Source of the DNA: Lactovum miscens
Lineage (GTDB): Bacteria; Bacillota; Bacilli; Lactobacillales; Streptococcaceae
Assembly (NCBI RefSeq): GCF_014202895.1
Contig: NZ_JACHHV010000001.1
Span: forward strand, 62,001-126,000
Length of the DNA: 64,000 bases
Direction of reading: 5' to 3'
Both the position numbers and the translations under genes were made by a program. The stretch's first letter is position 1. Each line of letters starts with the position of its first letter. Positions 1-64,000 of the stretch are shown here, in pieces. Under the pieces are notes generated by a model that saw only the letters and a list, made by a program, of their open reading frames with translations, was not told the DNA's origin and made no database searches.

Positions 1-124
1 GTCTCTTAACGTTTTATTAGATTTAACAACAATAAAATATTATTCCAGTTTGGTTTGGATACCATACTAAATGATTTTTTTGTTTTTCACCAATCATTCA
101 AATACTTCCCCAGTCACACCAAAT

Positions 125-454
125 TTAACGAATCCCCAAAGCAATTCTTGCATAACGACTCATTTTATCGACTGTCCATTGAGGGTACCAAACAAGTTTT
201 ACTTCAATATTTGTAACTTCTGGAACAGCCGTAAGAGCATCATGAATTTGGTCTGTTAACAAGTCAGCTAATGGACAGCCCATTGTGGTCAAGGTCATTC
301 GAATCTCGGTATTCCCTGCATCATCAAAATCAATACCATAAACCAGACCAAGATTGATGATGTCAATTCCCAATTCTGGATCAATAACATTTTCTAGTGC
401 GCCAAAAATACGTTCTTGAATGTCTTTTATTTGTTCTTCTGTATGTTCTGCCAT
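125..454 (-). CDS. MIP18/DUF59-family Fe-S cluster assembly factor (SufT/PaaD-like)
   Basis: A 109-residue cytosolic protein that is one MIP18 (DUF59) domain. It carries the family signature DPELGIDIINLGLVYGI near residues 25-42 and a single conserved cysteine in TTMGCPLAD near residue 60. Family members help mature or deliver iron-sulphur clusters; the direct partner cannot be told from sequence. The ATG start follows a GGAG ribosome site. It appears to be a single-gene unit with its own promoter at 527-555, lying downstream of the BI-1 gene terminator. Family assignment is firm; the exact role is inferred. Confidence 0.88.
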   Translation of the reverse strand: MAEHTEEQIKDIQERIFGALENVIDPELGIDIINLGLVYGIDFDDAGNTEIRMTLTTMGCPLADLLTDQIHDALTAVPEVTNIEVKLVWYPQWTVDKMSRYARIALGIR

Positions 455-526
455 GTTTTATTACTCCAAAAAATCATTTTTAAAAAACTTAACCTAGCGT
501 TCGTTTAGGCTGAGTCAGATTTGAGA

Positions 527-555
527 AGTATACTTTATCTCTCATCTTTTGTAAA
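527..555 (-). promoter_or_regulatory. Promoter of the DUF59 gene
   Basis: On the minus strand, TTTACA, a 17-base spacer and TATACT form a near-consensus sigma-A promoter. The -10 (527-532) lies about 70 bases before the DUF59 start codon. Confidence 0.7.
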
Positions 556-573
556 ATCATTTTAACATTTTTT

Positions 574-607
574 AATAAAAACAAAAGCCCAATAATTTCT
601 TGAGCTT
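574..607 (-). terminator. Intrinsic terminator after the BI-1 gene
   Basis: Minus-strand stem AAGCTC/GGGCTT (one G-U pair) with a T-rich tail, directly after the BI-1 gene and just before the next promoter. Confidence 0.6.
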
Positions 608-629
608 CTATTTAATAAATTAAATTATA

Positions 630-1334
630 TTAATCACGTCCACCCGCTGCAAAACCAAAGATTCGTAAAATAGCTAGGAATAAGTTGATAAAATCAAGGT
701 ATAGTGCCAAGGCCATTGAAACTGCCCAGCCTTCTTGCACTTGTCCATTCACTGAGTCATAAACTCGAGCAATTTTTTGATTATCCCAAGCAATCAAAAT
801 CGAAAAGATAATGACTGAAAGAAAACTCAAGCCAAACATCAAGGCTGATGATCCAATGAAAAAATTAACTACACTAGCAATAATGACACCAATCAAGGCC
901 CCCATCATTGCTTTACCTATGCCAGATAGCTCTCGCTTAGTTACTCGTCCATAGGCAGATAAACCAAAGAACATGCCTGAGGCTGTTAAGAATGCAACAG
1001 AGATGGCTCCCTTTGTATACATCAACAAAGTAAAGCTAATCAAAAAGCCAAAAAGTGCCGCAAAGCCAATAAATAAGGGAAGTGCTGTAGGTGAATTCGT
1101 TGCCGCTGCTTTTTGCATAGGAAAAATCAACACCATTGGAATTAACCAAATAAGCAAAAACATAAAGCTACCACCTTGGAGAATGGAAATCATATTCTGT
1201 GCAAAAAACTGAATCATTATCCAGGCAACAACTGCTGAAACCAAAACACCCATACCCATGATGGCGTAAATTCTATTATAGAAGGCGTTTAGGCCAGCTT
1301 TTCGATCATCTAAAATAATACTATTATTATCCAT
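630..1334 (-). CDS. Bax inhibitor-1 (BI-1)/YccA family membrane protein
   Basis: A 234-residue integral membrane protein with about seven hydrophobic helices and the BI-1 pattern: a short cytosolic N-terminus, FYNRIYAIMGMGVLVSA in the first helix, and the DNQKIARVYDS region before the last helices. Bacterial homologues form pH-sensitive calcium-leak-type channels or act in membrane quality control; the role here is not known. The ATG follows GGAGG at good spacing. It is monocistronic, between a promoter at 1363-1390 and a terminator at 574-607. Confidence 0.88.
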   Translation of the reverse strand: MDNNSIILDDRKAGLNAFYNRIYAIMGMGVLVSAVVAWIMIQFFAQNMISILQGGSFMFLLIWLIPMVLIFPMQKAAATNSPTALPLFIGFAALFGFLISFTLLMYTKGAISVAFLTASGMFFGLSAYGRVTKRELSGIGKAMMGALIGVIIASVVNFFIGSSALMFGLSFLSVIIFSILIAWDNQKIARVYDSVNGQVQEGWAVSMALALYLDFINLFLAILRIFGFAAGGRD

Positions 1335-1362
1335 TAGTCTAATCCTCCAATTCTTTAATTTG

Positions 1363-1391
1363 ATTATAACAAAATGATAAAAAAAAACAAT
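1363..1391 (-). promoter_or_regulatory. Extended -10 promoter of the BI-1 gene
   Basis: Minus-strand TGTTATAAT is a perfect extended -10 (TATAAT at 1363-1368). A weak TTGTTT -35 sits 16 bases upstream, inside the T-tract and stem of the preceding terminator. Confidence 0.7.
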
Positions 1392-1410
1392 CAGTCCTTA
1401 GACTGATTGT
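1375..1410 (-). terminator. Intrinsic terminator of the typA-tsaE unit
   Basis: A perfect 10-bp stem (1387-1396 with 1401-1410, loop CTTA) is followed on the minus strand by a run of T. The T-run overlaps the BI-1 promoter. Confidence 0.85.
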
Positions 1411-1551
1411 AATCTTCTTTAAACTTGTAATTAATTTTTTTCTATAATCCTTGATTCCTTTAAATAGTAATAAGAATTAACGAAATTCTAAAACTAATGT
1501 AGATAATTCTAAAAATGGTTATATAAGTGAGGTATTAAACTAAATATTACT

Positions 1552-2001
1552 TTATTCCATAGCTAAATTTTTCTTAAGAGCAAGAGCTCTTACTCCATGT
1601 GCCTCAAAGGAGAGCTCACGTTCCCCAATTTCAGTATAGTTAAACTTAACATGTAAGTAGTTATCTGGAAGATCTTTACCTAATAGTTCTCCCCACTCAA
1701 TAACAGATACGCCATTCGCTTCTAAGTATGAATCCATATCAAAAGAGTCTGGATCATCACCAACTCGATAAATATCCATATGATAAAGTGGGAGGCGTCC
1801 ACCGTCATACTCGCGAACAATAGTAAAGGTTGGAGATTTTACCATTTGTGTAATCCCCAGCCCTTTAGCAAGACCTTTAGTAAAGCTTGTTTTCCCAGTT
1901 CCAAGTTCTCCTGTGAGGACAATAACATCCCTAGCTTCCAAAAGACGACCAAGCTTTTCAGCGAAAGTCGTCATTTCTAATTCATTAAATAAGTATTTCA
2001 T
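1552..2001 (-). CDS. tsaE: tRNA t6A37 threonylcarbamoyladenosine biosynthesis ATPase TsaE
   Basis: A 149-residue P-loop ATPase with Walker A GELGTGKTSFTKG at about residues 30-42 and the SPTFTIVREY switch segment. TsaE works with TsaB and TsaD to add the threonylcarbamoyl group to A37 of ANN-decoding tRNAs. Length and motif order are normal. Its ATG overlaps the TGA of the upstream small membrane gene (ATGA, 1998-2001), so the two are translationally coupled. Confidence 0.93.
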   Translation of the reverse strand: MKYLFNELEMTTFAEKLGRLLEARDVIVLTGELGTGKTSFTKGLAKGLGITQMVKSPTFTIVREYDGGRLPLYHMDIYRVGDDPDSFDMDSYLEANGVSVIEWGELLGKDLPDNYLHVKFNYTEIGERELSFEAHGVRALALKKNLAME

Positions 2002-2228
2002 AATTTTTCTAGTTCTCTAATGCATTGAATCACAAGGATTACAGCTCCAAGATACAAAAGTAACTCAAGCAAACCGGTGTGATAGTTAAAGATGAATGAG
2101 AAAATTAAGGTGACAAAAAGTGTCACAATGCCTAGGACAAAGAAAATGTTTAATGTCTTCTTTACCTCTGGTGATAAGAGAAGAAAGTAAGCTAATCCAA
2201 CTGGAATAATAAGCAAAGCATAAAACAT
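1998..2228 (-). CDS. Small membrane protein, DUF3165-like
   Basis: A 76-residue protein that is almost wholly hydrophobic, with three predicted membrane helices and a short charged tail (IRELEKL). Similar short proteins beside typA in streptococci carry the DUF3165 label; I assign this by size, character and position, not by a search. The start has a GAGGTGAT ribosome site. It lies between typA and tsaE and shares a 4-base overlap with tsaE. Function unknown. Confidence 0.7.
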   Translation of the reverse strand: MFYALLIIPVGLAYFLLLSPEVKKTLNIFFVLGIVTLFVTLIFSFIFNYHTGLLELLLYLGAVILVIQCIRELEKL

Positions 2229-2259
2229 AAATCACCTCTACTACTTAACTTTAGAAACC

Positions 2260-4101
2260 TTAGTCTTCTGCCACTTTCTTTTTCTTAGAATCTCTTGCAC
2301 GTACATTCTTATCAAGAATCGCCTTACGAAGACGTATTGACTCTGGAGTGACTTCAAGGTATTCATCATCACCCAAGAATTCGATTGATTCTTCGAGAGA
2401 AAGGATGCGTGAGGTACTCAAGACAACCGTAGAATCCTTATTTGATGAACGGACATTTGATTGCTCTTTCTTACGCGTGATGTTAACAGTCAAGTCATTT
2501 TCACGTGAATGTTCACCAACGATCATACCTTCGTAAACTTCAGTAGCTGGATCAATGAAGAGAATACCGCGCTCTTGAACAGCCATCATCGCATAGTGAG
2601 TTGATTGACCCGTCTCGTTTGCAATAATAGCACCACGTGAACGTCCACCAATTTGTCCCTTAATCATTGGCGCATATTTTTCGAAGGTATGGTTCATAAT
2701 ACCATAACCACGTGTCATTGAAAGAAAGTCCGTTGTGAAACCAATCAAGCCACGAGCTGGAGCAAGGAAAGTCAAACGGACTTGGCCATTACCTTCATTT
2801 ACCATATCAAGCATTTCAGCCTTACGTTCTGAAAGAGCTTGAATGACTGAACCTTGATATTCTTCAGGTGTGTCAACTTGTACCATTTCAAATGGCTCAC
2901 AAAGAACACCATTGATTTCCTTCAAGATTTCTTCTGGACGAGAAACAGCCAATTCGTAGCCTTCACGACGCATTGTTTCAATCAAGATTGAAAGGTGTAA
3001 TTCTCCACGCCCAGAGACAAGCCATGAATCTGGTGACAGCGGTTGGACACGAAGTGAGACATCCGTTTGAAGTTCTTGATTCAAGCGCTCATCAAGTTTA
3101 CGAGCTGTAACCCATTTACCTTCACGACCGGCAAAAGGCGAATTATTAACCATGAAAGTCATTTGAAGAGTTGGTTCGTCAATATGAAGTATAGGTAATG
3201 GTTCAATTGCATTTGTTGGTGTTACTGTCTCACCAACAAAAATATCATCCATACCTGAAACAGCAATCAAATCTCCAGCTTTTGCTTCTTGAATTTCATC
3301 TCGTTGAAGACCAAAGAAACCAAAGAGCTTAGTGACACGGAAATTCTTAGTTGTACCATCAAGCTTAGACAAGGTAACTTGGTCGCCCACTTTAATTTTT
3401 CCGCGGAAGACACGGCCAATACCGATACGTCCTACAAAATCATTATAATCAAGGAGTGATACTTGGAATTGCAAAGGCTCATCTGAGTTATCAATTGGAG
3501 CTGGAATTTGCTCCAATATGGTCTCAAAAATTGGATCCATCGTAGCTTCTTGATCAGCTGGATTATCTGAAAGACTTGAAGTTCCGTTAAGTGCTGAAGC
3601 ATAAACCACCGGGAAGTCCAATTGATCACCGTCAGCACCGAGTTCTATGAAGAGTTCTAGAACTTCATCAACAACTTCAGCAGGACGAGCTGATGGTTTA
3701 TCAATCTTGTTTACAACTACAATAGGAGTCAAATGTTGGGCTAGTGCCTTTTTCAATACGAAACGAGTTTGTGGCATAGTGCCTTCGTAAGCATCAACTA
3801 CCAGAACAACACCATCAACCATCTTCATGATACGCTCTACTTCTCCACCGAAGTCCGCGTGTCCTGGGGTATCAAGAATATTGATGCGGTTACCTTTATA
3901 TTCAACAGCTGTATTTTTTGCCAAGATGGTGATGCCGCGCTCTTTTTCGATATCGTTAGAGTCCATCGCACGTTCTTCAAGATTTTCTCGAGCGCCAAGA
4001 GTTTGAGATTGTTTCAAAAGTTCATCAACAAGTGTAGTTTTACCATGATCGACGTGGGCGATAATGGCGATATTTCTGATATCTTCACGTAATTTAGTCA
4101 A
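2260..4101 (-). CDS. typA: Ribosome-associated GTPase TypA/BipA
   Basis: A 613-residue translational GTPase. The G domain shows [12 protein letters not shown] (G1), RGITI (G2), DTPGHADF (G3) and NKIDKPSA (G4) in the first 150 residues, followed by beta-barrel, EF-G III/V-like and BipA-specific C-terminal regions. It aids ribosome assembly and stress translation. The start is TTG (4099-4101), fixed by the conserved [19 protein letters not shown] terminus; an AGGA lies about 13 bases upstream. It probably heads the transcript through the small membrane gene and tsaE. Confidence 0.97.
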
Positions 4102-4137
4102 GTTCGTATAATTTCCTATCTTTAGTTTAACTAAGCT

Positions 4138-4146
4138 ATTATAGCA
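4138..4146 (-). promoter_or_regulatory. Extended -10 promoter of typA
   Basis: Minus-strand TGCTATAAT (TATAAT at 4138-4143) gives a start site about 30 bases before the TTG codon. No good -35 is seen. Confidence 0.6.
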
Positions 4147-4179
4147 TATTTTCTAAAAAAAATTCCTTTAAACCTTTGT

Positions 4180-4193
4180 GGTAAGCGCTTTTA
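4180..4193. promoter_or_regulatory. Possible CcpA (cre) half-consensus site
   Basis: The sequence has the palindromic core AAGCGCTT and fits a cre motif with two mismatches. It lies about 40 bases upstream of the typA -10. Weak evidence only. Confidence 0.25.
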
Positions 4194-4306
4194 GATTGAG
4201 GCAGAAATGAAAAAGATTTTTTAATATATTTTTTAAAACAACTTTCTTAATAAGTTGTTTTATTAAATAATTGAGCAGAGCTGATCATTTAATAAAATTT
4301 ATTTTC

Positions 4307-4338
4307 AAAAAAAGGCTTGAAATAAAATCAAGCCTTTT
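4307..4338 (-). terminator. Intrinsic terminator of metK
   Basis: An 11-bp perfect stem (4310-4320 with 4328-4338) followed on the minus strand by a T-run, 8 bases after the metK stop. Confidence 0.9.
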
Positions 4339-4345
4339 CAAATAC

Positions 4346-5545
4346 TTATTTATTAAAGAAAGTTTTTAATTCTTCCACTTTATCAATTGCTTCCCATGGA
4401 AGATCAACATCTGTTCGACCGAAATGACCATAAGCAGCTGTTTGAGCATAAATCGGACGGCGTAGATTCAGCATTTGAATGATACCAGCAGGACGCAAGT
4501 CAAAGATTTTACGAATAGCCACAAGCAGCTCGTCATCACTCACTTTACTAGTTCCAAAAGTCTCAATATTGATTGAAGTTGGATGAGCCACACCAATTGC
4601 ATATGACAATTGAATTTGAACCTTATCTGCCAAGCCAGCTGCTACAATGTTCTTTGCTACATAACGTGCTGCATAAGAGGCGGAACGATCAACCTTCGTG
4701 GCATCTTTGCCTGAGAAAGCCCCTCCACCGTGTGGAGCATAACCACCATACGTATCAACAATAATCTTACGCCCTGTCAAACCAGAGTCTCCTTGTGGTC
4801 CACCAACTACGAAACGCCCAGTTGGATTTACAAAGATCTTTGTTTCATCATCGAGCAATTCGGCAGGAACTACAGCCTTGATAACTTTTTCAATGACATC
4901 GCGACGAATTTCCTCATTAGTCGCTGAAGCAGCATGTTGAGTTGAAATAACGACTGTATCTATCCGTTGAGCAACACCATTTTCATCATATTCAACTGTA
5001 ACTTGTGACTTAGCATCTGGACGAAGGTATTCAATTTCACCTGACTTACGTAAATCAGATAATTTTTTAACAAGTTTATGACTTAGTGAAATAGCCAAAG
5101 GCATGTATTCAGCTGTTTCATTAGTTGCAAAGCCAAACATCATACCTTGGTCCCCAGCCCCAATCAAATCGAGTGGATCTACATCAGATAATTTTCCACG
5201 AACTTCTTCAGCTTCATTGACACCTTGAGCAATATCTGGTGACTGCTCAACCAATGAAACGTGGACGCCAACAGATTTGTAATCAAATCCATTTTCAGAG
5301 TCAGTATAACCAATCTTTTTGATCGTATTGCGCACTACATTAGCAATATCAACATAGGCTGTCGTTGTAATCTCACCAAAAACATTCACAGTTCCTGTGT
5401 AAACTACGGTTTCGCAAGCCACATGAGCATATGGATCTTGCGCTAATATGGCATCAAGAATGGCATCAGAGATTTGGTCAGCAACCTTATCTGGGTGACC
5501 TTCTGAAACTGATTCTGAAGTAAATAAACGTTTTTCTTTTGACAA
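4346..5545 (-). CDS. metK: S-adenosylmethionine synthetase
   Basis: A 399-residue enzyme that makes S-adenosylmethionine from methionine and ATP. Family motifs are intact: [14 protein letters not shown] near the start, [12 protein letters not shown] near residue 135 and GGGAFSGKD near residue 280. The start is TTG (5543-5545), preceded by AAGGGGAAAATT; the conserved [20 protein letters not shown] terminus supports it. It follows cfa on the same strand but has its own structured leader and terminator. SAM made here also feeds the methyl-transfer step of the neighbouring Cfa. Confidence 0.97.
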
Positions 5546-5665
5546 AATTTTCCCCTTTTTAGCCTAAGATGTTTGTCTTTTGACTTATATTGTCAAAACA
5601 CCTAGGACTCATTTTCGGTTACAGGCAATGAACAAGAGCCTACAAGCCCTCATTATCAACATATG
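5546..5665 (-). promoter_or_regulatory. Structured metK leader, possible SAM-responsive (SMK-like) element
   Basis: The leader has a hairpin TTGTAGGC/GCCTGTAA (two G-U pairs), then the motif TGTAACCGAAAA, then a long hairpin CCTAGGTGTTT/AAACATCTTAGG, then the AGGGG ribosome site. The TGTAACCGAAAA block matches the 3' core I recall for SMK (SAM-III) boxes upstream of metK in Lactobacillales. The pairing that would mask the ribosome site is not clear here, so the class call is tentative. Confidence 0.4.
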
Positions 5666-5693
5666 TTTCGTTGAAACCATCGGAATAACTTAA

Positions 5694-6899
5694 TTATTTT
5701 AGCACAAACTCCCCTTTATTCATGAAGTTGCGCGTCATTGGCAAGCCAGTACCAGATGAACCTTTTGTTACTAAGAATTGAATAACATCAATATTTCCAG
5801 TTTCAAATGAAGCGGCACAAGCTTGAAGATATAGATTCCACATACGTGCGAAAGGTTTACCCATTTCAGCTGCAACTTCGTCATACACTTTTAAGTAATT
5901 TTTAGACCAATATTCCAAAGTTTTTTGATAGTGACGTCGGAGTGGCTCCATGTCATCCATTTGAAGGCCAGCTGTCAAAATGTGATCAACTTGCTCAGCT
6001 ACGTTTGGAATATAACCGCCAGGGAAAATATACTTTTCAATGAATGGATCCACACCAGCACCGTAGTGTTGACCGGTAATACCATGGATTAAGGCACGTC
6101 CGTTTGGTTTAAGGTAATCGTAGACTTTTTGAAAGTACATTCCTAGATTTTCTTTACCTACATGCTCAAACATACCTACGGATGTAATATAATCAAAGTT
6201 TCCATCTTTGAGGTCACGGTAGTCAACCAGGTAGACATGGACTTTATCTTGCAGACCAAGGTCTTCAATTTTTTTACTCACATAGACATATTGCTCATCT
6301 GAAAGAGTAACACCAGTCGCATCCAGACCATACTCTTGAGCAGCAGCAAAGATCATCGTCCCCCATCCGCAGCCAATATCAAGTAAGCGACCACCTGGCT
6401 GACTGTAAAGTTTATCTAGAATATGATGTACTTTTGCAATTTGTGCATCTGCTAGAGTCATATTATCCTTTGACCAATAGGCACATGAGTAGGTCATTGT
6501 TTCATCTAGCCATTTTTTATAGAAGTCATTTCCAATATCATAGTGGCTATGGATATCTTCACGAGTTTCTTTTTGACTATGACCATGCATCAGCTTGAGT
6601 GTGGCTTTGCCAAAACCAGTTTGATCAGTTAAGAAACTTCCCGCTTTTCTATAAGCAGATGCAATGAGAGCTTGAATATCACCTTCGATCTCAAGATCTT
6701 CATTCATGTATGATTCTGCTAAGAAAAGTGTAGGTGTTCCTGCCAAATCACTGAAACTAAATTTTTTATTAAGCTTGATCTTGGCTTGACTTTCGCCGTC
6801 ACCATATTTTTCCGTTTTCCCGTTCCAATAAGAAACTTCAACAGGAATATCAAAAGCCTGAGACAAAGCTTTGTTTAAAACTATTTTCTCAAATACCAT
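5694..6899 (-). CDS. cfa: Cyclopropane-fatty-acyl-phospholipid synthase
   Basis: A 401-residue SAM-dependent methyltransferase that converts cis double bonds of membrane phospholipid chains to cyclopropane rings, a response to acid and stationary phase. The SAM-binding motif LLDIGCGWG lies near residue 160, with VGMFEHVG and the acyl-site stretch FIEKYIFPGGYIPN further on. Length matches Gram-positive Cfa. ATG is preceded by AAGGAG and a strong promoter (6925-6953). A pair of direct repeats lies just above that promoter. Confidence 0.95.
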   Translation of the reverse strand: MVFEKIVLNKALSQAFDIPVEVSYWNGKTEKYGDGESQAKIKLNKKFSFSDLAGTPTLFLAESYMNEDLEIEGDIQALIASAYRKAGSFLTDQTGFGKATLKLMHGHSQKETREDIHSHYDIGNDFYKKWLDETMTYSCAYWSKDNMTLADAQIAKVHHILDKLYSQPGGRLLDIGCGWGTMIFAAAQEYGLDATGVTLSDEQYVYVSKKIEDLGLQDKVHVYLVDYRDLKDGNFDYITSVGMFEHVGKENLGMYFQKVYDYLKPNGRALIHGITGQHYGAGVDPFIEKYIFPGGYIPNVAEQVDHILTAGLQMDDMEPLRRHYQKTLEYWSKNYLKVYDEVAAEMGKPFARMWNLYLQACAASFETGNIDVIQFLVTKGSSGTGLPMTRNFMNKGEFVLK

Positions 6900-6924
6900 T
6901 TATAAAAACTCTCCTTCATTATAA

Positions 6925-6953
6925 ATTTTAGAACATAAAATTATTAATGTCAA
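6925..6953 (-). promoter_or_regulatory. Strong sigma-A promoter of cfa
   Basis: Minus-strand TTGACA (6948-6953), a 17-base spacer, and TAAAAT (6925-6930). The start codon lies about 18 bases below the predicted start site, with AAGGAG between. Confidence 0.85.
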
Positions 6954-6984
6954 AAAATTCTTACTGAAATATTTCTGAAAGAAT

Positions 6985-7041
6985 GAAACATTTGTTACGT
7001 CCTGAATGTTAAAAAGAAACGTTCGAAACGTCCCAAATGTT
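6985..7041. repeat. Two 26-bp direct repeats above the cfa promoter
   Basis: Units at 6985-7010 and 7016-7041 match at 20 of 26 positions, sharing GAAAC, ACGTCC and AATGTT blocks, with a 31-bp period (about three helical turns). Outer segments AAACATTTG (6986-6994) and CAAATGTTT (7034-7042) also form an inverted pair. They look like regulator sites upstream of cfa. Confidence 0.55.
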
Positions 7042-7070
7042 TGAGTAAAATTTTTAAAAAATTTACTCAA
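7041..7070. terminator. Hairpin after the small membrane ORF
   Basis: A 9-bp stem TTGAGTAAA/TTTACTCAA with an AT-rich inner segment lies 9 bases after the stop at 7079. There is no clear T-tract, so it is only terminator-like. Confidence 0.4.
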
Positions 7071-7078
7071 ACCGCATA

Positions 7079-7258
7079 CTATATTAAGCCATTAAGCCGA
7101 GCAATTTTTTCTACTTGGTAGGCTCTCCAAATATTACTTAGAAGCATAAAGCCTAAGATAACACTCAAAAAACTAGAACCATCTGTCATTGACCAGACTA
7201 AAAATTGACTTTGAATAATTGTAAATAGTAGTAATGTATAAAATTGACGTTTTGGCAT
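7079..7258 (-). CDS. Small hypothetical membrane protein
   Basis: A 59-codon reading frame begins MPKRQFYTLLLFTIIQSQF and contains two hydrophobic helices (about residues 6-22 and 30-44) and a charged amphipathic tail (EKIARLN). The composition looks like a real membrane protein, not random AT-rich sequence, and a hairpin follows the stop. No convincing ribosome site precedes the ATG; an AT-rich -10-like stretch is immediately upstream. I do not recognise the family. Confidence 0.45.
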   Translation of the reverse strand: MPKRQFYTLLLFTIIQSQFLVWSMTDGSSFLSVILGFMLLSNIWRAYQVEKIARLNGLI

Positions 7259-7691
7259 GCTTATATTCTATCAGATCTACCTTAAAATTGACAAATTTTA
7301 TGTTTCTGATTACCTAAACCAATCCTCCCACAGATTTTAATAAATTTGAACAACGAGCAGTTCGATTATGGAAATACCCATTTTTTACTAACAAATTTTC
7401 CATTCTTCATAATCTAATTACACCTCATTACTCAAACAAACATCGAAGTGAATTAAATTATACTGATTAATTTTATTCAATACAATTGTTAGTGAAAATT
7501 ATTCCACTAACAGAGACTTACATGTCTCGTTTGTGAAAGTAATTCCATCTAAATAATGTTCAAAATAACTATAAATTTTCCATTTACAACTCCAATAACC
7601 TCACGCAATGCATTCCCAAAGTTATGATAAACAATTCGACCTACTTATTGAAAAATTTATGGACACTAATCAATCTCAACAAAGATGGGGG
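7259..7691. other. Gene-free stretch
   Basis: No convincing reading frame. A minus-strand stretch near 7580-7630 translates as about 25 residues without a start (YHNFGNALREVIGVV) and could be a decayed gene. I recognise nothing else. Confidence 0.3.
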
Positions 7692-7720
7692 TTGGCGTTA
7701 CTTTGTGGATATGGTATAAT
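7692..7720 (+). promoter_or_regulatory. gtrA-like promoter, leaderless type
   Basis: TTGGCG (7692-7697), 17 bases, TATAAT (7715-7720) preceded by TGG (extended -10). The ATG at 7727 comes exactly six bases after the -10, at the expected start of transcription. Confidence 0.75.
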
Positions 7721-7726
7721 CAAAAG

Positions 7727-8164
7727 ATGGAAAAATTAAAGAAAGTTGCCTTCTCTGAAGGTTTTAAATACCTCTTCTTTGGCGGATTAGCAACCGTCGT
7801 TTATATTATCTTTAAATTTCTTAGTTACCAAGCCACTCAATCTGGTTGGATTTCTGAAATAATTGCCCAAGCGTGCTCAATTATTTTCGCGTTTTTCACC
7901 AACAAATTCTTCGTATTTCAACACAAATCTGTTAATCTTTTTAAAGAATTCATCTCTTTTGTAACCAGCCGAATTCTATTACTCCTATTCTCAATTGGAA
8001 TGAATGCTTTCTTCATTGATGCACATCCAGAGATTTTAATGAGGGATTTTGGAATAAGTAAGAACACTCTTGTCGCATTGCTCAATCTCTTCCTTCAAGT
8101 CTTTATCATTGTTGTGAATTATCTTGTAAGCAAATTTATCGTTTTTAAAAGAAACAATGCCTGA
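7727..8164 (+). CDS. GtrA-family membrane protein
   Basis: A 145-residue protein with four membrane helices typical of GtrA, whose members help flip or transfer undecaprenyl-linked sugars in wall or surface-polysaccharide glycosylation. The conserved pattern GFKYLFFGGLATVVY opens helix 1, and FTNKFFVFQ ends helix 2. An upstream ATG at 7685 lies within the promoter, so the start is placed at 7727 (MEKLKKVAF). That codon has no ribosome site and coincides with the predicted transcription start, suggesting a leaderless mRNA. Confidence 0.82.
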   Translation: MEKLKKVAFSEGFKYLFFGGLATVVYIIFKFLSYQATQSGWISEIIAQACSIIFAFFTNKFFVFQHKSVNLFKEFISFVTSRILLLLFSIGMNAFFIDAHPEILMRDFGISKNTLVALLNLFLQVFIIVVNYLVSKFIVFKRNNA

Positions 8165-8192
8165 AAAAATTTTCAGGCATTTTATTTTTTAA
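8156..8192. terminator. Bidirectional terminator between gtrA-like and yihY
   Basis: An 11-bp stem AATGCCTGAAA/TTTCAGGCATT with T-rich sequence on the plus side, overlapping both stop codons of the convergent genes. Confidence 0.85.
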
Positions 8193-9108
8193 AATTTTCA
8201 CCTTGAGTTTCATTCCTAAAGTCTCTAATCAGGCTAATAATATCACCTCGACGAGTTTCAATCTTTCCTTCCTTATCCTTTTGATAGACAGCATTTAGCA
8301 TAGCGCCAATAATCAGAACACGAGATATAAATATGAACCAAATCATAAGTGCAAATATCACAATCGAGCTGACTAGGCGGAAGTCCTCCCACGATTTTAT
8401 AAAGTGTGACACATATTGACCAACAAAACTTGTTAGGAAGACCAGAACAAAAACAGAAAAGAAAGTACCTGGTAAAACATAACGAAATTTTTTTATCCGA
8501 ATATTAGGCATCAGTGAATAAAGAATTACCAATACAATAAATGTAATGAGTGCCAAGATTGGCAATGTGAGGTTTTTCAAGAAATCATAGATTTGACTGT
8601 TAAACTGCCAACTTTTATAAACTTGAGTGAGGACGGTCTGACCAAAAGTTGAAATAACAACCGCAGCATATAGCAAAATCATGATGATTAAACCACCTAT
8701 GATACCAAGGACTCGGCTGATAATAAAATCGCGATGTTTAGTTACACCATAAGCTTTATTCATGGCCATTTGGAGAGCAGTCATGGATTTTGAGAAAGTC
8801 CACAAGGCCAAAATGATGGCGACTGCGAAAAGGGCAGTATTTGGTGTAGAAAGATATTGTTTTACATAAGAAGCGGTCATATTATAAAACTCAGTTGGAA
8901 GATTATTCTTCATAAAACTGAGAACTTCATTTACATCAATATGGAGATATGGCAAAACATTTGCTACGAGCAAAAGTATAGGAAAAATCGACAGTAGCAA
9001 GTAATAAGCGACTGCGATTGAAGACAGACTCATTTCACTATTCATAAATAAGGAAATGAAGAGATTAAGTCGGTCAGAATGTGAAATTTTGTAAAAAAAT
9101 TTCTTCAT
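8182..9108 (-). CDS. YihY/UPF0761 family membrane protein
   Basis: A 308-residue protein with six membrane helices and the family pattern SSIAVAYYLLLSIFP near residue 30 and WTFSKSMTALQMAMNKAYG near residue 105. Members were once called ribonuclease BN, but are integral membrane proteins of uncertain role, perhaps transport. ATG follows CAGGAG. It lies 69 bases below map, with a hairpin between, so it may be partly co-transcribed. Confidence 0.88.
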   Translation of the reverse strand: MKKFFYKISHSDRLNLFISLFMNSEMSLSSIAVAYYLLLSIFPILLLVANVLPYLHIDVNEVLSFMKNNLPTEFYNMTASYVKQYLSTPNTALFAVAIILALWTFSKSMTALQMAMNKAYGVTKHRDFIISRVLGIIGGLIIMILLYAAVVISTFGQTVLTQVYKSWQFNSQIYDFLKNLTLPILALITFIVLVILYSLMPNIRIKKFRYVLPGTFFSVFVLVFLTSFVGQYVSHFIKSWEDFRLVSSIVIFALMIWFIFISRVLIIGAMLNAVYQKDKEGKIETRRGDIISLIRDFRNETQGENFKK

Positions 9109-9136
9109 TTTTCTCCTGGAACATTCTACTGCTCTA

Positions 9137-9172
9137 TATAATAGTGAAAGAGTCAGCCTATGCTCACTCTTA
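9137..9172 (-). terminator. Hairpin between map and yihY
   Basis: Minus-strand stem AAGAGT/ACTCTT with inner AGC/GCT pairs, just after the map stop; followed by only TTTC. It may be a partial terminator. Confidence 0.4.
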
Positions 9173-9177
9173 CAAAC

Positions 9178-10032
9178 TTAATATGTACGTTCTTCACCTT
9201 GAGTCGTCAGAATAACTGGGCCGTCTTTTGTAATAACGAATTGATGTTCCATTTGGCAAGTAAGTGACCCATCTAAAGTCACGTAGCCTCGTTCACCATC
9301 GTGGTCGATTTCCCAACCACCTGTATTTATCATCGGCTCAATAGTCAAGACCATCCCTTGTTTAAGGCGAAGCCCATGACCGGCTTTACCAAAATGAGGG
9401 ATTAATGGATCTTCATGCATCGTTGGGCCAACACCATGGCCGCAAAGATCGCGCACGACACCACATCCTCGTGATTCAGCATAATCTTGAATCACCGCTC
9501 CTATGTCACCAACCCGATTCCCAACTTTGGCCGCTTCAATGCCTAAATATAGACATTCTCTGGTCACTTCCCAAAGATCAGCCACTTCTTGCGAAACCTC
9601 TCCAACTTTATAAGCCCATGCTGAATCAGCTACACCACCGCGGAAACCTTCTTGTATAGCAATCATTGATTTGGCATCATCAAAGTTCAATTTTGAGACA
9701 TCACAATAATCATCTTCAACCAAACCAAGCACCATATCAACTTTTAGAAGATCCCCCTCTTTCAAGATATAATGACGCGGGAAACCGTGAGCTACCTCAT
9801 CATTGAGACAACAACAAGTTGCATAAGGATAAGGATTGTAATACCCTTCATCCACACCAATTTGAAGCGGAATCACATTTTTTTCTTTACAAACTTTACG
9901 GACGTATTCTTCAATAGCCCACATATCAAGGCCCGGTTTGATCATGTCACGAAGATGGATATGTATATCTGCGAGTATTTTGCTTGAATGTTTCATTTGT
10001 TCAATTTCACGTTGAGATTTAATTGTAATCAT
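9178..10032 (-). CDS. map: Methionine aminopeptidase, type I
   Basis: A 284-residue metalloprotease that removes the initiator methionine. Metal-ligand positions are visible: KVDMVLG and DDYCDVSK (two Asp), GHGVGPTMHEDP (His), TIEPMIN (Glu) and MEHQFV (Glu). It has the streptococcal-type extra internal segment compared with the 250-residue E. coli enzyme. The ATG has no ribosome site and is six bases from a TGTTATAAT box, so it is probably read from a leaderless mRNA. Confidence 0.95.
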   Translation of the reverse strand: MITIKSQREIEQMKHSSKILADIHIHLRDMIKPGLDMWAIEEYVRKVCKEKNVIPLQIGVDEGYYNPYPYATCCCLNDEVAHGFPRHYILKEGDLLKVDMVLGLVEDDYCDVSKLNFDDAKSMIAIQEGFRGGVADSAWAYKVGEVSQEVADLWEVTRECLYLGIEAAKVGNRVGDIGAVIQDYAESRGCGVVRDLCGHGVGPTMHEDPLIPHFGKAGHGLRLKQGMVLTIEPMINTGGWEIDHDGERGYVTLDGSLTCQMEHQFVITKDGPVILTTQGEERTY

Positions 10033-10038
10033 ATTTCT

Positions 10039-10067
10039 ATTATAACATTATTCATTCAGAGGGTTAA
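10039..10067 (-). promoter_or_regulatory. map promoter, leaderless type
   Basis: Minus-strand TTAACC, 17 bases, TGTTATAAT (TATAAT 10039-10044), then six bases and the ATG of map. Confidence 0.75.
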
Positions 10068-10068
10068 T

Positions 10069-10429
10069 ATGAAAGAGACTCAGGGGTATATTATTATTGG
10101 ACTTTTGATATCTTCAGTGAACATAACTATAAATTAGAGTTACGATAAGGTACTGGTCAGCCTTGACCGCGCAAAAAATAACGATGCCCAAGTAATATAA
10201 TAAACGTTTCACAAAACTAACTAAAGTTTATCGCGTATCTAAGAAGTAATAACAGGTTAATGCGGGAACTACTGTTCTCTCTTTTTGACTTGACGATTCA
10301 CAATTTAAAAAACGCTAGATTTTGAAACTTACTAAGTTTAATAATTTTTTTCAGATTAATAACATTTAATGTCCTGACTATAAAGATAATTTGTTTAAAT
10401 TCATATTTTCATTCAAAAAAATAATTTGA
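10069..10429. other. Gene-poor intergenic stretch with one tiny ORF
   Basis: A 22-codon plus-strand frame at 10069-10137 (begins MKETQGYIIIGLL) has AGAGGG ahead of its ATG and a hydrophobic core. It could be a membrane peptide or the stump of a lost gene. A short inverted repeat GGTCA/TGACC lies near 10160. I recognise nothing else. Confidence 0.3.
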
Positions 10430-10435
10430 TATAAT
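10427..10435 (+). promoter_or_regulatory. Extended -10 promoter of the flavodoxin gene
   Basis: TGATATAAT (TATAAT 10430-10435) with no good -35; AAGGAG follows 12 bases later. Confidence 0.65.
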
Positions 10436-10458
10436 GAAACGAAACGAAGGAGAAAATG

Positions 10459-10902
10459 ATGGCGAAAGTCGAAATTGTATATTGTTCAATGACAGGAAAT
10501 ACTGAGGCCTGTGCTGAAATTGTTTATGAAAAACTTCAAAATTTGGGCGTGGATGTTGATATGCACGATTGCACGACGGTAGATCCAGACGATGTCTTTG
10601 TAGATTGTGAAATGTGTATTGTGGGAACATATACTTATGGTGATGGCGATATGCCGGATGAGATTCTAGATTTTTATGAAGAAATGCAAGGGATGGATCT
10701 CTCAGGTAAACTATTTGCTTGTTTTGGTTCAGGAGATACTTTCTACGAAGAATATTGCCGTAATGTTGAAGACTTTGATCGAGCTTTCGAAGCATGTGGG
10801 GCGACTCGTGCCGCTGAACTTGTGAAGGTAGAACTTTATCCTGAAGAGGAAGACAAAGAGAATTTGGAAACTTTCGCTGAGGTTTTGGCTTCAAAGCTTT
10901 AA
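10459..10902 (+). CDS. Flavodoxin
   Basis: A 147-residue FMN-binding electron carrier. The phosphate loop SMTGNTEACAE is at residues 8-18; the FMN-flanking loops GTYTYGDGDMPDE (about 58-70) and GSGDTFYEEYC (about 92-102) are present. Two ATG codons stand in tandem (10456 and 10459); the second is six bases from GGAG and fits better. Lone gene with its own promoter; in lactic acid bacteria flavodoxin may feed radical-SAM or isoprenoid enzymes, but no partner is beside it. Confidence 0.93.
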   Translation: MAKVEIVYCSMTGNTEACAEIVYEKLQNLGVDVDMHDCTTVDPDDVFVDCEMCIVGTYTYGDGDMPDEILDFYEEMQGMDLSGKLFACFGSGDTFYEEYCRNVEDFDRAFEACGATRAAELVKVELYPEEEDKENLETFAEVLASKL

Positions 10903-10917
10903 GTTTTTAATATTGTT

Positions 10918-10953
10918 AAATAAAAATACGCCACATCCCATGTGACTTATTTT
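10918..10953 (-). terminator. Terminator between flavodoxin and msrB
   Basis: Hairpin GTCACAT/ATGTGGC (one G-U pair on the minus strand) flanked by A- and T-rich runs; fits msrB best but may serve both convergent genes. Confidence 0.65.
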
Positions 10954-10961
10954 TTAATTAT

Positions 10962-11387
10962 TTATTTGAAATATTTTATGTAATCACCATACCCTGATTT
11001 TTCAAGTTCGTCAAATTTTATAAAATGAAGAGCAGATGAGTTGATGCAATATCGAAGGCCACCTTGATCAAGCGGACCGTCCTTGAAGACATGCCCTAGA
11101 TGACTGTCTGCTTTGTCTGAACGAACCTCTATCCGTTCCATACCAAAGTTTTTGTCATGATGCTCTTTAATTACTTTGCTATTGATCGGCTGTGTAAAGG
11201 CTGGCCAGCCACACCCAGAATCGTATTTTTTCTCACTGGTAAAAAGTGGCTCACCTGAAACAATATCAACGTAGAGTCCTCTTTCAAAAAAGTTATCAAA
11301 TTCATTACTAAATGGTGCTTCTGTGGCAGACTCTTGGGTCACTTTGTAGCTTAAATCTGAAAGTTTCTTTTTTTCTTCTTCAAACAT
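10962..11387 (-). CDS. msrB: Peptide-methionine (R)-S-oxide reductase MsrB
   Basis: A 141-residue enzyme that reduces the R epimer of methionine sulphoxide in oxidised proteins. Conserved MsrB landmarks are [24 protein letters not shown] and [11 protein letters not shown], the last holding the catalytic cysteine. The zinc-binding CxxC pairs of the zinc form are absent. Its partner msrA is far away at 57 kb. ATG lies 20 bases after the upstream Ntn hydrolase gene, so the two are probably one operon. Confidence 0.95.
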
Positions 11388-11407
11388 TTGAATTCCTCTT
11401 CAAGTTC

Positions 11408-12304
11408 TTATAATTGATAAGTCACGATGCTGAAATCATCATATCGCTGCAAGTAAAGTCGCCGTGAATCAAGTGACACAGCACTACGATAGAGAGTTGA
11501 TGTATCTGAACGACTATCTGACCGTGGCACAGTTACTGAGTTAAGAATATGCCAAGTCTCAATGACATTTTGGGTTTCGTTTTTGGGAAAAATTCCTCTT
11601 TCTCTGAGAACAGCTGCACGTATGAATCTAGAGGTTGGTGTGAATCCCCCCGGCCAAACGGGTTTTCCAGAAAAATTTCCAGTTGAGATGCGATTTTCAT
11701 GAATTGGCTGTCCCGTTAGATCAAGATATTCAGCCAGTTTTTCAAGTTCTCGTTCAAATATTGGTGCATTAGTCACAACTGCAACCGGATTTTCGAGAAC
11801 AACCAATTTGCCATCTAAGGGCTCAATCGAAACGATACGCCCAGTTGTATCACATGCCGAAAAATGAAGATCATTTCGGCCAAATTTAAAGGCTGAAAAT
11901 TCATCATTCATGAGCTCTATCCCAACCAACTTATCAATTAAGTCAGCTACTGACTTACAATTTCCCAACATCCACGTTGTAAATTCGAAAGCGGCCAATT
12001 GAAGTTTGTTTTCACTATTAGAAGCATTCGTGAGATACTCAGATTTATTTGAAAAGGTTAGTTTTTGGGCAGAGAAACCATATTCATTGACACCGTCCGA
12101 AAAATCAACATGAACGTTAGGAAGATCATGACCAACACCAAGAATAGCATATGGATTAACCACTGTCTTACCATTGTAAACTGTTTTCCAACTATATCCT
12201 GCTGGAACAGTGATGGCACTCGGAGTAAAGTTTCCACGCCAATCCATAGTTCTGGCAAAGAGGATATTTCCATCGGCTGCCTGCATTTTAATACTTGTAC
12301 ACAT
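11408..12304 (-). CDS. Choloylglycine hydrolase/penicillin V acylase family Ntn hydrolase
   Basis: A 298-residue amidase. The sequence begins MCTSI, so removal of Met leaves the catalytic Cys. RTMDW (Arg, Asp), VVTNAP (Asn) and PTSRFIRAA (Arg) occupy the expected positions of the family active site. Substrate cannot be settled: bile-salt conjugates, penicillin V or acyl-homoserine-lactone-like amides are all possible. A promoter (ATGACA-17-TAGAAT, -10 at 12318-12323) would leave a leader of only about seven bases, too short for a ribosome site. Confidence 0.88.
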   Translation of the reverse strand: MCTSIKMQAADGNILFARTMDWRGNFTPSAITVPAGYSWKTVYNGKTVVNPYAILGVGHDLPNVHVDFSDGVNEYGFSAQKLTFSNKSEYLTNASNSENKLQLAAFEFTTWMLGNCKSVADLIDKLVGIELMNDEFSAFKFGRNDLHFSACDTTGRIVSIEPLDGKLVVLENPVAVVTNAPIFERELEKLAEYLDLTGQPIHENRISTGNFSGKPVWPGGFTPTSRFIRAAVLRERGIFPKNETQNVIETWHILNSVTVPRSDSRSDTSTLYRSAVSLDSRRLYLQRYDDFSIVTYQL

Positions 12305-12317
12305 ATTTTAGTTTATT

Positions 12318-12346
12318 ATTCTAGAACTTAGTTCGAGATTTGTCAT
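12318..12346 (-). promoter_or_regulatory. Promoter of the Ntn hydrolase gene
   Basis: Minus-strand ATGACA (12341-12346), 17 bases, TAGAAT (12318-12323); start codon 13 bases below the -10. Confidence 0.55.
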
Positions 12347-12350
12347 TGCC

Positions 12351-12890
12351 TTAGTTTTCGTCATCTTGTCTTGAAATTAGTTCTTTAAATTTCTCAATTC
12401 TTTTATCTCGGCTGCAGAAGTCCATTGTATCATCGGACACCATCTCTGGAAAAACCGTAGCAACTGCCTCTACGTAAACCTTTGCGGATTTTTCATTTTC
12501 TCCCAAAAGTCTTAGGCAAGGTTTTTCAAAGATTCTTTCAGTAGAATTTGGACCAATAAGCTCAATCTTATCGCACCAGAAATTCTCGTCCCTAAATCCC
12601 TCTATCAATATTAAATCAGTGTCGGATGGGGCATGCTTAGCAATAATATCGGATATTGACTCCTGATTTTGCTCATGCCATAAGAACTCTCCCTCTGTTT
12701 GCAAGCCAACGGCATCAGCTCCAGCACATGCAAAACGAAAACTATCAGTTTCTGGTGTATCGAGTACTGCACTATATGATCTTTTAAGACAAATGACCTT
12801 CAGATTCATTTTTTTGGCTACACTAATAAAATCGAGAATCACGCTCGTTTTTCCCACATTTTTATTTCCTATTACTTGCAAAACCTTCAT
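12351..12890 (-). CDS. MobB-like P-loop protein
   Basis: A 179-residue protein with the Walker A motif GNKNVGKTSVI at residues 6-16 and the hydrophobic LILIEGF strand seen in MobB (molybdopterin-guanine dinucleotide synthesis adaptor). No other molybdenum cofactor gene is in the window, so the role may differ. A longer frame starts at 12974, but the MobB fold begins at MKVLQVIG (12890). That ATG lies six bases after TGTTATAAT and has no ribosome site, so the mRNA is probably leaderless. Confidence 0.75.
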   Translation of the reverse strand: MKVLQVIGNKNVGKTSVILDFISVAKKMNLKVICLKRSYSAVLDTPETDSFRFACAGADAVGLQTEGEFLWHEQNQESISDIIAKHAPSDTDLILIEGFRDENFWCDKIELIGPNSTERIFEKPCLRLLGENEKSAKVYVEAVATVFPEMVSDDTMDFCSRDKRIEKFKELISRQDDEN

Positions 12891-12896
12891 GTATAA

Positions 12897-12905
12897 ATTA
12901 TAACA
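12897..12905 (-). promoter_or_regulatory. mobB-like promoter, leaderless type
   Basis: Minus-strand TGTTATAAT (TATAAT 12897-12902), six bases, ATG. It stands right after the terminator of the upstream DMT gene. Confidence 0.7.
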
Positions 12906-12907
12906 CG

Positions 12908-12945
12908 CAACAAAAAAGACAGGCCAAAACTTGCCTGCCTTTTTT
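12908..12945 (-). terminator. Intrinsic terminator of the DMT transporter gene
   Basis: Minus-strand stem GGCAGGC/GCCTGTC (one G-U) followed by TTTTTT. Confidence 0.85.
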
Positions 12946-12991
12946 GATACAGCACTTAACTTTCTAAATTTCAAGTAATCTCTTTAATATA

Positions 12992-13951
12992 TTAAAAAAA
13001 CCCAACGATAAGCAAGACGCCTATAAACATAATCAAAAGTCCAATAATTTGTAAGAAATTAACTTTATTTTTAGGTGACTTCCACCAACCAAACTGTTGA
13101 ACAAAAATACCAGTTAAGATTTGACCGAAGTCAACGAGAGCTACTACCATGGTTTGTGATAGGACAATACGAAGCCACATACGGACAATACCTACGATAC
13201 CATTGAAAAAACCACCAAGGAAGTCTGTCCAATTCAAATCTTTCAACTGTTCCTTAGTTGGCAAAACTCGTCGTTCTTTTATTAAAGAGATTATGACAAT
13301 CGCTACTAAACCAATAAAGAAGGCAAAGAATGAGCCTTGGATTGTTCCCTTAATCATTGTTGAAGCTGCTGCAAGCATACCACCGAGCTGACCATTCATA
13401 GTTTGCTGAACAGCTGTTAAGCCACCCACAATCAGTCCCCAAACACGCCAATTCCAGCGCACACCGCCGACCGCTGTTCCAAGACGGTCTTGGCGATTTT
13501 TTTCGGATAGAACAATAGCAATCCAAAGACCAATAAGTAAAAGCAAAACACCCACTATCTTCATCCACGCTAACGGTACCCTTGCAGAATTTAAGAGACC
13601 AAAAGTGTCAACCACAACTCCCATCACAACTTGACCAAGAAGTGGTAAAACAACAGTTTCTATCGCGCCAATTTTTGGGAACATCATGATATTTGAAGTC
13701 ACATAAATGGCTCCAATCACACCTCCAAACCAAATGAAGGCGGGATGACTTCCAACAAAGCTAAAATTTGGCCAAAGTGGCTGTTTTGTGACCAAAGTCG
13801 CAATTCCCATAACAATAGTTGAAACCAAGATTGAGACGACAATTGCAACAAGAGGGGATTTTACTTTATTTCTAAGTCCAGCATTGATCGGTGTCATGTT
13901 TGCGAGCGCAAAACCGGCAAATATTCCAATCAAGATGTAAATAATTAACAC
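12992..13951 (-). CDS. DMT-family transporter with two DUF606 (YdcZ) halves
   Basis: A 319-residue membrane protein with ten helices in two similar five-helix halves, each with the DUF606 look: GAIYVTSNIMMFPKIG in the first half and FLGGFFNGIVGIVRMWL in the second. Members belong to the drug/metabolite transporter superfamily; the substrate is unknown. The start is GTG (13949-13951) with AGGAGA upstream. Single gene ending in a strong terminator. Confidence 0.85.
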   Translation of the reverse strand: MLIIYILIGIFAGFALANMTPINAGLRNKVKSPLVAIVVSILVSTIVMGIATLVTKQPLWPNFSFVGSHPAFIWFGGVIGAIYVTSNIMMFPKIGAIETVVLPLLGQVVMGVVVDTFGLLNSARVPLAWMKIVGVLLLLIGLWIAIVLSEKNRQDRLGTAVGGVRWNWRVWGLIVGGLTAVQQTMNGQLGGMLAAASTMIKGTIQGSFFAFFIGLVAIVIISLIKERRVLPTKEQLKDLNWTDFLGGFFNGIVGIVRMWLRIVLSQTMVVALVDFGQILTGIFVQQFGWWKSPKNKVNFLQIIGLLIMFIGVLLIVGFF

Positions 13952-14047
13952 AAAAATTTCTCCTAATTTCTATTGAAATAATTTAAAAGAGACAAAATAA
14001 ATTGTCTAAACATTTTGACACTGATTTTATCATAATATTTACAGACG

Positions 14048-14056
14048 TGATATAAT
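14048..14056 (+). promoter_or_regulatory. Extended -10 promoter of the men genes
   Basis: TGATATAAT (TATAAT 14051-14056), about 60 bases before the menB start; no clear -35. Confidence 0.6.
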
Positions 14057-14124
14057 TTAACTTGTGAAATTTGTGTGGGGATAAGACTTTCCGTCCCAAA
14101 TTATATATTAATCGGAGGATAAGA

Positions 14125-14967
14125 ATGACCGAATTTAACTGGATTTCTGGAAGCAGAATCTATGAAGATATTAAATATGAAACTTACAATCATATTGCTA
14201 AAATCACGATAAATCGTCCAGAAGTGCGCAATGCCTTTCGTCCCAAAACTGTCGTTGAGTTAATTGATGCTTTTTCCATAGCACGTGATGATACAGAGGT
14301 TGGCGTTATTATCTTAACAGGTGCTAATCATGGCAAAGGTGTTGAAAAAGAGGCGTTCTGCTCAGGCGGTGACCAAAAAGTTCGAGGCAACGGTGGCTAT
14401 GTAGATGATGATCATATTCCACGGCTGAACGTGCTTGATCTTCAGCATTTGATCCGTATTACGCCAAAGCCTGTTATTGCAATGGTAAATGGCTTTGCTA
14501 TTGGTGGTGGACATGTTCTCCACATTGTTTGTGATCTTTCCATTGCTTCTGAAAATGCAAAGTTTGGTCAAACAGGTCCACGTGTTGGTTCGTTTGATGC
14601 TGGATATGGTGCAGGTCTTCTTGCAGCCATGGTTGGTCAAAAGAAAGCAAGGGAGATTTGGTTTCTGTGCCGTCAATATACTGCTCAAGAAGCTCTCGAA
14701 ATGGGTATGGTCAATACAGTTGTACCTTTTGATCAGCTTGAAGCTGAGTCTGTTAAATGGGCTGAAGAAATGCTAGAACTTTCTCCAATGGCCCTTCGCA
14801 TGCTTAAGGCTTCTTTCAATGCTGCAACCGATGGTTTAGCAGGTTTACAACAATTTGCCGGTGATGCTACCTTATTATATTACACAAGTGATGAAGCAAA
14901 AGAAGGACGTGATGCTTTTGTTGAAAAGAGAAAGCCTAACTTTTCTCAATTTCCTAAGTTCCCTTGA
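14125..14967 (+). CDS. menB: 1,4-dihydroxy-2-naphthoyl-CoA synthase
   Basis: A 280-residue crotonase-fold enzyme that closes the ring of o-succinylbenzoyl-CoA in menaquinone synthesis. Motifs: [17 protein letters not shown], the oxyanion loop [10 protein letters not shown], and [11 protein letters not shown] followed by [13 protein letters not shown]. The start is set at 14125 by GGAGG and the conserved MTEFNWI terminus; an earlier in-frame ATG (14071) has no ribosome site. It is the first of three men genes. Confidence 0.95.
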
Positions 14968-14977
14968 TCCTATTAAT

Positions 14978-15010
14978 TTGAGCCGTATCTTTCATTAGAA
15001 GAGCGGCTCA
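14978..15010 (+). terminator. Hairpin after menB
   Basis: Stem GAGCCG/CGGCTC with a 17-18 base loop just after the menB stop; no T-run, so a weak terminator or processing hairpin. Confidence 0.35.
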
Positions 15011-15044
15011 TCTTGTATTAGTGCATTAGAAAGTTAATTCTGAA

Positions 15045-15070
15045 TTCAATTATGCCATAGCATAATTGAA
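15045..15070. repeat. Perfect 11-bp inverted repeat between menB and menE
   Basis: Arms 15045-15055 and 15060-15070 with loop CATA, 16 bases before the menE start. No T-tract follows. It could be an operator, an mRNA-stability hairpin or an attenuator. Confidence 0.55.
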
Positions 15071-15085
15071 TAAAGTGGTACATTT

Positions 15086-16405
15086 ATGCTTGAATATTTA
15101 AAAAAATGGGCTGAAACCCAACCCGAAAAATTTTTTATCAACGATTTAACCTTCCGCAAAGTTTTAATTGAAGCTGTAAACCGTTCGAACTATTTAGTCT
15201 CTATTTCTGATGAAAGAGTCGCCCTCCTAATGAATAACAATGAGGAAAGCCTTCTTACCTTATTGGGTCTACTACTCCTTTCAAAAGAAGTCCTCCTTTT
15301 AAATCCAGCTTTGACTCAACGAGAAATTTCTGATCAGACCGAAGGGCTCAAGATTAATGTTGTAATCCAACCTAAAACTCTTTTTTCTGACTTTACTCTA
15401 AAAACTAAAATCTCCTCTAAACTTACGTTTGAGACCAACAATCAGAAGATTGCAGTTCTAATGAATACCAGTGCAACTTCTGGAAAATTTAAAACAGTGC
15501 CAATTACCTGGGGAATGATTGAAGCTCAGTGTCGAGCCTCTGCCAAAGTTTTTGGTGTTAATCCCAATGACAACTGGCTAGATGTTCTCCCACTCTTTCA
15601 TGTTAGTGGCTTATCCATAGTCATGCGTTCTCTATATAATGGTACCCAATTAACTCTAACTGACTACGCAGAGGATGTTGTCATCGATTTGGTTAAATCT
15701 GAAAAGTTGACTATGATGTCGCTTGTACCAACTCAATTAAAGCCTTTAGTTGACCATTTGAAGCCTTACAACTTGAGGATGATTCTTCTTGGAGGTGAAA
15801 CTATTCCTTTGAGTTTGGTTGAAAAGGCTATATCAAAAGGACTACCTGTTTACAAAACTTATGGAATGACCGAAACCTTTTCTCAGTCAGTGACCTTCAA
15901 TGTTATAAAAGAACCTCAAAAAATAGCTACAGTTGGTCACGCCTTGCCTGATGTAACTATAGAGATTGAGCATCCCGACAAACAGGGTATCGGAGAAATC
16001 TGGATCAAATCTCCAATGCTCATGAAAGGATATCTGGGTCAAATACCTTTGGAAAATGGCTTTGCCACAGGAGACTTAGGTTATTTGGATGAGGATAATT
16101 ATCTTTATGTTCTCAACCGACGCCGTGATATTATTATTTCTGGTGGTGAAAATATTTATCCAAAAGAAATTGAAGACTTGCTTTATCGCTTACCAGAAAT
16201 CTTTGAATGTGCTCTAGTCCCTCGTGATGATCCTAAGTGGGGGCAGATTCCTATACTTTATTATGTTGGAGAACTAAATGAGATAGACATTCGAAACTAT
16301 TTATCGGACAAACTAGCAAAGTTTAAACAACCCAAAATATTCATCCAGCTAGAGGAGCTTCCTAAAAACCCTTCTGGAAAAATCCTGAGAAAGGACTTAA
16401 ACTAA
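15086..16405 (+). CDS. menE: o-succinylbenzoate-CoA ligase
   Basis: A 439-residue acyl-adenylating enzyme that forms o-succinylbenzoyl-CoA, the substrate of MenB. It shows MNTSATSGKFKTVPITW (variant phosphate loop), YKTYGMTETFSQ, ATGDLGYLDED, RRRDIIISGGENIYPKEIE and the C-terminal lysine PKNPSGKILRKDL. No strong ribosome site is seen before the ATG. Its TAA overlaps the start of the next gene (TAATG). Confidence 0.9.
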   Translation: MLEYLKKWAETQPEKFFINDLTFRKVLIEAVNRSNYLVSISDERVALLMNNNEESLLTLLGLLLLSKEVLLLNPALTQREISDQTEGLKINVVIQPKTLFSDFTLKTKISSKLTFETNNQKIAVLMNTSATSGKFKTVPITWGMIEAQCRASAKVFGVNPNDNWLDVLPLFHVSGLSIVMRSLYNGTQLTLTDYAEDVVIDLVKSEKLTMMSLVPTQLKPLVDHLKPYNLRMILLGGETIPLSLVEKAISKGLPVYKTYGMTETFSQSVTFNVIKEPQKIATVGHALPDVTIEIEHPDKQGIGEIWIKSPMLMKGYLGQIPLENGFATGDLGYLDEDNYLYVLNRRRDIIISGGENIYPKEIEDLLYRLPEIFECALVPRDDPKWGQIPILYYVGELNEIDIRNYLSDKLAKFKQPKIFIQLEELPKNPSGKILRKDLN

Positions 16406-16776
16406 TGAATCTAATTGATCAATTAGGAATCATTCCAATCAAGTTTGAGGAAACCAAATATGAAGTTCATGTTGAGTTAAACGACTACCATGCTCAACCT
16501 GAAGGTTTTCTAAACGGGAGTGTGAGTTTAGCACTTGCCGAGATTTCTTCGGGTATGGCTTCCAATAACCTTCTTAATGATGGGTACTTTGCATTTGGTC
16601 AAAGTATATCAGCTGAGCATTTAAGAGCTATGAAATCTGTAGGTCTTCTTATTGTAAAAGGTGAGCTTTTACACAGAGGAAGAACTTCTCATGTTTGGGA
16701 AGTTAAGATATACGATGATAGGGAACGTTTAATTTCTCATGCAACTGTAACCAACCACATCCAAAAACTTAATTAA
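16405..16776 (+). CDS. Hotdog-fold thioesterase, probable DHNA-CoA thioesterase
   Basis: A 123-residue single hotdog-domain protein (PaaI/YdiI type) with QPEGFLNGSVSLALAEISSG in the central helix. In this position after menB and menE it most likely hydrolyses 1,4-dihydroxy-2-naphthoyl-CoA (MenI role). The start overlaps the menE stop, so translation is coupled. The assignment to MenI rests on context; fold assignment is firm. Confidence 0.82.
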   Translation: MNLIDQLGIIPIKFEETKYEVHVELNDYHAQPEGFLNGSVSLALAEISSGMASNNLLNDGYFAFGQSISAEHLRAMKSVGLLIVKGELLHRGRTSHVWEVKIYDDRERLISHATVTNHIQKLN

Positions 16777-16791
16777 TATTTTGAATTAAAA

Positions 16792-16824
16792 TAAGAGCTA
16801 GCAAGTTAATCTTGTTAGCTCTTA
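16792..16824. terminator. Bidirectional terminator between men genes and divIB
   Basis: A 14-bp stem (16792-16805 with 16811-16824, one G-U pair), loop TTAAT, between convergent stops. Confidence 0.88.
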
Positions 16825-16827
16825 TAT

Positions 16828-18024
16828 TTAGTTTGAACTTACATTTGTTGTATTAGAACTTGAAGATCCGCTACTGGATGATCCAGATGAAATTGTCGAG
16901 GCAGCTCTACTGGCAGATAAGCTTTTCGAAAGTCCAGCCGGATTATCATCGGCAAATTCGGTATTATAACTTGGTGTATCTTTTGAAAAGATTCCAACTT
17001 CCATATCAACTGTTTGAGGGGCTACAATGCTTTTAGCCACACTTGGATAGTAAGGCAATTTTTGTTCCATTTGGCTCAGCGGTACCTTGACCTGATTCCC
17101 ATCAGACATTTGAAGTGTTATAAAGTCTGAAGTGGTTTGACTTGGAGTCAATGTGACTGTGCGAATAAGAGTCTTTAAAGATCCCGCTAAGGTTTCATAT
17201 GCTAAAACAAATTCTTTAACCTGATTATCCGTGAAGTCTTTCAAAACTAGAGAATTAAGGTTTTCCTTATCTGGTGTAATAACAGATTCGTCCACTTTAG
17301 TTCCATTGGCCAAGATATTGTAAGCTTTTCCTTTTTGTTCAACATATCCAATTGTGCCAAATTCTTTTACTTGAACCGTTATAGTATTTGGGAATGAAAG
17401 TTTGATATTAGCCGATTCAACACGCGCAGAAGAATTAACTATTTTGGCTTCAATTGTCGCCTTATGAGTCATGATATTATAAATGCTGGACCGCATATTT
17501 AGTTTAGAAGCTGATGCAACCTCAGCCGAAGTAACCATAGAATTTCCAGTCACCCTGAAAGCCCCAATCTTATTAAGAGGGCTAAGCGAATAAATACTGA
17601 TAACAAATGCTATAAAGAATATCATCAAAAGAGGCGAAGCTTTTTTTAAGAGTGGAATTAGCCAATCAAGTTCAAGATCAAACGAGAATCCTTCGTGACT
17701 AAACCCTGATTTTGTTCCTTCGTTTTTAAATGCTTTAGAGCTATCTTTTTTCGAAGAATATTTGGAACTTGTTTTGGATGCATCATTTTTCATACTCAAT
17801 TTCAAAGTATTTTTTAGTTCTTTTTTTTCTTCTAACTTATTTTTTCGAACTGAATTACTACTTTGAATAAGCGAGTGAAGCGTCTTATCAGACTTTCGAG
17901 TTAAACGAAGTTTACGCAAAAATTCCCGGCGTTCTTCTTGCGCTTGGGCTCTTTTTTCAGATTCTTTGGCTACTAGCATTTTCTCATGCTCTATTTGCCA
18001 GGGACTTTTATACTCTTCACTCAT
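16828..18024 (-). CDS. divIB: Cell division protein DivIB/FtsQ
   Basis: A 398-residue divisome protein. It has a long, charged Lys/Ser-rich cytosolic part (about residues 1-130), one membrane helix (SPLLMIFFIAFVISIYSL), a POTRA domain opening with IGAFRVTGNSMVTSAEV, a beta domain, and an extracellular Ser-rich low-complexity tail. DivIB links FtsL/DivIC to septal wall synthesis. It begins 7 bases after murG with no ribosome site, so it relies on coupling. Confidence 0.92.
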   Translation of the reverse strand: MSEEYKSPWQIEHEKMLVAKESEKRAQAQEERREFLRKLRLTRKSDKTLHSLIQSSNSVRKNKLEEKKELKNTLKLSMKNDASKTSSKYSSKKDSSKAFKNEGTKSGFSHEGFSFDLELDWLIPLLKKASPLLMIFFIAFVISIYSLSPLNKIGAFRVTGNSMVTSAEVASASKLNMRSSIYNIMTHKATIEAKIVNSSARVESANIKLSFPNTITVQVKEFGTIGYVEQKGKAYNILANGTKVDESVITPDKENLNSLVLKDFTDNQVKEFVLAYETLAGSLKTLIRTVTLTPSQTTSDFITLQMSDGNQVKVPLSQMEQKLPYYPSVAKSIVAPQTVDMEVGIFSKDTPSYNTEFADDNPAGLSKSLSASRAASTISSGSSSSGSSSSNTTNVSSN

Positions 18025-18031
18025 GTATTTA

Positions 18032-19123
18032 TTAGTTTACAATTTCCTTAATTATCTTATAAAGGCGCTCTGAAGCATCTGGCACGCCCGACTTGCGACT
18101 GGCTTCCTGCATTTCGCTATATTTCACCGTATCTTCTAAAATATCAGAAATACTCTGAATCAGTAGTTCAGCGGTCAACTCTGAGTCTTTAATAATAACT
18201 GCCGCTCCAGCCTCTACCAACTCCATAGCATTCTTGGTTTGTTGATCATTGGTTACATTAGGACTTGGAATGAAAATGGATGGAAGGCCTAGAGCAGTCA
18301 CCTCTGCAATCGTTGTAGCACCAGAACGTGCCACAATCAAGTCAATCGATGACAGCAGCTCTGACATATTTGAAAGATACGGACGAATAACAATATTTCC
18401 CTTGTCGCTGTATTTTTCAAACTCCTCCTTGTAGTTATCATAGTAAATTTCACCTGAGGCATAAAGAATTTGATACTTTTGCTCAGCCAGTTTAGGTAAG
18501 GCTTTAACCAATGCTTCATTGATCGTTAAAGCACCACGTGAGCCTCCAAAAATTACTACAGTTCTCTTGTTTGGATCAAGTCCAAAGTTTTTGATAATAT
18601 CAGAAGGTTGAATATCTGCAACCTCTTGGGCACGTGGATTCCCCGCAAAAACCACCTTGTTTTTAGGAAAATACTTCTCCGCATGATGAAAAGCAACAAC
18701 AATTTTTGTCACACCAGAAGCTAGATGTTTGTTTGCCACACCTGGCACAGCATTTTGCTCGTGTAAAATGGTAGGAATACCTAATTTGATTGCTGCATTG
18801 ACGACTGGCGCACAGACATAACCACCAGTCCCCATAACAATATCTGGTTTAAAATCTTGAATGATTTTCTTTGCGACTAAAGTTGACCGAATATACTTCC
18901 AAGCAGTGACAAGATTTTGCAGGGATAACGACCGACGAATACCTTGAATATCAATTGTCTTGAAATCATATCCAGCTGCTGGGACAATCTTTGATTCAAG
19001 ACCTTTATCAGTCCCAATATAAAGAATTTCCGCATTATTATCCACTGTTTTTAAATATTTTGCAAAGGCTAAGGCTGGGTAAATATGCCCTCCTGTCCCA
19101 CCACCTGTAAGGATTATACGCAT
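18032..19123 (-). CDS. murG: UDP-GlcNAc:lipid I N-acetylglucosaminyltransferase
   Basis: A 363-residue GT28 glycosyltransferase that turns lipid I into lipid II at the inner membrane face. N-terminal TGGGTGGHIYPALA and C-terminal ARSGATTIAEVTALGLPSIF with DQQTKNA are the donor and acceptor site signatures. The ATG follows AAGGAGAATTA directly after the murD stop. It is the middle gene of murD-murG-divIB. Confidence 0.97.
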   Translation of the reverse strand: MRIILTGGGTGGHIYPALAFAKYLKTVDNNAEILYIGTDKGLESKIVPAAGYDFKTIDIQGIRRSLSLQNLVTAWKYIRSTLVAKKIIQDFKPDIVMGTGGYVCAPVVNAAIKLGIPTILHEQNAVPGVANKHLASGVTKIVVAFHHAEKYFPKNKVVFAGNPRAQEVADIQPSDIIKNFGLDPNKRTVVIFGGSRGALTINEALVKALPKLAEQKYQILYASGEIYYDNYKEEFEKYSDKGNIVIRPYLSNMSELLSSIDLIVARSGATTIAEVTALGLPSIFIPSPNVTNDQQTKNAMELVEAGAAVIIKDSELTAELLIQSISDILEDTVKYSEMQEASRKSGVPDASERLYKIIKEIVN

Positions 19124-20467
19124 TTAATTCTCCTTTAATTTTTCAAAGGCCTCAATAAAGAGGTCTCCTCTTTGCTCAGCATTCTTATATTGATCCCATG
19201 AAGCACAGGCTGGGCTTAACAAGAGCGTATCGCCTATTTCTGTTTGATAGAAAATTTCGTTCAGACCTGTCACCACATTCTCCGTGACATGATATGGTAT
19301 GTTCATCTTTTCAGCTAAAGCAACAAATTTATTTGTTGTTTCACCAGAAATGATCAACCCCTTGATATCATTTAATGAATCTTCAAGTTCATCAAATTCA
19401 TTTCCACGGTCTAGCCCGCCAACAAAAACCCAAAGTTTGGAATGATCAAATCCTGTTAGGGCTTTTTTGGTAGCTAGTATGTTAGTTGCTTCCGTGTCAT
19501 TATAAGCAAGACGCCCTTGTGCCACACCCATGAATTGCAGGCGATGCCGAACTCCTTTGAATGTTGACAAAACATGCTTAATTGCTTCATTCTTAGCACC
19601 TGACAATTTAGTCGTCGCAATAGCTAAAAGAGCATTCTCCACATTATGATCACCCGGCAAGGAAAGATCCACCTTATCAATTATGAATTCACCTTTAAAA
19701 TAAAGCTTTCCATCTTGGAGGTATGCCCCATTGACAACTTGCTCTGTTGAGATCGGAACAACCGTCGCATTAGTTTTTTTAGCATAATCTTGACGCATTT
19801 TTTCTTGATTGAAATTTAGAATTAGAAAATCCATCGCTGTCATATTTTTTTGGATATTCCATTTCGCTGCTTCATAATTCTCTTGAGAACCATGATAATC
19901 TAAATGCGTTGAGTAAATGTTCGTGATTACTGCAATATGGGGATGGAATCTTACCGTGCCCATTAGTTGGAAGCTAGATGTTTCAATGACCACTGTCTCA
20001 TCTGCCTTAGCCTCTGACGCAACCGATGAAGCTGGGAAACCAATATTACCAGCTAAGCGAGCTAAATGGCCAGATTCATTAAGAATCTGAGCTACAAGAG
20101 TCGTCGTTGTCGTCTTGCCATTAGTTCCCGTCAGGGCAATCATTGGTGCCTCTGAAATGAGATAAGCTAACTCAATATCGGTATAGATTGGGATCTGACG
20201 AGTTTGAGCTCTCTCCACTATCACATTATCATATCTGATTCCTGGATTTTTAACCAATAGTTCTGCTTCTTCAATCAACTCTATAGGATGTGAGCCTGTT
20301 ACGACTTTGATCCCGAGGGCTTCAAGTTCTGGAGCACTCATATCAGCTGCATCGTTTACTGTAACTTGTGCACCTAGTTCATGTAAAATCTTAGCAGCAG
20401 ATGTACCAGATTTTCCTAATCCTAGAACAAGTACCTTCTTATCTTTGAATTCATGAATTTTTTTCAT
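19124..20467 (-). CDS. murD: UDP-N-acetylmuramoylalanine-D-glutamate ligase
   Basis: A 447-residue Mur ligase that adds D-Glu to UDP-MurNAc-L-Ala. It has the N-terminal LVLGLGKSGTSAAK Rossmann loop, ATP loop ALTGTNGKTTTTTLV near residue 115, and NDTEATN for the third domain. The ATG stands six bases after TGCTATAAT and lacks a ribosome site, so murD heads the murD-murG-divIB operon from a probable leaderless mRNA. Confidence 0.97.
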   Translation of the reverse strand: MKKIHEFKDKKVLVLGLGKSGTSAAKILHELGAQVTVNDAADMSAPELEALGIKVVTGSHPIELIEEAELLVKNPGIRYDNVIVERAQTRQIPIYTDIELAYLISEAPMIALTGTNGKTTTTTLVAQILNESGHLARLAGNIGFPASSVASEAKADETVVIETSSFQLMGTVRFHPHIAVITNIYSTHLDYHGSQENYEAAKWNIQKNMTAMDFLILNFNQEKMRQDYAKKTNATVVPISTEQVVNGAYLQDGKLYFKGEFIIDKVDLSLPGDHNVENALLAIATTKLSGAKNEAIKHVLSTFKGVRHRLQFMGVAQGRLAYNDTEATNILATKKALTGFDHSKLWVFVGGLDRGNEFDELEDSLNDIKGLIISGETTNKFVALAEKMNIPYHVTENVVTGLNEIFYQTEIGDTLLLSPACASWDQYKNAEQRGDLFIEAFEKLKEN

Positions 20468-20473
20468 AGAATC

Positions 20474-20482
20474 ATTATAGCA
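20474..20482 (-). promoter_or_regulatory. murD promoter, leaderless type
   Basis: Minus-strand TGCTATAAT (TATAAT 20474-20479), six bases, ATG; the box begins directly after the T-run of the preceding terminator. Confidence 0.75.
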
Positions 20483-20503
20483 AAAAAGTCTGACGACTTT
20501 TTT
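20482..20503 (-). terminator. Terminator upstream of murD
   Basis: Perfect 9-bp stem AAAAAAGTC/GACTTTTTT with a 4-base loop; serves the anchored coiled-coil gene and overlaps the murD -10 extension. Confidence 0.85.
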
Positions 20504-20549
20504 ATAAAATATCCTTCTAGATTAAACTAGTACACCTTTTTCTAATTTT

Positions 20550-20942
20550 TTATTTTTTGTTAACTACCGCTGATGAAAGTGCACTTGAAATTGAACTCTG
20601 AGCAGAAGTAAACGACGATTGGGCACTCTTTAAAGCATCAACATTTTTTTGAGAGATAGATTGGAGTGAGGCAATAATACTCGTTTGGCTTGCCATCTCG
20701 ACACTCCGACTTTGAATTTCAGTTTGTGCACTCGCTAAGGCTTGAGATAAACTGCCTGATTTTTCAGTAAAATCATTGGCTTGATTGATCATCACAGACT
20801 CGCTCAACTGCATTTGATTTAAAGAATTTTGTAAAGCGGCTACATCATTATCATTTGACTTTGTAATTGACATCAACAGAACACCAAATACCGCAATCAT
20901 TACAATAATTAAACTTGTAAAAATAATTATGGCTTTCCTCAT
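20550..20942 (-). CDS. Membrane-anchored coiled-coil protein, unknown
   Basis: A 130-residue protein with one N-terminal hydrophobic helix (residues 4-24), then an extracellular region rich in Ser, Ala and Gln with heptad-like spacing, ending in a SAQSSFTSAQSSISSALSS repeat-like tract. The start at 20942 has GGAGG at ideal spacing; a longer frame to 20990 does not. It lies 3' of the kinase gene and upstream of murD. I do not recognise a family; a small surface stalk or a target of the two-component system is possible. Confidence 0.7.
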   Translation of the reverse strand: MRKAIIIFTSLIIVMIAVFGVLLMSITKSNDNDVAALQNSLNQMQLSESVMINQANDFTEKSGSLSQALASAQTEIQSRSVEMASQTSIIASLQSISQKNVDALKSAQSSFTSAQSSISSALSSAVVNKK

Positions 20943-21052
20943 GATTACCTCCGATAACGCCATTATTTCAAAGCTTTTCCAGCTTGTCAATCATTAACAC
21001 CTTTTTATACCATTTTTTGTACTCTTCATAAAATCTCTTATTAAACAGTTGG

Positions 21053-22543
21053 TCACGACTTCACTTTGGGAATTTTGAACGTAAAAATTGATCCCTCGCC
21101 GAGCTTTGATTCAACTTTGATTTCTCCTTGATATTGCTTTATCATTTTAGACAAAATTGAAAGGCCAAGGCCAGTCCCTCCAATCTCTCTGTTCCGAGCT
21201 CGATCCGCACGATAAAAACGTTCAAAGATAAGGTTTTGATCCTCTTTAGAAATTCCCATCCCCTGATCTGATACTGATGCTTCAACATATTTGCCACTTT
21301 CTCTTAATGTTAACTTGATAGACTTCGGTATGTCTGGAGAATACTTCACCGCATTTTCAAGAAGAATATTCAGAGCTTGGACGTAGTGACTTGGATCCAT
21401 TTGAATTTCTGTACTTACAATAACTTTATTATCAAGTTCCACTATAAAGTCTTTATGCAAAAGCTTAAAATTAGTAAGAGCATTCGCTGTTTCCTTTAAT
21501 GGTGTACATTTTTTCATCAAATATTCATAAGGAAGATTTTCAAGACGAGAAATAGAGAGCATTTCTTCTAGCATTAATTTCACATTAGAAATCTCATCAA
21601 TTGAAATACTAAGTGATTCTTCAAGAACTTTTGGATCATCTTTACCCCAACGTTTGAGGAGCTTTAAATGCCCATCAATAACTGCTAGAGGAGTCCTGAG
21701 CTCATGTGAAACATCTGAAACAAAACCTTTTTGTTGCTCAATATAATAATTTACCCGATTCATCATACTATTATAAAACTTCGCAATTTGACCAACTTCA
21801 TCCTCCTGCTCAATCTCGACAGGCACAAACTTTTCATCAGGATGTGCGGCTACCTTTTCCATCGACCCAGTAATTTTTGATATCGGATGAGTAAATCGTC
21901 TTCCCATCCAGTAACCAAAGAAGGCAGCGGTCACAAAACCGACAAGTGCAATCCATACAAAATAAGAAAAAATTTCTTGGGCTAAACTTGTAAATGGATC
22001 TAAATTAAAAAAAATGAGGGCGTAACCAACAATTTGATTACTTTTAACTGAACTTATTGCTTTCGAAAGCAAAAATCCTTGTGAGCCTTTATAATTAATT
22101 AAGACTGTTTTTCCTCCTGTATCTCTGTGAAAAGGAAAGCTCTTATCTAAAGTTGAAAAGATTAACTTTTTATTATTTCCATATATATAAAAACTGAGAT
22201 TTTTTTGACCAATCATATTGCTCAATACTGGCGAGGTTTGAATAACATACTCATTTTTATTAATTTCTAAATCCGAATCTATTTTTAAGTAACTCTTTAA
22301 ATTTTTAACACTTAATGGAACATCTGACTCTTGAAGGGGAGTAACTAAATTATTCATGGATTGAATCATACTTTGCTTATTCGATTTATCAATTGTAGAG
22401 AGAACAATTCGGAATGAAGCAAAAGCAACAATCAAAATGGCGACAAAGAAAAAAGCAGCATTTGCAATCGACCAACGTCGCAAAATCGACTTTTTGGGTC
22501 GCGACTTCTTGGTCCTTATAGCTTTTACTGCTTTATTTATCAT
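21053..22543 (-). CDS. Sensor histidine kinase, CovS/CsrS-like
   Basis: A 496-residue kinase: membrane helix at about 25-50, extracellular sensor region to about 185, second helix 190-215, HAMP, then HisKA with VSDVSHELRTPLAVIDGH (phospho-acceptor His) and HATPase with LLENAVKYSPD, DQGMGIS and GTGLGLSI. It pairs with the adjacent response regulator. Its ATG follows TGTTAAAAT by seven bases with no ribosome site, which may mean an internal leaderless promoter at the end of the regulator gene. Confidence 0.92.
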   Translation of the reverse strand: MINKAVKAIRTKKSRPKKSILRRWSIANAAFFFVAILIVAFASFRIVLSTIDKSNKQSMIQSMNNLVTPLQESDVPLSVKNLKSYLKIDSDLEINKNEYVIQTSPVLSNMIGQKNLSFYIYGNNKKLIFSTLDKSFPFHRDTGGKTVLINYKGSQGFLLSKAISSVKSNQIVGYALIFFNLDPFTSLAQEIFSYFVWIALVGFVTAAFFGYWMGRRFTHPISKITGSMEKVAAHPDEKFVPVEIEQEDEVGQIAKFYNSMMNRVNYYIEQQKGFVSDVSHELRTPLAVIDGHLKLLKRWGKDDPKVLEESLSISIDEISNVKLMLEEMLSISRLENLPYEYLMKKCTPLKETANALTNFKLLHKDFIVELDNKVIVSTEIQMDPSHYVQALNILLENAVKYSPDIPKSIKLTLRESGKYVEASVSDQGMGISKEDQNLIFERFYRADRARNREIGGTGLGLSILSKMIKQYQGEIKVESKLGEGSIFTFKIPKVKS

Positions 22544-22550
22544 GGAAACT

Positions 22551-22559
22551 ATTTTAACA
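22551..22559 (-). promoter_or_regulatory. Possible internal promoter for the kinase gene
   Basis: Minus-strand TGTTAAAAT, then seven bases to the kinase ATG; located directly after the regulator stop codon. Confidence 0.4.
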
Positions 22560-22561
22560 CA

Positions 22562-23263
22562 TTAATTGGTAGCATGTTCACGCATCACATAGCCAAGCCC
22601 ACGGACAGTCTGAATATAAGACTCATTACCCAACTGATCAAGTTTGTTACGCAAATAACGTATATAAACATCTACTACATTAGTTTCAGAATTAGGAAAT
22701 CCCCAAACATCTGTGACCAATGTTTCACGAGTAACCACATCACCATTATGTTGCATTAGGTTCAATAGAAGCTCATACTCACGATTCGTCAAATCAATCA
22801 CTTGATCACCGCGAAGGACTGCTCGGTTTGTCTTATCAATCGTTAAATCACGAAAGTGGGTTGAATCCTTTGTTCCTTCCTTACCCATCGTTTCAGAACG
22901 ACGGAAGTGGGCCCGAACTCGAGCCAAAAGTTCTTCAATGGCAAAAGGCTTAATGATATAGTCATCTGCACCAATATCCAGACCAGCAACACGGTCCATC
23001 GTTGAATCACGTGCAGTCATCATAATAATTGGGGTCAACACTCCTTCTTTTCGAACGCGACGCGCTACTTCAAAGCCATCTAATTCAGGTAACATCAGGT
23101 CAAGTAGAATCAAATCATTCTTTCCAAACAAGGCAGCCTCAAGTCCTTTACGTCCATCCGCTACCACTGTTGTCTTATACCCCTCATGTTCAAGCTCTAA
23201 TGAAACGAAATGACTCAGATTTTTTTCGTCTTCAATAATTAATATCTTTTTGCAATCTTCCAT
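22562..23263 (-). CDS. OmpR-family response regulator, CovR/CsrR (LlrA)-like
   Basis: A 233-residue regulator. Receiver domain: KKILIIEDEKNL, phospho-acceptor Asp in DLILLDLMLPELDGFE, and Lys in DDYIIKPF. The winged-helix DNA-binding domain ends with TNVVDVYIRYLRNKLD and SYIQTVRGLGYVMRE, very close to my recollection of streptococcal CsrR. The AAAGG ribosome site and a good promoter precede it. Confidence 0.93.
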   Translation of the reverse strand: MEDCKKILIIEDEKNLSHFVSLELEHEGYKTTVVADGRKGLEAALFGKNDLILLDLMLPELDGFEVARRVRKEGVLTPIIMMTARDSTMDRVAGLDIGADDYIIKPFAIEELLARVRAHFRRSETMGKEGTKDSTHFRDLTIDKTNRAVLRGDQVIDLTNREYELLLNLMQHNGDVVTRETLVTDVWGFPNSETNVVDVYIRYLRNKLDQLGNESYIQTVRGLGYVMREHATN

Positions 23264-23293
23264 TATTTCGCCTTTCTAACAATGAGTACACAG

Positions 23294-23322
23294 ATTATAT
23301 TTAAAGTATAGTAATCTGTAAA
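23294..23322 (-). promoter_or_regulatory. Promoter of the two-component system
   Basis: Minus-strand TTTACA (23317-23322), 17 bases, TATAAT (23294-23299), 31 bases before the regulator ATG. Confidence 0.8.
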
Positions 23323-23355
23323 AATCTACAAATTAAATAACTTTTATTTATCAGC

Positions 23356-23886
23356 TTATTCATCTAGACTTTTGTTAAAAATTTCCCCAAGACCAGCAAA
23401 AGGTGAACTTTCACGCTTCTTTTCCTCTTGATATTTCTTATATTCTTCCTCAGACATTACTTTCCAAGAATTTCCTTGTACTGATTTCACTGAATCCTCT
23501 TCTTCCACTGTCAAACGACGAAGTGGAATCTCAAGGAGAATATTATCTGCCACAGCTTCATCAAGCGAAATTTCATCCGACTCTAATGGGAAGACTTCTT
23601 CATTTTTTAAATCTTCTTCTGAATCAGAATAAGTTTCAAAAATATCAAGGCTTTGTTTAATTTTTACGGGTTCTAAGCTTCTCGACGAAGGTAACGTGAT
23701 TTCATAACTAGCTTGTGCAAATAAATCATAAAATTTACCATCAAACTTGACTGACCCATTCACTTTAATCGACGTGATATCAAGGATTTCTGGATTACGG
23801 TTCATTAATTCTGATTTCAAATCTAGAACTTCATTTTCAAAATCTATACCTTTTAATTTACGAATTTCATCTATTTTCCATCTCAT
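23356..23886 (-). CDS. YceD/DUF177 family protein
   Basis: A 176-residue acidic protein of the YceD (DUF177) family, often placed before rpmF and linked with 23S rRNA or L32 handling; no rpmF follows here. Typical features are the N-terminal EIRKLKGIDFENEVLDL stretch, the GSVKFDGKFYDLFAQASYEITLPSSRSL-like core (non-zinc variant) and an acidic C-terminal half. The start is placed at 23886, six bases after TGCTACAAT; an in-frame ATG at 23910 lies upstream of that box. Confidence 0.82.
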   Translation of the reverse strand: MRWKIDEIRKLKGIDFENEVLDLKSELMNRNPEILDITSIKVNGSVKFDGKFYDLFAQASYEITLPSSRSLEPVKIKQSLDIFETYSDSEEDLKNEEVFPLESDEISLDEAVADNILLEIPLRRLTVEEEDSVKSVQGNSWKVMSEEEYKKYQEEKKRESSPFAGLGEIFNKSLDE

Positions 23887-23892
23887 TATGGA

Positions 23893-23901
23893 ATTGTAGC
23901 A
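23893..23901 (-). promoter_or_regulatory. yceD promoter, leaderless type
   Basis: Minus-strand TGCTACAAT (TACAAT 23893-23898), six bases, ATG; no ribosome site. Confidence 0.6.
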
Positions 23902-23999
23902 CTCTTTCATAAGTTTATCAAATTTCTCTCATTATATTCAGAAGTGGTAAAGTTTTACATTATTTTTGACAAATTATTCATAAGAAAAATGAAATTGTT

Positions 24000-24196
24000 T
24001 CAAAAAGCAAGCCACCAAGTCTTACTTTTTGTTTTTCTTTTTTGAACACACTTGTCGATAATGTACCGAGATTCTCGCATTCCAAACAGAATTGAATTTA
24101 AATTTTTTTCTGATTGCCAGAAGTTACTATCTTTAAGCAACGACCCCAGGTTGTCAGCTAGGTTTCTAATAATTACAAATATTTTAGGAAGTTAAT
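24000..24196 (-). pseudogene. Unidentified gene fragment
   Basis: About 63 codons open on the minus strand with protein-like composition (NLADNLGSLLKDSNFW, ILFGMRESRYIIDKC), ending at a TGA, but with no start codon and a stop upstream. It looks like the 3' stump of a lost gene. Family not recognised. Confidence 0.35.
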
Positions 24197-24240
24197 CGCC
24201 GAGCACCTTTGAGAATGTTTTACCTGGCATTAGAGCCAAT

Positions 24241-24445
24241 GTTGAGCCTTACAATGCTCAACAGCCTTTCGTATTATTTAATTATTACGTTGTGATAGTT
24301 TTCTTCATAGTTTCTACAAGTTTTTGAACTAAATAGATGCACCCACCCTTTGCAAAGTAAGCTCATACTATTCAGCTTTGTATTTCTAACTGGTATGTGA
24401 ATTGCAAGTGGCTTGAGGCTCTTAAGCGTTTTAGAGAGCCTCAAT
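24241..24445. repeat. Two hairpins in the 24-kb gene desert
   Basis: GTTGAGC/GCTCAAC lies near 24241-24262, and a 10-bp stem TTGAGGCTCT/AGAGCCTCAA lies near 24413-24445. Neither has a T-run. Gene-free otherwise between 24197 and 24587. Confidence 0.4.
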
Positions 24446-24587
24446 AGTTTATGCCAATTAATTGTCTATACACAGCATTTTTGAAACTTTAAGATGAGAG
24501 ACCAATTTTCGATCATAGGAAATAATAGAAAAGTTATCATCCATACTTTAATCAAACGGATTTGTTTGATATTGCACACTTAACAGT

Positions 24588-24644
24588 AAAAAAAATCGCC
24601 TACGTACCTTACTAAATGGAAGAAGTAGGTGAAGCATCTTCCAT
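24588..24644 (-). ncRNA. Interleaved-stem element with U-tract, candidate small RNA or attenuator
   Basis: On the minus strand ATGGAAGA (rc of 24637-24644) pairs with TCTTCCAT (rc of 24616-24623), while TCACCTAC in its loop (24625-24632) pairs with GTAGGCGA (24596-24603), followed by eight T. The two stems interleave as in an H-type pseudoknot ending in a terminator tract. A further AAAAACT/AGTTTTT hairpin lies just upstream (24655-24670). No known class recognised. Confidence 0.4.
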
Positions 24645-24726
24645 CTCGGGTATTAAAAACTCAAGTTTTTGGTGCTATATCACAAAATAATTCACTAACC
24701 TTCTATCAAAATTCAATATTCTTAAT

Positions 24727-24768
24727 AAATAAAAAAAGCCTATTTTTTACTTTAGAAAAAAAGGCTCC
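24727..24768 (-). terminator. Intrinsic terminator of the phoH-ybeY-dgkA unit
   Basis: AGCCT-type stem with A/T-rich inner pairs around AGCCTTTTTT and AAAAAATAGGCT, followed by seven T on the minus strand; overlaps the dgkA 3' end. Confidence 0.8.
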
Positions 24769-25237
24769 AAATTTTTGGTAAAAAGACAAAAAGACCAACA
24801 ACAACTGAAAAGCAAGAAATCAATAGAACTGCCCCAGCCGCCATATCTTTTGCCCTTTTTGCTCTCATATGAAAGTTATAATCAGCCGCTAAGTCAACAA
24901 CATTTTCAATAGCTGAATTCATAAGTTCCATCGAGATAACCAGAAAAAGAGCAAGAAAAATCATCAACCAATCATAGTAATTAATCTGAAAAAGTAAGCC
25001 AGCAATTAAAACAATAATAGCAACCAGCAAGTGCTTGCGCATATTACTTTCTTCCTTGATAGCAGTAACTATTCCTGTAAGAGCAAAATGTAAGCTACTA
25101 AAAAAATTTTCATTTTTCCAGCGCCTGCGATCTGGCTTTTGTCCTCTTTCAGTCGAATAATCGCCCTTTTCATAGATTTTGACACCATGCTCATCAAAAT
25201 CTTTTCGAAAAACTTTTTTATTATCTTGTAAGGCCAT
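24752..25237 (-). CDS. dgkA: Undecaprenol/diacylglycerol kinase
   Basis: A 161-residue membrane enzyme that phosphorylates undecaprenol (Gram-positive DgkA type), recycling wall carrier lipid. Three helices follow an N-terminal [20 protein letters not shown] amphipathic region; the catalytic [16 protein letters not shown] motif is near residue 105. The annotated ATG gives a 35-40 residue hydrophilic N-extension compared with usual proteins and overlaps ybeY by 17 bases; a later start cannot be excluded. Confidence 0.92.
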
Positions 25238-25715
25238 AGGCAGTCAAAATCTCCTCTTGGAGTCTAAACATTTCAGCTTCTTCAGGTCCACCAACTGGGT
25301 AGTGGTCATAACCATTAATGTGCAAAAAACCATGTACAGTCAACCAACCATATTCTCGCTCAATTGAGTGACCAAAATCAGTAGCTTGTTCCTCAGCCTT
25401 ATCAGTAGAAATGAAAAGTTCACCAATGAAGGGATCCATTTCATCCATTAATCCTTCAGGAATTTCCATATCTTCATCAAAGAAAATTTCATCTTCATCT
25501 GGTTTATATTCGAGACTGATAACATCAGTTGGGCGATCAGTATCACGATATTGAAGATTCAATTCGTGACTACGTACATTGTCAACAAAAATCACTGCCA
25601 TTTCCTTTGATTGAGACAAATGAATATAATCGGCCGCAAAAGCTAAAACTTTTTCAGTCTGTTCAATAATTGAAGAATCAAGCTTACCCGTTTCATCTGT
25701 AATTTCGATATACAT
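25221..25715 (-). CDS. ybeY: Endoribonuclease YbeY (16S rRNA maturation)
   Basis: A 164-residue single-strand endoribonuclease for 16S rRNA 3' processing and ribosome quality control. The zinc motif [11 protein letters not shown] (three His) is at about residues 132-142; [14 protein letters not shown] is the other conserved block. It lies between phoH and dgkA, the usual Lactobacillales order, with weak GAGAAAG ahead of ATG. Confidence 0.96.
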
Positions 25716-25753
25716 ATTTTGATTACTTTCTCTGAGTGAAGATTTAATAAGTG

Positions 25754-26704
25754 CTATTTCTTTTCAACATCATAGGCTTTAATAATTTCTGCGACAATCG
25801 GATGACGCACAACATCTCTTGATGAAAAGTAAATGAAATCAAGAGTTGAAATATGCCTCAACTTATCTTGAGCATCAATCAAACCCGATTTTTGATGAAC
25901 AGGTAAGTCAATTTGAGAAATATCCCCGTTCACAATCATTTTAGATCCAAAGCCCAGACGTGTTAAGAACATTTTCATCTGCATAACTGTGGTATTTTGA
26001 GCTTCATCTAGAATAACGAAAGCGTCATCCAAAGTCCGACCACGCATATAAGCTAGAGGAGCAATTTCAATAATACCACGTTCCATCATGCGCTCTGTTC
26101 CGGTTTTTCCAAGTATCTGATAGAGTGCATCGTAGACAGGACGCAGATAAGGATCAACCTTTTCCTGTAAATCACCTGGGAGAAAGCCAAGATTTTCTCC
26201 TGCTTCTACGGCTGGGCGTGTTAATATGATGCGTTTGACAGCACCGTTTCTAAGGGCTTGTATAGCCAGAACAACTGCCAAGAATGTCTTTCCTGTTCCA
26301 GCAGGTCCAATACCGAAGACCACATCATGACTTTTTACAGAATCCACATAATTCTTTTGGCCCATATTCTTAACTCGAATAGGCTTCCCATCAGCATCTT
26401 TTGTCAATTCAACTTCATAAAGTGCCATGAAGTTTGTCATATTGCCAGTTTGAACCATCTTCATGGCAATTGCTACATCTGGGCTGTGTACAGGAAGGCC
26501 ACGGCTAATCAACACCAAAAGCGCCTCAAATACTTGACGCGCTGAATCTGCATTTTCACCATTAATTTGTACAGTTTCTCCACGATAGTTAATGTTAACT
26601 TTAAGTGTCTCTTCAACCATTTTGAGGTAGCGATCTTCTGCGCCAAATAAGAGTACTGCGTCATCAAGATTCTTTAAGGTAAATTCGACTTTATTATCTG
26701 CCAA
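25754..26704 (-). CDS. phoH: PhoH-family ATPase (PhoL type)
   Basis: A 316-residue cytosolic ATPase with Walker [14 protein letters not shown] near residue 120, Walker [10 protein letters not shown], and [10 protein letters not shown]. Its cellular role is unclear but probably in RNA or ribosome metabolism, in line with the ybeY neighbour. The start is taken as TTG at 26704, which has GGAG six bases upstream and begins the conserved [12 protein letters not shown]; an earlier in-frame TTG (26749) lies inside a hairpin. Confidence 0.9.
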
Positions 26705-26730
26705 GGTCTTCTCCGTGTCATCAGCTACGG

Positions 26731-26750
26731 CTTGTATTGAGAAATACAAG
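26731..26750. repeat. Perfect 8-bp hairpin in the phoH leader
   Basis: CTTGTATT and AATACAAG separated by four bases, 27 bases upstream of the preferred TTG start; could shape translation of phoH or act as an operator. Confidence 0.5.
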
Positions 26751-26776
26751 TTTGTCTATTTTACTTATCATAATTC

Positions 26777-26953
26777 TTATTCGTTGTCTAAATTTGTCTG
26801 ACGTTTTTCAGTTTCTGTTTTTTTTCGATACCACATTTTTCCGTTTGGATTATATTTCATGAGCAGTTCTTCAACTTTATCTGGTTGCCAATAATCTGCA
26901 GATGCAATAAAATTTCCATCTTTATCACGATTTGAAATAATTTTAAATCCCAT
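26777..26953 (-). CDS. Small conserved-looking hypothetical protein
   Basis: A 58-residue hydrophilic protein beginning MGFKIISNRDKDGNFIASAD, with YWQPDKVEELLMKYNPNGKMWY in the middle and a charged tail. The ATG has GAGAGG upstream at about 10 bases. The regular mix of residues and the position directly before phoH support a real gene. I cannot name a family. It probably shares the phoH-ybeY-dgkA transcript. Confidence 0.72.
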   Translation of the reverse strand: MGFKIISNRDKDGNFIASADYWQPDKVEELLMKYNPNGKMWYRKKTETEKRQTNLDNE

Positions 26954-27023
26954 TTACTTATCAACCTCTCAAAATACAACTACAAAAATCCCTAATGAGC
27001 TGAAAATTACTTTATTTAAATTA

Positions 27024-28346
27024 TCAATCAACAAACTCGAATTCAAATTTAACAATACGAACAATGTCTCCATCTTTAGCACCACGACGTCGTAGTTCTT
27101 CATCAACACCCATTGAACGAAGTTGACGGGCAAACTTCATCACAGATTCATCATGATCAAAGTTAGTCATCTTGAATAAACGTTCAAGTTTTACACCACC
27201 AAGAACCCACGTGGACACATCTTCGCGATAAACTGAAAATTCAAGTTTGCCAACTTCATCTTCAAAACCATAGTATGCTTCATCAGACTCAGCAAATTGA
27301 TCATCGTCATAAAGTTTAAATTCGCCTGTGTGTTTCACCAAGTCTGCCGTTGCTTCAAGCAGCCCACTTAGCCCATCCTTCGTCAAGGCAGAGATTTCAA
27401 TTATTTGTGGCAGATCCGCAAATTCACCAAATTTATTTATTAATTTTTTCTTAAATTCTTTAAGATTTTCGGCTGACTGAGGCATGTCCATTTTGTTAGC
27501 TACAATAATTTGTGGACGTTCCATCAGACGTAAATCATAACTTTCAAGTTCATTATTGATGGTTAGGTAATCTTCAAAAGGATCTCTTCCATCAATGGCT
27601 GGCATATCAATTACGTGAAGCAAAACACGAGTACGCTCAATATGACGGAGAAACTCAATTCCTAAACCTGCCCCTTGATGAGCCCCTTCAATTAACCCTG
27701 GCATATCAGCTACGACAAAACTTGAACCATATCCTACATGGACCATACCAATGTTTGGCACTAAAGTTGTAAAGTGGTAGGCTCCAATCTTGGGCCGAGC
27801 ATTTGAAATAACCGACAAAAGAGTTGACTTACCAACTGATGGAAAGCCAACCAATCCAACATCTGCCAAGACTCGGAGTTCAAGCATGAGAGTACGCTCT
27901 TGACCTGGTTCTCCATTTTCTGCAACCTCAGGTGCAGGATTATTGTGTGTAGCAAAACGCATGTTGCCACGACCTCCTCGTCCACCTTTGGCGGCCAAAA
28001 ATGTTTCACCATTTTTACGCAAATCGGCTAACACTTCACCTGTTTCAGCATCTTTAACCGTTGTGCCTTCTGGGACATCTAAGTATATGTCTTCAGCACC
28101 ATGACCATGCATTCCTTTAGTCATACCCTTTTCACCGGCATTTCCCTTCCAGATGCGATGGTACCTAAAATCCATTAATGTATTCAGTCCCTCATCAACG
28201 ATCAGGAAAATGTCGCCACCGCGACCACCATCACCACCCCAAGGGCCACCGTCCGGAACAAATTTTTCATGCCGGAAAGAAACGGCACCATCGCCGCCCT
28301 TACCTGCTCGTAATACAATTTTTGCTGTGTCGAGAAATAATGCCAT
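27024..28346 (-). CDS. obgE: Obg GTPase (ribosome assembly, stress)
   Basis: A 440-residue GTPase: Gly-rich Obg domain (residues 1-158, with GGDGGRGGD and [12 protein letters not shown]), G domain with [27 protein letters not shown] and NKMD, and a C-terminal OCT domain ending in an acidic tail. It binds the 50S subunit and responds to nutrient state. The ATG lies six bases after TGTTATAAT with no ribosome site: probable leaderless mRNA. Confidence 0.97.
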
Positions 28347-28352
28347 AAAGCT

Positions 28353-28361
28353 ATTATAACA
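28353..28361 (-). promoter_or_regulatory. obgE promoter, leaderless type
   Basis: Minus-strand TGTTATAAT (TATAAT 28353-28358), six bases, ATG; -35 weak. Confidence 0.72.
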
Positions 28362-28423
28362 TAAACTTTAATTTCAACATGGTCTACTTTCCTATTATTC
28401 CAAACCAAGAATTCACTAAATCA

Positions 28424-28447
28424 AAAAAAACGCCCAAAGGCGTTTTC
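28424..28447 (-). terminator. Terminator of the aquaporin gene
   Basis: AACGCC/GGCGTT stem with a 4-base loop and eight T on the minus strand. Confidence 0.88.
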
Positions 28448-28465
28448 TATTAAAAATTTAATAAT

Positions 28466-29290
28466 TTATTTTGATAAGGCAGCTTTTTGGATATAACGAT
28501 ATGCGGTTACACCTATATACATGCCAAGGATAGTACCAAGAATGTAAATTAAATAACCTGCCCAGATTACAGAACCCTTAGTTTCAAAAGCACCAATTGT
28601 CAATGCTACCGCAGGATTCATGATAGCTGTTGAGCCTGCAAGGCTAGCTGCTGCAAAAAGACCAAAGCCTACGGAAAAGCCGGTTTCCCACATTGATTTG
28701 TTTTCTGAATAAAATGCATGCCCAATACCAAGCCCGAAGATAGCTGAACCAAGGATTTCAGTTCCTAAAGTCATCCATTCTGTACCTTTAGCAACAGTTG
28801 CATTGATAAAGCCAAGATCAATCTTACTACCAAGTTCAGCTACAGTCATGTTGTTTGTCTTCGCAAAAGCCGCTACATCGCTTGCACTAGTTGGTGGAGT
28901 TGTGATTCCCATTTGAGAGCCATATTGTGAAAGATATCTGAAAATGTTTGCATCCAGGTTGGCACGCCAGATGGCATGGAAGATCAAAAGAGCCAAAGCA
29001 GCACCAATTAATTGTGCAATAATATAAGCAATTGCTTTCATCCATGGCACTTTTTTATTAATTGCAAGTGCGATCGAGATTGCTGGATTTAAATGAGCCC
29101 CTGAAATATTTCCAAAGATGATTACCAAGAATACTAAAACAAAGCCAACTCCAAGCATCCCAACTGGAGCTGATACACCTGCTAAATAAATAATTGCACC
29201 TGCAAGCAAGAAGGTACCAATAAGTTCGGCAAGTAAAGCGCTGATTTTCAATGTCTCTTCAGTTGTGTTTGTTTCAACTGTTTCTGTCAT
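28466..29290 (-). CDS. Aquaporin/glycerol facilitator family channel
   Basis: A 274-residue MIP channel with six membrane helices and both NPA boxes: GAHLNPAISIALA (about residue 70) and AIMNPAVALTIGAF (about 225). A long polar insertion (about residues 118-160, with TPPTSASDVAAF) sits between helices 3 and 4, larger than in classic AqpZ. Water or small-solute specificity cannot be read. AAGGAG precedes the ATG; the promoter is at 29360-29388. Confidence 0.9.
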   Translation of the reverse strand: MTETVETNTTEETLKISALLAELIGTFLLAGAIIYLAGVSAPVGMLGVGFVLVFLVIIFGNISGAHLNPAISIALAINKKVPWMKAIAYIIAQLIGAALALLIFHAIWRANLDANIFRYLSQYGSQMGITTPPTSASDVAAFAKTNNMTVAELGSKIDLGFINATVAKGTEWMTLGTEILGSAIFGLGIGHAFYSENKSMWETGFSVGFGLFAAASLAGSTAIMNPAVALTIGAFETKGSVIWAGYLIYILGTILGMYIGVTAYRYIQKAALSK

Positions 29291-29359
29291 TTCTTTCTCC
29301 TTTATAAGTTAGCTAAGTAAATAAAAAACCAAGCCATATCTAATTAAAATAACTCCTAA

Positions 29360-29388
29360 ATTATAGCATATCTACAGGGTGACTTCAA
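29360..29388 (-). promoter_or_regulatory. Promoter of the aquaporin gene
   Basis: Minus-strand TTGAAG, 17 bases, TGCTATAAT with TATAAT at 29360-29365 (extended -10). Leader of about 60 bases. Confidence 0.72.
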
Positions 29389-29436
29389 TGTGAGGTGTTT
29401 CACCAGGAGCTTCTACCAGCTTTTTTTAAGTTTGGT

Positions 29437-30789
29437 TTAAAGTAAGGTAGCTTCTTCTGTTGTTAATATCTCAACCAATTTAGCCAGTCCCATACCGTTA
29501 GACCCCTTAATCAAGATCTGATCACCTTCTCTTATAAATTCTTGAACTGCTTGGCTAAGCTCATCAAAACTTGTAAAGTACAGAGCTTCTGGTAATTTTT
29601 CTGCAAGATTTTTCATCATCGGTCCATAGAGAAAGATCTTATCTAGTTTTTCATTTTGAACAACTGCAGAAATGCTGGCGTGTAGTTCAGCAGAATGTTC
29701 ACCCAGTTCAAGCATATCCGCAAGAACTACAACTTTCCTTCCACCGAAATTTCTTTCAATCGCTTGAAAAGTCTCAAGAATAAGGCGCATAGCCGTTGGA
29801 TTGGCGTTATAGACATCTGACAAGATATCAACCCCATTAACAGATTTGAGCCATTCGGTCCGATTTTTGGTCAATTGCACGCTAGATAATGCTTGGTGAA
29901 TCTTTCCTTCTGGAACTCCTTCAAGTTTTCCAACGTAAGCTGCCAACATTGCATTGTTTGCATTAAATTTCCCTGGCACTGGAATCGTGATCGATTTTCC
30001 AAAAAAATTCGTTTCAAAAGTCAAATTTTCCTTATGTTCAGTTAACTTCGTAACATATAAGTCAGCTCCAGTTTTCCCAAACCTAACAATCTTTTGCCCT
30101 TCAGGAATGAATTCATCAATGATTGGGTCTGCAGGAGCAACTAGAACATTTTCACGTTTTAGTCCTGCAGTAATTCCCATTTTTCCCCGAGCAATCTCTT
30201 TCCTAGTCCCGAAAAATTCTAAATGTGATTCACCAATTAATGTAATCAGAGCTATTTTTGGATTTGCTAGTTCCGACAAAAAAACAATATCTCCTGGACG
30301 ATCCATTCCCATTTCGAGAACAAGCTTTTCTGTATCTTCAGGCATTGACAATATCGTATAAGGCAGCCCAATCTCATTATTGTTATTTCCTTGAGTTTTA
30401 TAGGTCCTATAATGGGTTGCCAAAACAGCTGCTGTCATATCCTTAGTAGTCGTTTTGCCATTTGAGCCTGTTATGGAAATAACATCGGGATTTTCCTTTT
30501 TCAAATAGTAATGAGCAAGCCCCTGTAGTGCAACCTTAGTATCAGCTACTTGTAAAAAAGGATTCTCTTCGCTTAATGGATACTGCGTAAGCGTAACAAG
30601 TGCTCCTTGAAGAAAGGCCTTCTTGATAAAGTCGTGTCCGTCATGTTCACCTTTCAACGGGAGAAAAACGTCTCCACTTTCAATCTTTCGGCTATCAAAT
30701 TCAAGCTTATTTATTTTCAGATCTTTATACTTTTCAAAATCATTAGTGGCATGAACTGCCCGACCAATCTCGTGTAATGTTAAATTCAT
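29437..30789 (-). CDS. murF: UDP-MurNAc-tripeptide D-alanyl-D-alanine ligase
   Basis: A 450-residue Mur ligase that adds D-Ala-D-Ala to the UDP-MurNAc tripeptide. ATP loop ITGSNGKTTTKDM near residue 107, LVLEMGMDRPGDI, and YNANPTAM in the third domain. It directly follows ddl, which supplies its dipeptide. The ATG has no ribosome site and stands seven bases after TGTTAAAAT, right after the ddl terminator. Confidence 0.97.
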   Translation of the reverse strand: MNLTLHEIGRAVHATNDFEKYKDLKINKLEFDSRKIESGDVFLPLKGEHDGHDFIKKAFLQGALVTLTQYPLSEENPFLQVADTKVALQGLAHYYLKKENPDVISITGSNGKTTTKDMTAAVLATHYRTYKTQGNNNNEIGLPYTILSMPEDTEKLVLEMGMDRPGDIVFLSELANPKIALITLIGESHLEFFGTRKEIARGKMGITAGLKRENVLVAPADPIIDEFIPEGQKIVRFGKTGADLYVTKLTEHKENLTFETNFFGKSITIPVPGKFNANNAMLAAYVGKLEGVPEGKIHQALSSVQLTKNRTEWLKSVNGVDILSDVYNANPTAMRLILETFQAIERNFGGRKVVVLADMLELGEHSAELHASISAVVQNEKLDKIFLYGPMMKNLAEKLPEALYFTSFDELSQAVQEFIREGDQILIKGSNGMGLAKLVEILTTEEATLL

Positions 30790-30796
30790 AGCTTTA

Positions 30797-30805
30797 ATTT
30801 TAACA
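30797..30805 (-). promoter_or_regulatory. murF promoter, leaderless type
   Basis: Minus-strand TGTTAAAAT (TAAAAT 30797-30802), seven bases, ATG; abuts the T-run of the ddl terminator. Confidence 0.6.
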
Positions 30806-30829
30806 AAAAAAGTAGATCATGACCTACTT
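30803..30829 (-). terminator. Intrinsic terminator of ddl
   Basis: Stem AAGTAG/CTACTT (30810-30815 with 30824-30829) followed by seven T on the minus strand. Confidence 0.75.
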
Positions 30830-30853
30830 CAATTTTAATTTCATATTTATTTT

Positions 30854-31885
30854 TTAGTTTCCTAAATGTGACTCACGGATTATAAAGGCTGATTGAGCTA
30901 ACTCAACTAATTTTTCAATCAATTCTGGGTATTTTAATCCCATATTATCCCAAAGAAGTGGGTACATTGACCATTGAGTAAAGCCAGGTATTGAATTAAT
31001 TTCATTCAGATAAAGATGGTTCTCATTATCTAGGAAAAAATCACATCGTGACATTCCAGTTCCATTGACTGCCTTATATGCCTTGATGGCATATGTCCGA
31101 ATTTGATGAACTAATTTTTCTGAGATATCCGCTGGAATAGCCATTTCAATCCTATTGTCAAGGTATTTTGATTTATAGTCGTAAAAATCAACATCTTTGA
31201 TAACTTCACCAGGAAAAGCAGCCTTGACCTCATTGCCATTCCCTAGGACTGCACATTCAATCTCTCGTGCATTGACCACCCCTTGCTCAACAACCACACG
31301 ACTGTCAAACTTGAAAGCCTCGGTCAGCGCCAAATTTAATTCAGCAACATTCTCAGCTTTAGAAATACCCACGCTTGAACCCATATTGGAAGGTTTCACA
31401 AATACCGGAAATTTAAGCTTAGCAGCAACTTCTTCAATGATTTGCCATTCGTTTTCCCCTGCTAAAGCAGTAACATATGGTACTTGAGGGATATTCAAAG
31501 AAGTAAAGACAAGTTTAGCTAAAAGCTTATCCATCGTGCTCGAAGCAGATAATACACTTGGACCAACATAAGGCATGTGTAGGATTTCTAAAAAACCTTG
31601 GATAGTGCCATCTTCACCCATTGGTCCATGAAGGATTGGTAAAACAACTGCCTTATCTTCATAAATATCACCAGGCATAATTTTAAAATTTTCGTCTCTC
31701 GTTTGATTGGTCATCAATTCGCTCAAGTCAGTAACGCGATAGAAATCTCCATTATCGGAAATAAAATAGGGAATTATTTCAAACTTTTCCTTATTCGTTG
31801 CTGAGATCACATTTTTCGCTGATAGAACCGATACTTCCTTTTCGGCACTACGTCCACCATATAAAACTATTAACTTTTGTTTCAA
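30854..31885 (-). CDS. ddl: D-alanine-D-alanine ligase
   Basis: A 343-residue ATP-grasp enzyme. Motifs: [14 protein letters not shown] at the N-terminus, [13 protein letters not shown], and the magnesium/substrate block [11 protein letters not shown]. The start is TTG at 31885 with GGGAG six bases upstream; a longer frame from 31927 overlaps recR. It feeds MurF. Confidence 0.95.
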
Positions 31886-31904
31886 TTTCTTCTCCCGACT
31901 GCCT

Positions 31905-32501
31905 TTAAATTTCCTGTCTGTTTTCAACAGCTTTTATCAACGTTACTTCATTGGCATATTCTATGTCTGATCCAACAGCAAGTCCGTGTGCTAAACGAGT
32001 TACCTTAATACCTGCAGGCTTAATCAGACGAGAGAGGTACATTGCTGTGGTTTCGCCCTCACTACTAGCATTTGTAGCGATAATAATCTCTTGAACTATG
32101 TTGTCATGTAAGCGTCGAATTAGACTCTTAATGTTAATATCATCTGGGGTGACGTTATCAAAAACTGAAATAGTACCATGAAGGACATGGTAAAGACCGT
32201 GATATTCTCCTACGCGTTCAAATACAGTGACATCTCGTATTTCTTCTACGACTAGGATTTGGGATTTATCACGATTTGGGTCTGAACAAATCTCACAGAT
32301 TTCCCCGCTGGCTAAATTCCCGCAAATCTTGCAGTATTGAAGTTCACGCTTCGCGGCAAGTAAATTTGCAGCAAAGTCATTCACATCCTGATCAGCCATG
32401 CCAATTGTGTGAAAGGCAAGGCGGGTGGCTGTTTTCTGACCAATACCTGGGAGTTTCTGATAAGATTCGATTAATTTTGCTAATTGTTCTGGATAGTACA
32501 T
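31905..32501 (-). CDS. recR: Recombination mediator protein RecR
   Basis: A 198-residue protein for RecFOR-dependent gap repair. Helix-hairpin-helix [15 protein letters not shown], four-Cys zinc finger [16 protein letters not shown], and a Toprim domain starting [10 protein letters not shown]. Its ATG overlaps the pbp2b stop (TAATG), so translation is coupled; pbp2b-recR-ddl is a common streptococcal order. Confidence 0.97.
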
Positions 32502-34609
32502 TATTTTATAATTTTCATTTGAACGGCTAGATTAATAATGTCTCGAATCATGTCTTGATTGACATGTGTAGACATTGACACATCTGGCACCATAACTGCA
32601 ACTGCGATCTGTGGGCTTGGCCCAGGCGCAAAAGCAATAGCATTATTTACAGTGACTGGATCACCATTTGTGGCATAACCTTCTGAGGTACCAGTTTTTG
32701 CATAAATCTCGGTTAGAGCTCCCTTACCAATCAAAGAACCAGTTGTGAGTGAATGTCCACCATAAACAACATCATGCATTCCCTGATGGATAATTGCCAT
32801 ATTTTCTGAAGAGATATTAACTTTGTCCATTGTTTTTGGCTGAATAGTTGAGACAACACTGCCAAGACTGCTATCAGTGCTTTGATAGATACCGTCAACT
32901 ATGTGAGGTGCCAGTCTTACACCATTATTAGCAATCGTTTGGGCATATTGGGCAAGTTGAAGAGGGCTATAAGTATCATATTGACCAAAAGGCTCTTGTA
33001 ACAATTTACCCATTGTTGATTCTGGGTCGTCTGGTGAATTAACAATACCTGTTGTTCCACCAGGAATATCTATCCCCGTTTCTACCCCTAAACCATAAGA
33101 AGCATAGGCCGCTCTCAGTTCATTATATACTTTATCTTGATTAGTAGTGGCAACCGTCATATTGGGACTATATGGTTGTCCCAACATTTTTAGTGTAAGT
33201 TGAACCATATAGGTATTAGATGAATATTCGAGAGCTTGTTGTGCTGAGATCGGCATCGGATTGGTAGATCCCCAATAAGAGGCAATAGGATTAGAACCTT
33301 TAATTTGGATAATTTGATCATTTTGAATCTCATTACCGCTAATTACGCCTGCATTCCAAGCAGCCGTTAAGGTACCTGGCTTGACAGTTGACCCTGGTAT
33401 AAATGCATCATTCATTGTAGCAAGCGAATCACTAGTCAAAACACCGGTTGTCGTATCTCGGTCAATCCCATTCATAGCAAGAATTGCACCTGTCTGGGAA
33501 TTTAGCACAACAGCATAGGCACCACTGACATGAGAATTTTGCGGATTAAGAATCCCACCCAAATCTTTTTGCAGAATTTGCTGGACTCCATTTTCAAAAT
33601 CTAAATTGACCGTCAATTTAATGTTCTTTCCAGGAGAACCCGCTTGGACGACTGATTTTGATTTTTCAGTTTCATCCGGATTAATGGTAAGTTGATCAAC
33701 TTCTTTCTTTCCTTGAAGAACAGACTCATAACCTTTTTCCAGATAAGAAAGTCCAACCCGATCATTCATTGCATAACCCTGTTTCAACAAGGCAGCTGCA
33801 TCCTCCTGAGGAAGTCCCGCTTTTGTTGTAGAAACGGTCCCAATAATCGGTGTTAGAAGATTCCCCTGACTAATCGTATGATCCCAATCTGTTCCAAAAG
33901 CAATTCCTGGCAATTGACTCAGTTCAGAGGCAATGGCGGCTTGTTGTTCAGAACTAATATTGCCAGATGCAATGTTTGAAGTCGCATAAAGCTTAGTTGC
34001 GTTCATCTCTTTAAAAAGCTCTGCAGCAATCAAATCATCTCCGCTATACTGAACTTGACTATCTTTGACTAATCCAACTAGTTTAGCATAAACCTGTCCT
34101 TCAGTCAGACGTCTCCCTTGGCTGTCCACTTGATCTTTAGATTTTAATTTAGCTTGGGTTGCTTGAAGGTTTTTTGGATCTGACAAAAAATAATCTTTTA
34201 AATCCCTTGTTGTTAAATTTGAGGCATCAACATTATCTCTTAAGACGGCAACCAGTTTTATTGAATTTTGCCGCATCTGATCGCTGGTTATGGATGCTTT
34301 TCTTTCGAAAGTCACCGCAGGAATCGTCGTTGTAGCAGCCAAAACTTTCCCAGTCGCATCAAAAATCTGACCACGAGGCATACTTTGTGTAACCGTCGTA
34401 CTTGATCCAGTTTGCTTTAATTTATCAGCATAAAAAGGTTTAGTTAAGATTTGCATATAATAAAGACGTCCAAGCAACACTAAAAATAAAACAAAGATGA
34501 CTGCGAACAGAATATTTACTCGAAGTTTAATATTTGTTGTTTTAATTTTTAAATGTTTTCTTTCTTCAAAATTCGAATCTTTTTTTTGAGATCTTTTTCT
34601 TCTAAGCAT
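32501..34609 (-). CDS. pbp2b: Class B penicillin-binding protein 2b (elongation transpeptidase)
   Basis: A 702-residue transpeptidase. N-terminal anchor helix ([20 protein letters not shown], about 32-51), dimerisation domain, and transpeptidase motifs SxxK ([10 protein letters not shown]), SxN (SSNTYM) and KTG (YAKTGTSEG). It pairs with an SEDS partner in side-wall synthesis. The ATG lacks a ribosome site and is seven bases after TGATAGAAT. Confidence 0.94.
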
Positions 34610-34616
34610 TAGTGAT

Positions 34617-34625
34617 ATTCTATCA
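34617..34625 (-). promoter_or_regulatory. pbp2b promoter, leaderless type
   Basis: Minus-strand TGATAGAAT (TAGAAT 34617-34622), seven bases, ATG. Confidence 0.55.
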
Positions 34626-34696
34626 CAATTTGAGTCAAAAAATTAGCGCTAAATTCTCGAAAATTTTAAATGTTTTTCATAAAAAATCATTACCTT

Positions 34697-34733
34697 TTTT
34701 AAAAAAAAGCCCATTTTACGGGACTTTTTTTAT
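34697..34733 (-). terminator. Terminator of gpmA
   Basis: Minus-strand AAAAG-CCC/GGG-CTTTT stem (one bulged base) followed by eight T, 10 bases after gpmA. Confidence 0.8.
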
Positions 34734-34741
34734 CTTGTTAC

Positions 34742-35437
34742 TTACTTCTCTTCCAAGTAATACTCTGAAGTCACGTTCAAATTTTCATCAAACTCGAAAA
34801 CAAGTGGTGGAAAGTTTGGAATTTCTACACCAACGATCTCATCATCAGATAATCCTTTGATCTGCTTAACGAGAGCACGGATTGAGTTTCCGTGAGCACC
34901 AACAAAGACATTTTTACCGTCTTTAAGAGCTGGTGCAATTTCGTCCTCCCAGAAAGGCAATGCGCGTTCCAAAGTGATTTTAAGGTTTTCTCCATCAGGG
35001 ATGCGTGAATCTTGAAGATTCGCATAGCGACGATCGCCGTGAGCTGTATTTTCATCATCATGAGGCATTGCAGGTGGCAATACATCATATGAACGACGCC
35101 AGATATGTACTTGATCATCACCATATTTAGCAGCTGCATCAGCTTTGTTTAAACCAGTTAAACCACCATAGTGACGCTCATTCAACCGCCAAGATTTAAT
35201 AACTGGTACCCAAAGTTGATCTGAATATTCAAGAGCCAAATTAGTTGTTTTTATGGCTCTTTTTAAAACTGATGTGTAGGCGATATCAAATTTGATACCA
35301 GCTTCTTTGATTAATTTACCCGCTTTAACTGCTTGCTCTGTTCCTTCTTCTGATAAGTCAACATCCGCCCAACCTGTAAAAAGATTAGCAAGATTCCAAT
35401 CAGATTGACCATGACGGGCAAATACTAATTTCGGCAT
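34742..35437 (-). CDS. gpmA: 2,3-bisphosphoglycerate-dependent phosphoglycerate mutase
   Basis: A 231-residue glycolytic enzyme that interconverts 3- and 2-phosphoglycerate. Catalytic RHGQSDWN at residues 8-15, [16 protein letters not shown], and the second His in [18 protein letters not shown] precedes the ATG. Single gene with a long leader of about 75 bases and its own terminator. Confidence 0.97.
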
Positions 35438-35512
35438 ATTTTTCTCCTTTAAGCCTGTTTAAATATAAGTAATATCCACGTGAGCTTATGCTGTTCGTGT
35501 ATTTACTCACAT

Positions 35513-35521
35513 ATTATAGCA
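35513..35521 (-). promoter_or_regulatory. Extended -10 promoter of gpmA
   Basis: Minus-strand TGCTATAAT (TATAAT 35513-35518), about 70 bases before the ATG. Confidence 0.65.
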
Positions 35522-35564
35522 AATTTTATAAATGGTCGCATTCTTTGACTGTTTTTGCACAAAC

Positions 35565-36245
35565 TCAAACTTTTCGACCGTGTAGTACAAGTTTAATCAC
35601 AGCATTTCCAATCATTTGACTTATAAAGACAATAATCAGAACAAAGATAAGAGAAACAAAAGTTACATCGTTGGCTCCACGTTGGTAGCCATATTGGACA
35701 GCCATATTGCCCAGGCCCCCACCACCGACGATACCGGCCATGGCCGTCAAACCAACAACTGAGATTGTCGTAAAGTTGAGATCTCGTAAGATAGGGATGA
35801 GCCCTTCTTTGAGATAAACCCGAAAAATAATACCTAAATTACTTGTTCCCATGGCTTTAGCAGCCTCAACTACTCCTGGATCTACTTCCATCAAGCTATT
35901 TTGAACCATACGAGCAAAGAAGGGAATCGTCCCAACTACAATGGGAACAGTTACAGCAGCGGTACCAATAGAGGTACCAACTAATAAACGCGTGAAAGGA
36001 ATAATAGCTACCAATAAGATAATGAATGGAATAGCACGGCCAATATCAACAATCTTATCTAGAATTATATAAACTATACGGTTGGGGGTCAGGCCATTTT
36101 CATTCGTTGAAAGTAAGATGAGACCAATAATAATACCAAACATTCCAGAAATAACCATAGTCAAAATTGTCATGAGGAGTGTATCTATGGTAGCCTGCCC
36201 GAAGTCAGGCCAATATTGCCCGACATTTGGGAAAAATTTATTCAT
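35565..36245 (-). CDS. metI: Methionine ABC transporter permease MetI
   Basis: A 226-residue permease with five helices and the ABC coupling motif EAAKAMGTSNLGIIFRVYLKE at about residues 125-145. Together with MetN and the MetQ proteins it imports methionine. The ATG overlaps the metN stop (TAATG), so expression is coupled. Confidence 0.93.
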   Translation of the reverse strand: MNKFFPNVGQYWPDFGQATIDTLLMTILTMVISGMFGIIIGLILLSTNENGLTPNRIVYIILDKIVDIGRAIPFIILLVAIIPFTRLLVGTSIGTAAVTVPIVVGTIPFFARMVQNSLMEVDPGVVEAAKAMGTSNLGIIFRVYLKEGLIPILRDLNFTTISVVGLTAMAGIVGGGGLGNMAVQYGYQRGANDVTFVSLIFVLIIVFISQMIGNAVIKLVLHGRKV

Positions 36246-37288
36246 TATTTAAGCTCCTCCCCTACTTGATTAACTTGCCTTGTCTCTAATTTACTAATTT
36301 TTACGTGTTCACCTGATAAATAACTTTTAACTTCTAAAAAATTTGGTTCATGATCAAACTTGACCAACAAAGTTCCCAATGCGACATTTTGAATATATTC
36401 AATATTTCCGTAAAGAATGTTTGCTGTTAAGCTGAAGCGTTTAAAAAGTTCAATGATAACAGGTTCAGAAGAACTTTGACCTGAAAATTTTAATTCGTAA
36501 ATTGAATCTTCTGGGTTGTTTTCAAAAATGCTTGCCTCCGCCTGTTCCACATGCAAAGCTGTTCTGATAAAGTCCTGAGTCAGTGCCTCTTTAGGTTGAT
36601 CAAAGATATCAATCGTGTTTCCTTTTTCGATGACCGAACCATTTTCCATGACAGCTACCTTGTTACAGATTTCTTTGACGACTTGCATCTCATGAGTAAT
36701 TAAAACAATTGTTATATTTAGTTTCTGATTAATTTCACGCAACAATTCTAGAACCGATAGCGTCGTCTTTGGATCAAGGGCTGATGTCGCTTCATCACAA
36801 AGCAAAATTTTAGGATCATTGGCTAAAGCACGTGCGATAGCCACACGTTGTTTTTGTCCACCAGACAATTGTTCAGGGTAAGCATCTTTTTTATCTAAGA
36901 TACCAACTAAATCAAGTAAATTTTCAACTTTTTTTTGCCTATCTTCTTTAGATAACCCAGATCCAGCTAAAGGAAAATCAACATTTTGAGAAATGGTTCT
37001 TGAAGCCATCAAATTAAAATGTTGAAAAATCATACCAATCTTTTTTCGTTCAGCACGCAACTGGCTTGGGCTCAACTTCAATAAGTCTTTGCCTGCAACT
37101 TCAACTGACCCAAAACTTGGCTTTTGAAGTAAGTTTATTACCCGGACTAATGTTGATTTTCCAGCACCCGAATAGCCTACAATGCCAAAAATATCACCAG
37201 CCTCAATCGAAATTGAAACATTCTTAACAGCTGTTACAACCTTTTTCTTTTGCGTAAACTGCACCGTAATGTTTTGTAAATCTATCAT
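36245..37288 (-). CDS. metN: Methionine ABC transporter ATPase MetN
   Basis: A 347-residue ATPase. Walker A GYSGAGKSTLV, signature LSGGQKQRVAIARAL, Walker B ILLCDEATSALD, H-loop ITHEM, and a C-terminal NIL domain (last about 90 residues) that senses methionine in this family. The start MIDLQNITV is used; the in-frame ATG at 37321 has no ribosome site, though GAAGGG lies 15 bases above the chosen start. Confidence 0.94.
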   Translation of the reverse strand: MIDLQNITVQFTQKKKVVTAVKNVSISIEAGDIFGIVGYSGAGKSTLVRVINLLQKPSFGSVEVAGKDLLKLSPSQLRAERKKIGMIFQHFNLMASRTISQNVDFPLAGSGLSKEDRQKKVENLLDLVGILDKKDAYPEQLSGGQKQRVAIARALANDPKILLCDEATSALDPKTTLSVLELLREINQKLNITIVLITHEMQVVKEICNKVAVMENGSVIEKGNTIDIFDQPKEALTQDFIRTALHVEQAEASIFENNPEDSIYELKFSGQSSSEPVIIELFKRFSLTANILYGNIEYIQNVALGTLLVKFDHEPNFLEVKSYLSGEHVKISKLETRQVNQVGEELK

Positions 37289-37414
37289 CAAAATATAATT
37301 AATCCCTTCGCCAAATAGCATATTGTTCTTAAAATTTCTTACTTTAGTAACTATTATAAGCCAAACTTTTAATTTTGGTTAAATTTCTATTTAACACGTT
37401 GCTTCAAACTAATT

Positions 37415-37458
37415 GCCTATTTGCCAAAACAAAGATAGGCCAGTTTCAATGTCTGGCC
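37415..37458 (-). terminator. Two abutting hairpins between metQ and metN
   Basis: GGCCAG/CTGGCC (37438-37443 with 37453-37458) and GCCTAT/ATAGGC (37415-37420 with 37435-37440) share bases, so they are alternatives. They follow the first metQ stop and could lower metNI expression relative to metQ. Confidence 0.45.
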
Positions 37459-37470
37459 CTGTACTAGCAG

Positions 37471-38298
37471 TTAGTTTTTAAGATCCCATGCTGACTGATC
37501 ACCACCCTTTTCAATAATCTTCTTCACTTTATCAGTTTGGTATGCCTTAACCAAAGTCTTGAAATCTTTATTATTCTTTTGTGACTTTTTCACAACGACA
37601 GCATTCTTAAATTGATCTCCTAAAGTCTTGGCATGATCTGTATCCACATAGATTGCATCTTTGGGTGTCTCTTTAAGTTGTGTTTGAACATAGTTAGTGT
37701 TGATTACTGCCGCTGTTACATCAGGAAGAGCAGCCGCAATTTGTGAAGGATCAAGCGTTTCAATCGTCAAGCCATTCTTATCTTTTATATCCTTAACAGC
37801 TGGGATCTTAGGTGCCTTATCATTTAAAGTGATAAGATCAGCTGAAGCCAACAAGTTAATGGCACGTCCACCATTTGTTACATCATTAGGAATAGCAATC
37901 TTATCGCCTGACTTTATATCCTTGACAGATTTCAATGTTTTAGAATAAAGTCCAAGTGGTGAAATATAAGTCCAACCAATATTTACAAGATCACCTTTAT
38001 TTGTTTTATTCCAGTTATCAAGGTAAACCTTTGTCTGAAATCCATTCAAGTCTAGCGAACCATCTTTGGTAGCCGGATTTTCTTCAGTATAGTCGGTAAA
38101 TTCTTTAACTTTCAAGACAATACCCTTTGATTTCACATCTTTTGCAACCTGAGACCATTCTTGTTTTTCAAAGTCGGAAGCGACACCAATTGTGTAAGTT
38201 CTTGTTTTTGCTGCTGCATTGACGTTTGCTGCAGTTCCAACAACTGTAAAGATTGTTGCGCCTGCAACAGCGATTATTATAAGATTTGATTTTTTCAT
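37471..38298 (-). CDS. metQ: MetQ/NlpA-family substrate-binding protein (proximal to metN)
   Basis: A 275-residue NlpA-type binding protein. A hydrophobic signal (residues 4-28) ends VNAAAK; no lipobox cysteine is present, unlike typical Gram-positive MetQ. The core shows FTDYTEENPATKDGSLDLNGFQ and AIPNDVTNGGRAINLL, typical of methionine-binding proteins. AGGAG precedes the ATG. About half identical by eye to the next gene, its tandem paralogue. Confidence 0.88.
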   Translation of the reverse strand: MKKSNLIIIAVAGATIFTVVGTAANVNAAAKTRTYTIGVASDFEKQEWSQVAKDVKSKGIVLKVKEFTDYTEENPATKDGSLDLNGFQTKVYLDNWNKTNKGDLVNIGWTYISPLGLYSKTLKSVKDIKSGDKIAIPNDVTNGGRAINLLASADLITLNDKAPKIPAVKDIKDKNGLTIETLDPSQIAAALPDVTAAVINTNYVQTQLKETPKDAIYVDTDHAKTLGDQFKNAVVVKKSQKNNKDFKTLVKAYQTDKVKKIIEKGGDQSAWDLKN

Positions 38299-38325
38299 TT
38301 AATTTCTCCTAAAGTTATATTTTTA

Positions 38326-39150
38326 TTATTTAAGATTCCAAGCTGGAATATCGCCTTCTTTTTTAATAATTTTGGCAACTTTATTTGATTGATAGGCATT
38401 AATCAATTTTTTGAAGTCAGCATTTTTCACTTTTGACTTTTTGGTAACTAAGATGTTTTTGTAAATATTATTCACCTTTGATCCATGGTCAGTATCTACA
38501 TATAACGCATCTTTGGGGGTTTGATGTAGTTGATCAATTACAAAATTGGTATTGATACATGCTGCTGTCACATCTGGCATAGCCACAACTTCTTGGTCTC
38601 CCTGTATTGGTTTAATTGTGATTTTTTTTACGTAAGTTTTTATGTCCTTAAGCGTGGGGGTGGCAGGTGCATTAGATTTGAGTTTTATGACTCCGATTGC
38701 ATCCAATAGTTGAAGCGCACGCCCCTCATTTGTCGGATCATTTGGAACCGCAATAATATCACCGTCTTTTAGATCCTTATAAGAATGAATTTTCTTAGAA
38801 TAAAGACCAAACGGAGAAATATATGTATAACCAACACTGACGAGGTCACCATTATGTGACTTGTTCCAATCATTGAGAAAAGCTGTATGCTGGAAAGCAT
38901 TTAGGTCAAAACTCCCGTCTTCTGTCGCAGGATTCGCTGTTGTATAGTCGTTCACCTGTATGATCTTAAGATTAATTCCATCTTTTTTAACATCTTTTGC
39001 GACTTGAGTCCACTCTGCTTTTTCAGCTGATCCTCCTACACCCAATGTATAGTTTCTTGTACCAGCACTCACAGCCGTTCCGACAGCAACTAAAGCAGTA
39101 ACGGCAATGATTGCAAGTGTAACTTTAAAAAATATCCTTTTCACTGACAT
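38326..39150 (-). CDS. metQ: MetQ/NlpA-family substrate-binding protein (tandem paralogue)
   Basis: A 274-residue paralogue of the adjacent metQ with the same order of motifs (NDYTTANPATEDGSFDLNAF, AVPNDPTNEGRALQLL). The signal ends AVSAGTR and again has no cysteine. It is the first gene after the T-box leader; 27 bases separate it from the second copy. Divergence between copies suggests split specificity (for example methionine forms or peptides), which is inference. Confidence 0.87.
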   Translation of the reverse strand: MSVKRIFFKVTLAIIAVTALVAVGTAVSAGTRNYTLGVGGSAEKAEWTQVAKDVKKDGINLKIIQVNDYTTANPATEDGSFDLNAFQHTAFLNDWNKSHNGDLVSVGYTYISPFGLYSKKIHSYKDLKDGDIIAVPNDPTNEGRALQLLDAIGVIKLKSNAPATPTLKDIKTYVKKITIKPIQGDQEVVAMPDVTAACINTNFVIDQLHQTPKDALYVDTDHGSKVNNIYKNILVTKKSKVKNADFKKLINAYQSNKVAKIIKKEGDIPAWNLK

Positions 39151-39219
39151 AATTAACTCTCCTATTTTCTAATTTACAAATAATAAATATAAGGACCTCC
39201 TGTTTAATTGAGTTGAGAT

Positions 39220-39550
39220 AAAAAAAATCGCCCCCCCTTGATACAAAAAATGTATCAAGGGGGAACGAATCTGAAAGTCAATATCGTGGTACCATCCCAA
39301 TTCGCGTTAAATTTTCTTTTCGTATACAAAATAAAAAACGCCTCAGCAACATCAGTGTGCACTTCCTTAATGTTGAGTCCATTAACGTGAACAATCCCGG
39401 ATAAAACTAACGATTTAACGTTCATCCTATCTAATCTCAGGCCATTTTCATTCCCATTACCAGTCCTGCTTTCACTAAATTGCAAGATCCCTAAGCTGGT
39501 AGCTGCTCACTACTTTCCTGATCTACTTATTTCATTATTTGTAAATTGTA
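39220..39550 (-). promoter_or_regulatory. T-box leader of the metQQNI operon
   Basis: The minus-strand T-box sequence TTGGGATGGTACCACG (within 39284-39306) lies upstream of a strong terminator: a 12-bp stem (39233-39244 with 39252-39263) and eight T at 39220-39227. The 5' part has stem-I-like GTAGTGAGCAG. Downstream genes point to methionine; an ATG specifier candidate is in the GGGAATGAAAATGG region. Uncharged tRNA-Met would favour the antiterminator. Confidence 0.88.
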
Positions 39551-39555
39551 CGATT

Positions 39556-39584
39556 AGTATAACCTGTCTCAATTAATTTGTCAA
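39556..39584 (-). promoter_or_regulatory. Promoter of the metQQNI T-box transcript
   Basis: Minus-strand TTGACA (39579-39584), 17 bases, TATACT (39556-39561). Confidence 0.85.
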
Positions 39585-39646
39585 GAGAAAATCACAAATT
39601 TTCTGACAATTCAATTGTCACTGCAAGAACTCATAGTTAAAAAATG

Positions 39647-39652
39647 TATAAT
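39647..39652 (+). promoter_or_regulatory. ybaK -10 box, leaderless type
   Basis: TATAAT followed by exactly six bases and the ATG at 39659; no ribosome site. Confidence 0.6.
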
Positions 39653-39658
39653 TAAATT

Positions 39659-40135
39659 ATGGCAAAAAAGGAAAAAATAAAAAAAACTTTGGTTGAGCAG
39701 ATTCTTGACAAAGCCAAAATTGGTTATGAAAGTATTCTGTTCAACACATTAGAGAGTGGAAAATTACCTACCGGAATTGGATATGACGAAGTCTACAAAA
39801 CTTTGGCTTTGATTGGTGACAAAACAGGTCCATTGATCGGAATCCTCCCATTGACCCATCACCTTTCCGAAAAAAAACTGGCCAAAATTTCCGGGAACAA
39901 AAAAGTAAACATGGTTCCACAAAAAGATTTACAAAAAATGACAGGTTATGCTCATGGGGCAAATAATCCTGTAGGGATTTGGCAAACCAAAAAGTTTCCA
40001 ATCTATATTGACAAAGTAGCTCTTGAAAGTGATTTTATGTACGTTTCAGCTGGTGAACTTGGTCGGTCCATGAGAATTAATCCATCAGAACTGGCTGAAT
40101 TTGTTCAGGCAAATTTTTATGACCTTTCAGAATAA
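39659..40135 (+). CDS. ybaK: YbaK/EbsC-family aminoacyl-tRNA deacylase
   Basis: A 158-residue protein with the YbaK fold marks: an N-terminal EQILDKAKIGYE segment, the Lys of KTLALIGDKTG, GANNPVGIWQTKKFPIYID and the C-terminal VSAGELGRSMRINPSEL. YbaK proteins clear Cys from mischarged tRNA-Pro. The ATG lies six bases after a -10 box with no ribosome site. Confidence 0.9.
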   Translation: MAKKEKIKKTLVEQILDKAKIGYESILFNTLESGKLPTGIGYDEVYKTLALIGDKTGPLIGILPLTHHLSEKKLAKISGNKKVNMVPQKDLQKMTGYAHGANNPVGIWQTKKFPIYIDKVALESDFMYVSAGELGRSMRINPSELAEFVQANFYDLSE

Positions 40136-40196
40136 AGATTCCTTGTCCACCATCAGACTTACAAATCGAACTTGGTATGAAAAGTATTTTAAATTC

Positions 40197-40205
40197 TGAT
40201 ATAAT
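40197..40205 (+). promoter_or_regulatory. DUF3397 gene promoter, leaderless type
   Basis: TGATATAAT (TATAAT 40200-40205), six bases, ATG at 40212. Confidence 0.7.
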
Positions 40206-40211
40206 AAGTCA

Positions 40212-40568
40212 ATGAACATTTGGACCAAGATTTTTATCGTTCTTTTCCCATTGATTATCTATGTGGTATTAAATCTCTTATTTAAGTTATTGAAGCTTAA
40301 AAAACGAAAAGGAATAAAAGTTTTCGACATTTTTTTAATTTTCCTTGTATTTGGGCTTGATGGATTCGTCAAAAACGCAACAAGTATTTCTATTTTTCCA
40401 TATTATATTATGATTGCTTCTGGTATTGGGCTTTTTTTATTACTTATTGACCTCCTTGTTCACAGAACATTTCAAGTTAACGACTTCCTTAAAAGATTCT
40501 GGAGAGTGCTTTTAATAGACAGCTCGGTAATGTATTTTTGTTTTATCGTTGCAACCTTATTCATATAA
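40212..40568 (+). CDS. DUF3397-family membrane protein
   Basis: A 118-residue protein with four membrane helices and a basic linker (KLLKLKKRKGIK) after helix 1. Size, topology and the VNDFLKRFWRVLLI segment fit DUF3397, a Lactobacillales family of unknown function often close to wall genes. Single gene ending at a shared bidirectional terminator. Leaderless start as above. Confidence 0.75.
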   Translation: MNIWTKIFIVLFPLIIYVVLNLLFKLLKLKKRKGIKVFDIFLIFLVFGLDGFVKNATSISIFPYYIMIASGIGLFLLLIDLLVHRTFQVNDFLKRFWRVLLIDSSVMYFCFIVATLFI

Positions 40569-40587
40569 ATAAACTTGATTATTCAAC

Positions 40588-40615
40588 TAAAATAGAACCA
40601 CTTTTGGTTCTATTT
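40588..40615. terminator. Bidirectional terminator between DUF3397 and cadD genes
   Basis: Perfect 12-bp stem (40588-40599 with 40604-40615), loop of four, A-run and T-run at the two sides. Confidence 0.9.
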
Positions 40616-40626
40616 TGTTAATTATT

Positions 40627-41235
40627 TTAAAGAAAACTTATAACCTTACTTAGCGTTCCTGCTTCTATAAGAACCATGATTCCAATACCAATGTAAATAA
40701 CAGCCATAATCCAGCGGCTGTAATTTCCTAGGAAAGCCCTGAGAGCTTCAATTCTCGAAAGGGCACGACCTATCAATCCAAGAAAAATAATGTTAACAAA
40801 CATTGTCAGCACTGCCACAAGCAAAGCTGTTCTTGATAATGTGACAAAAAATGGAGTAAAAAGACCAATATTATCAGCACCACAACTGGCAAAACTTAAT
40901 AATGCAACTGTCCAAATCATATTTTTATTTCTACGTTTTTCAAGTGCCTCGGCAATTTCTTTTTCTTCATCGTCACCTTTAATAAGATATTTTAACCCAA
41001 AAGCAATTGGGATAAGACCAAGTAGGCCCAGCAACCACTGTTTTGGAACAAATCCTAATACGAAGGCAAAAATTAAGCTTACTATGATCAAACCTGACGA
41101 ACCCAAAATTTGTCCCAAAGCGATTGAGGAAAATTCTTGACGATGATTTCCACAAAAGAGAATTGCCAAAATTAATAATAAATCAAGTGCTGTCGCCCAA
41201 TAGATAAGAGTAGCTTGGAGAATAATTGAAATCAT
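40627..41235 (-). CDS. cadD: CadD-family cation resistance transporter
   Basis: A 202-residue membrane protein with five to six helices and the family motifs ATALDLLLILAILF in helix 1 and SFASCGADNIGLFTPFF in the centre. CadD proteins export cadmium and related divalent metals. The AAAGGG ribosome site lies between it and the upstream arsR-type regulator (18-base gap), so it is the regulated partner. The ion cannot be decided, though the regulator points to zinc-like ions. Confidence 0.88.
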   Translation of the reverse strand: MISIILQATLIYWATALDLLLILAILFCGNHRQEFSSIALGQILGSSGLIIVSLIFAFVLGFVPKQWLLGLLGLIPIAFGLKYLIKGDDEEKEIAEALEKRRNKNMIWTVALLSFASCGADNIGLFTPFFVTLSRTALLVAVLTMFVNIIFLGLIGRALSRIEALRAFLGNYSRWIMAVIYIGIGIMVLIEAGTLSKVISFL

Positions 41236-41253
41236 GTTTGCCCTTTCTTAAGT

Positions 41254-41535
41254 TTATTCTGTCAAATGGTCAAAAACATCCTGCATGAGATGCAGGATAT
41301 GATGATCAGAAATTCTATAAATCACTGTTTTCCCAGATTTTTCACTACTCAAAACTGCTGAACTTTTGAGCAGTTTTAATTGTTGGCTTACCAGAGATTG
41401 GCTGAGATCCGTTAAATCTACAATTTGGCCGACTGTTTTCGCTTCTGAAAAAAGCGTCATTAGGATTCTAAGGCGATTTTCGTTACCAAAAAGCTTAAAA
41501 AAATTAGCCGATTTTTGTAAGTCTATATTATTCAT
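41254..41535 (-). CDS. ArsR/SmtB-family metal-responsive repressor
   Basis: A 93-residue winged-helix repressor. The recognition helix is in LTDLSQSLVSQQLKLLKSS. The protein has no cysteine, so the cadmium/lead site of CadC is absent, but SDHHILHLMQDVFDHLTE in the last helix gives Asp-x-His and, eleven positions on, His-x-x-Glu, the alpha-5 zinc/cobalt pattern of CzrA. Its start codon lies inside a perfect 36-bp palindrome, probably its own operator. Confidence 0.9.
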   Translation of the reverse strand: MNNIDLQKSANFFKLFGNENRLRILMTLFSEAKTVGQIVDLTDLSQSLVSQQLKLLKSSAVLSSEKSGKTVIYRISDHHILHLMQDVFDHLTE

Positions 41536-41565
41536 ATTATTATATTATAATATAATAATATGAAT
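41530..41565. promoter_or_regulatory. 36-bp perfect palindrome: ArsR-type operator covering promoter and start codon
   Basis: ATTCAT at 41530-41535 and ATGAAT at 41560-41565 flank an AT-only palindromic core of 24 bases. TTGACA lies next to it (minus strand), 17 bases from TAATAT, which is six bases before the ATG. Repressor binding here would cover the -10, start site and start codon. Confidence 0.75.
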
Positions 41566-41905
41566 GTCAATACAAATAAGACTACAATTAAATCAATTTC
41601 GCCAATTACGTATCTAAGGCCACTCTATTATTACCAATTTTCGACTCAAAGTTATTAATAAAAAATTCTTCCCTTTGAAAGTCTAAAAGTATTTAGACTG
41701 AAATAATTGACTCTAAACAACCTTTCGTTTCTAAAAGTAAGCAATTTTTAATTATTTCCCGAATTCCCATATTTTAATCGATTTTTTTGGTAAGAAAGAT
41801 GATCAAATCAAGCAGTATAAATTGGCTCGTAAATAAATGTTCAGTTAACCAAATTTCGATTGCTACTATCACTTCACCTACCATAAATATTAAACAGTTA
41901 CAAAA
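41566..41905. other. Gene-free stretch
   Basis: AT-rich; contains only short stem-like repeats such as AGTCTAAAAGTATTTAGACT near 41688. No supported gene. Confidence 0.4.
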
Positions 41906-41933
41906 AAAGAACTCACTTCCCAGTAAGTTCTTT
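41904..41933 (-). terminator. Terminator of ydbC
   Basis: AAGAACT/AGTTCTT stem overlapping the ydbC stop, then seven T on the minus strand. Confidence 0.85.
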
Positions 41934-42128
41934 AACTAACTTTTGAAATTCCTCATTATTCAAGGTGATTCCTTTTCCCATCTTTGTGTGATCTGGTGAC
42001 CAAGTACGAATGTCAAACTTTGGATCTGCATCATTCCAAGAAACACGGTTTAACTCTTTTGTCCAGCCATTGGCAGTGATCGAAAGCTCAATTAGATGTT
42101 CTACAATTTCAAATTTTAAATCTGCCAT
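41913..42128 (-). CDS. ydbC: YdbC, PC4-like single-stranded nucleic-acid-binding protein
   Basis: A 71-residue protein of the YdbC/PC4 type: beta strands around FEIVEHLIELS, GWTKELNRVSWNDADPKFDI and the RTWSPDHTKMGKGITL turn, then a C-terminal helix. Lactococcal YdbC is known to bind single-stranded DNA as a dimer. ATG follows GGAGAAA. It lies 34 bases after nadR and may be co-transcribed. Confidence 0.9.
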   Translation of the reverse strand: MADLKFEIVEHLIELSITANGWTKELNRVSWNDADPKFDIRTWSPDHTKMGKGITLNNEEFQKLVKELTGK

Positions 42129-42162
42129 TTTTCTCCATTACAATAAAAATTTAATTTAACCA

Positions 42163-43305
42163 TTAGTATTCTAGACGTTTAATTTCAACTCCGGTAAATT
42201 GTTTAACGGAATCAATGGCATGATGATACCGTTGCAAAAAACCACGTTCATCACGAGAATGACCATTGTCAGACAAAATAACGACTTTTTCCATCAGACC
42301 AAATTCTTCAAGTTGACGCATCAATTCTTCATGAAATTCAAGACGACTTGCTTCCCATTCCATATTACGAAAACCATCATCTACATAATCCGTAATTGGC
42401 GGAATCACTAGTATCAAATCCATGTGTTCGTCAGCGATTGTCTTTTGAAAAAGGGGCTCCAATTGAAGAAATTGGTCTTTTTTAAGATATAATTTTGCAT
42501 AAACGCGGGTAACAATCGCATCTGTATCTAAAAATACAATTCCTGAATTAGCAGATGAATTCACTTCACGTGAATTAGCATCATATTGACCTGTGATCAT
42601 GCGAGCATAGTCATCCATACCCAGTTCGTCATCATCAATATTTGAAAATTCTTCGTACTCTCGTGCAAATTCTAATGAAAATGGTGCATTAATCGAGCGC
42701 GCCAACCAGCGTACCAAGGTTGATTTACCAGTTGAGGCAGAGCCCATCACCGTCACAACTTTTGAGAAGTGGCGACGAAAAACTCTGTTAATATCATTCC
42801 AGTGAAGTTGTGGATTCTCGCGAATCTGGGTTGCTGAAATTTTAATATCATGACGATCCGCAATTTCAACAGCATAAATATTACCATCATCAATTGGAAA
42901 GCGTTTTGTCAGTTCAGTAACGTATTCTTTTTCTCCCACATAAAAAGTGACTTCTAAATTTTTCTCTATAGTGTTTTTACGGATCAAATCAAAAAGCATA
43001 TTTGCCCACTGGTTCCATCCATCTGGTATGGGGGGAATATTTTCCTCATCCAACATAGCTACCTTAATATCTGGTTCATCATTATAGGCTTCACGTAGAT
43101 ATCTGAAACGTTTTGAAAGAGGAAGACCAATCTCGGCACCACGATCATGATTTGTACCAGATGCAATCAAAAGAACCCCATCATTTAGAGCAACACATTT
43201 GTATATTTGCTGCTGATGACCAATATGAAGTGGTGCAAATGTTCCAAAATAAACGCCAATTTTTTTCCCCTTCAGTCTTGATTTGGAGATGTTGTTGGTT
43301 ATCAT
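42163..43305 (-). CDS. nadR: NadR: NMN adenylyltransferase and ribosylnicotinamide kinase
   Basis: A 380-residue bifunctional NAD salvage enzyme. The N-terminal nucleotidyltransferase domain has GTFAPLHIGHQQQIYK (HIGH motif) and ISATQIRENP; the C-terminal kinase has Walker A GSASTGKSTLVRWLA at about 190-205. It lacks the N-terminal repressor helix-turn-helix of E. coli NadR, as is usual in Gram-positives. GAAAGG precedes the ATG. Confidence 0.93.
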   Translation of the reverse strand: MITNNISKSRLKGKKIGVYFGTFAPLHIGHQQQIYKCVALNDGVLLIASGTNHDRGAEIGLPLSKRFRYLREAYNDEPDIKVAMLDEENIPPIPDGWNQWANMLFDLIRKNTIEKNLEVTFYVGEKEYVTELTKRFPIDDGNIYAVEIADRHDIKISATQIRENPQLHWNDINRVFRRHFSKVVTVMGSASTGKSTLVRWLARSINAPFSLEFAREYEEFSNIDDDELGMDDYARMITGQYDANSREVNSSANSGIVFLDTDAIVTRVYAKLYLKKDQFLQLEPLFQKTIADEHMDLILVIPPITDYVDDGFRNMEWEASRLEFHEELMRQLEEFGLMEKVVILSDNGHSRDERGFLQRYHHAIDSVKQFTGVEIKRLEY

Positions 43306-43324
43306 TACTATAACCTTTCTAAAC

Positions 43325-44614
43325 TTATGCTCGAACTGTCATTGACTTTCCATCAGGTTGGTACAAATTAATTAGACTTTCGCCATTTTTTCGAATCATG
43401 TCACCAACCTCTACGGCTTCTGGCAAGTCAATTAGTAGAAGTTCCATAGGTTTTGGTGCACGATCAATTAATTCACCAGTTGCTGCCAAACGGAGATTCA
43501 AAACCTTCGTCTCAAAATGACGAAAACCTGGTCCGTAGAATTCAATTATATCTCCTTCCATAATAACATTTCGCTGGCGTATGGTGGCAGTCATTGTCTT
43601 GGCATCAAAGCTCACAACTTCACCTACAAACTTGTATTCTGGAATCTTGCGACGAGCTCCGAAGAGTTGTTTATTCTCATCTGGGACACCATAGTAAAAA
43701 CCAGTATCAAGCTCTCTTTGAGCGACTTTCCACAGTTCCTTCACCAAATCAGGTTTTATGGACTCAAACTTTTCTGGGCTTTCTAGATAAGCATCAACAG
43801 CAGCGCGATAGACCATGGTTACGGTCGAAACATAGTGTATCGACTTCATTCTTCCCTCAATTTTAAGAGAATCAACCCCATTTTCGATCATATCTGGAAT
43901 ATGCTCAATCATACTCATATCAACAGCTGACATAGAAAATTCTTCTGGAATTCCCCCTTTTATTGAACGACGTTCCTGACCAAATGGTAAGTCATAAAGA
44001 TCGTATTTCCAGCGGCAAGACTGGGAACACCCACCACGGTTGGCATCGCGCAAGCTCATGTAGTTTGATAGAACACAACGTCCAGAGTAAGAAATACACA
44101 TAGCCCCATGAACAAAAGCTTCAATCTGGACATTAGTGTTTTTTCGAATTTCCGCCAGCTCAGCCATTGAAACTTCTCGTGCTAGCACAACACGCTCTAG
44201 TCCAAGGCTTTTCCAAAATTCCAAGGTCTCATAATTTGTCGCTGAGGCCTGAGTGGACAAGTGAATTGGCAAACCTGGAGCCTCTGCCACACAAATAGCA
44301 ACTAAGGCTGGATCAGATATGATCACTGCATGAATTCCAATGTCACGAAGCTTGCGGAACCATTCACCAGCTCCTTCTTCATTACCTTCATGGGTTACCA
44401 TGTTAGCTGCCACATAAAGATGACCATTATGAGACTCAGCATATGACACGCCCTCCGACATTTCTTCAAAGCTAAAATTACCTGCACGTGAGCGTAGGCC
44501 ATAAGCTTGCCCACCAATAAAAACAGCATCTGCTCCATAATCAAAGGCAACTTTGAGCTTTTCTAACGTACCAGCAGGCGATAAGACCTCAGGAGCTCTT
44601 CTTGTATTTTGCAT
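43325..44614 (-). CDS. U32-family peptidase-like protein (TrhP type, long)
   Basis: A 429-residue U32 protein with the family signature EAFVHGAMCISYSGRCVLSNYMS and the cysteine cluster GGCSQSCRWKYDLYD. U32 pairs like this are linked with tRNA uridine-34 hydroxylation (TrhP1/P2) and were earlier called collagenases. The start at 44614 follows AGAAGAAA; an ATG at 44638 is another option. Its shorter partner lies directly upstream. Confidence 0.9.
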   Translation of the reverse strand: MQNTRRAPEVLSPAGTLEKLKVAFDYGADAVFIGGQAYGLRSRAGNFSFEEMSEGVSYAESHNGHLYVAANMVTHEGNEEGAGEWFRKLRDIGIHAVIISDPALVAICVAEAPGLPIHLSTQASATNYETLEFWKSLGLERVVLAREVSMAELAEIRKNTNVQIEAFVHGAMCISYSGRCVLSNYMSLRDANRGGCSQSCRWKYDLYDLPFGQERRSIKGGIPEEFSMSAVDMSMIEHIPDMIENGVDSLKIEGRMKSIHYVSTVTMVYRAAVDAYLESPEKFESIKPDLVKELWKVAQRELDTGFYYGVPDENKQLFGARRKIPEYKFVGEVVSFDAKTMTATIRQRNVIMEGDIIEFYGPGFRHFETKVLNLRLAATGELIDRAPKPMELLLIDLPEAVEVGDMIRKNGESLINLYQPDGKSMTVRA

Positions 44615-44682
44615 AATTTTTCTTCTTTCTATTTGCATGATAGATTGTAAGATTTTAGTAAGCCGTAGACATCAAAATTTAT

Positions 44683-45609
44683 TTATTTAATTTTTTGGGG
44701 ATCTAGGTCATAGAAGCCATGAGAGACTGTGCGATCGAATGGATGAAGCTGACGGACTTTTTCATCAAGCATGAAAGCCTTCTCCTTAGTAAATTCATCA
44801 TTTTCAATCAGCTGTCGGGCCTGATCAAAGATTTTTAAAATCTGAACAAATGCTTCTCCCCGAGTAAAAATACCATCTAGTTTCCAGTGATAATATCCCA
44901 TTTTGGTTAAATCTCCAAGTTCAGTCATCATATCTATATCATCATTAGCAAAGATATGAGTACCGTGACTGTCTTCAAAAATACTATAATGTGAAGAAGG
45001 CTCATGTGGCTCAGATACAAAATGATCAGCCGCTCGATTTTTTTCTTCACCTTCAACCTCAGAAAAATTAAAGTAATTTTGCAAAAGTGGACGTTTCGAA
45101 TGATGAATCACAGTAGCACCATATACCAAAATTTCAACTGGAATTTCTAAAATTTTTGACATCGACTCAAGTTCTGTCTTAGGTAATTCACGTGCTAAAA
45201 CTGCTTCAACCGCTCCTTGATTTCCCCAAAAGTTGACCTGCCTCCCTGATGTGACCAAGGTGGAGGCATCATAAATGTATGGTAATTTATATCCATCTCT
45301 CTGGAGGACATAAATAACGCCGGCATCACCGACTGTAATCTGGTCCACTCTTATTTTCTGCAAAAAATCAAGATAGTGCTTGATAATTGCCATTTTTTCA
45401 GCATGCATGAGGGCATTTACTGAAACAGTGACTTTTTTCCCAGCAGCATGAGCCATTTCTGTAATTTCACAAATATCCGACTTAGAAAATGCCGTAGGAA
45501 CTCTTAAAGAAAAAGTTTCATCGCCGATATTTAAGCTATCCACTCCAGCAGCAAGGATTTGTTTGGCTTGCTCAACTGATTCTGCAGTGGCTGTGAGTTT
45601 TATTTTCAT
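44683..45609 (-). CDS. U32-family peptidase-like protein (TrhP type, short)
   Basis: A 308-residue U32-type protein sharing the barrel pattern with the next gene (GDETFSLRVPTAFSKSDI, EILVYGATVIHHSKRPLL) but lacking the four-cysteine cluster. In other Firmicutes the two subunits act together. The start at 45609 (MKIKLTATAES) stands seven bases after TGTTATAAT with no ribosome site; an in-frame ATG at 45633 lies above that box. Confidence 0.88.
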   Translation of the reverse strand: MKIKLTATAESVEQAKQILAAGVDSLNIGDETFSLRVPTAFSKSDICEITEMAHAAGKKVTVSVNALMHAEKMAIIKHYLDFLQKIRVDQITVGDAGVIYVLQRDGYKLPYIYDASTLVTSGRQVNFWGNQGAVEAVLARELPKTELESMSKILEIPVEILVYGATVIHHSKRPLLQNYFNFSEVEGEEKNRAADHFVSEPHEPSSHYSIFEDSHGTHIFANDDIDMMTELGDLTKMGYYHWKLDGIFTRGEAFVQILKIFDQARQLIENDEFTKEKAFMLDEKVRQLHPFDRTVSHGFYDLDPQKIK

Positions 45610-45616
45610 AGGAAAG

Positions 45617-45625
45617 ATTATAACA
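45617..45625 (-). promoter_or_regulatory. U32 operon promoter, leaderless type
   Basis: Minus-strand TGTTATAAT (TATAAT 45617-45622), seven bases, ATG at 45609. Confidence 0.68.
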
Positions 45626-45767
45626 TATTTCACAAAGTTAGTGCTGACTTTCTGAAATTTTGAATACTATTTTATTCCGTTGTTTGGCATCAAAAACATA
45701 TGACATGAGTTTACAAGTATAACAAAAATGTGACAAATATTTAACTTTGTGATATACTCAATTATTC

Positions 45768-46094
45768 ATGGAAGCAAGGAAATTTGAAGAAATTGAGCCT
45801 GGTACATCAGAACAAGTCATTTACTCTCTGCCAGAAGACAAAATCGAAAGTGGGATTATTTTGGCTCAAGAGTACCATCCCCTTCATAAAAAAGGTAATC
45901 AGTCATTAAAAAATCAGAGACGTGAATTAAGCTTCTTTCTTAACGTTAGTAGCTATTCTCTTCTTTTTGCATTTGTCTATCCAATCCTAGCAGCTCTTAC
46001 TCCCCTAATAATTTCTTTCCCAATTGCTCTTTTAGCTCCAATCGGAATTATTATTTTAGTTAAAAAGCTTTATAAATTTAAATATAAAAAATAA
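45768..46094 (+). CDS. Hypothetical membrane protein
   Basis: A 108-residue protein with a hydrophilic N-terminal half (acidic then Lys/Gln/Arg-rich around residue 45) and two membrane helices at about 58-74 and 78-96, ending in KLYKFKYKK. It follows TGATATACT by nine bases, leaving almost no leader and no ribosome site. I do not recognise a family. It converges with the EcsB-type gene on a long inverted repeat. Confidence 0.7.
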   Translation: MEARKFEEIEPGTSEQVIYSLPEDKIESGIILAQEYHPLHKKGNQSLKNQRRELSFFLNVSSYSLLFAFVYPILAALTPLIISFPIALLAPIGIIILVKKLYKFKYKK

Positions 46095-46180
46095 GTCTCA
46101 ATCAATATGTTGCTCCGCAAATGGTAGGATTATTAAAATCCTACCTTTGTAGGTGACATCATAATTGGGACTTATTTTTT
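46086..46180. terminator. Nested bidirectional terminator with 17-bp arms
   Basis: Arms 46086-46102 and 46164-46180 pair over 17 positions (one G-U), and a 9-bp hairpin (46123-46131 with 46137-46145) lies inside. Both convergent genes end within the arms. Confidence 0.7.
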
Positions 46181-47211
46181 TCTTTTAGTCGATATTTTAT
46201 ATAGATTATAAAAATTATTGGGCTCAGAATGTAAAACACAAGTAATAATATAAAATCTAGTTGCCCCCCGAGAAAACCAAAGATTCCAGAAAAAAGATAT
46301 TCAACCAACAAAAAGAGAGATAAACTCTTTAAAAGAATTGATTTAACAGCTTTTGTTAGATCCTCTGGGTGTATTGGATATACTTTCAACAAAGGCTGAT
46401 AGTCTTGCGATTTCTCAATTGATAAAATTTGAAAAATTAATAAGTAATTAACTACAGTTGCAAAAAGGACCGCAAATAAAGTATTTGTTACAAAAATCAA
46501 AACTAGTACACTCAGAAACAATAAGCGTGTAAGCATTCCTACGTAATCACTAGTTCTGAGGAAAGTTCGCCATAAAAGATATTCATAAGCAGAAGTAGTT
46601 TTCTTAGGTAAGAATGGATCTAGATATTTTCTGCGTTTTGCTGTATTTGTCAGTCCTTTTACATTAGTAAATAAAGCAAAAATTTTTAAAAGATTAGTGC
46701 GACGTTTCTGTTCATAAGAAATGGCACCTTCAAAATCAACATTCCCATCTATTTCAAACGAATGTATTTTTAGTCTGAAGAGGATTTTTTTAATAAGAAC
46801 TAATATCATAAACCAAATCAAGCTTACAAAGATTGAAACTTTGAGCAGTGGGCTAGTGATTAAAACAAGAATTAAGATAATCAAGGCTGGAAATACGAGA
46901 GAAATATTCTCACTTCTCTTTAAATACTTCTTCAGTTCTTCTTCCTTTGCAAGTAAAAAGGTAGAATCAGCCCCTTCTAGTAAGCTTACAACTTTACCTG
47001 GTACTAGGGCGATCAGGCTTATAACGAATGCTATGAGTAATCGTAGTTCCCATTTTAAATCATTATATTGCAAAAACTTTGCATACTGAACAGCTAAGGC
47101 GCCTAAAACAATAACCAAAAAAAGCATGAAATGGTCATTAAACACATAGCGTAAATATTTGATGTTTTGCTTATAATAAACCTTACGACGTTTTGCAAAA
47201 ACTTCCTTCAT
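46159..47211 (-). CDS. ecsB: EcsB-type ABC transporter membrane subunit
   Basis: A 350-residue protein with about eight membrane helices in pairs and a central basic region (NTAKRRKYLDPFLPKKTTSAYEYLLWRTFLRTSDY), matching EcsB. EcsAB affects secretion and membrane-protease substrates in bacilli. The ATG overlaps the ecsA stop by four bases. The last codons lie in an inverted-repeat arm. Confidence 0.86.
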   Translation of the reverse strand: MKEVFAKRRKVYYKQNIKYLRYVFNDHFMLFLVIVLGALAVQYAKFLQYNDLKWELRLLIAFVISLIALVPGKVVSLLEGADSTFLLAKEEELKKYLKRSENISLVFPALIILILVLITSPLLKVSIFVSLIWFMILVLIKKILFRLKIHSFEIDGNVDFEGAISYEQKRRTNLLKIFALFTNVKGLTNTAKRRKYLDPFLPKKTTSAYEYLLWRTFLRTSDYVGMLTRLLFLSVLVLIFVTNTLFAVLFATVVNYLLIFQILSIEKSQDYQPLLKVYPIHPEDLTKAVKSILLKSLSLFLLVEYLFSGIFGFLGGQLDFILLLVFYILSPIIFIIYIKYRLKEKNKSQL

Positions 47212-47945
47212 CGTAGGCGTTCTCCTTTGTTTAGGTGCAGGTAGATATCATCTAAAGATGCACCGATTAAGTTAAACTTAGCTCGAAGAGAAGCCATATC
47301 TCCATCAGCCACTACTTGACCAGCATTGAGAACCACAAATTTATCACAGAACTTTTCAGCAGTTGATAGGATATGAGTGGACATTAGAATAGAAGCTCCT
47401 TGGTTTCTCATAGTGATCATCAGTTCCGTCAAATCCGATACAGCCAGTGGATCAAGCCCCATGAAAGGTTCATCTATAATATAGAGAGAAGGTTTAGTCA
47501 AAAAGGCACAGATAATCATAACCTTCTGCTTCATTCCTTTGGAAAAGTTAATCGGAAACCAGTCCAACTTATCAGAAAGGCGGAAAGTCTCAAGCAATGG
47601 TTTAGCACGTTCCAATGCAACTGTCTTTTCAATTTCATATGCCAAGGCTGTTAATTCAATATGTTCCTGTAACGTTAACTCTTCATAAAGGTTTGGCGTT
47701 TCTGGAATAAAACCTATTTTCTTTCGAAAAGCCGTTTTATCAGACTTGATTGTAACCTTATCTATAGAAATTTCACCAGAAAAAGGTGTTAAAAGACCTA
47801 TTATTTCTTTAATGGTGGTTGATTTACCTGCTCCATTGAGACCAATTAAGCCAACGATTTGTCCATCACCAACTTTAAAATTGACATCCTTAAGTACAGG
47901 ATTTCCGAAGTAACCTCCGGTTAAGTTTTTTACTTCTAAAGCCAT
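47208..47945 (-). CDS. ecsA: EcsA-type ABC transporter ATPase
   Basis: A 245-residue ATPase. Walker A GLNGAGKSTTI, Q-loop IPETPNLYEELTLQEH, a variant signature NFSKGMKQKVMI, Walker B LYIIDEPFMGLD and the STHIL switch. It works with the overlapping EcsB gene. The ribosome site of the ATG is weak. It is divergent from hit. Confidence 0.92.
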   Translation of the reverse strand: MALEVKNLTGGYFGNPVLKDVNFKVGDGQIVGLIGLNGAGKSTTIKEIIGLLTPFSGEISIDKVTIKSDKTAFRKKIGFIPETPNLYEELTLQEHIELTALAYEIEKTVALERAKPLLETFRLSDKLDWFPINFSKGMKQKVMIICAFLTKPSLYIIDEPFMGLDPLAVSDLTELMITMRNQGASILMSTHILSTAEKFCDKFVVLNAGQVVADGDMASLRAKFNLIGASLDDIYLHLNKGERLR

Positions 47946-48077
47946 CTTAAATAGCTGATCCCAATTCTTTAACTGATTTGGTCAGCCATCCCCCTTCAAA
48001 TTTGGTATAATATTATTAATTATAACATGAAAGGAAAACGGCTGGGCAATGCTCAAGTGTCGTTTATTGATATACAT

Positions 48078-48479
48078 ATGTCAGATTGTCTATTTTGCGA
48101 AATTATTGCTGGTGAAATTCCTTCATATAAAGTCTATGAGGATGAAGATGTCTATGCAATGCTAGATATTTCCCAAGCCACTAAAGGCCACACTCTAGTA
48201 CTTCCTAAAAAGCATTATGAGAATCTGCTTGCCATGACAAGCGATGAGTCAGCCCTTCTCTTTAGCAAGATTCCCAATATAGCCAATCTACTTAAAAATA
48301 AGCTTGGGGCTGAAGGTATGAACATCATTACAAACTGTGGTGAGATTTCTGGTCAAACTATCCTGCACACGCACGTTCATCTCATGCCACGCAGTCAAAA
48401 CGATGGTGGCCCAGATTTCTCACACACACCAACCCACGATTATGATTTGGGTGCCATCTTGAAGGAGATTATGTCTTAA
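48078..48479 (+). CDS. hit: HIT-family nucleotide hydrolase
   Basis: A 133-residue histidine-triad protein: DCLFCEIIAGEIPSYKVYED at the start and the catalytic triad QTILHTHVHLMPR near residue 100. It cleaves nucleoside phosphoramidates or adenylated intermediates. The conserved start is MSDCLFCEII (48078); an in-frame ATG at 48027 would add 17 residues, and neither has a clear ribosome site. A TGGTATAAT box is at about 48000-48009. Divergent from ecsAB, as in other lactic acid bacteria. Confidence 0.9.
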   Translation: MSDCLFCEIIAGEIPSYKVYEDEDVYAMLDISQATKGHTLVLPKKHYENLLAMTSDESALLFSKIPNIANLLKNKLGAEGMNIITNCGEISGQTILHTHVHLMPRSQNDGGPDFSHTPTHDYDLGAILKEIMS

Positions 48480-48724
48480 TGGGATTATTTAGTGAGATCA
48501 GCAAAAGCCTTTCAGACTTAAAAAATAACATGGATGAGGCCAAGGATAAGCTTTATCTCGTTCAAAAGGAAGCTGAAAAAGTTCAAAAGATTGGGCAAGA
48601 AATTCAAACTAAAATCGATGAATTTAAATTCAGCATTGAAGGAAATTTAGCTGTTATTAATGAGATTAGCAAAAAATATATTATTCTTGAAAAAAGCAAC
48701 AAAGAAAAAACGCCTCGGAAATGA
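48479..48724 (+). CDS. Small coiled-coil protein
   Basis: An 81-residue protein with a heptad pattern over most of its length (LSDLKNNMDEAKDKLYLVQKE and so on) and a Lys-rich tail. The start overlaps the hit stop (TAATG), so it is coupled to hit. Similar small proteins follow hit in related genera, but the role is not known to me. Confidence 0.8.
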   Translation: MGLFSEISKSLSDLKNNMDEAKDKLYLVQKEAEKVQKIGQEIQTKIDEFKFSIEGNLAVINEISKKYIILEKSNKEKTPRK

Positions 48725-48741
48725 TGTGAACCGAAGAATAT

Positions 48742-48771
48742 AGACTTTTCAAATTGGGAAAGTCTTTTTTT
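48742..48771 (+). terminator. Terminator of the hit unit
   Basis: AGACTTT/AAAGTCT stem with a 10-base loop followed by seven T. Confidence 0.88.
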
Positions 48772-48786
48772 ATGACGAAATATTAA

Positions 48787-49011
48787 TTTGAATTAAAATT
48801 ACAAGCTGTTCAATACTATTATTCACATACTGGAGGTAAGAAATATCTATCTAACACCTATAAAATAAATCCTAAGCAAGTTGAAGTGTGGAAAAATGTT
48901 TACAGTGAACGAGACTTCAGCGTAAGCAACCAAATACATCATAGTCAACACGATTCAACGTTAATTCGACAGAATTATACCCGACAAGTGAAAAATCTTA
49001 TTAAGAGTTAA
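48787..49011 (+). pseudogene. Decayed IS3-family (IS150-like) OrfA
   Basis: An open stretch of 74 codons reads FELKLQAVQYYYSH then KKYLSNTYKINPKQVEVW, which matches the helix-turn-helix start of IS150-group OrfA (SFEFKLKLVQ..Y, LA.KY.I....V..W). There is no start codon, the usual Gly residues are lost and the reading frame ends early. It lies on the same strand as the OrfB remnant beyond the IS30 insertion. Confidence 0.65.
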
Positions 49012-49278
49012 TCAATGAATTTGGAAAAATAATTCTTCCTGCTTATAGGTTACAGCAATGACTCTTGTAATCAGGGAGACTATGTTTTTACTCAGAAGCC
49101 TCGTGGAAGGCATAGAAATTCATTTCAATTGCCTTAAAGAATCGGAACAAACAAATTAGCTTCTTTAAAATTGCTAAAAAATAAAATTCACAGATGTCTC
49201 AGGATCTCTATATCTCATTAGAAAATAACGTTGATACAACGGGATTTAAATATCAAGAGAAAGTTGTTAAGAATAAAC
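49012..49278. other. Degenerate remainder of the IS3-like element, 5' side
   Basis: Between the OrfA remnant and the IS30 element. Frames are broken and only fragments such as SLENNVDTTGFKYQEKVV remain; nothing confidently assigned. Confidence 0.3.
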
Positions 49279-49291
49279 TTTATTTGAATTT
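49279..49291. repeat. 13-bp target-site duplication, left copy
   Basis: TTTATTTGAATTT, identical to 50347-50359; brackets the IS30 element. Confidence 0.85.
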
Positions 49292-50346
49292 GGCAAATTG
49301 CAAATTTAATTTAGCCACCCCGATACATCTGAAATGGTGTCTGATACTTGAACATTTTTCTTGGATATTGATTCATCCAAGTCTCAATTTTAGCAACTGC
49401 TGAAGCTGTTGTTTGTTTTGTTCCTTTGGGTAAGAAACGTCTGATCATGCGGTTATGATTCTCATTGCTTCCACGCTCAAAGCTCGCATAGGCATGACAA
49501 TAGTAAACCGGACAAGTCACCGCCTCATGTAAACGGGCAAATTCACGACCATTATCTGACGTGAGGGATTCGAACTGAGTTTCCTTTTGAAGTGCTAAGA
49601 GTGCCGTATTGACAGATTGGGCAGACTTATCTGGAATCAGACGAATGATTTCAAAGCGTGTTTGGCGCTCTGTGAGCGTCAAAAGACAGTCATTTTTTTC
49701 TTTCGTCAACAGCACCGTATCGATTTCCCAATGGCCGAATGCTTCACGTTGATTAATTTTCTCTGGACGTTGGTCAATGGACAAGCCATAGGGACGCTTG
49801 GGGGGTGTTTTCCGAAGCTTCTTTGCTTTCTTATAATGAGGGTAAAGTAAATTATGGCATTTTACATCGAGCCAGCCTTTGTCTACCCAGTGATAGAGGG
49901 TGCGAAGGCAAACACCTGTCAGTTCTTGGAGAATGACTTCTAATGATTTTTTATCTCTGACACCTGCACTTATGGTTTCATTGAGGGTTGACGTGAGCTT
50001 AGAATGTCGGCCACAGTGACTTTTATTGGCGCTGTGGAATTCTTGTGCTTGATGTGCAGAGTACTTTGTCTTGGTCTTCAGTTGAACCTGTCCCCGCTTG
50101 AGTTCATGATGAATTGTCTGAGGGGCTTTATTCAAGCGCTGAGCGATCCGACGGTTACTTAGCTTCTCCTTGTTGTGCCAACGTTCAATCAACTGACGTT
50201 CTGTATAAGTAAGTTCCTTGCCTTTTGTGTTAAAATAACCTTGCATCTGAATTCCTTTTCTACTTTTTGTTCTTTCAAACTCAAGTATAAGAGATTCAGG
50301 TGTTTTTTTCTTGCTTCAGGTGGCTAAACTAATTTTACAATTTGCC
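49292..50346 (-). mobile_element. Intact IS30-family insertion sequence, 1055 bp
   Basis: Ends are imperfect inverted repeats: 49292-49319 and 50319-50346 match at 25 of 28 positions, both starting GGCAAATTG when read inward. One transposase gene fills the element and its stop codon lies inside the left repeat. A 13-bp duplication flanks it, which points to a recent and probably still mobile copy. Confidence 0.93.
49311..50246 (-). CDS. IS30-family transposase
   Basis: A 311-residue DDE transposase. N-terminal helix-turn-helix LTYTERQLIERWHNKEKLSN followed by RRIAQRLNKAPQTIHHELKRG; catalytic residues in HWEIDTVL (Asp), SLTSDNGREFA (Asp) and ERGSNENHNRMIRRF (Glu). Length is normal and no frameshift is seen. 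Ribosome site is weak. The gene fills its element. Confidence 0.95.
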   Translation of the reverse strand: MQGYFNTKGKELTYTERQLIERWHNKEKLSNRRIAQRLNKAPQTIHHELKRGQVQLKTKTKYSAHQAQEFHSANKSHCGRHSKLTSTLNETISAGVRDKKSLEVILQELTGVCLRTLYHWVDKGWLDVKCHNLLYPHYKKAKKLRKTPPKRPYGLSIDQRPEKINQREAFGHWEIDTVLLTKEKNDCLLTLTERQTRFEIIRLIPDKSAQSVNTALLALQKETQFESLTSDNGREFARLHEAVTCPVYYCHAYASFERGSNENHNRMIRRFLPKGTKQTTASAVAKIETWMNQYPRKMFKYQTPFQMYRGG

Positions 50347-50359
50347 TTTATTTGAATTT
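50347..50359. repeat. 13-bp target-site duplication, right copy
   Basis: TTTATTTGAATTT, identical to 49279-49291. Confidence 0.85.
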
Positions 50360-50469
50360 GTTTAAAAAATAAGACCTTATCTTTGAGGTTTCAAAACAGT
50401 CCAACTTATCAAGCCATTACGACTACATTTCGTCAAGCACTGGAACTGACATCTGATTGGCCTTATTGG

Positions 50470-50779
50470 TGAACATTTCACCCTGGCTGAGGTGGCTTAT
50501 CAGATAAAAAACAAATTTTATACACTTAAATCACATAATAATTTTCATTCATGAACGCCATGGACACGTAAAAGCAAGTGCTAAGATGGTTATTGTCCTG
50601 CAAATTTCTTTGGTCTATTAAAACAAGAAATCTGTTATGGATGTATGTTCAAATTTTTTTGAAGAACTTGAGCAAGCTATTATCACATGATTGAATATTA
50701 TAATAGCAAACGAATCAAGATAAAGATAAAATTGAACTGGTTGAGTCCGATCAATATTGCCTTTCATATTCGAAATTAA
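50470..50779 (+). pseudogene. Decayed IS3-family OrfB (C-terminal part)
   Basis: Broken frames retain the OrfB C-terminus: NFFGLLKQEICYG, then FEELEQAII, then (after a frameshift at 50687) IEYYNSKRIKIKIK and LSPINIAFHIRN. These match the typical ENFFGLLKQEMFYG ... EYYNNKRIKAKLKGLSP end of IS3/IS150 transposases. Stops and shifts make it non-functional. Confidence 0.75.
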
Positions 50780-50806
50780 AAAAATCAAGTATGACTACTT
50801 GATTTC
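50776..50806 (-). terminator. Terminator after the permease gene
   Basis: Perfect 9-bp stem AATCAAGTA/TACTTGATT, loop TGAC, then T-run on the minus strand. Confidence 0.85.
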
Positions 50807-50858
50807 AAAAGTTTATACTTTAGAGGTCACATAAAAATGAAACGCTTTTTCCTATCTT

Positions 50859-52226
50859 TTATTCAGCATATATTTTCTCTTGGCGATAGCTAAAGTAAGC
50901 TAAAAGCACAATGATTAAGGCAAAGGCTGACAGGGTCCATGGATTTGTGACAATCTGCATCAAGAAAGCTATAGACAGAGCAATAACAATTAGTAAAGTC
51001 GCGCCAATTAAAAAGGGACTTGCAATTTCCTTATTTTTAAAATACATAATCAAAGCAGAAATTAAAAGGACAATCCAGACTGGGGTGATTGTAAAAGAAA
51101 TTGAGCCAGCCATAAACTGCCAGAAAGAATCACCCAAGGCGGCAGATAGGACAACGCCAACAACGAGTACTGCAGAACTGACAAAAATAGCATGAACAGG
51201 TACTTGATTTTTATTAAGTTGACTTAGGTATTTTCCAAGACCCGATTCTGATGATTGAACTCTGGAATAAAGTGAGCGCGATGTCGCGTAAATTGCTGAG
51301 TTAACTGCTGAGAAAATAGCCACAATAATAACAATTGTCACAATAGTTTGTGCACCAGGAATACCAATTTTCCCAAAAATTGCTGCGAAAGGACTAAGAG
51401 CTTTTGGATTTTGACCAGAATTATCTTTCCATGGGAGGAGCTCAAGAAAAAGGAAAATTGGAACCACATAGAAACTGATAATTCGAACAAGGACACCTCT
51501 GATTGCCTTTGGGATAGCTACTTTGGGGTTATCAGTTTCTGCTACTGTCACTGCTGCCAATTCAGAACCACCAAATGAGAAAATAACAATCAAGAGTGAG
51601 TTGAGGAATCCTTTAAATCCATTTGGTGCAAAACTTGTTTCAGCTGTGATGTGGCCAACTGCCGTTCCAACACCTTGATTTACTATATTCTTTAGGACCA
51701 AATAAACACCAACTGTAATCAATAAAATAATCACAAACACTTTGACAAAAGCCAACCAATATTCTGTCTCACCAAATGCTTTAACTGAGTAAAGGTTAAC
51801 TCCTGTAGCAAGTATTGCCACAATCAGTGCATAGATCCATTGAAAATGCGGATTAATTGGCACAAGTTGATTAAGAAAATGGGTTACACCTGCCTCTTCA
51901 GCAATAAGGACAGCCATCCAAGTTGACCAGTAAGTCCAGTCTGTAAAGTGTGCCCAATGTGCACCTACATACGGCTTAATAATACCAGACATTCCTGGCT
52001 CTGATTTTTCATTGTTAATCACCATCTTACCAACGCCAAACATGACTACATAGAGTGCTAAACCAGCCAAGATATATGACAATAGGACTGCTGGCCCTGC
52101 CGTTATAATGGCTGAACTAGAACCCAAAAAAAGCCCAGACCCAATTGCTCCTCCGAGTGAAAGCATAACAATATGTCGAGTTTGCAAAGATGACTTTAAT
52201 GATGTGTTCTGTTTTTTAGTTTCCAT
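50859..52226 (-). CDS. APC-superfamily amino-acid permease (AAT type)
   Basis: A 455-residue transporter with twelve helices. Helix 1 has the APC consensus HIVMLSLGGAIGSGLFLGSS; helix 6 carries FSFGGSELAAVTVAETDNP. This is the AAT group (lysine, aromatic and similar amino acids in other bacteria); substrate undecided. Two sequences resembling CodY boxes lie 58-102 bases upstream, in keeping with nitrogen control. No obvious ribosome site precedes the ATG. Confidence 0.9.
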   Translation of the reverse strand: METKKQNTSLKSSLQTRHIVMLSLGGAIGSGLFLGSSSAIITAGPAVLLSYILAGLALYVVMFGVGKMVINNEKSEPGMSGIIKPYVGAHWAHFTDWTYWSTWMAVLIAEEAGVTHFLNQLVPINPHFQWIYALIVAILATGVNLYSVKAFGETEYWLAFVKVFVIILLITVGVYLVLKNIVNQGVGTAVGHITAETSFAPNGFKGFLNSLLIVIFSFGGSELAAVTVAETDNPKVAIPKAIRGVLVRIISFYVVPIFLFLELLPWKDNSGQNPKALSPFAAIFGKIGIPGAQTIVTIVIIVAIFSAVNSAIYATSRSLYSRVQSSESGLGKYLSQLNKNQVPVHAIFVSSAVLVVGVVLSAALGDSFWQFMAGSISFTITPVWIVLLISALIMYFKNKEIASPFLIGATLLIVIALSIAFLMQIVTNPWTLSAFALIIVLLAYFSYRQEKIYAE

Positions 52227-52283
52227 AAATTTGTTTTCTTAAAATTCTTTTAATTTTAACGAAAATTTAATAAAATGTCAAAT

Positions 52284-52328
52284 AATTTTCAGACATTTCC
52301 AAAAACTTACAGGTGTTTTCTGAAAATA
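52284..52328. promoter_or_regulatory. Two candidate CodY boxes upstream of the permease
   Basis: 52284-52298 (AATTTTCAGACATTT) fits the CodY consensus AATTTTCWGAAAATT at 13 of 15; 52314-52328 (TGTTTTCTGAAAATA) at 12 of 15. They lie two to three helical turns apart. Confidence 0.55.
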
Positions 52329-52594
52329 TACAAAATAAGTAGACAAGAGATTTTAGTTATGCTCTATTTAAAAAAGTGAGTTCATTATATTTGAATTTTT
52401 AAAATACAGATCAAGCATACGCTTTAAACTACCAACACGATTTCCTGAGCTTAGTTATCACATTGGGAAATAAATATATTCTAGATTATAGGGTAAAATT
52501 ATCGAAGAGAAAGCAAAGATAAATTAGTCCACGTTAAGCAATTATTTTAAAAATTAGCATTTCTATTTTTTATTGGCAATTAATTATTCCTTCA
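52329..52594. other. Gene-free remainder of the permease intergenic region
   Basis: AT-rich spacer between the two permease genes; no gene or clear terminator recognised. Confidence 0.4.
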
Positions 52595-54088
52595 TTAATT
52601 TGCTAATGACTCTTCTGTAATTATTGAATTAACTCCATTTATTTGATCTGATGTTTTACTTAAGCTGTGGCTTCTTCCATAAGCAAAATATATCGCAATT
52701 CCAAGCAAGAACCAAAGACCCGCATAAATCTTTGCGTCTGTTTGCAAGCCCAAAAAGACAAAGAGACATCCCACAAAGCCAAGAACTGGTAAGACAGGAT
52801 GAAAAGGCACTTTATAACTAGGTAAAGGTAAAGTCTTACCTTCACGTTTTCTCAAACTAAACATGGCTACAGAAACAAACATAAAGGCAATCAGGGTTCC
52901 AGCTGAGATAAGCTGAGAGAGAAATGTGAAAGGAAGGAAAGCACTAACTAAGGCTGTTATAACTGTCAAAAGAATAACGGCATTCGTTGGATGACCTTTT
53001 TTATTGAGTTTACCCAAAGAAGCAGGGAGCATCCCATCTCTACCAAAACTGTATAGTAAGCGTGAGCCAGCTAAAATCATACCAAGTAAGGCTATAAACA
53101 TACCTGCATCAGCGACCAGAGAAACAATCAGAGAAATTCCCCCAAAGCCAACCTGAGTTAAGGCAAAGGACACTGGGGCAGCTTGATTCGCAAATTTAAC
53201 ATATGGCACCATTCCCACTAATACCATGGTTACCATTGAAAACAAAAAAACTCCAATAAGCAAAGAACCTAAAATTCCTCGCGGCATTGTCTTTTTTGGA
53301 TTAATTGCCTCACCAGAGTTTGCCGCAATAGAATCAAAACCAATATAGGCTAGGAAGATAACAGAAACGCCTGACCAAATTCCAGAAAAACCACCAAAGC
53401 TAGTACCAACCTTGTGCTGAGGAATGAATGGTACATAGTTTGACCATGTTTTATGGCTGATAATAAAATAAGTACCAACACCTATAAAGACCAAAATAGC
53501 AATTACTTTTAAAACAACCAGAACTTGGCTGACTTTTCCTGCATCTGATGCACCTCTCCAAACTATCAAAGCTGCAATTACTACAATAACAAGAGCAATA
53601 ACATCAACAAGACCGCCTCGCACCAAATTATTGGATGAATCATAGGCAACAAGTGGGATTCTTAAATTCCTCGGTAATAAAATATGCTGCTGTTGTAGGA
53701 TAGCTTGGAACGTGGCTGAAAATCCTGCACCAACAAAAGCCACAGCTACAAAATATTCCGCCAAAAGCGCCCAACCAGCAATCCAACCCCAACCCTCTCC
53801 AAAGAGGACTGAAATCCATGAATATGCTGAGCCAGCAAAAGGCATGACCGTTGCCATCTCTGAGTAAGCAAAAGCCACCATTCCTGCTACAAAGGCTGCA
53901 ATCAAATATGAAAAGATAATTGATGGACCTGCGTAGTTAGCTGCTACTGTTCCTGGCAAAGTGAATATTGATGTTGAAATAATGGTCCCAACCCCAAGAG
54001 CTAAAAAATCCTTCACTCCCAAGCTTTGCGTTAAATGTTTGTCTTTCGCAACATAAAAAGCTGGGTCTACTTTAGTAAAAAATTTCAA
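52595..54088 (-). CDS. APC-superfamily amino-acid permease (CAT type, BcaP/CtrA-like)
   Basis: A 497-residue transporter with twelve or more helices. Helix 1 region LGVGTIISTSIFTLPGTVAA and AYIGFDSIAANSGEAINPKKTMPRG in the middle are typical of the cationic amino acid transporter group, to which the lactococcal branched-chain permease BcaP belongs. The start is TTG (54086-54088) with AGGAGG at good spacing. A strong promoter lies at 54118-54146. Confidence 0.9.
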   Translation of the reverse strand: MKFFTKVDPAFYVAKDKHLTQSLGVKDFLALGVGTIISTSIFTLPGTVAANYAGPSIIFSYLIAAFVAGMVAFAYSEMATVMPFAGSAYSWISVLFGEGWGWIAGWALLAEYFVAVAFVGAGFSATFQAILQQQHILLPRNLRIPLVAYDSSNNLVRGGLVDVIALVIVVIAALIVWRGASDAGKVSQVLVVLKVIAILVFIGVGTYFIISHKTWSNYVPFIPQHKVGTSFGGFSGIWSGVSVIFLAYIGFDSIAANSGEAINPKKTMPRGILGSLLIGVFLFSMVTMVLVGMVPYVKFANQAAPVSFALTQVGFGGISLIVSLVADAGMFIALLGMILAGSRLLYSFGRDGMLPASLGKLNKKGHPTNAVILLTVITALVSAFLPFTFLSQLISAGTLIAFMFVSVAMFSLRKREGKTLPLPSYKVPFHPVLPVLGFVGCLFVFLGLQTDAKIYAGLWFLLGIAIYFAYGRSHSLSKTSDQINGVNSIITEESLAN

Positions 54089-54117
54089 ATTAATCCTCCT
54101 AAAAATAATACTTTTTA

Positions 54118-54146
54118 ATTTTACAGAATAAAAATTAATTTATCAA
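54118..54146 (-). promoter_or_regulatory. Promoter of the CAT-type permease
   Basis: Minus-strand TTGATA (54141-54146), 17 bases, TAAAAT (54118-54123). A TTGTATACAA palindrome lies just above at about 54151-54160. Confidence 0.72.
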
Positions 54147-54317
54147 CAATTTTGTATACAATTCTAATAATTAAAATAAAAAATTGAAAATTTCTTACAG
54201 ATAAATTAAAACAATTAGAGCTCATCCTTTAAATTTTCCAAGTTATCCTACATTGAGTTTCAATTCATTGCATTCGTCTTTGAAATAACCCACAAACTTC
54301 AATAATGTTACTTTAAA

Positions 54318-54352
54318 ATAAAAAAAAAGAGCCATAGCTCCTTTTTTATTTG
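54318..54352 (-). terminator. Terminator of rplK-rplA
   Basis: GGAGC/GCTCT-type stem inside A-rich and T-rich flanks, ending in a run of nine T on the minus strand. Confidence 0.82.
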
Positions 54353-54359
54353 CATATTT

Positions 54360-55052
54360 CTAATAAATAGATGCTGCATCAATCTTAACACCAGGCCCCA
54401 TTGTTGTTGTAACTGTGAGACTTGTGATGTAAGTACCTTTTGCTGCCGCTGGTTTAGCACCTTGGATTACTGAGTGGAGAGCTTTCAAGTTACCAACGAG
54501 TTTTTCTTCGTCAAACGAAACCTTGCCGATAGGAACAGCAACAATACCAGCCTTATCAGCACGGTAAGTTACTTTACCGCCCTTAGACTCTCGAACTGCT
54601 TTGGTCACGTCCATGGTAACTGTGCCAGTCTTTGGATTTGGCATCAAATTACGTGGGCCAAGCACACGTCCAAGACGTCCAACAACTGCCATCATATCCG
54701 GTGTTGCAATAACAACATCAAAGTCAAGCCAGCCACTGTTGATCTTTGCAACAAGATCTTCAGCACCAACAAAATCAGCACCTGCTGCTTTTGCTTCTTC
54801 TACCTTAGCGCCTTGGGCGAATACGAGTACACGAGAAACTTTACCAGTTCCGTTAGGCAATACCATTGCCCCACGGATTTGTTGATCTGATTGTTTAACA
54901 TCAATGTTTAAATTATAAGCAACTTCTACAGTAGCATCAAACTTAACGAATGATACTTCTTTAGCAAGCTTTACAGCTTCTTCAATTGTGTAAAGTTTAC
55001 TTGCATCGATTTTTTCAAGCGCAGCGCGCATGTTTTTAGATTTTTTAGCCAT
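54360..55052 (-). CDS. rplA: 50S ribosomal protein L1
   Basis: A 230-residue L1 protein. Signatures: [32 protein letters not shown], and [21 protein letters not shown]. It binds 23S rRNA at the stalk base and, in many bacteria, represses the L11 operon mRNA. AGGAG precedes the ATG; second gene of the rplK-rplA operon. Confidence 0.98.
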
Positions 55053-55123
55053 TTTTTTCTCCTTGTGGTAATAACGATGTGAGCAAACACATCTTCCATA
55101 ATTAACATTTTACTAACAAGTGT

Positions 55124-55549
55124 TTAGTCGGTGACGACGATACCCATGCTTTTAGCAGTACCTTCAATAATTTTCACTGCAGCGTCAATTGAAGCTGCGT
55201 TCAGGTCAGGCATTTTCTTTTCTGCAACTTCTTGAACTTGAGCACGTGTAATTGTAGCAACCTTAGTTTTATTAGGTACGCCAGATCCTTTTTGTATCTT
55301 AGCAATTTGCTTCAATAATGCAGAAGCTGGTGGTTGCTTTGTGATAAATTGCCATGATTTGTCATCATAAACTGTAATAACGACAGGAATGATCATTCCG
55401 CCCATATCTGCTGTTTGAGCATTGAAGGCCTTTGTGAATTCCATGATGTTGATACCTGCTTGACCAAGTGCTGGTCCAACTGGTGGAGCTGGTGTTGCTT
55501 TACCTGCAGGAATCTGAAGTTTTATGAGTTTTTCAACTTGTTTAGCCAC
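55124..55549 (-). CDS. rplK: 50S ribosomal protein L11
   Basis: A 141-residue L11 protein with the N-terminal [26 protein letters not shown] region cut by the usual Pro22 helix and the C-terminal rRNA-binding domain ([26 protein letters not shown]). The start is GTG (55547-55549) with AAAGGA upstream. First gene of the operon, with a leader of about 185 bases. Confidence 0.98.
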
Positions 55550-55740
55550 GATTGTGTCCTTTGATAGCTTTCACTATCCCTTTCTTTTGTTTTTGGAAAT
55601 CTTGGCATGTACAAATGTAGATAGCTTTAATTTCACAAGTGTTCGTGATGTGGTCTTAACGGTCTTGTTCGTCCCGACTTTTCAGTCAGTCCATGGCCTG
55701 CCACGCTTTGTACGAAAATTTCGATAAATCAACATACATA
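55550..55740 (-). promoter_or_regulatory. rplK-rplA mRNA leader
   Basis: The leader is about 185 bases, more GC-rich than nearby spacers and with several potential stems (for example CTATC...GATAG near the ribosome site). L1-type autoregulation is expected for this operon; I cannot mark the binding site with confidence. Confidence 0.45.
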
Positions 55741-55743
55741 TTT

Positions 55744-55772
55744 ATGTTACCAAAAAAGACCTCTAAAATCAA
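55744..55772 (-). promoter_or_regulatory. Promoter of rplK-rplA
   Basis: Minus-strand TTGATT (55767-55772), 17 bases, TAACAT (55744-55749) preceded by TGG (extended -10). Confidence 0.68.
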
Positions 55773-55899
55773 GCAAATAAAATTTTTGAAAAGCTTTTTG
55801 GTTTTTATTTATATCATCGTCATCAGAACTAATTAAAGAGTAACTAGATAAAGTATTACTTGCCTGTCCTTTTGACTGTCCCTTGTATTTCCTTGATTT

Positions 55900-56311
55900 T
55901 TAAGGAACTGTGATAATAACACTTCCAGAGTTTAAGTTTCCAACATAAATTCTGTTAGACTTATTCAAACCTTGACGAACTTCATCTATCAAATTAAACT
56001 CTCGTAACTCTCTTTGGTTTGAATAACTTTTCTCTCACCACAACCTAAAACATCTTCAAGTTCGTCATTAGTTACTATAACATAAATAAATCCATCCTTG
56101 TCAGCAAATTTATTACGGATTGACAATGAAACCTATTCTTGAGGTAGACATGTAGGATTTTAGATTCATTCCTCATTTCACAATATTTTGACATGAGTCT
56201 GACTGTGTCTCCTTTTTTATTTTTTTCACGATAAGGATGAAATATTTTGGGATACTGATAAAAGTTTTCACTTATTATTACTTGGTCTATAGAAATTTTG
56301 TTAATAAGCAT
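55900..56311 (-). pseudogene. Frameshifted RepA_N-family replication initiator remnant
   Basis: Three successive frames rebuild the N-terminal domain of RepA_N plasmid/ICE initiators: NFYQYPKIFH and ESKILHVYLKNRFH from the ATG at 56311; then ADKDGFIYVIVTNDELEDVL in a second frame; then DEVRQGLNKSNRIYVGN in a third, ending at TAA 55900-55902. The order and spacing match the family; two frameshifts and missing downstream sequence make it a relic of a plasmid or integrated element. Confidence 0.8.
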
Positions 56312-56314
56312 ACC

Positions 56315-56490
56315 ATGTCTCCATTCAAATTATTCCGCCAAAAGCATTTGAATTTTTCTATTTGAATTTTATTTTAAGCAGCTAAAGGGAGTTGAACCCT
56401 TACTCTCCAATACAATGTATTTGAACACTTGCATATTTAATAAAGTCATAAAAATTTGGCGGAACCTTATTAAACAAAAGATGGAGACAT
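56315..56490. repeat. Two-tier inverted repeat upstream of the RepA_N relic
   Basis: Outer arms ATGTCTCCAT (56315-56324) and ATGGAGACAT (56481-56490); inner arms TTCCGCCAAA (56333-56342) and TTTGGCGGAA (56455-56464). Spacers between arm pairs differ (8 and 16 bases). The GGCGGAA...GGAGAC order resembles a tRNA-Leu D-arm, so the arms may be two opposed tRNA remnants. Confidence 0.5.
56378..56440 (-). pseudogene. tRNA-like 3' remnant with intact T-arm
   Basis: On the minus strand AAGGG-TTCAACT-CCCTT (56385-56401) is a perfect T-arm, followed by TAGCTGC like an acceptor 3' strand. No matching 5' acceptor GCAGCTA or full cloverleaf is found, so it is a fragment. Confidence 0.5.
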
Positions 56491-56513
56491 CTTATGTTTG
56501 GTCAAAGGCAAAT

Positions 56514-56599
56514 GTAAACCATATGAATTGAACCTACATATCTGATTGAACGGCCGTCTAATTAACAATCAGCTACTCTTCCATTTGAGCTAGGTCTAC
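56514..56599 (-). pseudogene. tRNA-Asn(GTT)-like gene carrying a 16-base insertion
   Basis: Acceptor GTAGACC/GGTTTAC pairs over seven positions (one G-U), then TA, a D-arm GCTC..GAGT, an anticodon loop TTGTTAA (GTT), and a T-arm GTAGG-TTCAATT-CATAT (one mismatch). About 16 extra bases, bounded by AAT repeats, interrupt the 3' side of the anticodon loop or stem. Without them the cloverleaf is close to normal length. Likely a decayed element-borne tRNA. Confidence 0.6.
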
Positions 56600-56602
56600 A
56601 TA

Positions 56603-56641
56603 AACAAAAAAAGAATAGATTTTTCCTATTCTCTTTTTGTT
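56603..56641. terminator. Bidirectional hairpin terminator
   Basis: AGAATAG/CTATTCT stem extended by A/T pairs, with A-run and T-run flanks. Confidence 0.75.
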
Positions 56642-56749
56642 TGTAATTTAATTTTAATGTCTAATTTGATTTAAATTGTTATTTCAAGAAATTCTTGACA
56701 CTTGCTGCTCATTTCAAAAGATCATTTATTTGTTATTTACACAATTTTT

Positions 56750-56962
56750 TCAATTCCTTTCGAGATAGTCCTGCCAGATCTGATCAAAGATTGCCAAATT
56801 AAAATAGAAAGTGGCTGAAGTTTCTAAATAGCTGGAAACTTCATCATAATCTTGTGAATGCTTAGGAAAGACGCTATCCTGAAATACTAGATTCGCAAGA
56901 CGCGTTTTATCATCAACCTCGTTTGGCGTTCGAAACTTCATTAAGTATTGATAAAATGTCAA
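56750..56962 (-). CDS. yozE: YozE-family protein (UPF0346)
   Basis: A 70-residue all-helical protein: [43 protein letters not shown], and DQIWQDYLE match the YozE family (SAM-like fold, unknown role, perhaps nucleic-acid binding). The start is TTG (56960-56962), overlapping the msrA stop (TTGA), so it is coupled to msrA. Confidence 0.9.
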
Positions 56963-57486
56963 ACTTGTCCACCCCAGTGTTTCAAAATAAATTCACGCCT
57001 ATCTGCAATTTCTTCAGCATAATCCTCTGGATGCTTTTTGTAAAAACCTTGATGGTAAGATTCTGCCGGCCAGAAAACCTTGGCAGCTTCAATTGAAGTT
57101 ACAATTATTTCTTCACCAAAACGTCCTGAAGCTTGAAGGGCAGCTTTAGAGTTTTCCGCAATCTGGCGCTGAGTGTCGTCCGTATAAAAAATTATTGGTC
57201 GGTAATTATCTCCACGATCCGCAAACTGTCCAAAAGCATCTGTTGGATCCGTCGTTTGCCAATAGAGTTCAACGAGATCACTATAACTAATTTTTTCATT
57301 ATCAAAGATAATTTCAACAGCTTCCGTGTGACCAGTAATATGTTGTTTTACTTGTTCATACGTGGGGCGTTCAAAGTCTCCACCCGTGTATCCTGATGTG
57401 ACCGTCAAAATACCATTTTGTTCTTCAAAAGGCTCAACCATACACCAGAAACAACCACCAGCAAAAATTGCTTTCTCTGTAGACAT
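56959..57486 (-). CDS. msrA: Peptide-methionine (S)-S-oxide reductase MsrA
   Basis: A 175-residue enzyme with catalytic Cys in [16 protein letters not shown] (residues 7-22), [15 protein letters not shown], and the [11 protein letters not shown] block. It reduces the S epimer of methionine sulphoxide and complements MsrB at 11 kb. Good ribosome site (GGGAGGAAAAA). In an operon with yozE. Confidence 0.96.
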
Positions 57487-57597
57487 AAAATTTTTCCTCC
57501 CGCTTTCTTATATCAATTCTCTATCTAATTTATAAAAAATAGATCTCCAAATTATAACAACTTTGAAGATCTTTTGAAAATATATGAACTTAAACTT

Positions 57598-59614
<2,017 letters not shown>

Positions 59615-59620
59615 GAGCTG

Positions 59621-59629
59621 ATTATACCA
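59621..59629 (-). promoter_or_regulatory. cvfB promoter, leaderless type
   Basis: Minus-strand TGGTATAAT (TATAAT 59621-59626), six bases, ATG at 59614. Confidence 0.72.
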
Positions 59630-59822
59630 AAAATTACTTCTTAAGGCTAAACCACCCAATATTTGTAAACTCAATATCTTTGGACAATTTTAAGTCTGAA
59701 GAACCATCTCATAAAATATTCTTCATTTCTTTGTCTACTATTTCAAATAGATAAAGTGAAAGAAAACACCAAAAATTTTCTTATTCTTGATGTTAACAAA
59801 TTTCGATATAGCTGAATTTAAA

Positions 59823-60344
59823 TTACAGATATTCGCCTTTAGCCACAAAATAGGTTCCACGAATTATACCTCCAATTTTGCTTTTCATACTGGCGAATTT
59901 AAATCCATTCTCTGCAAAAATAATTGGTTCCTCCATACCTACTGAAAGTTTGAACCCGACGGCACGGCGCTTATTTTTTTCTAGATTATAAGATGCATTG
60001 GCATCCATGCCACTAGCAAAGATAACCCAAGCAAAATGCGCATTTCCATAATCTTTATAACCAAACTTCTTTGAATCAACAATATCTTTGACATCATATT
60101 CACCAACAAAAATTGGACGTTGATCATCAAAATTCAATCCCCGCTCTGCAAAAATACTTGACAACCATGGGTAGATGCCTGGTTTTTCATCTAAAGTATA
60201 AAGGGTCATTTCCTTATTAAAATGCTCATTCAAGTATTTGGCTTCGCTTGCCACAAGATTTGCGAGACTTTCACGTTGTGCATCATTAGCGAGCGAGAAA
60301 TTTTCGATAACACCTGGAACATTCTTATAATCTACGACAAACAT
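59823..60344 (-). CDS. Hypothetical cytosolic protein
   Basis: A 173-residue mixed alpha/beta protein without membrane segments or signal, beginning MFVVDYKNVPGVIENFSLAN. Notable stretches are LDEKPGIYPWLSSIFAERGL and HFAWVIFASGMDANASYNLE. The ATG follows AAAGGAGAAAG; an earlier in-frame ATG overlaps the terminator. It lies after frr with a terminator between, so it may be expressed by read-through. Family not recognised. Confidence 0.75.
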   Translation of the reverse strand: MFVVDYKNVPGVIENFSLANDAQRESLANLVASEAKYLNEHFNKEMTLYTLDEKPGIYPWLSSIFAERGLNFDDQRPIFVGEYDVKDIVDSKKFGYKDYGNAHFAWVIFASGMDANASYNLEKNKRRAVGFKLSVGMEEPIIFAENGFKFASMKSKIGGIIRGTYFVAKGEYL

Positions 60345-60362
60345 CTCTTTCTCCTTTCTTTC

Positions 60363-60387
60363 AAAAAACCTCACAAGATGTGAGGAC
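60363..60387 (-). terminator. Terminator of pyrH-frr
   Basis: Perfect 7-bp stem CCTCACA/TGTGAGG followed by six T on the minus strand; only 19 bases above the next start codon. Confidence 0.82.
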
Positions 60388-60402
60388 TTTTATTTGGCAA
60401 AC

Positions 60403-60963
60403 TTAAACAGTAAGAAGTTCTTTTTCTTTTTCTTTAGATATGCCTTCAAGCTCTTTAATTGCATCGTCCGTTATTTTTTGGATATCTTTTTCAAATGTTT
60501 TCAAATCATCTTCTGAAATTTCCGAATTCTTTTGGAGCTTTTTTGCACCGTCAATTGCATCACGGCGCGCGCTGCGAACTGATACTTTTGCTTCTTCGAC
60601 AAACTTTCCCATTGACTTAACCAATTCTTTTCGGCGTTCTTCCGTCAGCATAGGTATAACAAGACGGATATTTTGTCCATCGTTGGCAGGTGTAATACCT
60701 AAATCAGATTCATTAAGTGCACGTTCAATATCCTTCAAAGAACCTTTATCAAATGGAGAAATGGCTAATACCCGTGCTTCAGGAATGGTAATTGAAGCAA
60801 TTTGCTTTAAAGGAGTCGGTGCACCATAGTAGTCTACATATATGCGATCAAGTAGACTTGCATTTGCACGACCAGCGCGAATTTGGCCCAAATTACGTTG
60901 CAAGCTTGCCGCAGAACCTAACATTTTTTCTTTGGCACTTTCTAAAAGTTCTGTAGTTGTCAT
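60403..60963 (-). CDS. frr: Ribosome recycling factor
   Basis: A 186-residue RRF that, with EF-G, splits post-termination ribosomes. Typical [34 protein letters not shown] and EERRKELVK blocks are present. AAAGGA precedes the ATG; 23 bases after pyrH, the standard pyrH-frr order. Confidence 0.98.
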
Positions 60964-60986
60964 TTTATTTCCTTTATTTCTTGATA

Positions 60987-61709
60987 TTATTTAACGTCAA
61001 CTGTTGTACCGATATTCTCACCGAGTACTACACGTTTGATATTTCCCATTTCATTCATATTAAATACGACGAGCGGAATATTATTGTCCATTGACATGGT
61101 TGAAGCAGTAGTGTCCATGACATGTAAGCCTTTGGTGATCACTTCCATATGAGTCAAGTGCTCAAATTTTATGGCATCTGCGACCAGTTTTGGATCTGCG
61201 TTGTAGACACCATCTACTCCATTTTTGGCCATCAATATAACGTCAGCATTAATCTCAGCTGCACGAAGCGCAGAGGTCGTATCTGTTGAAAAATAGGGGG
61301 AACCTGTTCCACCAGCAAAAATTACCACACGGCCTTTTTCAAGGTGACGTTCTGCACGACGTCGAATATACGGTTCAGCAACTGCTGGCATTGAGATAGA
61401 TGTCATTACGCGAGAATCAAGCCCAAGGCCCTCAAGAGCCGACTGAACGAACAGACCATTTTGAATAGTCGCAAGCATTCCCATGTAATCCGCTTGAGCA
61501 CGTTCCATACCTGCTTTTTCACCAGTCACACCACGCCAAATATTTCCGCCACCACAGACAATAGCGATTTCGGCACCTAAATCATGAACTTCTTTGATTT
61601 CTTTTGCGACAGATTTGACGGTTTCAGGGTCAAAGCCAAAGCCTTTCTCTCCAGCTAAAGCTTCTCCTGAAAGTTTAAGTAAGATTCGTTTATATTTCAA
61701 TTCTGACAT
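60987..61709 (-). CDS. pyrH: UMP kinase
   Basis: A 240-residue amino-acid-kinase-fold enzyme making UDP from [24 protein letters not shown], and [22 protein letters not shown] are the nucleotide and effector site motifs. AAAGGTG precedes the ATG. First gene of pyrH-frr. Confidence 0.98.
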
Positions 61710-61760
61710 GTAAACACCTTTTCAATTTTATTCATGTTATTTTAGCATATTTTCAGCATG

Positions 61761-61783
61761 AAAAAAAGGTTGAATTTTCAACC
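61761..61783 (-). terminator. Terminator of ackA2
   Basis: 7-bp stem GGTTGAA/TTCAACC followed by seven T on the minus strand; overlaps the ackA2 stop codon. Confidence 0.88.
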
Positions 61784-62998
61784 CTTCTCAAGTATCTGCT
61801 TAAACCACGCTTCACGGAAATTTTCAACATCACGTGCAATCATCAATTCTTCATTAGTTGGAATTACAAGAACCTTGACTTTTGAATCAGGTGTAGAAAT
61901 AATTCCATTTGCTCCACGTACATTAAGTTCTGGCACAAGCTCCATACCAAACCATGAGAGACCTTTTATAATGTCCCGGCGGACATCTGTGTCATTTTCG
62001 CCAATACCTGCCGTAAACACCAATGCATCCGCACCATTTAAAATCCCAAAGTATTCTGCAATATATTTCTTCAATCGATTGACAAACATTTTGTAAGCCA
62101 AAATGGCCTTTTCATTTCCTTCGGATACTGCCACTTCAAGATCACGCATATCACTCGAGAGCTCTGAGACACCAAGAATACCTGATTCATTGTTAAGAAT
62201 ATCAATTAATTGTTGAGCATTCTCTAAGCTATCGTCCCGTTTAAGTAGATACGGTAAGATTGAGGCATCCATATCACCAGAGCGTGTGCCCATCATTACT
62301 CCAGCTAATGGCGTAAAGCCCATAGAGGTATCAACTGATTTTCCTTTTTCAATCGCTGTAACAGAGGCACCATTACCAATATGAGCCGTGATAAGATTTA
62401 TTTCTTCTAAAGGTTTACCTAAAACTTTAGCTGCTTCAGCAGCAACATACTTATGTGAGGTTCCATGAGCACCATATTTTCTGACTTCAAAATCTTCATA
62501 GTAGCGGGTTGGAATTGGGTAACGAAACGCCTCTTCAGGCATTGTTGTATGAAAGGCAGTATCAAAAACAGCTACTGATAGAGCTTCTGGAAGCAAGCGT
62601 TGGAAAGCCTCTATTCCCAATATATTGGCTGGATTATGTAAAGGTGCTAGATAAGAAATTGACTTCAAATTCTTAAGATTTTCCTTTGTAAGCACTACAG
62701 ATTCTTTAAAATATTCTCCACCAGCCACTACACGATGACCAATTCCAGTAATTTCACGAAAATCTTGAATTAGATGGAAGTGAATTAACTCATCCATCAA
62801 AAGAAGAACAGACTGGCGGTGGTCAATAATTTCTATTTCACGTTCATGTTTCTCACCTTCAAATGACACTAGTGATTTCGAACCTTCTAGACCAATACGC
62901 TCAAAAATTCCTTTTGCAAGCATTTTTTCCTCTGGCATTTCAAAAAGTTGCCACTTGAGCGAAGATGATCCAGCGTTGACTGAAAGTGTTTTAGACAA
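61778..62998 (-). CDS. ackA: Acetate kinase, second tandem copy
   Basis: A 406-residue acetokinase: [17 protein letters not shown] at the start, [41 protein letters not shown] and [18 protein letters not shown]. It converts acetyl phosphate and ADP to acetate and ATP. The start is TTG at 62998 (AAAGGA upstream); an in-frame ATG at 63016 overlaps the ribosome site. Two ackA copies in tandem are known in lactococci. Confidence 0.95.
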
Positions 62999-63056
62999 TT
63001 GTATATTTCCTTTCAAAAAATGAGATAAGATACATAGTTTAAAGCATCACGAAAAA

Positions 63057-63070
63057 TGTAAGCGTTCTAA
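63057..63070. promoter_or_regulatory. CcpA-binding (cre) site upstream of ackA2
   Basis: TGTAAGCGTTCTAA fits the cre consensus WGWAARCGYTWWMA at 13 of 14 positions. It lies about 60 bases above the ackA2 start. CcpA activation of ack through an upstream cre is known in Gram-positives. Confidence 0.6.
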
Positions 63071-63099
63071 ATTAAATTTTAACACATTTACGTCAAAAA

Positions 63100-63135
63100 T
63101 AAAAATCCCAGTTCTTGGGAGAACCTGAGATTCTA
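63100..63135 (-). terminator. Terminator of ackA1
   Basis: Minus-strand stem TCTCAGGTTCT/AGAACTGGGA (one bulge, one G-U) followed by TTTTTATTTTT. Confidence 0.82.
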
Positions 63136-63151
63136 AAATTATTTACATAAC

Positions 63152-64000
63152 TTATTTCAGACGCTCAACATCACGTGTGATCATTAATTCCTCATCAGTT
63201 GGAATGACAAAAATCTTCACACGAGAATCTGGTAATGAGATGTCACCTTCAGCTCCAAAGAAATTTTTAGAGGGATCAACTTTAATTCCCAACCAATCAA
63301 GTCCATCAAGTACAGATTCACGGAAAGGAACAGAATTTTCACCAACACCAGCTGTGAAGACTAGCGCATCAGCACCATTCATGATAGCTAAGTATTGACC
63401 GATATATTTCTTCACACGGTCAACGTACATATCAAAAGCAAGTTTCGCGTTAATGTCCGTATCTTTCGTATCAATAATATCACGCATGTCTGACGAAATG
63501 CCAGAAATGCCAAGAAGACCTGACTGTTTATTAAGCATATCGATCGCATCTTGAGCATCTTTTAATTCTGGATCACGATCGATGATAAACGGCAAAATAG
63601 ATGGGTCTAATTCTCCTGAACGAGTACCCATCATGATACCACCAAGCGGTGTAAAACCCATTGAAGTGTCAACAGATTTTCCGCCTTCAACAGCTGTAAT
63701 TGATCCTCCATTGCCAATGTGAGCAGTGATTATCTTTGTTTCTTCAATTGGCTTGCCAAGAAGTTTGGCAGCTTCACGAGAAACGAACATGTGTGAAGTA
63801 CCATGCGCTCCATATTTACGAACTGCATAGTTTTCGTAATATTTATTTGGCATTGGGTAACGATAAGCTTTGGCTGGCATTGTCGAATGAAACGCTGTAT
63901 CAAAAACTGCAACTGCAGTTGCAGTTGGTAGGACTTGTTCAAAAACACGCATTACGACTGCTTCTGCTGGGTTGTGAAGAGGAGCATAAGGTGAAAGTTT
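63152..64000 (-). CDS. ackA: Acetate kinase, first tandem copy (partial, start outside the window)
   Basis: The last 282 or so codons of a second acetokinase, open to the window edge ([22 protein letters not shown]). It has [33 protein letters not shown] and [18 protein letters not shown], and ends VERLK. By eye it is clearly diverged from the downstream copy (for example [13 protein letters not shown] against [12 protein letters not shown]). Each copy has its own terminator. Confidence 0.95.

Follow-up and report, generated by a model that had tools for sequence, protein, structure and literature searches.

A decayed RepA_N replication initiator gene upstream of rplK in Lactovum miscens and its relation to a resident conjugative element

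What lies in the short stretch of broken reading frames upstream of the ribosomal protein gene rplK of Lactovum miscens, and how did it get there? In the first-pass annotation of the window (the whole stretch of 64,000 nucleotides analysed here), three peptides in three different frames had been taken together as the remains of a RepA_N replication initiator, left in the chromosome by a plasmid or an ICE. All three peptides are present on the minus strand, in order from 56308 to 55909, and together they make up about 135 codons of the N-terminal (winged-helix) part of a RepA_N protein (55909..56308, minus strand), as recognised with the PF06970 profile, tblastn and a frame-aware alignment. The repA relic starts in frame -1 with the stretch that holds ESKILHVYLKNRFH (LINKISIDQV...VYLKNRF; 56129..56308), a piece recovered by tblastn and the frame-aware alignment, continues in frame -3 with DGFIYVIVTNDELED / LSIRNKFADKDGFIYVIVTNDELEDVLGCGERKVIQTK (56013..56126), on which the profile and the frame-aware alignment agree, and ends in frame -2 with DEVRQGLNKSNRIYVG / RELREFNLIDEVRQGLNKSNRIYVGNLNSGSVIIT (55909..56013), again from tblastn and the frame-aware alignment, all three on the minus strand. 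The interval proposed earlier, 55900-56311, does contain the relic, but it stops short of a decayed linker (55783..55908, minus strand) that in a tblastn extension weakly resembles the acidic linker of an intact RepA.

The 45-codon middle ORF alone scored 36.0 bits against RepA_N (PF06970; E 6.5e-9 in hmmscan), the curated cut-off of which is 30 bits. When the whole genome was searched with the profile, matches were obtained in two places, namely the relic (window 56010-56138, 36 bits, E 9.9e-9) and an intact gene on another contig, C5 (67 bits), and there was no match in 14 control genomes. The intact C5 RepA (368 codons; L013:7743-8849, minus strand; PF06970), used as a tblastn query, returned three ordered and collinear pieces of the relic with a combined E of 7e-36, and the first piece matches residues 28-93 of that protein at about 58% identity. 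The frameshift-aware search, which had been set beforehand as the refuting test, was strongly positive: the relic scored 413 against C5 RepA, compared to 43-61 when the same DNA was shuffled 15 times, and 81/144 residues were identical in the alignment. These results support the view that the region holds, in the chromosome, what is left of a RepA_N initiator from a plasmid or an ICE; the closest relative of the relic is encoded by a conjugative element resident in the same genome.

The relic is heavily damaged. Frameshifts are located at about 56127 and 56013, both within the DNA-binding domain, and a third frame change or a stop is found near 55905; we therefore regard it as a pseudogene of the RepA_N family and not as a working member. 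In place of the single ORF of about 300 codons that is usual for the family, the longest ORF left has 78 codons. The homology fades in the acidic linker and can be followed no further than 55783, about 10 bp short of the conserved rplK leader (55774). This end corresponds to about residue 173-221 of the 368 in C5 RepA, and the part from about residue 220 onwards, with the C-terminal DnaD-like domain, is absent. In the Rep of pSK41 the C-terminal domain binds primase and is essential for replication (PMC5703833), and since this domain is gone from the relic, the relic should not initiate replication. Over 125 codons, the relic and the C5 repA differ at 44, 23 and 63 of the first, second and third codon positions, respectively. 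This pattern suggests that the two copies diverged mainly while they were still protein-coding, and that decay was late relative to the split.

From what kind of element could the gene have come? In amino acids, the relic is 59% identical to C5 RepA over the common region, which makes C5 RepA the closest relative found, and 33-45% identical to the six other RepA_N proteins compared. The identities are taken from a single eight-sequence MAFFT alignment, in which these six (one from the sister species G003, one from a staphylococcal plasmid, one from an enterococcal plasmid and three from streptococcal phage records) were aligned with the relic and C5 RepA. An insertion of about 13 residues (around PYREKN..G..VR) is common to the relic and C5 RepA and is lacking in the other six, and the order of motifs is the same in the two. 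At the DNA level, the identity to the C5 repA is just 66% over 366 bp, and the relic is therefore no recent copy of the resident gene. No DNA similarity was detected between the region upstream of the relic and the region upstream of the C5 repA. Close DNA relatives of the relic were absent from the plasmid and phage collections (blastn), its N-terminal piece had no match in plasmids (tblastn), and searches of the genome and viral contig collections with peptide patterns gave no relatives of C5 RepA.

The C5 repA lies near a gene for a ParA-like ATPase, and the element carries a VirB4 of the CD1110 family (877 bits, cut-off 325) and a VirD4-like coupling protein of the CD1115 family (467 bits, cut-off 250), with a T2SSE-type ATPase gene also on the contig, further along from repA. 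The relaxase resembles the SAG1250 family with a score below the family cut-off. The element appears to be integrated, because xerS genes as well as recQ-like and murB-like genes (the last two read from translations) are found on the same contig. Two genes for tyrosine recombinases that score as XerS lie close together there (C5:27065-29997, corresponding to L221:17065-19997, minus strand; 500 and 417 bits, cut-off 267), where a single copy would be expected. Another observation made along the way is a highly similar pair of IS30-like transposase genes, one in the window (49311-50246, minus strand) and the other on C5 (L221:12680-13615, minus strand).

The relic had been described as sitting between ribosomal protein genes, which is not the case: it is flanked by rplK (ribosomal protein L11; 55124-55549, minus strand) on one side and by yozE/msrA (56750-57486) on the other. 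The yozE-like gene (56750..56962, minus strand) is conserved in sister genomes and scores 81 bits against YozE_SAM_like in Pfam, and next to it is msrA for methionine sulfoxide reductase A (56959..57486, minus strand). By MsrA, the nearest named loci belong to Lactococcus nasutitermitis and a Streptococcaceae MAG. The leader of rplK (55550..55774, minus strand) is conserved in the sister genomes as well, with identities of 73% to G002 and 72% to G004; it had no Rfam match over 55550-55774 and may serve the rplK-rplA operon as an autoregulatory leader. The upstream edge of this leader and the downstream end of the yozE-like gene form the edges of a segment of about 990 bp, between conserved flanks ending at 55774 and about 56765, which except for the repA homology and a tRNA-like sequence is without counterpart in the compared genomes. 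In the sister species G002 and G004, a gene for an M20 peptidase is situated between yozE and rplK. In G001 the peptidase gene is on the yozE side and rplK is on another contig, and in G003 rplK is adjacent to yozE with nothing between them and the peptidase gene is elsewhere; the last arrangement indicates that the rplK-yozE locus changes by other routes too. Although present in 4/4 sister genomes, the peptidase gene was not found in our genome, which is 99% complete. From the coincidence in place we infer that the insertion removed it.

Other traces of an element were looked for around the relic. When all ORFs of the C5 and G003 elements were compared with the window by tblastn, no element gene was detected beside the relic, including genes for integrase, relaxase and type IV secretion; apart from the repA relic, one short ORF in the window (41925-42122) was 42% identical to a G003 ORF. 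Of the streptococcal elements that have a tyrosine integrase, half are described as using the 3' ends of tRNA or housekeeping genes, for example, rplL (PMC4701971). The relic is upstream of rplK and not at the 3' end of a gene, and the earlier idea of a common integration site is thus not supported. Att repeats were not found either: there was no direct repeat of at least 8 bases between the two edges, and the repeat scan gave only short chance-like pairs.

The tRNA-like sequence (56512..56600, minus strand) had also been considered as an integration site. ARAGORN names it tRNA-Asn, but this identity was rejected, as the sequence is degenerate (39.8 bits vs 50-72 bits for 48 normal tRNAs), is enlarged in its variable region and is closest in alignment to the genome's own tRNA-Thr(TGT); contig C39 carries a canonical tRNA-Asn. 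The same contig bears a sibling of the tRNA-like sequence between a polA-like gene and eno (C39:3273-3358, corresponding to L010:1559-1644). Each copy comes just after a terminator-like hairpin; the one in the window has a T run and lies downstream of yozE (inverted repeat I4; 56602..56642, minus strand), and it was identified by repeat search and alignment and is absent from the list of a formal terminator scan. The two copies are 72% identical over 132 bp including the hairpin. With a model of the hairpin and tRNA-like sequence (R1), only these two copies had high scores in this genome (177 and 165 bits), and other genomes reached 32-44 bits, so a repeat family was rejected. As a whole, full-length degenerate pseudo-tRNA with a sibling elsewhere, the sequence is therefore not an attachment-site half-tRNA.

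An imperfect palindrome is located just upstream of the relic ATG (56306..56499; repeat search and folding), with ATGTCTCCAT...TTCCGCCAAA in both arms, that is, two 10-bp blocks repeated exactly with unequal spacers of 8 and 16 bases. On the minus strand, one of the arms covers the putative Shine-Dalgarno GGAG upstream of the ATG. The arm pattern is unique to this locus among 295 genomes of the family, and a looser pattern had 49 matches in viral contigs. We rejected a repeated MITE, given that the arm pattern is nowhere else in the 295 genomes and no target-site duplication was seen by eye, and also a strongly structured leader, as the predicted RNA fold is weak, 1.9 sd below shuffles (z -1.9). 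The palindrome may be a leader with a regulatory role, what is left of an origin, or an insertion that has nothing to do with the relic. Repeats of another kind accompany the intact genes: TTCCGAAAA is found three times upstream of the C5 repA with 22-bp spacing (L013:9003-9047, minus strand), and five times in or near the G003 repA, four of these inside the gene within TTCCGAAAATCGGAA palindromes and one upstream (L080:9015-9106 and 9584, minus strand). These repeats are candidate Rep boxes, common to two divergent initiators but differently placed. The relic does not contain TTCCGAAAA; TTCCGCCAAA occurs in both arms of its palindrome, and the resemblance between the two motifs is suggestive only. 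It would be most surprising if the palindrome were a leftover origin with Rep boxes that still bind C5 RepA, which would make the fossil a chromosomal decoy for replication of the C5 element.

In our view it is very likely that the relic is a pseudogene that keeps the N-terminal half of a RepA_N initiator, that its source was a mobile element akin to the C5 conjugative element but distinct from it, and that this element or a fragment of it entered the locus, the rest was deleted and the relic is decaying. A functional RepA of this kind would attach through its winged-helix N-terminus to Rep boxes within or immediately upstream of its gene, and its C-terminal domain would recruit primase, whereby the excised or plasmid form would be maintained. 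According to the proposed course of events, the element or element fragment would have entered the rplK-yozE interval, the rest of it would have been deleted, and the M20 peptidase gene would have gone with it or been replaced, the arrival of the repA piece and the loss of the peptidase probably belonging to the same event. The remaining 5' half of repA would since have been decaying by frameshifts, with no working initiator made. We prefer a whole element that was later deleted over a stray fragment, which is the main rival. There are, however, points against the preferred reading. Beside the relic there was neither an integrase or relaxase gene nor an att repeat or any further gene of an element, which leaves the arrival of a whole element presumed; the region upstream of the relic has no counterpart upstream of the C5 repA; and G003 has reached an arrangement with nothing between rplK and yozE and the peptidase gene elsewhere.

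The main rival, according to which a repA fragment alone was copied in by illegitimate recombination or gene shuffling and a whole element was never at the site, is consistent with the small size of what is left (just about 0.4-0.5 kb of repA in a unique segment of only about 990 bp) and with the lack of flanking direct repeats. Yet the DNA identity to the resident repA is too low for a recent copy of that gene. Furthermore, old mobile elements commonly lose their remaining parts. We consider a stray fragment possible, though clearly the less probable course. A prophage initiator of the RepA_N type as the source, instead of a plasmid or ICE, is unlikely. As many as 119 phage records have a RepA_N-like protein similar to C5 RepA, but the identity of the relic to those phage proteins that were compared is 35-39%, as opposed to 59% to C5 RepA, with which alone it has the insertion in common, and no phage gene was recognised beside it.

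Two further readings would keep the gene alive in some form, and both seem very improbable. The genome is a 61-contig draft and the frameshifts rest on the assembly, so they might be assembly errors in an intact gene. However, base errors do not explain a C-terminal domain that is wholly missing, the frame changes in at least two separate places, and rplK, rplA and msrA nearby are intact. Even less credit can be given to a short functional protein or RNA, in which the N-terminal domain or the palindromic leader would have been kept as a factor interfering with the C5 element. Such a role would agree with the few stops across about 400 bp, the coding-type pattern of codon-position differences and the palindrome over the putative start site, but the DNA-binding domain itself is interrupted by two frameshifts, no ORF exceeds 78 codons, promoter-like sites at the relic are no commoner than in shuffles, and the fold of the leader is the weak one described above.

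The locus documents turnover of a RepA_N conjugative element through one intact and one decayed copy in the same genome, in a little-studied genus of Streptococcaceae that has Lactococcus nasutitermitis and L. termiticola among its nearest named relatives. The decayed copy coincides with the loss of a conserved peptidase gene. Two proposals arising from the comparison are directly testable, namely a RepA_N subfamily with an N-terminal insertion and TTCCGAAAA as candidate Rep boxes of two divergent elements.

Compared to known systems, the relic has the N-terminal winged-helix domain of the RepA_N proteins of staphylococcal and enterococcal theta plasmids of the pSK41 type (PMC5703833), and is 33-42% identical to one staphylococcal and one enterococcal plasmid protein in the compared region. 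In pSK41 the Rep boxes are mid-gene and a leader structure is able to hide the start site (PMC5703833). Unlike the pSK41 type, the relic is without the C-terminal domain and no antisense RNA gene was recognised; such RNA control is apparently absent from RepA_N plasmids of other genera (PMC5703833). Among streptococcal ICEs, the Tn5252, Tn1549 and TnGBS families carry RepA_N genes, often with ParA (PMC4701971). They have the same domain as the relic, which is a truncated remnant outside any element. In the available part of that source, site-specific streptococcal ICEs mostly occupy 3' gene ends, for example those of rplL or of tRNA genes, with none described upstream of rplK, and a composite ICE, ICE_SagILRI005_rplL, is reported to retain a repA_N pseudogene (PMC4701971). 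The resident C5 RepA is like the relic in its domain, 59% identity, insertion of about 13 residues and motif order, but it is intact with its 368 codons and C-terminal part, a ParA gene nearby and three upstream TTCCGAAAA iterons. Next to this counterpart, the relic is a decayed mobile-element remnant of a kind already known, an ordinary genomic fossil.
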